A stretch of DNA of 27,787 bases from a virus. This document shows positions 1 through 27,787 of the stretch, piece by piece. The notes beneath the pieces were generated by a model, which worked only from the letters and a program-made list of their open reading frames with translations, was not told where the DNA came from and ran no database searches. Both the position numbers and the translations under genes were made by a program. Every line of letters starts with the position of its first letter. Positions within the stretch are counted from its first letter, which is position 1. The stretch lies in the IMG/VR virus record IMGVR_UViG_3300027861_000158, positions 1 to 27,787 of that record; one strand, 5' to 3'.

Positions 1-14
1 TATAGGATAAGATT

Positions 15-209
15 ATGAGTGATTCAAAAGGTAACAACAGCAGCGGCGGTATCGGTTTCACCGGTCTGCTAACAATTTTGTTCGTTGGGCTAAAGCTTAC
101 AGATTATATCGATTGGTCTTGGTGGTGGGTATTATCTCCAATATGGATTAGCGCCGGACTTGTTTTAACTATCCTATCAATTGCGCTGGTCATGGCACTA
201 AAGGAGTAA
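15..209 (+). CDS. Small two-helix membrane protein (transmembrane Fragile-X-F-like phage protein)
   Basis: A 64-residue protein with a Gly/Ser-rich polar head (about residues 1-13), a first hydrophobic segment (FTGLLTILFVGLKL), an aromatic WSWWWVLSPIW stretch and a second hydrophobic segment (LVLTILSIALVMAL). This GGIGF..LLTI...LKL...I.WSWWWVL.P.WI pattern matches small phage membrane proteins often annotated as transmembrane Fragile-X-F protein; their function is unknown. It probably sits in the host inner membrane. The ATG at 15 has a weak GGAT about 7 nt upstream. Its TAA stop is part of the first copy of a repeated 19-bp element. Family assignment is from memory of the pattern. Confidence 0.75.
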   Translation: MSDSKGNNSSGGIGFTGLLTILFVGLKLTDYIDWSWWWVLSPIWISAGLVLTILSIALVMALKE

Positions 210-247
210 CTGGTCGGAGCAGTCAATTAGCTAAACTGTGTAACAAT
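205..247 (+). promoter_or_regulatory. Copy 1 of the dispersed element with -10-like box: candidate phage-specific promoter
   Basis: AGTAACTGGTCGGAGCAGT occupies 205-223; its 15-bp core ACTGGTCGGAGCAGT (209-223) is an imperfect palindrome. Exactly 18 nt after the core is AACAAT (242-247), preceded by TG at -15/-14, matching four of six bases of the -10 consensus. No TTGACA-like -35 lies at the right distance; the element occupies that place. It points toward genes 276, 422 and 505. The TAA of gene 15-209 lies inside the element. Promoter function is inferred from the same spacing in all four copies. Confidence 0.6.
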
Positions 248-275
248 ACATGCAGTTTAGCTAATTGGGGTTTTT
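224..275 (+). terminator. Perfect 15-bp inverted repeat with T-tract; terminator or operator
   Basis: CAATTAGCTAAACTG (224-238) and CAGTTTAGCTAATTG (253-267) are exact reverse complements with a 14-nt loop, followed by GGG and TTTTT (268-275). Each arm contains the palindrome TTAGCTAA. As RNA it could terminate transcription from gene 15-209, though the GGG between stem and T-run is not ideal. The candidate -10 box of the promoter lies in the loop, so the arms could equally be a DNA operator. The T-tract abuts the ATG of the next gene at 276. Confidence 0.55.
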
Positions 276-422
276 ATGACGGATATATCGAAGCAGATTA
301 AGAAAGACTTATTCAGCGCTAATCGGCGAATTGAGCGGTTGGAGAGTTTCATTAAATCAATTCAGCTTGATAGTGTTGCAGATGATATTAAGCGTGAGAA
401 GTTACTCAAGGAGAAATGGTAA
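276..422 (+). CDS. Hypothetical 48-aa charged helical protein
   Basis: ATG at 276 opens a 48-codon frame (starts MTDISKQIKKDLFSANRRIE, ends LLKEKW). It is rich in Lys, Arg, Asp and Glu and looks wholly alpha-helical with coiled-coil character. The only Shine-Dalgarno candidate is the GGGG of the preceding hairpin. The stop TAA overlaps the next start (TAATG at 420-424), which suggests translational coupling. I do not recognise a family. It would be the first gene served by the candidate promoter at 205-247. Confidence 0.6.
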   Translation: MTDISKQIKKDLFSANRRIERLESFIKSIQLDSVADDIKREKLLKEKW

Positions 423-505
423 TGAGTCAATCAATTAAGAATAAGCTCCAGGTTGTATGCCTGTTTATGGTTTGCGTTTTGATTACGTGCGCGGAGAGTT
501 TCTGA
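422..505 (+). CDS. Tiny 27-aa hydrophobic peptide, translationally coupled
   Basis: ATG at 422 overlaps the previous stop, with AAGGAG about 8 nt upstream (in ctcAAGGAGaaatggt). The peptide starts MSQSIKNKLQ and continues as VVCLFMVCVLITCAESF: a basic N-terminus followed by a hydrophobic core, as in a signal peptide or single-pass membrane microprotein. LITC loosely resembles a lipobox, but only two residues short of the end region follow. Its TGA overlaps the ATG of the next gene (TGATG, 503-507). The good ribosome site and the double overlap support it being translated. Function unknown. Confidence 0.5.
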   Translation: MSQSIKNKLQVVCLFMVCVLITCAESF

Positions 506-762
506 TGAATATTCCAGCTGGCGCGACTCATGTCAAACAATGGAACGGCTCCGAGTGGATGCCAACTCATTTAAAGGTAGACGGGACTGGTTATTACTTT
601 TACAGCAAGCTTAATGGGTGGTGTAAGGACTGCGCTATAGCTGGCCATATCCTTGACTTGTATTATGATGAAATAGCCAGAGAGATTGATACAGAGACAG
701 CGGAAGAGGCTGCTTGCTTTGATGCTGAATCTGCGAATAAAACAATTATAAATTTGAGTTAG
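505..762 (+). CDS. Hypothetical 85-aa phage protein
   Basis: ATG at 505 is preferred over an upstream in-frame ATG at 457 because 505 has GGAG 9 nt upstream and a TGATG overlap with the preceding microgene, while 457 would run through that gene. The product starts MNIPAGATHVKQWNGSEWMP and has an aromatic, beta-rich N-terminal half (Trp, Tyr, Gly) and an acidic C-terminal half (DTETAEEAACFDAES). It is probably soluble. It is followed by a strong terminator, so genes 276, 422 and 505 form one short operon. No confident family. Confidence 0.75.
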   Translation: MNIPAGATHVKQWNGSEWMPTHLKVDGTGYYFYSKLNGWCKDCAIAGHILDLYYDEIAREIDTETAEEAACFDAESANKTIINLS

Positions 763-801
763 TAACCAACACGCTATAAACTAACCACGCAATCACTCTT
801 C

Positions 802-828
802 GCCCGTCTCCTTACGGGCTTTTTTTTG
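802..828 (+). terminator. Rho-independent terminator
   Basis: GCCCGT (802-807) pairs with ACGGGC (814-819) around CTCCTT, followed by a run of nine T (820-828). This is a textbook intrinsic terminator closing the 276-762 operon. It lies just upstream of copy 2 of the dispersed element, so transcription is reset at this point. Confidence 0.9.
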
Positions 829-838
829 GGTAAAATAA

Positions 839-881
839 AGTAACTGGTCGGAGCAGTGAATCATGGTTTATGGGTTATATT
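839..881 (+). promoter_or_regulatory. Copy 2 of the dispersed element with TATATT box: candidate phage-specific promoter
   Basis: AGTAACTGGTCGGAGCAGT is at 839-857, identical to copies 1 and 3 over 19 bp. Eighteen nt after the core is TATATT (876-881), a good -10 hexamer. It sits between a terminator (802-828) and gene 910, so it is well placed to start that transcript at about 888. Here the element does not follow a coding sequence, so it cannot be explained as a conserved protein end. Confidence 0.65.
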
Positions 882-909
882 AAGTTATCGAAACGAAACG
901 GAGAGTGTG

Positions 910-1305
910 ATGGGTACTAGAAGTTTAACAAAGGTTTATAACCAGTTCAGCGGCGAGATAATAACGACTATGTACGTCAACTTTGACGGATACCTTTCTG
1001 GTGTTGGTAAGTCTCTAAAAGACTGCCTTCACGGGGTTAATGTTGTTAATGGGTACAGCAACGACACGCCAAAGCCTTTCGTCAATAGGATGGGGCAGCT
1101 TGTGTCCTACATAGTTAAAAACTCAGGGCTTAAGATTGAGTTTATGGATAACAAGGAGCAAGATTATATTGATTACACTTATCACCTTAGATTCCTAGGC
1201 GGAAAGGTTGAGATTGAGGTGTTTGAGTTTGACGAGGTTATATATAAAGGGCTTGTTGATGACTTCGACCCAGTTAAGCTAGAAAGTGAAATGTCAGAGG
1301 ACTAG
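910..1305 (+). CDS. Conserved phage protein of unknown function (MGTRSLT-type)
   Basis: ATG at 910 has GGAGAG 4 nt upstream and gives 131 residues; a longer GTG start at 856 would place coding sequence over the candidate -10 box. The N-terminus (MGTRSLTKVYNQFSGEIITT, then MYVNFDGYLSGVGKSLKDCL) matches a widespread phage and bacterial family whose members start MGTRSLT and carry M.R.FDGY..G.G..L. The role of that family is unknown. The C-terminal half is acidic and beta-rich. The stop codon lies within the first copy of the 35-bp promoter repeat. Confidence 0.85.
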   Translation: MGTRSLTKVYNQFSGEIITTMYVNFDGYLSGVGKSLKDCLHGVNVVNGYSNDTPKPFVNRMGQLVSYIVKNSGLKIEFMDNKEQDYIDYTYHLRFLGGKVEIEVFEFDEVIYKGLVDDFDPVKLESEMSED

Positions 1306-1337
1306 TTGTTTTGTAAGTTGTAGAGCGGTATAATTGA
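1303..1337 (+). promoter_or_regulatory. Sigma70-type promoter, copy 1 of an exact 35-bp repeat
   Basis: TTGTTT (1306-1311), a 17-nt spacer and TATAAT (1329-1334) form a near-consensus promoter with expected start about 1341. The 35 bp from 1303 to 1337 recur exactly at 1838-1872. Both copies begin with the TAG stop of the gene before them. This copy should drive the structured leader and genes 1426 and 1715. Confidence 0.85.
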
Positions 1338-1340
1338 GCT

Positions 1341-1425
1341 GTGTTAAGACGCATCACAAACGCGTAGAACCTTCCAAGCCATAGAGATATGGCTATCTAA
1401 TTCAAGATACCTCGGAAGGATTCAA
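1341..1425 (+). ncRNA. Structured 5' leader: three-way junction burying the Shine-Dalgarno of gene 1426
   Basis: The closing stem pairs GAACCTTCC (1367-1375) with GGAAGGATTC (1414-1423): 9 bp with one bulged A. Inside are two hairpins, AGCCATA-GAGA-TATGGCT (1377-1394, 7 bp, perfect) and ATCT-AATTCA-AGAT (1395-1408). A small hairpin ACGC/GCGT lies upstream (1349-1365). The 3' strand of the closing stem, GGAAGGA, is the ribosome-binding site for the ATG at 1426. The layout is that of a translation-controlling leader, such as a riboswitch, protein-binding autoregulatory element or RNA thermometer. Pairing is read by eye; the ligand is unknown. Confidence 0.65.
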
Positions 1426-1722
1426 ATGAAAGAATGTTATGTTTATTTTATCAAAGCCCACACAGGCGGTAGTAATTATCCTGTTGAAATTGGCGTAGCT
1501 TACAATCCCTCGAAACGAATTGATGAGCTTAAAACAGGTAGTCCGTTTAAGCTTTCGGTTATATCTTGCGTAAGCATGCCAAGTAGGAAGGCGGCTTATG
1601 ACTTAGAATCTTTCTTACATCGCGAATTTGATAAAAGAAGAATGGAAGGCGAGTGGTTTAGATCTAAAGGGATAAACCTAGCGGTTGCATTCAGCAGATA
1701 TAACGGAGAGTGTGATGGATAG
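1426..1722 (+). CDS. GIY-YIG-like / T5orf172 (Mug113) domain protein
   Basis: A 98-residue protein with YVYFIK near the N-terminus (residues 5-10), VEIGVA (20-25, the second GIY-YIG-like strand), a conserved Arg31 in the following helix, E61 and H65 in the next helix, and GEWF at 75-78. This matches the compact T5orf172/Mug113 branch of the GIY-YIG superfamily, which is common in phages and may be nucleolytic or only DNA-binding. The start has a perfect GGAAGGA site, but that site is sequestered in a stem, implying regulated translation. It overlaps gene 1715 by 8 nt. Confidence 0.75.
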   Translation: MKECYVYFIKAHTGGSNYPVEIGVAYNPSKRIDELKTGSPFKLSVISCVSMPSRKAAYDLESFLHREFDKRRMEGEWFRSKGINLAVAFSRYNGECDG

Positions 1723-1840
1723 GTTTGATAGTTATCATGAGCAGGTTGAACAAGAGCTAGAGAATGGCGATATTTCACCAAAAGAAGCGTATGAATACCA
1801 TAAGGAAATTGAGGAGGAAGAACGCGAGCATTATGGATAG
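1715..1840 (+). CDS. Small acidic phage protein, 41 aa
   Basis: ATG at 1715 with GGAGAG 5 nt upstream inside the end of gene 1426. The product (MDRFDSYHEQVEQELENGDI, then SPKEAYEYHKEIEEEE) is strongly acidic and helical. It resembles small proteins seen repeatedly in phages that have a ...EQELE.G.IS..E......I..E pattern; function unknown. The TAG stop is inside the second copy of the 35-bp promoter repeat. Confidence 0.7.
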   Translation: MDRFDSYHEQVEQELENGDISPKEAYEYHKEIEEEEREHYG

Positions 1841-1872
1841 TTGTTTTGTAAGTTGTAGAGCGGTATAATTGA
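1838..1872 (+). promoter_or_regulatory. Sigma70-type promoter, copy 2 of the 35-bp repeat
   Basis: TTGTTT (1841-1846), 17-nt spacer, TATAAT (1864-1869). The sequence is identical to 1303-1337 and diverges immediately on both sides. Transcription should start near 1876 and run into the structured RNA region and, if not terminated at the 2011-2015 T-run, the tRNA and the methyltransferase operon. Confidence 0.85.
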
Positions 1873-1875
1873 AGA

Positions 1876-2092
1876 GTAGTGAAGCGGTGTGAGAGTCGCT
1901 GATAGGTAAAAGTAGCAAGGGTTTGTAAGTTCTGGTCTTAGTGTTCGTGAGGAAACTCTCACTTATGCTTTTACCACTCCCGAGTTACTAGGGTCAGATC
2001 TTATAAGCCCTTTTTGTGTCTAGCGTAAGTGAAATTCTTACCCTAAAATGTGATTAAAGCGGCGCTAGTGGAAACCTAGCCTAGACACAGCC
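1876..2092 (+). ncRNA. Highly structured non-coding RNA region upstream of tRNA-Arg
   Basis: No open frame fits; complementary segments are dense. Helix C pairs 1917-1943 with 1986-2012 (26 of 27 positions paired including G-U; only 1930/1999 mismatched) and is followed by TTTTT. Helix A pairs GTGAGAGT (1889-1896) with ACTCTCAC (1955-1962). Helix B pairs 1905-1914 with 1966-1975 (10 bp, one G-U). The 3' strands of A and B both lie in the loop of C, so A, B and C cross one another: pseudoknots or alternative folds. A local hairpin (1947-1951 with 1958-1962) competes with A. Downstream, TTGTGTCTAG (2014-2023) pairs with CTAGACACAG (2081-2090) and encloses hairpins GTAAG/CTTAC (2025-2041) and GCTAG/CTAGC (2064-2080). 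I do not match it to a known class. The 3' boundary is uncertain. Confidence 0.65.
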
Positions 2093-2116
2093 CCTTTCAA
2101 TGCTCAGCAGAGATAT

Positions 2117-2190
2117 ATCCCATTGGCGCAACTGGATAGCGCAAGAGGTTTCTACCCTCTAGGTTGCAGGTTCGAATCCTGCATGGGATA
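2117..2190 (+). tRNA. tRNA-Arg (anticodon UCU)
   Basis: Full cloverleaf. Acceptor ATCCCAT (2117-2123) with ATGGGAT (2183-2189); D stem GCGC/GCGC around AACTGGATA; anticodon stem AGAGG/CCTCT with loop TTTCTAC, anticodon TCT at 2151-2153; 5-nt variable region; T stem GCAGG/CCTGC with loop TTCGAAT; discriminator A2190. CCA is not encoded (CAA follows). It reads AGA codons, which are common in this phage's genes. It lies downstream of the structured RNA region and may share its promoter at 1838. Confidence 0.97.
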
Positions 2191-2285
2191 CAAATCCTTA
2201 GCTCAATCAGCTATCCGCACAAACGAACAATTTAACTGACTGCTGTAATACGACTTTTCAAGACGAGATAAACGGGTTTTAGTGC

Positions 2286-2435
2286 ATGGTATATGGTTTC
2301 GCTGAACCAACAAGGATTGTGAATAGGCGCCCGATTACTGAGATTACAGATAAACAGTTTAAGATCCTTACTGCTGGTATCCATCCATGCACACAGGTCT
2401 TGTTGATACTATGGTTTAAATTAACTGAATGGTAA
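2286..2435 (+). CDS. Possible hypothetical 49-aa protein
   Basis: ATG at 2286 follows an in-frame TAG closely. The product starts MVYGFAEPTRIVNRRPITEI and ends LILWFKLTEW. Composition is protein-like (ITDKQFKILTAG), but the ribosome-binding site is poor (only GGG about 11 nt upstream). It ends 13 nt before gene 2449 and would be co-transcribed with it. No family recognised. Confidence 0.45.
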   Translation: MVYGFAEPTRIVNRRPITEITDKQFKILTAGIHPCTQVLLILWFKLTEW

Positions 2436-2448
2436 GAAGGAATAAATA

Positions 2449-2613
2449 ATGAAAGTAACAATAGAAGTATCTAAGCGCGAACTTGAGGAGATGAAGGTTA
2501 GCGAAAAAGATTTAAAGTGGCTGGCTATTGGTTTGCTTGATTGTGATTCTAGCAGAACTGAGATGGCTCCGTTTAACGTGTATGTAGACGTTATTGAGTC
2601 AGATAACTTATAG
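2449..2613 (+). CDS. Hypothetical 54-aa protein
   Basis: ATG at 2449 with GAAGGA about 8 nt upstream. The product starts MKVTIEVSKRELEEMKVSEK and ends with an acidic stretch. An N-terminal beta strand followed by a helix (SKRELEEMKVSEKDLKWLAIGLL) gives a plausible small folded protein. It lies between the tRNA and the methyltransferase in the same direction. Function unknown. The 15-bp TTAAATTAACTGAAT just before this gene (2416-2430) recurs before the methyltransferase (2622-2636). Confidence 0.65.
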   Translation: MKVTIEVSKRELEEMKVSEKDLKWLAIGLLDCDSSRTEMAPFNVYVDVIESDNL

Positions 2614-2662
2614 GCTAAGACTTAAATTAACTGAATAGATAAATAACAAAGAGGGTTTGATT

Positions 2663-3373
2663 GTGATTAAGCTGATGAAAGGTGATTGCCTAGAGAGAAT
2701 GAAAGAAATAGAAAGCGGTAGTGTTGATATGATATTAACCGATCCTCCTTACGGTACGACAGCGTGTAAATGGGATTCAATTATCCCACTAGAACCAATG
2801 TGGGAGCAGTTAAAGCGTATTATAAAGCCTAATGGTGCTATTGTGATGACAGCGAGCCAGCCTTTTACAACTATACTAATAGGCTCTAATATGAAAGGTT
2901 TTAGATACTCATGGGTGTGGGAGAAAGAGCAAGGGGTTAATTTTCAGCATGCAAAAAGACAACCTTTAAAAGTGCATGAGGATGTTTGCGTTTTCGGAGT
3001 TAAATCACCTTTATACAATCCGCAAGGGTTAATACCTTGTGATATAAAAAAATCTAATAAATTCAAAGGTGGAAATCTAGGCCATTGCGGTAGCGAGAAA
3101 AAAAGGAGTGAATACAAGCAAACTGTTAAAAACTACCCTAAAAGCATTCAAAGGTTTAATCGGGAGAGAGGCTTGCACCCAACCCAAAAACCAGTAGCCC
3201 TAATGGAGTACCTAATTAAAACCTACACCAACGAAAATGAAACGGTTTTAGATTTTACAATGGGAAGCGGCACCACTGGCGTAGCAGCTAAAAACCTAAA
3301 TCGCGACTTCATAGGTATTGAGTTGGATCAAGGTTATTTCGATATTGCGGAGAAGCGCATTAATGAGACGTGA
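2663..3373 (+). CDS. Orphan DPPY DNA methyltransferase (N6-adenine/N4-cytosine type)
   Basis: Motif IV, TDPPYG, lies near residues 26-31. Motif I appears near the C-terminus as LDFTMGSGTTG, followed by FIGIELD. This IV-target-I order is the beta-class arrangement of the N6_N4_Mtase family (Pfam PF01555). HPTQKP before motif I is also typical. The protein should transfer a methyl group from S-adenosylmethionine to an exocyclic amino group of DNA; the recognition site cannot be read from sequence. GTG at 2663 is chosen because GAGGG ends 7 nt upstream; TTG at 2657 is too close and ATG at 2675 far. No restriction enzyme lies beside it, so protection of phage DNA from host restriction is the likely role. 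Confidence 0.92.
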   Translation: MIKLMKGDCLERMKEIESGSVDMILTDPPYGTTACKWDSIIPLEPMWEQLKRIIKPNGAIVMTASQPFTTILIGSNMKGFRYSWVWEKEQGVNFQHAKRQPLKVHEDVCVFGVKSPLYNPQGLIPCDIKKSNKFKGGNLGHCGSEKKRSEYKQTVKNYPKSIQRFNRERGLHPTQKPVALMEYLIKTYTNENETVLDFTMGSGTTGVAAKNLNRDFIGIELDQGYFDIAEKRINET

Positions 3374-3542
3374 AAACATAGTCACAGTATCAATTGTAGC
3401 CGCTGGGTTTATATCACTAGCCTACCTAGTGGAGTATCACCCACCAAAGATTACAGAGCCACCACTAAAGGCGCTGAACTGTGATTATGTGGATTATCAA
3501 GGTAGAAATGTTTGCAAGTTGGTTAACGTTAGTGAAGGTTGA
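3363..3542 (+). CDS. Small single-pass membrane protein
   Basis: ATG at 3363 lies within the last codons of the methyltransferase gene (11-nt overlap), with GGAG about 11 nt upstream. The 59 residues comprise a short basic N-terminus, one hydrophobic helix (VTVSIVAAGFISLAYLV) and a polar C-terminal domain with two cysteines (LNCDYVDYQGRNVCKL). The topology is consistent with a membrane-anchored periplasmic tail. Function unknown. A longer TTG start at 3318 was rejected because it would be fully overlapped and lacks a ribosome site. Confidence 0.65.
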   Translation: MRRENIVTVSIVAAGFISLAYLVEYHPPKITEPPLKALNCDYVDYQGRNVCKLVNVSEG

Positions 3543-3571
3543 TTGTCTACAGCTAAAAAGGGAGGGTTATA

Positions 3572-3901
3572 ATGGACATGTTTAACACTGGAAAAGTTAA
3601 AAAGCTTGAAGCAGATATGAAAATATATCGAGATAGAGTTAAGCAGCTTGAGGCTGAGGTGTCAGAGCTTGAAGGGTTTAGGCTGAAATACAAGATAGCT
3701 CAGATGTTGGTTGATGATGATCCGGCTATTGAAGAGCTGCTAACCGCAAGCAAGGAAAAAGAACCTATCGATTATATGAAGGCTCATAACGAAGCCATGA
3801 GGGGTGAGGCTGCATCTCGACGGAGTTATTATAGTGCGCGCTTAGGATTGCTAGGCGGGTCGATGAGTGGATTGGGTGGGTTAGGAGGTGGATTGATGTG
3901 A
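3572..3901 (+). CDS. Coiled-coil protein with glycine-rich tail
   Basis: ATG at 3572 with GGGAGGG about 6 nt upstream. Residues 8-50 form a heptad-rich coiled coil (KKLEADMKIYRDRVKQLEAE and onward). A short charged middle follows, and the C-terminus is glycine-rich (GLLGGSMSGLGGLGGGLM). It is probably oligomeric. No family recognised; the Gly-rich end resembles low-complexity tails of phage structural or membrane-active proteins, but that is weak evidence. Confidence 0.75.
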   Translation: MDMFNTGKVKKLEADMKIYRDRVKQLEAEVSELEGFRLKYKIAQMLVDDDPAIEELLTASKEKEPIDYMKAHNEAMRGEAASRRSYYSARLGLLGGSMSGLGGLGGGLM

Positions 3902-3957
3902 TTATAGAGTAATTAGTTTAAAATGGATTTACATTGCGTTGACGGAGTAACAAGAGG

Positions 3958-4200
3958 ATGGATTGGTTAGTTATGGTTATTGGTGTTACAATTGTGTTGG
4001 GGGCAATCTCTGTAAGCTACATATCAGGGATGAGGTCAGGGAAGGCTAAGGTCAGAACGGAATATAAAGACCACATATCATTGCGGGGATTGTCCCCCAC
4101 CGCTAAAGATAAGTTAAAAGGTTATGTTCAAATAGTTCATATCTGGGATGCAAAAAGATCTCCAGATAGAGATAAATACAAACCCGTTCACTACGACTAA
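3958..4200 (+). CDS. Small N-terminally anchored membrane protein
   Basis: ATG at 3958 starts an 80-residue protein with an N-terminal hydrophobic helix (LVMVIGVTIVLGAISVSYI, residues 4-22) followed by a basic cytoplasmic-type tail (RSGKAKVRTEYKDH). GGAG lies 13 nt upstream and AGAGG directly abuts the ATG. It is followed after 11 nt by gene 4212. No family recognised. Confidence 0.65.
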   Translation: MDWLVMVIGVTIVLGAISVSYISGMRSGKAKVRTEYKDHISLRGLSPTAKDKLKGYVQIVHIWDAKRSPDRDKYKPVHYD

Positions 4201-4211
4201 AGGAAGTAAAA

Positions 4212-4307
4212 ATGCCACCACGTATCCCAAAGCCTGGCGAGATGAAAAAAACCAGCAAGAAAAAGCCAGCTAAAAAAACAGATAAGAAAAGTGGATATTC
4301 TAAGTAG
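4212..4307 (+). CDS. Lysine-rich 31-aa microprotein
   Basis: ATG at 4212 with AGGA 8 nt upstream. Sequence starts MPPRIPKPGEMKKTSKKKPA and continues basic to GYSK. It resembles the small Lys-rich phage proteins with a proline-containing head, like the one at 5091. It may bind nucleic acid, by charge only. Its 3' end overlaps the GTG start of gene 4291 by 17 nt in another frame. Confidence 0.55.
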   Translation: MPPRIPKPGEMKKTSKKKPAKKTDKKSGYSK

Positions 4308-4794
4308 CCCTTGGGTATCAATACTAACGCTAACAATTGGGTTCGCGTTAGTCTCATTTGCAAAGGATAAAACACTTCGCCTTGTTGGGTTATGGTTCTT
4401 TGCTGAATTCATGTGTGACGCAGCAACCACTAGGTTAAGTGAATACGCATTTGCTAATGAAATGGTCGCATACTTCTACCTCTACGCTATAACCTCCCTG
4501 ATGTTTTCTGTATGGGTTTTATTTCACTATAAAGAATATTCAAAAAGCATTACCTCTCTATTCGTTACTATATCCATTCTAAGCGTGGCATTCGCAGCCT
4601 ATCGACACTCTCTACAGTCTAGTGTGACTGATTGGGGCGCCGAGTTTCACTTAGAGTTTGGGGCTTATGCGGATACTACTTACTTCTTATCAATAGTAGC
4701 ATTGGAAGCTCTTATGATCCTCTTAGGGGTTTACAGTGCGCTGGCTACTAATACTACTAATACCGATAACAGCATACGCGGCGAACGGCGATGA
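4291..4794 (+). CDS. Polytopic membrane protein, about five helices
   Basis: GTG at 4291 gives 167 residues with hydrophobic segments near residues 8-25, 29-45, 58-76, 86-104 and 128-150, separated by short charged loops. The C-terminal tail is polar (NTTNTDNSIRGERR). The start overlaps the Lys-rich gene and its end overlaps gene 4736, implying coupled translation. It may be a host-membrane-modifying or superinfection-exclusion protein by analogy with other phage accessory membrane proteins, but nothing in the sequence proves this. Confidence 0.65.
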   Translation: MDILSSPWVSILTLTIGFALVSFAKDKTLRLVGLWFFAEFMCDAATTRLSEYAFANEMVAYFYLYAITSLMFSVWVLFHYKEYSKSITSLFVTISILSVAFAAYRHSLQSSVTDWGAEFHLEFGAYADTTYFLSIVALEALMILLGVYSALATNTTNTDNSIRGERR

Positions 4795-5197
4795 AACAGT
4801 TTCAGGTGTTGGGTTTCTAATACTATCAGCCGCTACATTAATTTACAGATATAAGCGATATAGAGATACTAAAATGAAAGACAGCATACAGGCAGCAATA
4901 GATACTAAACCGGCAATAGCTGCAGCAATAGGCGGAGGGGCTATTACATTTACAGCCACTAACATTATTAGCCTGATTGGTATGTGCGTCGGTGTCGCTG
5001 GTTTGGTTGTAGCATTCTTACAGTGGAGTGAGAACAAGCGCCGTAACGATATGCTAGAAGAAGAGCTTCAAATGAAAAAGGAGGCGCATAATGCCACTCA
5101 AGCCAGGGAAAAGCAAAAAGGTAATATCGGACAATATCAAAACGGAAATAAAGGCGGGGAAGAAAAAGAACCAAGCTGTGGCAATTGCAATGAGTAA
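4736..5197 (+). CDS. Holin-like membrane protein with signal peptide
   Basis: GTG at 4736 gives 153 residues. The N-terminus (MRWLLILLIPITAYA-ANG) is a clear signal peptide with AYA|A cleavage. A second hydrophobic stretch (VGFLILSAATLIY) ends at basic residues. A third region (AAIGGGAITFTATNIISLIG and MCVGVAGLVVAFL) forms one or two helices followed by a charged coiled coil (ENKRRNDMLEEELQMKKEA). The part from the internal ATG at 4873 alone looks like a small class-II-type phage holin, so this could be two fused units or have an internal start. The last 107 nt are overprinted by gene 5091. Confidence 0.6.
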   Translation: MRWLLILLIPITAYAANGDETVSGVGFLILSAATLIYRYKRYRDTKMKDSIQAAIDTKPAIAAAIGGGAITFTATNIISLIGMCVGVAGLVVAFLQWSENKRRNDMLEEELQMKKEAHNATQAREKQKGNIGQYQNGNKGGEEKEPSCGNCNE

Positions 5198-5222
5198 GGC
5201 CAAGAAGAAAAAGAAGAAGTAA
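5091..5222 (+). CDS. Lysine-rich DUF6496-like phage protein, overprinted on gene 4736
   Basis: ATG at 5091 has an excellent AAGGAGG site 6 nt upstream. The 43-aa product starts MPLKPGKSKKVISDNIKTEI and continues KAGKKKNQAVAIAMSKAKKK. This closely matches the widespread small phage protein pattern MPLK.GKS.KVIS.NI.TE...GK...QAVAIA.SKA. The family's function is unknown; the charge suggests nucleic acid binding. It is read in a different frame from the end of gene 4736 for 107 nt. Its stop TAA lies in copy 3 of the repeated element. Confidence 0.85.
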   Translation: MPLKPGKSKKVISDNIKTEIKAGKKKNQAVAIAMSKAKKKKKK

Positions 5223-5260
5223 CTGGTCGGAGCAGTAAAAACACTAAAGCCTGATAACAT
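5218..5260 (+). promoter_or_regulatory. Copy 3 of the dispersed element with TAACAT box: candidate phage-specific promoter
   Basis: AGTAACTGGTCGGAGCAGT at 5218-5236. Eighteen nt after the core is TAACAT (5255-5260), preceded by TGA, which gives an extended -10. It points to the operon starting at 5298. The TAA stop of gene 5091 is inside the element, as in copy 1. Confidence 0.6.
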
Positions 5261-5277
5261 AAGTTATTGGGTTTTTT
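5250..5277 (+). terminator. Probable terminator overlapping the copy 3 promoter
   Basis: CCTGATAAC (5250-5258) can pair with GTTATTGGG (5263-5271) with two G-U pairs around a four-base loop, followed by TTTTTT. It would end the 3572-5222 operon. As in copy 1, the hairpin overlaps the -10 box of the candidate promoter, and ATTGGG plus a T-run follows. Confidence 0.5.
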
Positions 5278-5297
5278 CGTTTAAGGAGATAAGCATA

Positions 5298-5789
5298 ATG
5301 AGCATGAACGAATATCAGCTAAAAGCTAAGCACGATAAGTATCTATTTGACAAGCTTACTGAAGGCTGTATGGAATCTTTCAAGCTATTACAAGTAGATG
5401 ATAAGGTGTACGTTGACTTATATACTTACACTGGTGATTACGCGTCTTATGATGTAACAGTGTTTTACCTTAAAGAAGGTAAGGTTACTTCAAAATATGG
5501 ATCTTGGAGCTACACATTTAAAGAGTGGTATGAGGATGGCATGGAGGGTGAGAGAGGTATACAGGGAGCAATGAACTACGGGTCGTATCAGGCTTCAGAA
5601 GAAAAAGATCACATATACCTTGCTGAGCCAGAAGAATTCGACAAGGATTCAATATGCGAAAATCACGAGGTAAGCAGTGAAGACTTTGATTTATTTCAAT
5701 CATATTTTGGAGAAAAGGAAGGCTGGTCATTTAGAGATCACGATTGTACAAATGATCTATTCCAGCAGGTAATTGACATCGTAACTTAA
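5298..5789 (+). CDS. Hypothetical acidic 163-aa protein
   Basis: ATG at 5298 with AAGGAG about 8 nt upstream. The product is acidic and aromatic-rich (Tyr, Phe, Trp, Asp, Glu), probably soluble and beta-rich in its first half (VDLYTYTGDYASYDVTVFYL). No signal peptide or membrane segment. I recognise no family. It opens an operon running to 6647. Acidic aromatic small proteins in this genome position are sometimes host-takeover or anti-defence factors, but there is no sequence proof here. Confidence 0.8.
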   Translation: MSMNEYQLKAKHDKYLFDKLTEGCMESFKLLQVDDKVYVDLYTYTGDYASYDVTVFYLKEGKVTSKYGSWSYTFKEWYEDGMEGERGIQGAMNYGSYQASEEKDHIYLAEPEEFDKDSICENHEVSSEDFDLFQSYFGEKEGWSFRDHDCTNDLFQQVIDIVT

Positions 5790-5845
5790 TGCTCTGTCAT
5801 GATTTAACGCATTTAGCAGTAATTAAGAATAAAAAAGGAATAGAT

Positions 5846-6154
5846 ATGAGTGATGTAAAGATGAGTGCGGAAAATATTGAGTATTTGCTAATTACTCTTG
5901 CTGGGTTTGAACCTGAAGATATTGAGTGTGATGATTTTGAGGTAGCGGTTAACGATGACCAGTTTGCACAAATGAGCATTATTAGAACAGCGGAGCTGGC
6001 CAAAGAGCTAATCGCCAAGCTGCAAGCGGATAATGAATTGTTGCGTGAGCTTCTTTCGGAGGTGATGCATGACGAGTGCGGGGCAGAGCAGCATTTAGGC
6101 GAGACTACTTGCGATATGATTAAACTAGCACTAGCAGCCACGGCTAAGGGGTGA
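5846..6154 (+). CDS. Hypothetical 102-aa protein
   Basis: ATG at 5846 has AAAGGA 7 nt upstream and is preferred over 5789, which has no ribosome site. The product starts MSDVKMSAENIEYLLITLAG and has a central helical stretch (AELAKELIAKLQADNELLRE) that could form a coiled coil, and two cysteines near the C-terminus. It is acidic and soluble. Function unknown. Confidence 0.75.
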   Translation: MSDVKMSAENIEYLLITLAGFEPEDIECDDFEVAVNDDQFAQMSIIRTAELAKELIAKLQADNELLRELLSEVMHDECGAEQHLGETTCDMIKLALAATAKG

Positions 6155-6156
6155 GC

Positions 6157-6303
6157 GTGAACATAAAAGATAAAATAAAAGAGTGGCATCGCGTATATAA
6201 AGAAGAATGGTGCTGGGAAGATAGCGATAAGCTTGAAGCCGATAGAGATTTAGAACTGGTGCTACTTGCTATCGATAAGTTGAATGATCTAGGCGAGGAG
6301 TAA
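6157..6303 (+). CDS. Hypothetical 48-aa acidic helical protein
   Basis: GTG at 6157, 2 nt after the previous stop, with AAGGGG about 6 nt upstream. The product starts MNIKDKIKEWHRVYKEEWCW and ends NDLGEE. It is strongly charged and helical. The frame is open through tightly packed operon space with 3-nt spacing to the next gene. No family recognised. Confidence 0.6.
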   Translation: MNIKDKIKEWHRVYKEEWCWEDSDKLEADRDLELVLLAIDKLNDLGEE

Positions 6304-6306
6304 TGA

Positions 6307-6474
6307 ATGAAATGGGTATTAATAATTGCATTAGGTATAAGCTCTGGTGGCGGAATGGTATCAATCGATGGGTTTGGCTCAAAGGTTGAATGTGAAAAGG
6401 CTGCGGAAGAGGTTAAGGGTGAGTTGGCTAATAGCTGGCGTAAGTTTGATTTTAAATGTATTGAGGTGAAGTGA
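6307..6474 (+). CDS. Small secreted or membrane-anchored phage protein, 55 aa
   Basis: ATG at 6307 with GAGGAG 8 nt upstream. The N-terminus MKWVLIIALGISSGGGMVSI looks like a signal peptide or anchor. The rest is a short domain with two cysteines (VECEKAA... and FKCIEVK) that could form a disulfide in the periplasm. This layout (MKW..II hydrophobic start, conserved CE.A and a late Cys) is common among small phage proteins of unknown function. Its stop overlaps the next ATG (TGATG). Confidence 0.65.
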   Translation: MKWVLIIALGISSGGGMVSIDGFGSKVECEKAAEEVKGELANSWRKFDFKCIEVK

Positions 6475-6647
6475 TGGGATGGAACAAAGGTAAGAAATGG
6501 ACAATTCACTATGGTCGTTACACATACGAATACGAAACCGCCAAGGAGCTTGGAAAAATGGTTAGAGAGTCTGGATCTAGAATGCCAAACCCTTACAGCC
6601 CTGACTGCACTGATTACGATGACTACATCGAAGCGGTTCACGGCTAA
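6474..6647 (+). CDS. Hypothetical 57-aa protein
   Basis: ATG at 6474 overlaps the previous stop, so translation is probably coupled (GGTGAAGTG upstream). The product starts MGWNKGKKWTIHYGRYTYEY and ends in an acidic, Tyr-rich tail (CTDYDDYIEAVHG). Probably soluble. It is the last gene before a strong terminator. No family recognised. Confidence 0.6.
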   Translation: MGWNKGKKWTIHYGRYTYEYETAKELGKMVRESGSRMPNPYSPDCTDYDDYIEAVHG

Positions 6648-6671
6648 TGAGCTGGCGATATACAATATGCT

Positions 6672-6697
6672 AACCCTCTTAACTGAGGGTTTTTTAT
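6672..6697 (+). terminator. Rho-independent terminator
   Basis: AACCCTC (6672-6678) pairs with GAGGGTT (6685-6691) around TTAACT, followed by a T-run. It closes the 5298-6647 operon and separates the accessory block from the packaging genes. Confidence 0.9.
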
Positions 6698-6712
6698 TGG
6701 GTGGATGGTTTG

Positions 6713-6721
6713 TGATATAAT
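6713..6721 (+). promoter_or_regulatory. Extended -10 promoter upstream of terminase genes
   Basis: TGATATAAT (6713-6721) is a perfect extended -10 (TGnTATAAT). There is no convincing -35 (TTTATT at 17-bp spacing). It sits directly after a terminator and about 28 nt before the small terminase start, so it likely begins the packaging and head transcript. Confidence 0.65.
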
Positions 6722-6749
6722 CATAAACATTAAAACAAAAGACAGGAAA

Positions 6750-7184
6750 ATGACAGAAATGGCTTTTGATTCAGAAAACCAACCCGAGGAAAGGAAGCCC
6801 AGAGGGAAAGGAAAGAAATCACTAATGCTTGATGCTATTAGAGCGCAATGTAAAGGTGGTGAGGAAGATTTTTTAAAGGCGGTTGTTAAGTATGCCCTTG
6901 GTGATCCTATCGAGGAGATACAACCAAACCCAGTATTAATGAATATGGTTCTACAAAGAATTGAGCCACCAATGAAATCAACAATGCCTCTTATTGAATT
7001 TGAATTCGACAAAGACGCTAAACCACACGTTCAAGCCTCGCAAGTAATGAAAGCCGCATCTGATGGCTTAATCCCTCCTGACATCGCCAATATGTTTGTA
7101 AGCTCTATTGCTTCAATGATGAAGATTGAAGAGGTTACAGAGCTAACCAAGAGGCTTGAGAAGTTAGAACAAATGATTGAATAG
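6750..7184 (+). CDS. Terminase small subunit (probable)
   Basis: ATG at 6750 with AGGA 4 nt upstream. The 144-aa product has a basic N-terminal segment (ERKPRGKGKKSLMLDAIRAQ), a middle region with PIEEIQPNPVLMNMVLQRIEP, and a C-terminal coiled coil (VTELTKRLEKLEQMIE). Small size, a basic N-terminus, oligomerising helices and position just upstream of the large terminase support a small-terminase role in recognising phage DNA and regulating the large subunit. The similarity is to a common phage family of DNA-binding proteins in this position. A longer start at 6705 was rejected because it would cover the promoter. Confidence 0.75.
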   Translation: MTEMAFDSENQPEERKPRGKGKKSLMLDAIRAQCKGGEEDFLKAVVKYALGDPIEEIQPNPVLMNMVLQRIEPPMKSTMPLIEFEFDKDAKPHVQASQVMKAASDGLIPPDIANMFVSSIASMMKIEEVTELTKRLEKLEQMIE

Positions 7185-7188
7185 TTTT

Positions 7189-7241
7189 AAGTGCGGCTAG
7201 AAGGCATTCGAAAGCGGGTTGTCACCCTGTTGCCGCTACTT
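7189..7241 (+). ncRNA. tRNA-Asp-like element lacking a T arm
   Basis: AAGTGCGGC (7189-7197) pairs with GCCGC(T)ACTT (7232-7241) as an acceptor-like stem of 9 bp with one bulge. Then come TA, a 3-bp mini D-arm GAA-GGCA-TTC (7200-7209), and an anticodon-type arm GCGGG/CCTGT (7214-7218 with 7226-7230, two G-U) with a 7-nt loop TTGTCAC: T33, anticodon GTC (Asp), purine 37. A T arm is absent. It fills most of the gap between the small terminase and the HNH gene. It could be a tRNA remnant or mimic, a processing signal, or chance. I cannot assign a class. Confidence 0.4.
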
Positions 7242-7271
7242 ATTTTGTGACTACCAATGACAAGGTGACAT

Positions 7272-7730
7272 ATGAGAGAGTTAAAAGAATGCATTGTATA
7301 CAACCCAGATAGCGGAAAGCTAACGAGGGGTGACAGGGAGGTTGGCACTGTTGGATATAACGGGTATTTAAAATTTACGTTTTTTGGTGTTGAGTATTTA
7401 TCACATAGAGTTTGCTGGTTTCTTCATTACGGGTATTGGCCCAACAAGACTGACCACATAAACCACGACCGACAAGATAACAGGATCTTAAATCTACGCG
7501 ATGTTGACTCAAAGGAGAACAACAAAAACCAATCACTTAGGCATAGCAACAAGTTAGGCGTCACTGGGGTTTATTGGTGCAAAACAAGGTGTAAGTTTAG
7601 ATCTCAAATACGGGTAGACGGCAAGAAAGTAAATCTAGGGTCGTTCGATAACCTTTTTGATGCTGCATGCTGCCAATTTAAGGCTAGGTTAGATCATGGT
7701 TATCACAGGAATCATGGTGGATCGGTATGA
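7272..7730 (+). CDS. HNH endonuclease with AP2-type DNA-binding domain (free-standing homing type)
   Basis: 152 residues. The HNH core reads LSHRVCWFLHYG (H46), then TDHINHDRQDNRILNLR (61-76), the standard DHI.....DNR..NLR signature of HNH_3 proteins. Residues 95-145 (LGVTGVYWCKTRCKFRSQIR, then VDGKKVNLGSFDNLFDAAC) form an AP2-like three-stranded DNA-binding domain. The ATG at 7272 has AGGTGA 5 nt upstream. It sits between the two terminase genes and overlaps the large terminase start by 4 nt. Such genes are usually selfish homing endonucleases, though HNH proteins near terminases can help packaging in some phages. Confidence 0.92.
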   Translation: MRELKECIVYNPDSGKLTRGDREVGTVGYNGYLKFTFFGVEYLSHRVCWFLHYGYWPNKTDHINHDRQDNRILNLRDVDSKENNKNQSLRHSNKLGVTGVYWCKTRCKFRSQIRVDGKKVNLGSFDNLFDAACCQFKARLDHGYHRNHGGSV

Positions 7731-9418
7731 GGTCTTTAATGAAAAGGCTTGACCAAATAGAGCCTAGAATACAGTCGCAAGTAGGTGCATTAGACAAAAC
7801 TGTTTACGGGATAGTTAATAAGGTTGACAAGATTGACGGTGAGTTAGTTCCTCGCTTCATAAGAAGGTGGAAAGGAACCATAGGAAATATGGAACTAACC
7901 GATGAAGATCCAACCATATGGCTAATTGAAAAGCTAGAACCTCTAATACTTGTTCATAAAAAAAACAAAGGCGCGTGGGGTGGCAGAGCTGGCACTAAAT
8001 CAATTATGGCTATGGATGCCATGATTGGCGAGGTAAACTCTAGCGGGGTTGGCGTCTTTTGCCTGCGAGAGCGCATGAAGTCAATATCGCAATCAATATA
8101 TAAAGGTATTAATGGAAGAGTTAAAGCGTTAAACCTTGCAGGGTTTAACCCAGTCGAGTCTAAGTGGAAGATAGACCATAGAAATGGCGGGATAATATCA
8201 TTCGGCGGCTTGATGAATGTTGAGGATATGAAGTCACTATTTAATTACAAGTATTTCTTACTGGAAGAGGCAGCAAAGACAAGTCAGCATGCTCTTGATA
8301 CTCTAGGGCCTACACTCAGGGGTGTTGATGGTGCTGAGCAGTGGATGATCTGGAATCCATTATCAAGTAACGACCCTATGAGCTTAGAGTTTATAGTTCC
8401 ATATCAAGAGCATTACGACCGGCAAGGGTATTACGAAGATGATCACCATTTAATCATAAAGGTTGGTTATGAGGATAACCCATTTTTTGAGCACGACTCA
8501 TCTTTGGTTGAGGAGTTCGAGAAAGATACGGCAAAGGTTAAGGATGGGAGAATGAGTAAGTCTAGATATAATCATATATGGCTAGGGCATTTTAATGACG
8601 ACATTGAAAACTCAATAATAGTTGCCGACTGGTTTGACGCTTGCGTAGATGCTCACATAAAACTAGGTTTCCAACCTAAAGGAGCCGTAGTAGTCGGGCA
8701 CGACCCTGCTGACGTTGGCGGAGACAAGAAAGGCTACATGGAAAGGCACGGCGTGGTGTTCATCAAGGCTGACGAGATAGACTCGATTAACGCAAATGAC
8801 GGGTTTGACATAGCGTGTAGATATGCAAAAGAATCTAACGCTGATTCATTTGGATGGGATTGTGATGGCATGGGCGCACTACTAAGAAATCAAGCGGAGG
8901 CTAACTTTAAAGGCACTAGGATGCACACATTCATGTATAAAGGCAGTGAGGGCGTGCATTTACCGGAAGCTATATTTGACGCGTCAGAAAACTACAACAT
9001 GAAAGGGCAAAAGAAAAACAAAGACGTATTTAAAAACAAAAAAGCGCAAAACATAGTCTCATTTGCCGAGCGGTGCAGAAGAACATGGGAAGCTGTCACC
9101 TTGGGCGTATACCACGACCCTGACACGTTGATAAGCTTTGCTAGTTACAACGAAGAAACAAAAGAGGGCATAAGCAAGCAGACAATGAGCAAGCTAAGAT
9201 CTGAGTGCTGCAGAATGCCTTTTAAACCAGGGGACACAATATCATTTTACTCAAAAGAAGATATGAGAAAGGGGATATTGCAGCCAGATGGTAGTAAGTC
9301 AAAAATACCATCTCCTAACCTATTTGATGCTGCCGTGTTGTCATTTGATAATGCTGGTATAATAGTCAAAAGCAATAATGAGCCTATCGATATTCCTAAC
9401 GAGGTCAACTACTGGTAG
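7727..9418 (+). CDS. Terminase large subunit (packaging ATPase and nuclease)
   Basis: 563 residues. An unusual N-terminal coiled-coil extension (about 1-40) precedes the ATPase. Walker A is GGRAGTKS at 85-92; the Walker B-like YFLLEEA is at 176-182 with the catalytic Glu pair; the coupling motif WNP is at 209-211. The nuclease domain begins with VVVGHDPADVGGD (Asp326), continues with GWDCDGMG (about 376-383) and ends with NLFDAAVLSFD near residue 530: the acidic triad of RNase-H-fold terminases. It belongs to the Terminase_3/PBSX-like group. It docks on the portal and pumps DNA into the prohead. The start overlaps the HNH stop (ATGA-type coupling); ATG at 7739 is an alternative. Confidence 0.96.
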   Translation: MRSLMKRLDQIEPRIQSQVGALDKTVYGIVNKVDKIDGELVPRFIRRWKGTIGNMELTDEDPTIWLIEKLEPLILVHKKNKGAWGGRAGTKSIMAMDAMIGEVNSSGVGVFCLRERMKSISQSIYKGINGRVKALNLAGFNPVESKWKIDHRNGGIISFGGLMNVEDMKSLFNYKYFLLEEAAKTSQHALDTLGPTLRGVDGAEQWMIWNPLSSNDPMSLEFIVPYQEHYDRQGYYEDDHHLIIKVGYEDNPFFEHDSSLVEEFEKDTAKVKDGRMSKSRYNHIWLGHFNDDIENSIIVADWFDACVDAHIKLGFQPKGAVVVGHDPADVGGDKKGYMERHGVVFIKADEIDSINANDGFDIACRYAKESNADSFGWDCDGMGALLRNQAEANFKGTRMHTFMYKGSEGVHLPEAIFDASENYNMKGQKKNKDVFKNKKAQNIVSFAERCRRTWEAVTLGVYHDPDTLISFASYNEETKEGISKQTMSKLRSECCRMPFKPGDTISFYSKEDMRKGILQPDGSKSKIPSPNLFDAAVLSFDNAGIIVKSNNEPIDIPNEVNYW

Positions 9419-9423
9419 AAACT

Positions 9424-11535
9424 ATGAAAGAGAATAATAACGAGCAGAAGATTGGCCATATCCTAAGTGATTACACTAAGGCGTGGGAGTCTCAAGAAGA
9501 CCAAAGAGAGGCCGCTGTTGAAGATATGCGGTTTAAAACTGTTGCCGGTTCAATGTGGGAAGACTCGATAGGTAGACAATTTGCTAATCGACCACGCTTT
9601 GAGATGGATAAGATTAGCCGAGAGATTAACCGCATTATGGGAGAGTACCGCGCTAATCGTATCAGCGTAGACTTTAGGCCTGATGGTGGAGACTCTAATG
9701 ATGATGTTGCTGAGATACTTGATGGTATGTATCGCAATGATGAGCGCAAGACTAATGGCCAAGAGGCTTACGATACTGCCTTTGGTGAAGCGTTAGATGG
9801 CGGCATGGGTTGCTGGAGGCTTAAAGCAAAGTATGAGGATGAGGGCGACCCAGAGAACGACAATCAAGTAATTGCTATAGAGCCAATACTATCAGCTGTA
9901 TCAATGATTATATGGGATCCTGATGCTGTACTTTATGACAAGTCAGACGCTCGTAAGTGTTGGCTGCTTCATGAGTACACACCAGATGCATTTAAAGAGA
10001 AATGGCCTGATGCTGAATTAAATGGCTTCCCAGGCGCACCGATTGATAACTACTCAGCTAGATTTAATTGGTTTAGGAAAGATGTAACTTACGTTGCCGA
10101 GTACTTCGAGAAGGTTAAAGAGACAAGAACGATCTTAACTTACGTTGACCCGACTACAGGCGATAGAGTTCAGTATGATAAAGAGTCAGTTAAAGAAGTC
10201 ATTGATGAGATGATTGAACTAGGCTTTGAGCAGGTATCATCTAGAAAGGTTGTTAAGGATAGAGTTAATAAATATTTGGTGACGGGTAACGAAATACTGG
10301 AAGGGCCAACCCGCGTTGTTGGTAGTGAAATACCAGTAGTCCCAGTTTACGCTTACAGAAAGTACATCGATGGTAAAGAGTTTTATCATGGTGAAGTTAG
10401 GAAGATGAAAGACCGCCAGCGCTTGCTTAATATGCAGGTTTCAACACTTGCAGAGATTAGCGCGACCAACCCGAAAGAGAAGTTAATAGTACATCCTGAC
10501 GCGGTACAGCGCCACATGAGTTCATGGGCTAGGTCTAATATCGATAACAAGCCATTCTTAATGCTTGACAGTGCCAACGATAAGAACGGAAACCCTATAA
10601 GCCCGATACTTGGTAAGACTACACCGCCAATGGTTCCGCAAACTACTGACGCGCTATTAGGGTTTATAACTGCAGACATGCAGCAAGAGTTGCCAATAAG
10701 CGATCCAAATGTATCTAGTAACGTATCAGGTGTTGCAGTACAAAAGGCTCAGCAAAGAACGGATATGAGTAACTTTATTCTGTTTGATAACATGGCTAAG
10801 TCAATGCGCCGTTGCGGGCAAATATGGATGGGTATGGCTAAAGAGCTGTATTCAATGCCTCGCACTGCAAGAATGGTCAACCCTGATGGCTCATCAAATA
10901 ATGCAACGCTAATGGAAATTGTTATTGATGAAGAGAGCGGCATGCCAGTTTATCTTAATGACATTTCAAAAGGTTCTTATGAGGTCGTAACAGATGTAGG
11001 CCCGTCATTCTCAACTAGACGCGATGCAATGCTAGACACGTTAACAGAGATGATCCAGTTTACCCCTGCTGACAATCCAATCTATCCATTCATAATGTCC
11101 GGCATAGTTGAGAACATGAGTGGGCCAGGTATGGACGATATCAAGACTATTAACAAGCTTCTTAAACTTCAGCAGATGATGCAGTACGGGATTGCAGACC
11201 CTCAAGATGAAGAAGAAGAACAGTATATGCAGATGATCCAGCAGCAACAGCAGCAACAACAGCAGCAACCAGACCCCATGATGGTGGCAGCTCAAGCCGA
11301 GATGCAGAAAGCATCGGCAGCTCATCATGATGCACAGGTTAAGGCTGAGAAGAATCAAATCGATATGTACAAAGCACGCACTCAGTTTGTAGTTAACCAA
11401 GAGAAGAACAACATCGAAGCTGCTAAGGCTGGCGTTAACATGCAGAATATGCAGGTTGACACGGTAGGTAAGCAGATAGAGAACGCTCAGAAGTTACAGC
11501 AAGCATTAAGGCCGCAGATAGCAATGCCTCAGTAA
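9424..11535 (+). CDS. Portal protein, P22 gp1-like
   Basis: 703 residues, near the 725 of P22 gp1. The N-terminal region (KIGHILSDYTKAWESQEDQR, then FANRPRFEMDKISREINRIM) and the GEYRANRISVDFRP block match the P22-type portal family (Pfam P22_portal). The C-terminal part contains a glutamine run (about residues 605-614, encoded by mixed CAG/CAA) followed by a long amphipathic helix, fitting the barrel domain of P22 portals. The dodecameric ring is the site of DNA entry and of tail attachment. It starts 5 nt after the terminase gene with a weak ribosome site, so it is likely coupled. Confidence 0.95.
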   Translation: MKENNNEQKIGHILSDYTKAWESQEDQREAAVEDMRFKTVAGSMWEDSIGRQFANRPRFEMDKISREINRIMGEYRANRISVDFRPDGGDSNDDVAEILDGMYRNDERKTNGQEAYDTAFGEALDGGMGCWRLKAKYEDEGDPENDNQVIAIEPILSAVSMIIWDPDAVLYDKSDARKCWLLHEYTPDAFKEKWPDAELNGFPGAPIDNYSARFNWFRKDVTYVAEYFEKVKETRTILTYVDPTTGDRVQYDKESVKEVIDEMIELGFEQVSSRKVVKDRVNKYLVTGNEILEGPTRVVGSEIPVVPVYAYRKYIDGKEFYHGEVRKMKDRQRLLNMQVSTLAEISATNPKEKLIVHPDAVQRHMSSWARSNIDNKPFLMLDSANDKNGNPISPILGKTTPPMVPQTTDALLGFITADMQQELPISDPNVSSNVSGVAVQKAQQRTDMSNFILFDNMAKSMRRCGQIWMGMAKELYSMPRTARMVNPDGSSNNATLMEIVIDEESGMPVYLNDISKGSYEVVTDVGPSFSTRRDAMLDTLTEMIQFTPADNPIYPFIMSGIVENMSGPGMDDIKTINKLLKLQQMMQYGIADPQDEEEEQYMQMIQQQQQQQQQQPDPMMVAAQAEMQKASAAHHDAQVKAEKNQIDMYKARTQFVVNQEKNNIEAAKAGVNMQNMQVDTVGKQIENAQKLQQALRPQIAMPQ

Positions 11536-11541
11536 TTAATT

Positions 11542-11561
11542 AGGGCTTGACAGCCCTTTTT
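11542..11561 (+). terminator. Rho-independent terminator overlapping a strong promoter
   Basis: AGGGCT (11542-11547) pairs with AGCCCT (11552-11557) around TGAC, followed by TTTTT. It ends the terminase-portal transcript at least in part. The loop and 3' arm contain the -35 of the next promoter. Confidence 0.85.
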
Positions 11562-11574
11562 AACAGAGTATATT
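11547..11574 (+). promoter_or_regulatory. Strong sigma70 promoter embedded in the terminator
   Basis: TTGACA (11547-11552, perfect -35), a 16-nt spacer and TATATT (11569-11574). It directs transcription of the small-gene cassette 11605-12411. Because its -35 lies in the terminator hairpin, the cassette looks like a self-contained insertion. Confidence 0.85.
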
Positions 11575-11604
11575 TAGAACAAGTTCAATAAAGGAGTGAT
11601 TGTG

Positions 11605-11814
11605 ATGAATATATTTAAAGTAAAAAAGATTGTCGGGACTGTGGTGACCGTTGTTATATTTTGGCTATTTATATCGTGCATTATGCTTGCATTTGTCGTG
11701 TCTGGAGAACCTGCTGCAATTGGTCATATTTACACGTCTTTAGCGTTGTCTGCGCTAATAATCGTCACAAGCCTTGTTGTTAAGAAGGCTATGGAGTGGG
11801 CTGAATTTATATGA
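11605..11814 (+). CDS. Small two-helix membrane protein
   Basis: ATG at 11605 with AAAGGAG 8 nt upstream. About 69 residues: a basic N-terminus (MNIFKVKKIVGT), a first hydrophobic helix (VVTVVIFWLFISCIMLAFVV), a short loop, and a second helix (IYTSLALSALIIVTSLVV) ending KKAMEWAEFI. It should sit in the inner membrane with both ends cytoplasmic. It overlaps the next gene by ATGA. No family recognised; typical of phage moron membrane proteins. Confidence 0.7.
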   Translation: MNIFKVKKIVGTVVTVVIFWLFISCIMLAFVVSGEPAAIGHIYTSLALSALIIVTSLVVKKAMEWAEFI

Positions 11815-12062
11815 AAACGTTTAACTCAAGCGCTCTGAGCCATAACCGGGCGCAAGTAATCGAAGCGGCTAGAGAGGGTGGAGCTGTAATTCAGATGAAA
11901 GAGACTAACGGCAAGGTGCGGGAGGAGTTTGTTTTACTGCCTTGCGTAACAACCGAGGCTGACGAATATAAACTTGTACATACTAAAGGTGCTATCTACG
12001 GTAATTATGCTGGAGAGGTATTTAAGCCGTTAGACTTCAAAGGAGAAGGTAATGAGCGCTAG
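11811..12062 (+). CDS. Phd/YefM-like antitoxin-fold protein
   Basis: 83 residues. The N-terminus MKTFNSSALSHNRAQVIEAA and the following REGGAVIQMKETNGKVREEF plus VLLP follow the Phd/YefM pattern: strand, helix with N.A.V..AAREGG, two strands ending in a V.LP motif. In type II systems this fold dimerises, binds its own promoter and neutralises a partner toxin through its C-terminus. No recognisable Doc, RelE or YoeB-like toxin lies beside it, so it may be an orphan used to counter a host toxin or to regulate transcription. The start overlaps the previous stop. Family assignment is by pattern. Confidence 0.65.
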   Translation: MKTFNSSALSHNRAQVIEAAREGGAVIQMKETNGKVREEFVLLPCVTTEADEYKLVHTKGAIYGNYAGEVFKPLDFKGEGNER

Positions 12063-12081
12063 AGCCTTAAGGAGTGAATGA
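12052..12081 (+). CDS. Possible 9-aa coupling peptide
   Basis: ATG at 12052 has a strong AAAGGAGA site 7 nt upstream and encodes MSARALRSE. Its TGA overlaps the ATG of gene 12081 (TGATG). It starts within the end of the antitoxin-like gene in another frame. It may serve only to couple translation; it could also be incidental. Confidence 0.25.
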   Translation: MSARALRSE

Positions 12082-12218
12082 TGGATTTTATGCAGTTGTG
12101 GCTAAAGTTTTGTCTAGAACACTTTAATAGCAAAGGCTGCTTGCTTGGTAGCTATACTCCTGTCAATCCATTTAAATTAAATAAGATAACAAAGCACTTA
12201 AGGGTGATTTATGAATAG
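12081..12218 (+). CDS. Hypothetical 45-aa protein
   Basis: ATG at 12081 with AAGGAG 6 nt upstream. The product starts MDFMQLWLKFCLEHFNSKGC and ends KHLRVIYE; it has a hydrophobic-aromatic N-terminal helix and a basic C-terminus. It directly follows the antitoxin-like gene, so in principle it could be its partner, but it resembles no known toxin family. It overlaps gene 12211 by 8 nt. Confidence 0.55.
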   Translation: MDFMQLWLKFCLEHFNSKGCLLGSYTPVNPFKLNKITKHLRVIYE

Positions 12219-12411
12219 CAACAAGCATAGTATTAAGTTTGTAGCTTCAAACCTAACTAAAGTTCAATTTAACGGGTTCTGTGAAGGTATGGCGCTTGTT
12301 TATACAGATAGAAGCAGCAGGAAAAATGACGATCAGCACGCTATAAGTTCAATGTTGTGGTGGGAGTCTGCCTACGGAAAGTATAATCATTACTGCAAGT
12401 ATGAAAGCTAA
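12211..12411 (+). CDS. Hypothetical 66-aa protein
   Basis: ATG at 12211 with AAGGGTGA about 5 nt upstream. The product starts MNSNKHSIKFVASNLTKVQF and is rich in Asn, Ser, Tyr and His, with no membrane segment. It is the last gene of the cassette, before a terminator. No family recognised. Confidence 0.7.
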   Translation: MNSNKHSIKFVASNLTKVQFNGFCEGMALVYTDRSSRKNDDQHAISSMLWWESAYGKYNHYCKYES

Positions 12412-12436
12412 CTCATTGCTTACTAATGTTGACCAT

Positions 12437-12461
12437 AACCGCTAACTACTAGCGGTTTTTT
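12437..12461 (+). terminator. Rho-independent terminator closing the small-gene cassette
   Basis: AACCGCTA (12437-12444) pairs with TAGCGGTT (12450-12457) around ACTAC, followed by a T-run. With the promoter at 11547 it delimits a complete transcription unit. Confidence 0.92.
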
Positions 12462-12500
12462 ATTGACTAAAATCCTCTATTAGCTAATCCACCTAACTGT

Positions 12501-12509
12501 TGGTATAAT
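12501..12509 (+). promoter_or_regulatory. Extended -10 promoter for scaffold and coat genes
   Basis: TGGTATAAT (12501-12509) is a perfect extended -10. Upstream, the palindrome TTAGCTAA (12480-12487) overlaps the -35 position; the same octamer is in both arms of the inverted repeat at 224-267. The expected start is near 12516, leaving a leader of about 55 nt before the scaffold GTG. Confidence 0.75.
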
Positions 12510-12571
12510 TCACAGTAGGAGCGCAGCCTTTACTGCGATTAAATCGTAACACTAGACGAGAGTATAAATTA

Positions 12572-13408
12572 GTGGAAGCAAATACTACACCTGATTTACA
12601 GCAAGATGATGATTCAAAAACTCACACCGAAATTGATAGTACTGTTGGTGCAGGAACTCAAGATGAACAAACGCCAAGTGTTCCAGAGGGTGAGGAGTAT
12701 GATGAAATTGTTTTAGCTGGTGATGAGCAGGCATCACGGTATACAAAAGAAGAAGTCTTAGTTCATAAACTATCTAAGGTTCGCAAGCAGAAAGCAGCGG
12801 TTAAAACTGAAGTATCCCAAAAGGATGCAGAAATCGAAGCCCTGAAGAAGCAAATGCAAGAGTTGCGTAGCGAGTTTGGGTTTGAAGACGAGCCGGCGGC
12901 CGTACCTACTCAGCAAGCACAAGCAGCACCGCAAGCCCCACAGATAGATGAAAAGGTATTTAACAATCATTACAACTCAGCGGCTAAGCTAAAAGTCAAA
13001 GACTATGAAGAGACTGAAAGGTCATTGCGTAGCTCATTGGGTGACGGTTTAGTCGATAGTATTATTGCTGAATGTGATGCAGGCAAAAGCCCTATGGTTG
13101 TTTACCACTTACAAAAGAACAAAGACCGACTCGAAGAATTCACACACGCATTGCAGATTGACCCAACAGGCCGAAAGGCTCAACGCCTATTGTGGGGGTT
13201 GAGTGAGAAGCTAAAGGTTAACCAAGTCAAGCGTGATCCTGTTCCAGCTCCAGAATCAGAAGTTCGTGGCGCTGCTAGCGGTTCATCACCAGAGAAGCAA
13301 CTTGATACGCTTAGAGATAAGTATGTTGCTGAGATTAATTCAGGTGGTGACGGCGCGGTGCTATGGAAGCAGATGAAAGAGCTTAAATCACAAATTAGGA
13401 GTCAGTAA
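12572..13408 (+). CDS. Scaffolding protein
   Basis: 278 residues, very charged and low in aromatics. An acidic disordered N-terminus is followed by a coiled coil (KLSKVRKQKAAVKTEVSQKD, EIEALKKQMQELRSEF), a Gln/Ala/Pro linker, and a helical C-terminal segment ending KQMKELKSQIRSQ, comparable to the basic helix-turn-helix with which P22 gp8 binds coat protein. The position between portal and coat is that of P22 gene 8. The start is GTG at 12572 with only a distant GAGAG. The stop overlaps the coat ATG (TAATG), coupling scaffold and coat synthesis. Confidence 0.85.
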   Translation: MEANTTPDLQQDDDSKTHTEIDSTVGAGTQDEQTPSVPEGEEYDEIVLAGDEQASRYTKEEVLVHKLSKVRKQKAAVKTEVSQKDAEIEALKKQMQELRSEFGFEDEPAAVPTQQAQAAPQAPQIDEKVFNNHYNSAAKLKVKDYEETERSLRSSLGDGLVDSIIAECDAGKSPMVVYHLQKNKDRLEEFTHALQIDPTGRKAQRLLWGLSEKLKVNQVKRDPVPAPESEVRGAASGSSPEKQLDTLRDKYVAEINSGGDGAVLWKQMKELKSQIRSQ

Positions 13409-14652
13409 TGGCTAATGCTTTCAGTAAAGAAGAAGTCGTAGCGTTTGAGAAGCTACTAGAAAAGTTTGATCCGAATAACATTGTAATGCGTCAGGTTGCT
13501 ACACGTAACCCAGATATGGTTGGCCAAGAGCGTGGTGGTTATACAGAATGGCGCCCTAAGCCATACATCTCGCGCACTAAGTCCGGCCTATCATTAGTTG
13601 ATGCTGACTTTGTTGATATGACGCAGATGTCAGTGCCGGTTGCTATTGACCAAATCGAAAACGTACCTTGGAATCTAACAGCTCAAGACCTTAACGATCC
13701 TCAGCAGTTAGAGCGCAAGACTCAATCAGCAGCTCAAGCGTTGAACGCGGTTATCGATACGTTCGTTGCTAACCTAGTTGGTAAGCAAGGCACTATCGTT
13801 ACTACATCCTCTACAGCTCTAACAGGTTACGATAACCTAGCAGACGCTGAAGCATCAATGACTGAAATTGATGTGCCGATTAACATGGATCGAACCATGA
13901 TCCTAAACCCACGCGATTACAATCGCGTTGCGGGTAACTTGGCAGAGCGTCAGACATTCACATCCAAGACTCAAGGCGCTTATGAGCGTTCTTATGTTGG
14001 TATGAACGCGGGCTTTGATACATTTAAAGCTTCGTTCCAGCCGCGACTAGGCGCTTACGCTGGCGGCTCGTTAACAGTTACAGGCGCTCAGTCTTATATC
14101 CCAGCCGCTCAAGACGGTAACAAGAAGAACGTCGATAACCGTTACATGACGCTAACAGTTGGCGCTAGCACTGCAAACGTAAAAGAAGGCGATGCATTTA
14201 CTATTGCCGGCGTTAACTCTGTAGGCCTAATCAAGAAAGAAGACAGCGGTCAGGCTAAAACCTTCCGTGTAATCTCTGTTGATTCAGGTACTACATTGAC
14301 TATCTCGCCTGCAATCATCCCAGCTGATGGCGCGGCTCAGTCTCAGAAAGATTACGCTAACGTAACTACTGAAGCTGGAGCGGGTGCGGCGCTTACGTTC
14401 CTTAACACTACTGATGCACAAGTTAACTCTTTCTGGGTTAATGACGCGATTGAAATCACTGGTGGTAAATTGGCTCGACCACAAGGCGGTGTTGATACGC
14501 TAACAATGGAATCAGACTCTGGCATCCAGTTTATGTTTGCTCGTCAAGGTGCAATTAATGACCTTTCAACCAAGTATCGTATTACGGTATTCTTTGGTGC
14601 AACTATTCTCTGTGAAGAGATGTGTGGCATCATGTTAGGTGGTCAATCGTAG
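13408..14652 (+). CDS. Major coat protein, P22 gp5-like
   Basis: 414 residues, close to P22 gp5 (430). The N-terminal part (MANAFSKEEVVAFEKLLEKF, FVDMTQMSVPVAIDQIENVP, WNLTAQDLNDPQQLERK) matches the P22 coat family with HK97 fold. Residues about 215-345 (LTVTGAQSYIPAAQ through TTLTISPAIIPADGA) are Thr/Val/Ala-rich beta structure in the place of the P22 insertion domain. Codon use is visibly more uniform than in neighbouring small genes, as expected for a highly expressed gene. It assembles on the scaffold into the procapsid and is followed by a strong terminator. Confidence 0.95.
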   Translation: MANAFSKEEVVAFEKLLEKFDPNNIVMRQVATRNPDMVGQERGGYTEWRPKPYISRTKSGLSLVDADFVDMTQMSVPVAIDQIENVPWNLTAQDLNDPQQLERKTQSAAQALNAVIDTFVANLVGKQGTIVTTSSTALTGYDNLADAEASMTEIDVPINMDRTMILNPRDYNRVAGNLAERQTFTSKTQGAYERSYVGMNAGFDTFKASFQPRLGAYAGGSLTVTGAQSYIPAAQDGNKKNVDNRYMTLTVGASTANVKEGDAFTIAGVNSVGLIKKEDSGQAKTFRVISVDSGTTLTISPAIIPADGAAQSQKDYANVTTEAGAGAALTFLNTTDAQVNSFWVNDAIEITGGKLARPQGGVDTLTMESDSGIQFMFARQGAINDLSTKYRITVFFGATILCEEMCGIMLGGQS

Positions 14653-14660
14653 CAACTATA

Positions 14661-14682
14661 GGGGCTTCGGCCCCTTTATTTT
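14661..14682 (+). terminator. Rho-independent terminator after the coat gene
   Basis: GGGGC-TTCG-GCCCC (14661-14674) with a stable UUCG tetraloop, then TTTATTTT. It probably attenuates transcription so that the coat gene is expressed more than the head-completion genes, which have no separate promoter that I can see. Confidence 0.92.
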
Positions 14683-14693
14683 AAGGAATCAAA

Positions 14694-14993
14694 ATGTCTT
14701 ACTTACTTTACCGAAATGGAAGCACCCACAAAATCTGGGGCAAAGAGTGCGAGTACAAACAGTTTATGGATGAAGACGTTGAGCAAGCGTTAGATGATGG
14801 CTGGGTGCTTCACCCTAAAGACCTTGTTGATGAAAAGTGTGTTGACGTTATTGATGCAGAGTTTGAAGCTATCGATACCAATGACAGCGGAAAGCTATCC
14901 AATGATGAAGTAAGGGCTGCAGCTGAAAAGGCCGGCATTGAAGGGTTCGAAACTAAACGAATTACCACCCTTAAAGGTGAGCTAGGGGTTTAA
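14694..14993 (+). CDS. Small protein with EF-hand-like loop and HeH/LEM-like end
   Basis: 99 residues; ATG at 14694 with AAGGA 8 nt upstream. The N-terminal part (MSYLLYRNGSTHKIWGKECE, QALDDGWVLHPKD) resembles short phage proteins placed after coat genes. Residues 61-72, DTNDSGKLSNDE, follow the 12-position EF-hand calcium loop (D1, N3, S5, G6, L8, E12) with a preceding helix. The last 25 residues (RAAAEKAGIEGFETKRITTL) look like a HeH/LEM-type helical segment. A structural or head-completion role is suggested by position. Calcium binding is inferred only from the loop. Confidence 0.7.
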   Translation: MSYLLYRNGSTHKIWGKECEYKQFMDEDVEQALDDGWVLHPKDLVDEKCVDVIDAEFEAIDTNDSGKLSNDEVRAAAEKAGIEGFETKRITTLKGELGV

Positions 14994-14994
14994 C

Positions 14995-15450
14995 ATGCTT
15001 AAAGGTGAATACGTATCAGGCGCTTATGAACAACTTGCAATCTGGGGGATAACAGCAGATCCAGAGCCGCAAGAGATTGTTAAGGCGCTTGTTAGGCTTA
15101 ATGGTTTAATGCTTCAGTGGGAGAATAGAAATATATTCCTCGGCTGGAATGTTGGAGCTGAAGACCCAAACGACGAAAGCGGGCTGCCTGACTGGGCGCA
15201 AGAGGCTGTATTCACCAATCTAGCGCTAAAGATTGCACCTCTATATGGTCGAATGGCAACTACTGATCAGAAACAAGAGGCCGCTAACGCATACGAAGCA
15301 ATCACGCTAAACAACCTTTGCAACATGGAATATCCAGACACTATGCCAGTGGGCGCAGGTAATCAGCGTTATGGCTATAGCTCTCGGAGATTCTTTGTTG
15401 AAACAGACCCAGAAACAGGCGATCAATGTAACACGGGGATTAACTTATGA
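14995..15450 (+). CDS. Head-to-tail joining protein, P22 gp4-like
   Basis: 151 residues. The N-terminal helical region (GAYEQLAIWGITADPEPQEI, then KALVRLNGLMLQWENRNIFL) matches the P22 gp4 tail accessory family pattern: AL..LG, D...I..AL..LN.ML..W. It then has L..WAQEAVFTNLALKIAPLYG. In P22, gp4 binds below the portal ring and starts tail assembly. The size is near the 166 aa of gp4. It follows gene 14694 by 1 nt and overlaps the next by ATGA. Confidence 0.85.
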   Translation: MLKGEYVSGAYEQLAIWGITADPEPQEIVKALVRLNGLMLQWENRNIFLGWNVGAEDPNDESGLPDWAQEAVFTNLALKIAPLYGRMATTDQKQEAANAYEAITLNNLCNMEYPDTMPVGAGNQRYGYSSRRFFVETDPETGDQCNTGINL

Positions 15451-15686
15451 GTTACGGATGTAATGCAAATTACTCTGTAGAGGTAACTTGGGAAGGTGGA
15501 GACACCTTCGTCAAGCAATCTGCAAATGCAGCGGGTAGAACTCGCCTAGGCACTACTGAGAGCTTTATTGATTATCTGAATAGCAACAATGTAGTTGTTA
15601 AAGATATCGCAGCAGGCGCCTTAACAGGTCAGCTAACTATCACATATACAGACGGGAGCCAGAAAACTGTAACCGTACCAGCTTAA
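15447..15686 (+). CDS. Hypothetical structural-module protein, 79 aa
   Basis: ATG at 15447 overlaps the gp4-like stop. The product (MSYGCNANYSVEVTWEGGDT to GQLTITYTDGSQKTVTVPA) is almost all short beta strands and Gly/Thr-rich turns, the look of a small immunoglobulin-like or decoration fold. Its position between head-completion genes suggests a virion component. No family recognised. Confidence 0.7.
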   Translation: MSYGCNANYSVEVTWEGGDTFVKQSANAAGRTRLGTTESFIDYLNSNNVVVKDIAAGALTGQLTITYTDGSQKTVTVPA

Positions 15687-15711
15687 CCATGACTAATAAA
15701 AGGATTTTACT

Positions 15712-16011
15712 ATGTCTAGTTACACACTTGCCCCTATTGACGGTGCACAAGAGTTTTTATCACATCAAAAAGGCGAGCTATATCACGATGTAGCAATACG
15801 CGCCACAGGTTCCAGTCCAGCGGGAACAATCGTACTAACAGCAAAGAAGCCTGGATCATCAGTATTTGAAACCATCCCAGACGGCACATTTGATTTAGCC
15901 GCACCTCTAACAGTTCAGTTCACCGGCGCAGTAAAAGAATTCCAAGCTACCATCACCGGTATTTCTGGAGTGACCACGCTTAACCTAACCGACACTAACC
16001 AGAGGGCTTAA
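15712..16011 (+). CDS. Hypothetical beta-rich virion-module protein, 99 aa
   Basis: ATG at 15712 with AAAGGA about 8 nt upstream. The sequence is beta-rich (YHDVAIRATGSSPAGTIVLT, then TVQFTGAVKEFQATITGISG). The pattern resembles Ig-like or head-fibre-type small phage domains. It could be a capsid decoration protein. No family recognised with confidence; neighbours support a structural role. Confidence 0.7.
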   Translation: MSSYTLAPIDGAQEFLSHQKGELYHDVAIRATGSSPAGTIVLTAKKPGSSVFETIPDGTFDLAAPLTVQFTGAVKEFQATITGISGVTTLNLTDTNQRA

Positions 16012-16013
16012 TT

Positions 16014-16583
16014 ATGACTAAGGGATATACCACTAGCGGAGAACCTGCCCCCGCTGGGGTTTATGAAGGATCTAGAGCCTTGACGGTTCAATCATACGTT
16101 GAGGCAAACTCTAAGAATGGAGTTCAGCACGAAGGCTCTGTTTTACTTACTGCAGTTCCTGCGCTTGGAATCAATGACACAATCTTTCTTACTGGCTCAA
16201 AGCCTGTAGCGCTTAAGGGTCGTGTTGTTAGCTACTCTGGGGAAGGTGTTGTTGCAGAAATATACAGCGGCGCTACTTACACAGGCGGGACTGAGGCGGA
16301 TTACCAAAACGCATCAGACATAAACCCAGTGGCAGGAGAGTCTAAGATCATAGTTGGTGCAACCATAGTTACTGACGGTTCGCTTAACTTTGCTCCGATA
16401 TACGCGCTTGGAAATAAATCAAGACAAGGGCAAGGAAGCACTCTTTCGGTTCTTGGTTCTGAGCGGCTGCTTAAACCTAACACAGCTTATTTGCTTAGAC
16501 TTGCGTCGCTAGACTCTGCGGCTCAGGACATATCGAGCTTCTTAACGTGGTACGAGGGGGGTTTAGATTTACCTCAGTCATAA
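16014..16583 (+). CDS. Hypothetical beta-rich virion-module protein, 189 aa
   Basis: ATG at 16014, 2 nt after the previous stop. The protein is rich in Gly, Ser, Thr and Ala, with beta-type segments (SVLLTAVPALGINDTIFLTG, RVVSYSGEGVVAEIYSGATY) and a C-terminal aromatic segment (FLTWYEGGLDLPQS). The pattern resembles capsid-surface or decoration proteins found between coat and tail genes in other P22-type phages. Function is inferred from position only. It is followed by a bidirectional terminator. Confidence 0.7.
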   Translation: MTKGYTTSGEPAPAGVYEGSRALTVQSYVEANSKNGVQHEGSVLLTAVPALGINDTIFLTGSKPVALKGRVVSYSGEGVVAEIYSGATYTGGTEADYQNASDINPVAGESKIIVGATIVTDGSLNFAPIYALGNKSRQGQGSTLSVLGSERLLKPNTAYLLRLASLDSAAQDISSFLTWYEGGLDLPQS

Positions 16584-16585
16584 GT

Positions 16586-16614
16586 AAAAAGGCCTCTTAA
16601 TTGAGGCCTTTTTT
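16586..16614. terminator. Bidirectional rho-independent terminator
   Basis: AAAAAGGCCTC (16586-16596) pairs with GAGGCCTTTTT around TTAATT. T-runs occur on both strands, so it ends plus-strand head genes and the minus-strand cassette that stops at 16617. Confidence 0.95.
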
Positions 16615-16616
16615 GT

Positions 16617-16793
16617 TTACAGTCTAAACTTTTCAATTGTTTTATTGTCACAATTATTTACAAGGTTTTGCAGTTCAGGATGTGAAGCAACAAAGCTCAA
16701 CACTTTAAGGTAAGTTTTCTTGTTTACCCTTCCAGAGTGAGAGTAGGCGTCATTTATAAACATCATCAATAACTCTTGGGCTTTATCATCCAT
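16617..16793 (-). CDS. Hypothetical 58-aa helical protein
   Basis: The minus-strand ATG at 16793 follows the stop of the preceding gene by 2 nt and has GGGTG upstream; a GTG at 16802 would add three residues. The product starts MDDKAQELLMMFINDAYSHS and ends NKTIEKFRL. It looks like an all-helical soluble protein. Last gene of the inverted three-gene cassette. No family recognised. Confidence 0.65.
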   Translation of the reverse strand: MDDKAQELLMMFINDAYSHSGRVNKKTYLKVLSFVASHPELQNLVNNCDNKTIEKFRL

Positions 16794-16795
16794 AC

Positions 16796-16960
16796 CTAAC
16801 ACCCCATAAACACTGGCAAGCTTGCCACTTTTTTAACGTTAACCACTCTATCTTTCTTGTTGTTATCAGCAGCGATAACCCACATAGAGCGATGACCTTG
16901 TTTACTTCTGCACTTTGCCAAGTCTGCGTTAACGCTATCTGTACCTGTGTATGATTCCAT
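16796..16960 (-). CDS. Hypothetical 54-aa basic protein
   Basis: The minus-strand ATG at 16960 lies 2 nt after the stop of gene 17322-16963, with GAGG about 12 nt upstream. The product starts MESYTGTDSVNADLAKCRSK, contains HRSMWVIAADNNKKDRVVNV and ends LPVFMGC. It is basic and beta-rich in its middle. The frame fills the gap between two other cassette genes almost exactly, which supports it. No family recognised. Confidence 0.6.
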   Translation of the reverse strand: MESYTGTDSVNADLAKCRSKQGHRSMWVIAADNNKKDRVVNVKKVASLPVFMGC

Positions 16961-16962
16961 TT

Positions 16963-17322
16963 TTATTTTGCCTCGCTATCAATATTATTTAAAGTACTGT
17001 ACGCATACTGAATTGCATCTGATTCGCTAAGGTCGCAATCAAATATACAGCCAACAACCTCCTCGACTAGCTCAACCGAAACGCCACCGACCACGGCATC
17101 GCCGCCAATCCAGTTTTCTAGATCGAAAACGCAACGCTTAAACTCGTCAATAGTGCAAATAAATGTAACAGTATTGTGGCTTTTTGGGTTTACAGTTGTT
17201 GTACCAACAAACCCGCCAAGTTTTGGCATGTATATAATTGAGTTGTGAAGACTGTTATAACCTATTCGCAGGTTATTCAAATCACCTTTCAGCTCATTAA
17301 CCGCATCCATAATTGTTTTCAT
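16963..17322 (-). CDS. Hypothetical 119-aa protein, first gene of the inverted cassette
   Basis: The minus-strand ATG at 17322 has AAGGAG 8 nt upstream, better than the ATT/ATG region at 17331. The product starts MKTIMDAVNELKGDLNNLRI and has a mixed alpha/beta middle (TVTFICTIDEFKRCVFDLEN) and an acidic C-terminal half with several cysteines. Similar MKTIMDAVNELKG-type small proteins occur in phage accessory regions. Function unknown. It is transcribed from the element copy at 17375-17389. Confidence 0.75.
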   Translation of the reverse strand: MKTIMDAVNELKGDLNNLRIGYNSLHNSIIYMPKLGGFVGTTTVNPKSHNTVTFICTIDEFKRCVFDLENWIGGDAVVGGVSVELVEEVVGCIFDCDLSESDAIQYAYSTLNNIDSEAK

Positions 17323-17350
17323 CGCAATCACTCCTTATTAATTTACACAC

Positions 17351-17389
17351 ACTATAACGCCAAACTTTCGTTTCACTGCTCCGACCAGT
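17351..17389 (-). promoter_or_regulatory. Copy 4 of the dispersed element (minus strand) with TATAGT box
   Basis: On the minus strand ACTGGTCGGAGCAGT spans 17389 to 17375. Eighteen nt after it is TATAGT (17356-17351), a good -10. It points into the minus-strand cassette 17322-16617, so the orientation again follows the downstream gene. The opposite face lies over the -35 region of the plus-strand promoter at 17396. Confidence 0.65.
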
Positions 17390-17395
17390 ACAATA

Positions 17396-17404
17396 TGGTA
17401 TACT
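17396..17404 (+). promoter_or_regulatory. Extended -10 promoter for the gp10-like gene
   Basis: TGGTATACT (17396-17404) is an extended -10. Its -35 region (about 17375-17381) coincides with the repeated palindromic element instead of a TTGACA. Divergent transcription from this short interval could be coordinated by one protein bound at 17375-17389. Confidence 0.65.
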
Positions 17405-17430
17405 GAACAAAACTTAAACGGGGTTAATCA

Positions 17431-18849
17431 GTGCCAGCATTTCAGATACCACTAATCAAAGGTGATTCAGTTGACGACAACACTGAATACAGAGACTCGT
17501 TACCGGTTAACATGTTTGTTATACCTCGAGACGTTCTTGATACTAACGGTTATTTAATTAACTGGTATGGTCTTGCTAACTTCTCTACTGGTGAAGGTAT
17601 TGATCGCGGTTGCATTTGGGTTAGCGCTGCGGGGTTAGAAGGTCACTATCGAGTAAGCGGCAAAAGTTTGATATCTGTTAACGCAGACGGAACAACTAAA
17701 GTAATTGGTGACGTGGGCGGTTTTGGTCAAGTCTCAATGGCATATTCTTTCAATAACCTTGCGATAGTATCAGGCGGAAAGCTTTTCTATTACAACGCTG
17801 CTGACGGCCTTAGAGAGATAACAGACCCAGACGCAGGGCGTCCGATAGATGTTGTTTGGGTTGACGGTTATTTCTTCTTTACTGATGGTAAGGACATTTA
17901 CCACTCAGACATTACCGACGAAGAATCATTTTTACCTCTAGACTTTGGTAACGCTCAGTTTCTACCAGACCCATCAAGAGGTCTAGGCAAGAACGAGGAC
18001 AACGAGATATTGGTATTTGGCGCGTTCTCTATCGAATACTTCATTAACGTTGGTACTGAAAACTTTGCATTCCAAAGGCTAAACCAGAAAGCGCAGAAGA
18101 TAGGTGTTCTTGGTACTCACTGCAAGAAAGAGATGAGCGGTAAATGGTACACGTTAAGCCGAAGAAAAGAGTCAGCGCCTAGCTTTCATATTGTTTCATT
18201 AGGTAACGAGCAAACAATCTCAACGAGAGAAACAGATCAAGTTTTATCTGGGTACACTCACGATCAACTTTCAGCCGTAACTGTTGACACAATGATTAGA
18301 GATAACGTTAAGCTTGCTGTATTTCACCTGCCTAACCACACGTTTTTATTCAATGAATCCATAGCTGAAAAGATGGGTATAGATAACGCATGGACGATAT
18401 TAAAATCTGACGTGCTTGGTGATAATACTTATAGAGCTAAAAACATACTTTTAGATCCTCGCAATGGCAAATGGCTTACAGGTGACAAGCTAGACTCTCA
18501 CATAGGTAGCATGGATAAATCTATATGCACTCACTATGGAGATATAGCAGAGTGGATTATTGATACCCCATTCCTAAACCTTGGCGGGCAGATAGTTCAC
18601 CAGTTAACGCTTGAGACAATACCAGGTATATCACCAGATGAAGATGCAACCGTTGAGTTATCGGTGACGATGCAGGGCAGGACTCACGGTCAAGGTCGAT
18701 GGGTTAAGATGGGGTCTAACTACGATTACAGCCAAAGGTTTATTATTAGGCAACCGTTCGGGTTTATACGGCATTACATAAGTATTAGGCTTAGAGGCGC
18801 GTCACGATCAAGAATGTCTCTAGCAGCATTTACGGCGGTCACTTCATAA
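17431..18849 (+). CDS. Packaged DNA stabilisation protein, P22 gp10-like
   Basis: 472 residues, the same length as P22 gp10. It starts with GTG (MPAFQIPLIKGDSVDDNTEY) and shows repeated beta-propeller-like strands (GKLFYYNAADGL, VVWVDGYFFFTDGKDIYHSD, ILVFGAFSIEYFINVG) and the conserved RGLGKNEDNEILVFG region. In P22, gp10 forms the tail hub under gp4, seals the portal and receives needle and tailspikes. It overlaps the next gene at TAATG. Confidence 0.93.
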   Translation: MPAFQIPLIKGDSVDDNTEYRDSLPVNMFVIPRDVLDTNGYLINWYGLANFSTGEGIDRGCIWVSAAGLEGHYRVSGKSLISVNADGTTKVIGDVGGFGQVSMAYSFNNLAIVSGGKLFYYNAADGLREITDPDAGRPIDVVWVDGYFFFTDGKDIYHSDITDEESFLPLDFGNAQFLPDPSRGLGKNEDNEILVFGAFSIEYFINVGTENFAFQRLNQKAQKIGVLGTHCKKEMSGKWYTLSRRKESAPSFHIVSLGNEQTISTRETDQVLSGYTHDQLSAVTVDTMIRDNVKLAVFHLPNHTFLFNESIAEKMGIDNAWTILKSDVLGDNTYRAKNILLDPRNGKWLTGDKLDSHIGSMDKSICTHYGDIAEWIIDTPFLNLGGQIVHQLTLETIPGISPDEDATVELSVTMQGRTHGQGRWVKMGSNYDYSQRFIIRQPFGFIRHYISIRLRGASRSRMSLAAFTAVTS

Positions 18850-19454
18850 TGGCAAATGAGATACGCACAGGCGTAAGAACTTTAAACCTATCAGCTAGCC
18901 AGCTAAAGAAGATAACCAGCAGGCAAGGCGCTGAGTGGTCTAACGAGTTAATTAACGATTACCTAACTATTCTTGAAAACTTTATAAGAATAGCTAACGC
19001 TACAGACGATATTATAGAGCAGGTTGACGATAACACTGCGGCGATCATAGTTAACGCTGAGGCAATACAGGTAAACGTTGACAACATTTTAATAAACAAA
19101 GGCGCAATAGCTTTAGTTGCTCAAAACCTAGAAGACCACGAAAATGACAATGTGGTTCACGGTGTTGCAGGTGTCGTGGTTGGTACTGAAGACTACCCAT
19201 CGGAGGTGGTTGGCGGAGCAGTAAAGAGATCAGAACTTGTTAATGACGTAAGCTTGTCAACATCTCCTATTGTCACCGCAGACCTAACTACAGCGCCAGC
19301 AGACTACACGCAGACTTATACGCAATTACAGACTGGGTTGATCAATGAAGAAAAGGGCAAGATTAATAGCTTGCTGGTTGACCTAACAGCAGTAAAGGAC
19401 GCTTTTAACGACCTACTAGCAAAGGCTAAGGCAGCGGAGCAAATGACATCATGA
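18849..19454 (+). CDS. Coiled-coil protein in tail-needle (gp26) position
   Basis: 201 residues. A helical region from about 40-100 has regular Ile/Val/Asn heptads (DDIIEQVDDNTAAIIVNAEA, IQVNVDNILINKGAIALVAQ), fitting a trimeric coiled coil. It is followed by a small knob-like motif (VVHGVAGVVVGTEDYPSE) and a second helical end. Lying right after gp10, it takes the place of P22 gp26, the needle that plugs the tail and contacts the cell envelope. Sequence similarity to gp26 itself is not visible by eye. Confidence 0.65.
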   Translation: MANEIRTGVRTLNLSASQLKKITSRQGAEWSNELINDYLTILENFIRIANATDDIIEQVDDNTAAIIVNAEAIQVNVDNILINKGAIALVAQNLEDHENDNVVHGVAGVVVGTEDYPSEVVGGAVKRSELVNDVSLSTSPIVTADLTTAPADYTQTYTQLQTGLINEEKGKINSLLVDLTAVKDAFNDLLAKAKAAEQMTS

Positions 19455-19963
19455 ATGCATTAATGCCTACATACACAATAGACAAAGTTAAACCTTCTAG
19501 GGTTAATATGGCCGCGCTAGCAGATACGCTTAAGGATGCTAATAACATTGAAGGCCTGGATCCTATTAATGTTAAAGCAGAATCCCACCTAAAGCATTAC
19601 TTTGCAAACGGTTCATATGTTAGAGAAATGTCACTACCTGCTAACACAGCAGTGGTCGGGCGTATTCACAAGCATGAAACGATCAACATATTGCTGGAGG
19701 GTGAGATAATTGTTGTTGATGAGTCAGGAAATAAGAAACATCTAAAAGCGCCTCATGTGTTTATAGCGCCAGCAGGAAACCAGAAAGCAGCTTACACAGT
19801 TACGCCGGTTAGATGGTTAAACTCTGTGGCGTGTGAAACAACAGATCCAGATGAGGCGGAAGCGTTATTAACTTGTGAAACTATCGAGGAGTACGGGCTA
19901 TTCCTTACAGAGCAAAATAAACAAATTGAAGACAAGAGGGTTACATTATGGGCTTTGCAATAA
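19451..19963 (+). CDS. Cupin-domain phage protein
   Basis: 170 residues. Residues 58-120 form a cupin-like barrel: REMSLPANTAVVGRIHKHET with H73, H75 and E76, INILLEGEIIVVD, then APHVFIAPAGNQKAAYTVTP. The first cupin motif is present; the second lacks an obvious His. Similar single-cupin proteins (SLPAGT..G..HKHET.NI...GE) are scattered in podovirus genomes with unknown role. Here it replaces P22 gene 14 in the order. ATGA overlap with the previous gene and a 16-nt overlap with the next indicate coupled expression. Confidence 0.85.
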   Translation: MNALMPTYTIDKVKPSRVNMAALADTLKDANNIEGLDPINVKAESHLKHYFANGSYVREMSLPANTAVVGRIHKHETINILLEGEIIVVDESGNKKHLKAPHVFIAPAGNQKAAYTVTPVRWLNSVACETTDPDEAEALLTCETIEEYGLFLTEQNKQIEDKRVTLWALQ

Positions 19964-20577
19964 CAGCGGCGGTAGTAGGTGTTGCGGGGGCTGCAGCGGT
20001 AGCCAACCAACAAGAGATTAAAGGTAGAGAGGCACAAAAGAAGCAGCAAGAAGCAATGGAAGAGGGGATGACTGCAGAGCGGCAGATGTTCGAGAAGTCA
20101 TTAGAGTTACAAGCTCCTTATCGTGAGGCTGGTTACGGTGCGCTTTCAGACTTGCAAGGGTTAGTTAGTGATCCTAGTGCGGCATTGAATGACTTCTATG
20201 GAAGCGATCAGTATTCAGCGCTAGCAAATCAAGCAAGCGCTAACGCCATGAGAGGTGCAAGCGCCCAAGGTGGTTTAAGGGGTGGGTCAACATATTCAGC
20301 ACTAGAAAATGTTGCGCCACAACTCGGACAGAACTACCTAGCCAATCAGTACCAGCAACTAACCGGTCTGGCTAACATGGGAATGGGTGCGGCATCACAA
20401 GGCGCGTCAGGCTACAACCAGCTAGGAATGAACCAATCAAATATGTACAACCAGATTGGCGCCAACCAAGCTAACCAAATGATCGCCGCATCAAACAACC
20501 AAGCGAACATGATTAACTCAGGAATTGGAATGCTAGGCAATGCAGGAATGGCTTACTTTGGCGGGGGATCAGTATAA
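19948..20577 (+). CDS. DNA-transfer (ejection) protein, P22 gp7-like position
   Basis: 209 residues. An N-terminal hydrophobic Gly/Ala helix (GFAITAAVVGVAGAAAV) is followed by a charged coiled coil and a long Asn/Gln/Gly/Ala-rich region with repeats around NQANQMI and GNAGMAYFGGGSV. P22-type gp7 ejection proteins have this size and composition, with PYREAGYGALSDLQGLVSDP seen in this family. It is likely packed in the head and released into the cell envelope at infection to help form the DNA conduit. The stop overlaps the next ATG. Confidence 0.8.
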   Translation: MGFAITAAVVGVAGAAAVANQQEIKGREAQKKQQEAMEEGMTAERQMFEKSLELQAPYREAGYGALSDLQGLVSDPSAALNDFYGSDQYSALANQASANAMRGASAQGGLRGGSTYSALENVAPQLGQNYLANQYQQLTGLANMGMGAASQGASGYNQLGMNQSNMYNQIGANQANQMIAASNNQANMINSGIGMLGNAGMAYFGGGSV

Positions 20578-21695
20578 TGGCTTTAAATTTAGCAAGACCT
20601 GTTGACTACAGGCAGCAATCAGTTGATTTCTCTCCACTGGCTAATATTGGGCTAGCTTACGCTGGGCAGCAGCAGAGACAGCAGCAACAAGAACAGCAAC
20701 AACAGCTAGTAGCTCAAGCTCAAGAGATCGCAGGTGTAGGTGATGTTAACGCTATGCGTGACTTCGCCATTGCAAATCCAGAATTAGGTAAAACTATGTT
20801 TGAATTTGGTGGTATCGCTGACGAGCAGGCGCAAAATAGAATGAGTTCGTTAACTAAGTCGCTTGTGTCGTCGGCTACCCCAGTGCAAGACTTGAAAGCA
20901 TATATCGAGCAAGGTCGCCAAGCTGGCAGAGATATGACTCACAGCGAAAAGCTATTACAGCAATCTGGCGGAGACCCTGAAAAGTTAAAGCAAATGACTG
21001 AAATGTCTTTAGCTGTTCAAGACCCTAAAGCATCTAAAGAGCTGCAAAGCTTAAAGCCTAAAGCGCCTGAAGCTATGACGGCATATCAAGCTGAAATGGT
21101 CGCATCTAAAAAAATAGATCAAGACTTACGCAGAGAAGAAGCAACCCTAAAGCGTGAAGAAAATAAACTTAAGCGTGAAACTGACGAGCTAAAGCGTGAT
21201 GAAATAAAGCTTAAAATAAAAGAGTCAAAAAACAAGATTAACCAATCCAGCACTGCAAAGATTCAGGAGTCAGAGGACGCCATACTAAAGCTTGATGACA
21301 CAACTAATACCATTGACAGACTGCTAGAGGGTGACGCATTGGAGAGCGCGGCAGGATGGCAAGCTAACTTCCCTACAATTTCAGGCTCTAAAGCTTCAGA
21401 CTTTGAGGCTATGCTTGACACTTTGCAGAGTCAGGCGTTTTTATCTCAAGTTTCTCAAATGAAAGGGATGGGCGCGCTTTCAGAAAATGAAGGTAAAAAA
21501 CTAGGGCAGGCAGTCGGCTCGCTTAGTATTGATATGAGTGACGAGAAGCTGAGGAGTGAACTTTTAAGAATCAAAGAAACTCTAGAGATTGCCAAGATTA
21601 AAGCAAAAAACAGAATGCCAAAAGCTCAACCTCAACCTGAAAGCCAATCTGGTTCGCTGTCTGATGAAGACTTACTTAAAAAGTACGGTGGTTAA
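20577..21695 (+). CDS. DNA-transfer (ejection) protein, P22 gp20-like position
   Basis: 372 residues. A glutamine-rich N-terminal segment (AGQQQRQQQQEQQQQLVAQA), a globular helical middle, then a strong coiled coil of charged repeats (LRREEATLKREENKLKRETD), a second helical domain and a C-terminus ending LSDEDLLKKYGG. High helical content, Q-rich N-terminus and position between gp7-like and gp16-like genes fit P22 gp20. The terminal LKKYGG motif is common in phage proteins of this class. Confidence 0.8.
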   Translation: MALNLARPVDYRQQSVDFSPLANIGLAYAGQQQRQQQQEQQQQLVAQAQEIAGVGDVNAMRDFAIANPELGKTMFEFGGIADEQAQNRMSSLTKSLVSSATPVQDLKAYIEQGRQAGRDMTHSEKLLQQSGGDPEKLKQMTEMSLAVQDPKASKELQSLKPKAPEAMTAYQAEMVASKKIDQDLRREEATLKREENKLKRETDELKRDEIKLKIKESKNKINQSSTAKIQESEDAILKLDDTTNTIDRLLEGDALESAAGWQANFPTISGSKASDFEAMLDTLQSQAFLSQVSQMKGMGALSENEGKKLGQAVGSLSIDMSDEKLRSELLRIKETLEIAKIKAKNRMPKAQPQPESQSGSLSDEDLLKKYGG

Positions 21696-21697
21696 CA

Positions 21698-23770
21698 ATG
21701 GCTGATTTAATGACAGCTTTACGAAACGCTGACGCTGCCGGTGATACTGAGGCGGCGACCAGAATAGCGGCCATGATAAAAAATCAATCACAGCCACAAA
21801 CGCAACCGCAGCCAACTCTAGCGTCTGAAGCTGACCAGATGGCAGCCGAGATACCTGGAGAGGTTCCAATAAGCCAAGAAGAGAAAGCGGCGCTGTTCCC
21901 AAGATTCAGCGCTAGCGAACAAGTTAGCGCGCTACCTGAGACTGCAGCATCATTAATTACTGGCGCTACAACTGGAGCTGCTGGCTATGGTGCAGGCTCA
22001 GCTGTAGGTGCGATCGGTGATTTAGCAGGAATATTAACCCCAGAGGAGGCGCAAGGCTTGGCTAATCGATGGGCGTCAAACCTTACCTATGAACCAGACT
22101 CGCAAGCATCACAGCAGCAACTTGAAGCAATAGGTGAAACTCTAGGGGTATTACCTGCTGTTATGGGTTCCGCTCCAATGGCTGGCGGAATCGGTAGAAG
22201 GGCTGGTAGGTCGCCATCACTAAAGCAGACCCCAGTAGAAGAGATAGCTAGAGCAAAGAGCTTTAAAAATCAGGGATTTGATTCTCCACTATATGCTGGA
22301 CTACCTAAAGCTGAAAAAATGAATCAATTAACCTCGGCAATTACTTCCGGTGACAAAACTAAGATTGCAGCGATGATTGACGCAGATCCAGAAATAAAAG
22401 CAGCAATGCAGGATTTAGGATTAAAAGAGCCAGGCTTACCATCTGCTCAATCTAAAAGTGTGCAATTCAGAGAAACAGAGCAAGCACTTAAGAAGATGCC
22501 AGGTTCAGCACTAAGTAAGATTGAGTCTGATGCAATAATGGAAGTACAGCAAAAGGCTGACAACTTAATCACAGAGTATGGAGGGCGTTCAGATAAATCA
22601 GCATTATCGCTAGACCTTGCTGAGCGTTCTGCCAAGTCAATTGACGATCTAGGTGATTTAGCAAAAACAGCTTATGACGATATAGGCGCGTCAATACCAA
22701 GAGCGACAAAGTCCAATCTAAAATCAACCGGCAATATGATCAAGCAAGAGCTGGCAGATTTAGGTGGAGACGTCGAACAATTGAGTCCACTTGAAAAGCG
22801 CTTACTTAATATGGCCGATAGCGATAACGTGACGTATGCAGCAATAGATAAGATACGAAAAGAAGTTGGTGAAACTATTGGTAAGCAAAGCGATAAGTTT
22901 AAATCTGAAAGCTCTGGAGCATTAAAGAGAATGTATCGCAGTCTTACCGATGATCAAGAAGTTACCGCTAATGAGCTAGGCATGGGAGAGCAATGGAAAG
23001 CAGCTAAGCAACTTGTATCAGATAGAAAGGCTCTAGAGGATAACGCTGTTCAAATGTTTGGTAAAAACTTATCAGATTCATTTATGCCAAAAGTTGGTCA
23101 AGGCGTTAAAAACCTAACTAAAGGCGATTACAAGAAATTTTCAGACTTGATGAAGTCTGTACCTAAATCAATGCGTGAGGAGGTGGCAGTATCTGCGCTA
23201 AATGACGCTTTTACCACTGGCAGCAGAAAAGAGAAACAGTTATCTATTGCTGGATTCTCTGACTGGCATAATGGGCTAGAGCAAAACAAAGCAGCAAAAA
23301 ACATACTGTATAGAGAGCTGCCTGATGGTCTAGGCGCTAAAATAGATTCGCTAGCTAAGGTTGCTAACGGAATTCGTGACGCTCAAGCAGCCGCGCCTGT
23401 AGGCGGCCAGATAATGGCCGCGCAAGGTGTGTTTGATAAAGTTGCTAATGGTTTTGCTAATAGGATCTTAACTAAGCTACCAGGCTTCATAGGTGACTTG
23501 GCATCGGTAGGTTTAGACAAATCAAAATCTAAAGGTATAGATTCAGCTACCGCACTATTCAGCGATCCTGATTTCGTTAACAGCATAAAGGCGATAGCAA
23601 AAGGGCAAGAGAAAAAGGCTAATGCATTGGAGAGAAAGTTAATGAGAACTAACAAAGCTAAGCAGTTTGTATCCTCACTAACACCTTCAGACGCAGAAAG
23701 CTTAGCAGGGTTGGGTTTGATGGGTTGGTTATCACAATCTGCAGATAACGCCGAAGACGTTGCGCAATAG
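21698..23770 (+). CDS. DNA-transfer (ejection) protein, P22 gp16-like position
   Basis: 690 residues against 609 in P22 gp16. The N-terminal motif MTALRNADAAGDTEAATRIA is a short helix pair often found at the start of phage ejection and internal proteins. A hydrophobic Gly/Ala stretch (AASLITGATTGAAGYGAGSA) could insert in membrane. The rest is long-helical and basic. P22 gp16 acts in trans across the inner membrane during DNA entry. The gene starts 2 nt after the previous stop and its 3' end overlaps a small minus-strand ORF. Confidence 0.8.
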   Translation: MADLMTALRNADAAGDTEAATRIAAMIKNQSQPQTQPQPTLASEADQMAAEIPGEVPISQEEKAALFPRFSASEQVSALPETAASLITGATTGAAGYGAGSAVGAIGDLAGILTPEEAQGLANRWASNLTYEPDSQASQQQLEAIGETLGVLPAVMGSAPMAGGIGRRAGRSPSLKQTPVEEIARAKSFKNQGFDSPLYAGLPKAEKMNQLTSAITSGDKTKIAAMIDADPEIKAAMQDLGLKEPGLPSAQSKSVQFRETEQALKKMPGSALSKIESDAIMEVQQKADNLITEYGGRSDKSALSLDLAERSAKSIDDLGDLAKTAYDDIGASIPRATKSNLKSTGNMIKQELADLGGDVEQLSPLEKRLLNMADSDNVTYAAIDKIRKEVGETIGKQSDKFKSESSGALKRMYRSLTDDQEVTANELGMGEQWKAAKQLVSDRKALEDNAVQMFGKNLSDSFMPKVGQGVKNLTKGDYKKFSDLMKSVPKSMREEVAVSALNDAFTTGSRKEKQLSIAGFSDWHNGLEQNKAAKNILYRELPDGLGAKIDSLAKVANGIRDAQAAAPVGGQIMAAQGVFDKVANGFANRILTKLPGFIGDLASVGLDKSKSKGIDSATALFSDPDFVNSIKAIAKGQEKKANALERKLMRTNKAKQFVSSLTPSDAESLAGLGLMGWLSQSADNAEDVAQ

Positions 23771-23902
23771 CGCCTTGGTCTTTATGTAAATAACAACAGG
23801 AATAGCGTATGCATAAACGAACGCCCAGAATGTAAAACGTATAATAGGCTTTATTAGTATTAAAACTAGTAAGGCCGTTATTGCAATCATTAAAATACTC
23901 AT
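23732..23902 (-). CDS. Possible antisense small membrane protein, 56 aa
   Basis: The minus-strand ATG at 23902 has AGGG 8 nt upstream. The product starts MSILMIAITALLVLILIKPI, continues with a second hydrophobic segment (FTFWAFVYAYAIPVVIYI) and ends KTKALLRNVFGVICRL: two membrane helices with a basic tail. Its last 39 nt overlap the end of the gp16-like gene on the opposite strand. A minus-strand extended -10 (23932-23940) lies upstream. The membrane-like sequence outside the overlap supports it, but it is unverified. Confidence 0.45.
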   Translation of the reverse strand: MSILMIAITALLVLILIKPIIRFTFWAFVYAYAIPVVIYIKTKALLRNVFGVICRL

Positions 23903-23912
23903 AAGTTAACCC

Positions 23913-23921
23913 TGTTATAAT
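23913..23921 (+). promoter_or_regulatory. Extended -10 promoter upstream of the tailspike gene
   Basis: TGTTATAAT (23913-23921) is a perfect extended -10 with no -35 match. The expected start is about 23928, some 44 nt before the tailspike ATG. It faces a minus-strand candidate promoter whose -10 is at 23932-23937. Confidence 0.65.
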
Positions 23922-23931
23922 TGTTAATTCA

Positions 23932-23940
23932 AGTATAGCA
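23932..23940 (-). promoter_or_regulatory. Candidate minus-strand extended -10 promoter
   Basis: Read on the minus strand, TGCTATACT (23940-23932) is an extended -10; TTGTTT lies 15 nt further upstream, a short spacing. It would transcribe the small antisense membrane ORF 23902-23732 and would collide with the tailspike promoter. Confidence 0.4.
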
Positions 23941-23971
23941 AACCGAAACCAAAAACAAAAAGGTGATTAAA

Positions 23972-26491
23972 ATGTCAGAAAATATAGTCGCGTTGCCTCT
24001 CTACTATTACGGTGCGCCAAACAAGAAAGGCCCACTGTTTAACGCTAAGATTTACGTCGGCATCCCTGATTTAGATCCGCACATTCTAGCAAACCGATAC
24101 GATATAATTTTCAGGAATGAAGATGGTACAGACGTTCCTATCTCTCCTGCACAGCAGCCAGTAAGAACAAGTTCAGGCGGTTACGCTACATACAACGGCC
24201 AGGTAGGGCAGATATTAGTAGATGGCAATTACTCGATAGCAGTTGATAGCGCGCAAGACGCTCAGCAATATTATTGGCCTAACTACTTTAGCGGGCAGCC
24301 ACTAGTTGACGGAAGCGACCACAACCTACTAGGCGGAAGGTCTGCCATTGCTGCTCACGATCAAATATACCGAAGAGAGACAACTGTTGCGGAGATTGAA
24401 AGCGGAGTTTTTGTTCCAGTGGGATCTGAAGTTATTTATCTTAGCCTTACGGATAGAGATGGCGCAATGTTTGACCTGTCCGTAGGAGGGGTTCCTGACG
24501 GGTTAAAATCTATCGACGCAGGAGGAGGGAATACCGCTGTATATTCTGGCCCAAGTGAGGTAAACGTGCAGCATGTGGGAGCGGATTTAACTGGATCTAC
24601 AGATGCAGGGCCGGCAATTGTCGCTGCACTATCAATATCTGGTTATGCTTATTTAACAGATGGGGTTTTAGATGTAAGTACCAACGTTATTCTTGAGGAT
24701 AATCAAACGCTAACCAGGCGGGGAGACGCTATAATCAACCTATCTGCAATTATAGGCCCTGGGCTTCACACAAAATCAGGTGGATATATAGCCCCATCTG
24801 CAACAAGTGTATATTATAAAGACGAGCCACACGTTTCAGCTGGGTGGTCAAGGCAGAAAATAACATCTAATGCTGGTATTGGATCAACTTCGCTAGCTCT
24901 GGATGATATATCTGATTTAAATGTTGGCGATTATGTATCAATAACAAACGGTTATTGTGACATGTGGAGAGTACTAGAGACTTCTGGTGAAGAGTTTCAG
25001 AAGGTTATAAGTCCAGATGTTGACTTATGGAAGAACTCAATACATCAAATTAAAAGTAAGGGCGGTAGTATAATAACCCTAAATGAAGCGCTTGGGTTTG
25101 ACTGCCCGGTCATACCAAAAACTTACGGGTTCTTTCCAGATGAAAATGATCTTTCAGGATATGCTGGATTTAATTACCCAACAGTAGAAAAGCTTGTCGG
25201 TGCTGTAGGTGTAGAAATATCAAACCTTAAGATAATAAATAACACCGCTAGAAGCATTATTGGTTACGCTTGCATTGACACTACAATTAGTGGTTGTGAT
25301 ATCACTCACGAGTCAAACGTAAATAAGCCGATTGAGCTTTACACCTCTGTTGACGCAAAAATATCAAACAATAGAGTTAGAGCGCTAGGGTTTAGTTACA
25401 GCATAAGAAGAAGCTCAAAGGGGTGTATTATGAATAATAATACATCTGAATACGGAGGTAACGGTGACGGGCCTGCTCTATTTTGGGAAAGGGCTTATTC
25501 TTGTCAGTCTCAAGGGTTTACATGCTCAACATACGGAGGACCGCACTCATCGACTAAGATCGGGTTCTACATGAACACATGTCACAGTAATGTTGTATCA
25601 GGAGTTAACGCAACCGGATTCGGAAGAGCTGTGCATATAGGGTTTGGAGGTGAAGGATGCGTAGCTAGTGACGTTACAGGCTTTGGTTGTGACGTTGCAT
25701 TTGGCGCTTTTGCTGCTAGGGATTTTGTCTGTAGCTCTGGATCGGTAGACGGCTCGTTAACGGCTAGTGGAAACCCATTTGCTGACTCGGTAATAACGGC
25801 TTCATCGTGCTATAACGGATCATTCTCTGATATAACGCAGTCTCCACTTGCAGATACTGCCGTTTACTCTGGTAGGGTTCACATATCACAGTCAATAGGG
25901 TTGACATTTGACAATGTGAAAGCGCCTAACGCATGGTTTCACGCATCCACTGAGGATGATTTGACATCACTAGTCGGGATACCTAGAGCCACAACTAACG
26001 GTTGTGAATTCCACTCATTTGATATAGCCTCGCCTAATTTCGATCAAGCCTACACTAGGCCTGCAATACTCAACAAGACAAAGCTTAACAATGAATCCCA
26101 GATAACTAAGACGCATTACACAGAGTTTAATGATTGCAATCTACTGGAATCACTTGTACTTGTATCCGCGCCATTTACCAAACTTAGGAGAACGAAGATA
26201 TCAAGCGCCGCGTCTGGTGTTAATTTTGGAAGCTCAGCTTCTGATACTGGCAGGTTCAGATCTAGCATGATTGATCTTGGGGATTGCCAAATTGATGCCC
26301 CTAACAATTTTAACTACTATGAAAACCCGCAGGGTGCTATAACTGGCGGAAGCCTTCCAACATATACTTTGGGCGGTGGGGAAATATCATTGCTTGATCA
26401 ATACCCGCTAACTAGAGTATACAAAAACCCAGGGCAAGCAGGAACTGTTTCCGGATGGCTTATTGTAAGTGAATCCCCGTCTTATACTTAA
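23972..26491 (+). CDS. Tailspike with P22-type head-binding domain
   Basis: 839 residues. Residues 1-110 (ALPLYYYGAPNKKGPLFNAK, IYVGIPDLDPHILANRYDII, GYATYNGQVGQILVDGNYSI) match the N-terminal head-binding domain of P22 tailspike in order: beta strands, GKIYIG-type motif, D..P.....P, YNGQ. The rest is Gly/Ser/Asn/Ile-rich with repeated strands (SGCDITHE, SNVVSGVNATGFG), as in a trimeric right-handed beta-helix. The family cleaves or binds surface polysaccharide. It is much longer than P22's 666 aa. ATG 23972 is preferred over GTG 23963, which overlaps the AAAAAGGTGA site. Confidence 0.93.
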   Translation: MSENIVALPLYYYGAPNKKGPLFNAKIYVGIPDLDPHILANRYDIIFRNEDGTDVPISPAQQPVRTSSGGYATYNGQVGQILVDGNYSIAVDSAQDAQQYYWPNYFSGQPLVDGSDHNLLGGRSAIAAHDQIYRRETTVAEIESGVFVPVGSEVIYLSLTDRDGAMFDLSVGGVPDGLKSIDAGGGNTAVYSGPSEVNVQHVGADLTGSTDAGPAIVAALSISGYAYLTDGVLDVSTNVILEDNQTLTRRGDAIINLSAIIGPGLHTKSGGYIAPSATSVYYKDEPHVSAGWSRQKITSNAGIGSTSLALDDISDLNVGDYVSITNGYCDMWRVLETSGEEFQKVISPDVDLWKNSIHQIKSKGGSIITLNEALGFDCPVIPKTYGFFPDENDLSGYAGFNYPTVEKLVGAVGVEISNLKIINNTARSIIGYACIDTTISGCDITHESNVNKPIELYTSVDAKISNNRVRALGFSYSIRRSSKGCIMNNNTSEYGGNGDGPALFWERAYSCQSQGFTCSTYGGPHSSTKIGFYMNTCHSNVVSGVNATGFGRAVHIGFGGEGCVASDVTGFGCDVAFGAFAARDFVCSSGSVDGSLTASGNPFADSVITASSCYNGSFSDITQSPLADTAVYSGRVHISQSIGLTFDNVKAPNAWFHASTEDDLTSLVGIPRATTNGCEFHSFDIASPNFDQAYTRPAILNKTKLNNESQITKTHYTEFNDCNLLESLVLVSAPFTKLRRTKISSAASGVNFGSSASDTGRFRSSMIDLGDCQIDAPNNFNYYENPQGAITGGSLPTYTLGGGEISLLDQYPLTRVYKNPGQAGTVSGWLIVSESPSYT

Positions 26492-26509
26492 CTGAAAGGG
26501 CTTTATAAA

Positions 26510-26758
26510 ATGAAAGAATCAGTTGAAATATATAATCTAGTATCCAGACTTTCGTCTTGGCCTACAGATAGCAAATCATTAATAGTAATCGACGCACCCG
26601 CGGGTTGCAAATGGTCAGAAACTGAAGAGGGTGTAGTGCTTTTGTTAGACGGTCAGGAGGATTTAGCAGTAACGAAAAAGGATTGGCAGCGGTGCGTATC
26701 AATGAAGATCATGTCAAACCAAAGAAGATCTGCAAACCCAGACAGGGATAACATATAA
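26510..26758 (+). CDS. Hypothetical 82-aa protein
   Basis: ATG at 26510, 18 nt after the tailspike stop, with AAAGGG upstream. The product starts MKESVEIYNLVSRLSSWPTD and has alternating strands (SLIVIDAPAGCKWS, GVVLLLDGQEDLAVT) and a basic C-terminus. It is probably a small soluble alpha/beta protein. It follows the tailspike in the same transcript and could be a spike chaperone or unrelated; no family recognised. Confidence 0.7.
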   Translation: MKESVEIYNLVSRLSSWPTDSKSLIVIDAPAGCKWSETEEGVVLLLDGQEDLAVTKKDWQRCVSMKIMSNQRRSANPDRDNI

Positions 26759-26795
26759 CGTTAGGATGAGGAAATATTTCCGATCGCAATGAAAC

Positions 26796-26822
26796 AATAA
26801 GCCCCTATAAACGGGGCTTATT
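26796..26822. terminator. Bidirectional rho-independent terminator
   Basis: AATAAGCCCC (26796-26805) pairs with GGGGCTTATT (26813-26822), giving T-rich ends on both strands. It separates the plus-strand tailspike unit from the convergent minus-strand lysis genes, which stop at 26854. Confidence 0.93.
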
Positions 26823-26853
26823 TTCGCTCCCACTCATATCTAAATGGAATTCA

Positions 26854-27351
26854 TCATTTAGGCCCTAGCATCTTTGTTTTACTCTGACTTGATCGAGTCG
26901 TACCAAACCAATATTGCATGCTTCCTCCCCACTCTTTAATCACGACACCAAGAACCATAAACAAAACGTCCCTAGACCCTTCTGGCGGCTCAGAATAAAA
27001 TAACAAGTAAATGATACCAACGATAACTAAAGACAGTGTGCAGCTTAATACAGCTGGCATGTAGCTATCTTTATGTTCGCTTCTAGCGTTGGCTTTATCT
27101 GCTAGCTCTGCTTGGGTGACTTTGAATGCAATATCTTCTAGCTTCGATTTATGGTTAAGCTCAATCTCTCGCAGTTTAATTGCAGCATTTGGATCTGCTT
27201 TAATCGCAGCGCTAATAGTATCAGGATCATTTTCAACGCCAAACACTGAAGCTATAATACTTCCAATCCCAGCACCAAGAGGCCCACCAACAACACCACC
27301 AAGCAGAGGAGCGGCACTAGCAACTGTTTTACCTAAGTCTGACCATTCCAT
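26854..27351 (-). CDS. Holin, 3TM (GTA-type) family
   Basis: 165 residues. An N-terminal Gly-rich hydrophobic segment (APLLGGVVGGPLGAGIGSII), a charged helical middle (IKLREIELNHKSKLEDIAFK), then two further hydrophobic helices (SYMPAVLSCTLSLVIVGIIY and RDVLFMVLGVVIKEWG), ending in YWFGTTRSSQSKT. This matches the holin_3TM / GTA holin pattern. It would make the inner-membrane lesions that release the lysozyme. The stop of the lysozyme gene overlaps its ATG by 1 nt (TAATG), so the two are coupled. Confidence 0.88.
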   Translation of the reverse strand: MEWSDLGKTVASAAPLLGGVVGGPLGAGIGSIIASVFGVENDPDTISAAIKADPNAAIKLREIELNHKSKLEDIAFKVTQAELADKANARSEHKDSYMPAVLSCTLSLVIVGIIYLLFYSEPPEGSRDVLFMVLGVVIKEWGGSMQYWFGTTRSSQSKTKMLGPK

Positions 27352-27764
27352 TATTTATATTCTCCAGTTTTCATTTGCTCGGCCAACTCCAAAGCGCGAT
27401 CGCCTACTTGCCTAGCCCATTTACTATCTAGCATTTCATCAGCAGCTCTATTAAAGTAACCACCATCGATTGCGGCTATCATCTTTTTGAACTTAAGCAG
27501 ACCGTTAATACCAAGGTTAAACGCCATGTTAACCAATACATCTGCCCGGGCTTTATCTAGCTCATTAAAGAATAATATTTTTTCTGGCAATACCGACATT
27601 AAAAACAGCACATCATTCTCCAGCATTAAATCAGCTTCAGCTTGAGTTACCCCTCTATCATCTAAGTTGCGGCCATAACCAATTGTTGTGCGGTTGGCGG
27701 TGCACTTGTAAGCCTTAAGCCTTAACCCTTCATGGCGCTTAAGCTGCTCTTGCAATTTACTCAT
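27351..27764 (-). CDS. Endolysin, T4/P22-type lysozyme (GH24)
   Basis: 137 residues. The N-terminus has RHEGLRLKAYKCTANRTTIG, giving the catalytic arrangement E12, 8 residues, C21, 5 residues, T27: the E-8-(D/C)-5-T signature of phage GH24 lysozymes, here the Cys variant. YGRN and FNLGINGLLKFKKMI also fit. It hydrolyses peptidoglycan beta-1,4 bonds. There is no signal peptide or SAR segment, so it needs the holin. GAGGAG stands about 5 nt before the ATG at 27764. No Rz/Rz1 pair is seen in the window. Confidence 0.95.
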   Translation of the reverse strand: MSKLQEQLKRHEGLRLKAYKCTANRTTIGYGRNLDDRGVTQAEADLMLENDVLFLMSVLPEKILFFNELDKARADVLVNMAFNLGINGLLKFKKMIAAIDGGYFNRAADEMLDSKWARQVGDRALELAEQMKTGEYK

Positions 27765-27787
27765 CTCAACTCCTCAAATTTGTTAGG

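Follow-up and report, generated by a model that had tools for sequence, protein, structure and literature searches.

Large ornate noncoding RNAs (ncRNAs) that lie close to tRNA genes have been described in several phages. GOLLD is a phage and prophage ncRNA of this kind, with tRNA islands nearby, linker tRNAs in some members and an unknown function (PMC12286853). ROOL is likewise a large, ornate phage RNA, often found near tRNA islands, whose structure contains a pseudoknot and kissing loops (PMC12286853). The Vibrio cholerae phage ICP1 has an abundant ncRNA of ~800 nt, which its discoverers likened in size to GOLLD and ROOL (PMC7567579). Shorter structured RNAs that directly follow a phage promoter are also known, including HK022 put RNA, which forms two simple hairpins, and the 6S RNA of the lambda pR'-tR' region, to which lambda adds a terminator. 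The genome paper of Vibrio phage NF, one of the relatives discussed below, describes a phage without tRNAs and does not mention noncoding RNA (PMC10196503). A search of the open-access literature yielded no earlier description of a large ncRNA in these phages; subscription papers were not covered.

The stretch of DNA analyzed here (the window, 27,787 nt) comes from an IMG/VR virus record and is a fragment (27.8 kb) of a P22-like podovirus, with matches to Terminase_3, P22 portal and P22 coat. Positions 1876-2430 of the plus strand are predicted to encode an ncRNA of ~555 nt that includes an embedded tRNA-Arg, and the modular architecture of this element is conserved in its full-length homologues (~400-690 nt, the length differing partly with tRNA number). 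A promoter is followed by the 5' pseudoknot domain, the U-tract, tRNA slots 1 and 2, the 3' pseudoknot domain and a variable gene, in that order. The comparisons described below show at the sequence level that this is a conserved, strand-specific, pseudoknotted element with tRNA slots. The interpretation favored here, with a probability of roughly 0.6, is that it is a pseudoknot-rich phage ncRNA of ~550 nt, a structural RNA comparable to GOLLD and ROOL that acts in trans; its transcription, processing and role are inferred. Both ends of the RNA (1876 and ~2430) are also inferred rather than measured, and, judged from sequence alone, the 3' end likely falls just before the ribosome-binding site of the next gene. 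An earlier sequence-only reading of the locus had ended the feature at 2092. This boundary failed, as the element continues to ~2430 and is about twice as long; the reading had overlooked both the second pseudoknotted domain and the fact that the adjacent tRNA lies inside the RNA. Its claim that the region has no ORF held, in that no plus-strand ORF of ≥50 aa is present between 1841 and 2448.

A putative sigma-70 promoter is located at 1841-1869 (+) and consists of a -35 element TTGTTT (1841-1846), a 17-nt spacer and a -10 element TATAAT (1864-1869), with the start expected at ~1876. The description of this promoter as near-consensus held only in part: the -10 element is perfect, and the -35 element matches at only 3 of 6 positions. 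Because of this weak -35 element, the site at 1841-1869 was not listed by a consensus promoter scan of the window. Support for the promoter is provided by an exact 33-nt copy of the promoter stretch at 1305-1337 and by sites of the TTGCA-N17-TATAAT type at the same position in the homologues from NF, H2, Seahorse and K68.

The 5' domain (plus strand) begins with the hairpin P1 (AGCGG/UCGCU, 1883-1900), the loop of which displays the 5' strand of helix A (GUGAGAGU, 1889-1896). This strand forms 8/8 pairs with its partner A' (ACUCUCAC, 1955-1962), and the 5' strand of helix B (GGUAAAAGUA, 1905-1914) forms 10/10 pairs with B' (UGCUUUUACC, 1966-1975). The long helix C (1919-1943, pairing with C' at 1986-2010) crosses both A and B. 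At its full extent (1917-1943/1986-2012) helix C contains 26 of 27 possible pairs with a U-U as the sole mismatch, and its two outermost pairs join A1917-A1918 to U2011-U2012, which are part of the U-tract. The strand order is A B C A' B' C', such that all three helices cross. Helices A, B and C had been placed at exactly these coordinates by the sequence-only reading and held as read, as did the 10-bp stem at 2014-2023/2081-2090 and the tRNA at 2117 that are discussed below; a local hairpin, said to compete for one strand, is present at 1947-1962. Nucleotide U1896 has two possible partners, A1955 in helix A or G1887 in P1. The best crossing-helix pair of the window outscores 200 of 200 dinucleotide shuffles, and the region has an MFE z-score of -2.19, MFE being blind to pseudoknots. 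The helices had been described as either pseudoknots or mutually exclusive states, and sequence alone cannot decide between coexistence of A, B and C and a switch. In type I, the arrangement of the window, the B-to-C linker is short (4 nt) and a GGG/CCC contact is possible above C; consequently, B together with all of C is sterically tight, and a switch is possible. In both this arrangement and the type II arrangement described below, A and B lie beside C with loops near minimum length, which leaves room for a switch or for a C helix that is partly open.

At least 15 further records, from IMG/VR or named phages, contain homologues of the element. With BLAST, unannotated matches were identified in Vibrio phage NF (87% over 1884-2021) as well as in Vibrio phage 1.122.A/B (81%); the matching stretch in each case lies within a gene-free gap of ~610 nt. 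Pattern scans of IMG/VR added the loci L005 (= L006, L008), L010, L012, L013, L014-L016, L022-L024 and L026. A search with a covariance model built from the 5' domain returned one strong copy per homologue record, which is expected given that the same records built the model. NF and the L008 record each have a weaker second copy that was outside the model, scoring 46.9 bits (E 3e-8) and 37 bits (E 5e-6), respectively. The pattern matches L007, L009, L011, L017-L021 and L025 were rejected as chance, as were all 24 pattern matches in prokaryote genomes, all of these being without a significant profile match or A/B/C helices. An exact 24-base pattern taken from the window had no match among viral contigs, a search for prophage copies using exact patterns only found none, and no copy was found in plasmids.

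Absence of covariation in homologues would have counted against the structure, and this test did not refute it: all of the crossing helices covary in 14 homologues. In an alignment of these 14 sequences, 93% of cells are paired in the pseudoknotted P1+A+B+C structure, and pairing falls to 42-47% when partners are shifted by 1-3 columns. The covariation score of the structure is 0.299 vs 0.138 +/- 0.009 for shuffled controls (0/500), sixteen pairs are altered on both sides, and P1, A, B and C each covary. Homologous P1 stems include GCGG/CCGC, GUAG/CUGC, GCAG/CUGC and GUCGG/UCGAC. Helix A occurs as GUGAGAG/CUCUCAC, GUAGGAG/CUCCUAC, GUGGUAG/CUACCAC and GUGAGAU/AUCUCAC, with 77/77 cells paired. 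Helix B has 10 distinct variants, all pairing 10/10 (110/110 cells, vs 80% when strands are swapped between sequences). Helix C has 7 pairs with changes on both sides, as well as a whole U-A base pair inserted in L004 and a whole pair deleted in L022-L024. MAFFT lowers the alignment counts by aligning P1/A of L022-L024 and the upper part of C of L004 incorrectly; for this reason, the helix strands were additionally inspected in each sequence separately. In that check the lower part of C in L012 was scored one base out of register (6/15) and is fully paired by eye when in register. The strands of the E helices in the 3' domain and of the type II members were picked by eye for the pairing counts; therefore, an unbiased crossing-helix shuffle test and an unbiased search for helix X were added. 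In the former, which is alignment-free, 22 of 24 homologues have a best crossing pair that exceeds every one of 200 dinucleotide shuffles, and the remaining two gave 3/200 and 12/200.

Other members of the family retain the A-B-C network in a different order. All 12 type II members (NF copy 2, L052, vB_VaM_H2, BT-1011, Seahorse, 1.275.O, 1.054.O, 1.240.O, 1.110.O, 242E40-1, Pseudoalteromonas HS5 and BS5) have their strands arranged as A B C B' A' C', with B nested in A and C crossing both. These members share little sequence, and their strands pair with themselves at 96-100% vs 50-58% with strands swapped. The retention of the network in largely different sequence with permuted strands indicates that the fold, rather than the sequence, is under selection. 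The two types are related, since the type II profile finds type I members (E 3e-7 to 8e-4). Vibrio phage NF has one copy of each type at different sites on opposite strands (L056 10680-10830 (-) and 21744-22265 (+)), each in a gene-free gap that precedes a gene for a serine/threonine or calcineurin-like phosphatase. A third order, A B C A' C' B', is possible in K68, 1.119.O, 1.144.O and 1.071.A, where it was read by eye from the sequence; these phages have the same 3' domain after their 5' pseudoknot and a crossing pair in the shuffle test. Some part of the K68 element is matched by 91 Vibrio phage records. Published annotations place small ORFs inside the ncRNA of K68 (L058 1341-1550), HS5 (L060 1438-1578 and 1754-1843) and BS5 (L061 1565-1678) and a 'tRNA-Und' inside that of 242E40-1 (L070 1587-1689), all of which are probably annotation artefacts.

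These comparisons also bear on the alternative that the locus is a DNA element, such as a recombination hot spot, an origin or a mobile element, with inverted repeats that merely resemble RNA helices. The two copies in NF and the swapping of modules between phages would suit this explanation. However, the crossing helices have compensatory changes and G-U pairs as well as paired insertions and deletions, the promoter and tRNA order are strand-specific, and crossing is not required of inverted repeats in a DNA site. A DNA element is consequently all but excluded.

Between the 5' domain and the first tRNA slot is a U-tract (2011-2015 (+)), which is U5-U7 in homologues that keep the slot. The tract is missing in HS5 and K68, both of which are without a tRNA slot, suggesting that it belongs to the tRNA junction. 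As the U-tract follows helix C, the strongest rival to a trans-acting RNA is an attenuator, which remains possible. In this model C and the U-tract are the terminator and the A/B pseudoknot, formed first in the course of transcription, is the antiterminator, together controlling read-through into the tRNAs and following genes in the manner of put sites or lambda pR'-tR'. Consistent with an attenuator, in type I members C has a GGG/CCC closure and U5-U7 directly behind it, meeting the hairpin/U-tract criterion for an intrinsic terminator; A and B cross C, with the element's own promoter just upstream; and the terminase and late genes are downstream in the window and NF. In contrast, HS5 and the K68 type are without a U-tract, which an attenuator would need there too, yet retain a 5' pseudoknot and the 3' domain. 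Furthermore, the model leaves a covarying 3' domain of 200 nt unexplained, the downstream genes are mutually unrelated, and the C loop of ~42 nt and A+U-rich stem are atypical of strong terminators.

Slot 1 of the window is occupied by domain D, a 77-nt tRNA-like structure (2014-2090 (+)) in which a 10-bp acceptor-type stem (2014-2023/2081-2090) closes two hairpins. This stem covaries, with the 5' strands GUGUCUG, GUAUCUG, GUACCUG and GCGCCU having matching partners. The D domain of the window has no match to tRNA models (ARAGORN, Rfam), and that of NF falls short of the cut-off of the tRNA model (21 bits vs 29). Slot 1 holds real tRNAs in Seahorse (Trp-Arg-Gly), H2 (Met-Arg), 1.085.O, L075, L077 (Ser-Arg) and L079, forming an array that begins immediately behind the U-tract in Seahorse, H2 and L077, and D occupies the position of the bona fide tRNAs of L075, L077, L079, H2 and Seahorse. 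Slot 2, ~30 nt beyond slot 1, contains tRNA-Arg(TCT) in the window (2117-2191 (+), with no encoded CCA), a tRNA-Arg in L013 and a 42-bit tRNA in L026; it is vacant in L010 and 1.122.A, and L004 has nothing at that place. The L026 tRNA (9364-9465 (-), ~90-100 nt, 42 bits with Rfam) is flanked by ACTGTATAA/TTATACAGT arms within the ncRNA, and it is possible that it was inserted into a stem loop. The commonest slot tRNA is tRNA-Arg(TCT), seen in the window, L013, H2, Seahorse, 1.240.O, 1.085.O, L075, L077 and L079.

An alternative based on these tRNAs is that the 5' domain is a tRNA-operon leader or cap that stabilizes the precursor or tunes the RNase P cut at the first tRNA, with the 3' domain being a separate 5' UTR that belongs to the following gene. 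The close spacing supports this alternative: tRNA-Ser begins 1-2 nt after the type II 5'-domain profile match in L075, L077 and L079, and in Seahorse and H2 the 5'-domain match ends 0-4 nt before tRNA-Trp and tRNA-Met, respectively. BT-1011 (L067 1495-1650) also fits, as its complete 5' domain is followed by a broken tRNA-Met start running into an ORF; the slot and 3' domain have likely been deleted. Against a leader or cap, many members are tRNA-free (NF, 1.122.A, 1.275.O, HS5 and K68) and retain both knotted domains, and slot 2 tRNAs are away from the 5' domain. This explanation is thus considered unlikely.

A decoy or counter-defense RNA, in which the tRNA mimic D and a fast-changing knotted domain saturate a host defense factor that acts on tRNA or senses RNA, is a still weaker alternative. 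Sequence turnover is rapid with a constant fold, the tRNA-like D is degenerate in many phages, and the site adjoins methylases and other accessory genes, all of which would suit a decoy. However, there is no direct evidence for this role and no known system was matched, making it very unlikely.

The 3' domain (~200 nt) is the second knotted part of the RNA and consists of two nested helices, E1 and E2, that are both crossed by helix X. In the window (plus strand), E1 pairs AAGAC (2260-2264) with GUCUU (2397-2401), E2 pairs GUGCAUGG (2282-2289) with CCAUGCAC (2385-2392), and X pairs CUGUAAU (2243-2249) with AUUACAG (2343-2349). E1 has 8 distinct variants with 58/59 cells paired vs 51% when cross-paired, and E2 has 7 distinct variants with 84/84 cells paired vs 48%. 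The 7-bp X helix of the window is not significant by itself (117/500), and neither is that of HS5 alone. The unbiased search placed the best helix of 13 of 16 homologues at the shared X offsets, 15-20 nt before E1 and 24-35 nt before E2' (Fisher p 5e-6), and that of L013, H2 and Seahorse at other offsets. Almost all cases that were inspected, L3 and 1.085.O among them, have the 5' and 3' domains together, BT-1011 being the exception. Downstream of the 3' domain, the window has a first ORF of 54 aa (2449-2613 (+)) and an N6/N4 DNA methylase (2657-3373; PF01555, 8e-35). The genes at this position across phages include N6, D12 and C5 methylases, calcineurin-like phosphatases, HNH, T5orf172 and a head scaffold protein. 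Since the downstream gene differs between phages, it is probably not a regulated target of the ncRNA.

The relationship of the element to known RNAs was assessed using Rfam 15. The window and 7 homologous loci were scanned at the gathering threshold, and the limit was relaxed to E up to 10 for the window region, L003 and L026. This search, which the sequence-only reading had proposed as a check, produced only tRNA matches and chance matches, and no known family other than tRNA was found. Sub-threshold matches to MIR844, YrlA, CRISPR-DR, snoR24 and similar models were rejected as chance. The claim that the region is not RNase P, tmRNA or a group I intron held: there is no Rfam match in the window to any of these or to T-box, and ARAGORN finds no tmRNA there. 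The covariance models of GOLLD and ROOL also had no match in the window or homologous loci (E up to 10 for three of them), so any analogy to these RNAs is architectural only. The proposal of a candidate new phage ncRNA class is supported by this lack of Rfam 15 matches beyond tRNA, by covariation and by unannotated homologues, although transcription has not been shown.

At the level of architecture, the element resembles GOLLD in having structured domains and tRNAs in a linker (here in the window, L013, L026, Seahorse, H2, 1.085.O, L075, L077 and L079). In contrast to GOLLD, which is often >800 nt, it is ~555 nt in the window, its helix set is not the same, and it comes from marine gammaproteobacterial phages. 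The likeness to ROOL is that of a large, ornate, pseudoknotted phage RNA with a tRNA association, but here tRNAs lie inside the element, the permuted A-B-C core is distinct and there is no Rfam match. The ICP1 RNA is also a large ncRNA of a Vibrio phage, but ICP1 is without tRNAs, and no ICP1 record is among the BLAST matches, which is an indirect comparison only. The put and 6S RNAs share the order of promoter and then structured RNA, but lack crossing helices, tRNA slots and a 3' pseudoknot domain. By analogy, then, the element would represent a new family among the large ornate phage RNAs rather than a member of GOLLD or ROOL.

The favored trans-acting reading combines features seen in the sequence with inferred steps. 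Seen in the sequence are a long hairpin C that holds in its loop the partners of the P1 loop (A) and of B, a linker after the U-tract that carries at least one tRNA or a remnant resembling one, and a 3' domain, with X crossing E1/E2, that completes the RNA. It is inferred that the RNA would be transcribed from its own sigma-70-type promoter during infection, and that RNase P and 3' processing would free the tRNAs, with the U-tract as an exposed junction. By analogy with GOLLD and ROOL, the two knotted domains may act in trans, alone or as an oligomer, and the linker tRNA may be cargo or a by-product. Action in trans is favored over a cis leader because the element has its own promoter-like site, occupies two sites on both strands in NF, and precedes unrelated genes. 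Points against a trans-acting RNA are the absence of transcript data, the resemblance of a U-tract after a long hairpin to an intrinsic terminator, and a 3' end that is without an obvious terminator and abuts the next gene start, which would suit a leader. A bolder reading is a new class of phage RNA machine with two pseudoknotted domains, in one of which core strands are re-ordered with contacts kept; tRNAs or their mimics would be captured in the linker, and assembly would occur in trans during infection, perhaps as a cage. This is tentative, and the balance tips against it.

GOLLD and ROOL are large, abundant phage RNAs that are found beside tRNAs and have no known function, and a separate, unrelated-looking family appears to share their plan at ~550 nt, smaller than most GOLLD RNAs. 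As the family is present in cultured Vibrio and Pseudoalteromonas phages with culturable hosts, the coupling of large knotted RNAs to tRNAs becomes testable. Moreover, helix strands that change order while their contacts are conserved offer an unusual natural experiment in how RNA folds evolve.

Two further observations concern DNA outside the element. The promoter duplicate at 1305-1337 is followed by a very stable, three-way-junction-like leader (1344-1425; MFE z = -5.0, no shuffle equally good), which is possibly a second structured RNA, and a T5orf172/MUG113 ORF (1426-1722) is located directly after it. The same ORF family is found immediately 3' of the large ncRNA in L022. Furthermore, the motif CTGGTCGGAGCAGT has four exact copies in the window vs 0.08 expected (210-223, 844-857 and 5223-5236 (+); 17375-17388 (-)), each ahead of small ORFs, and may represent a repeated phage control element. 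In Pseudoalteromonas phage BS5, the ncRNA is preceded by a near copy of CTGGTCGGAGCAGT (L061 1437-1448).
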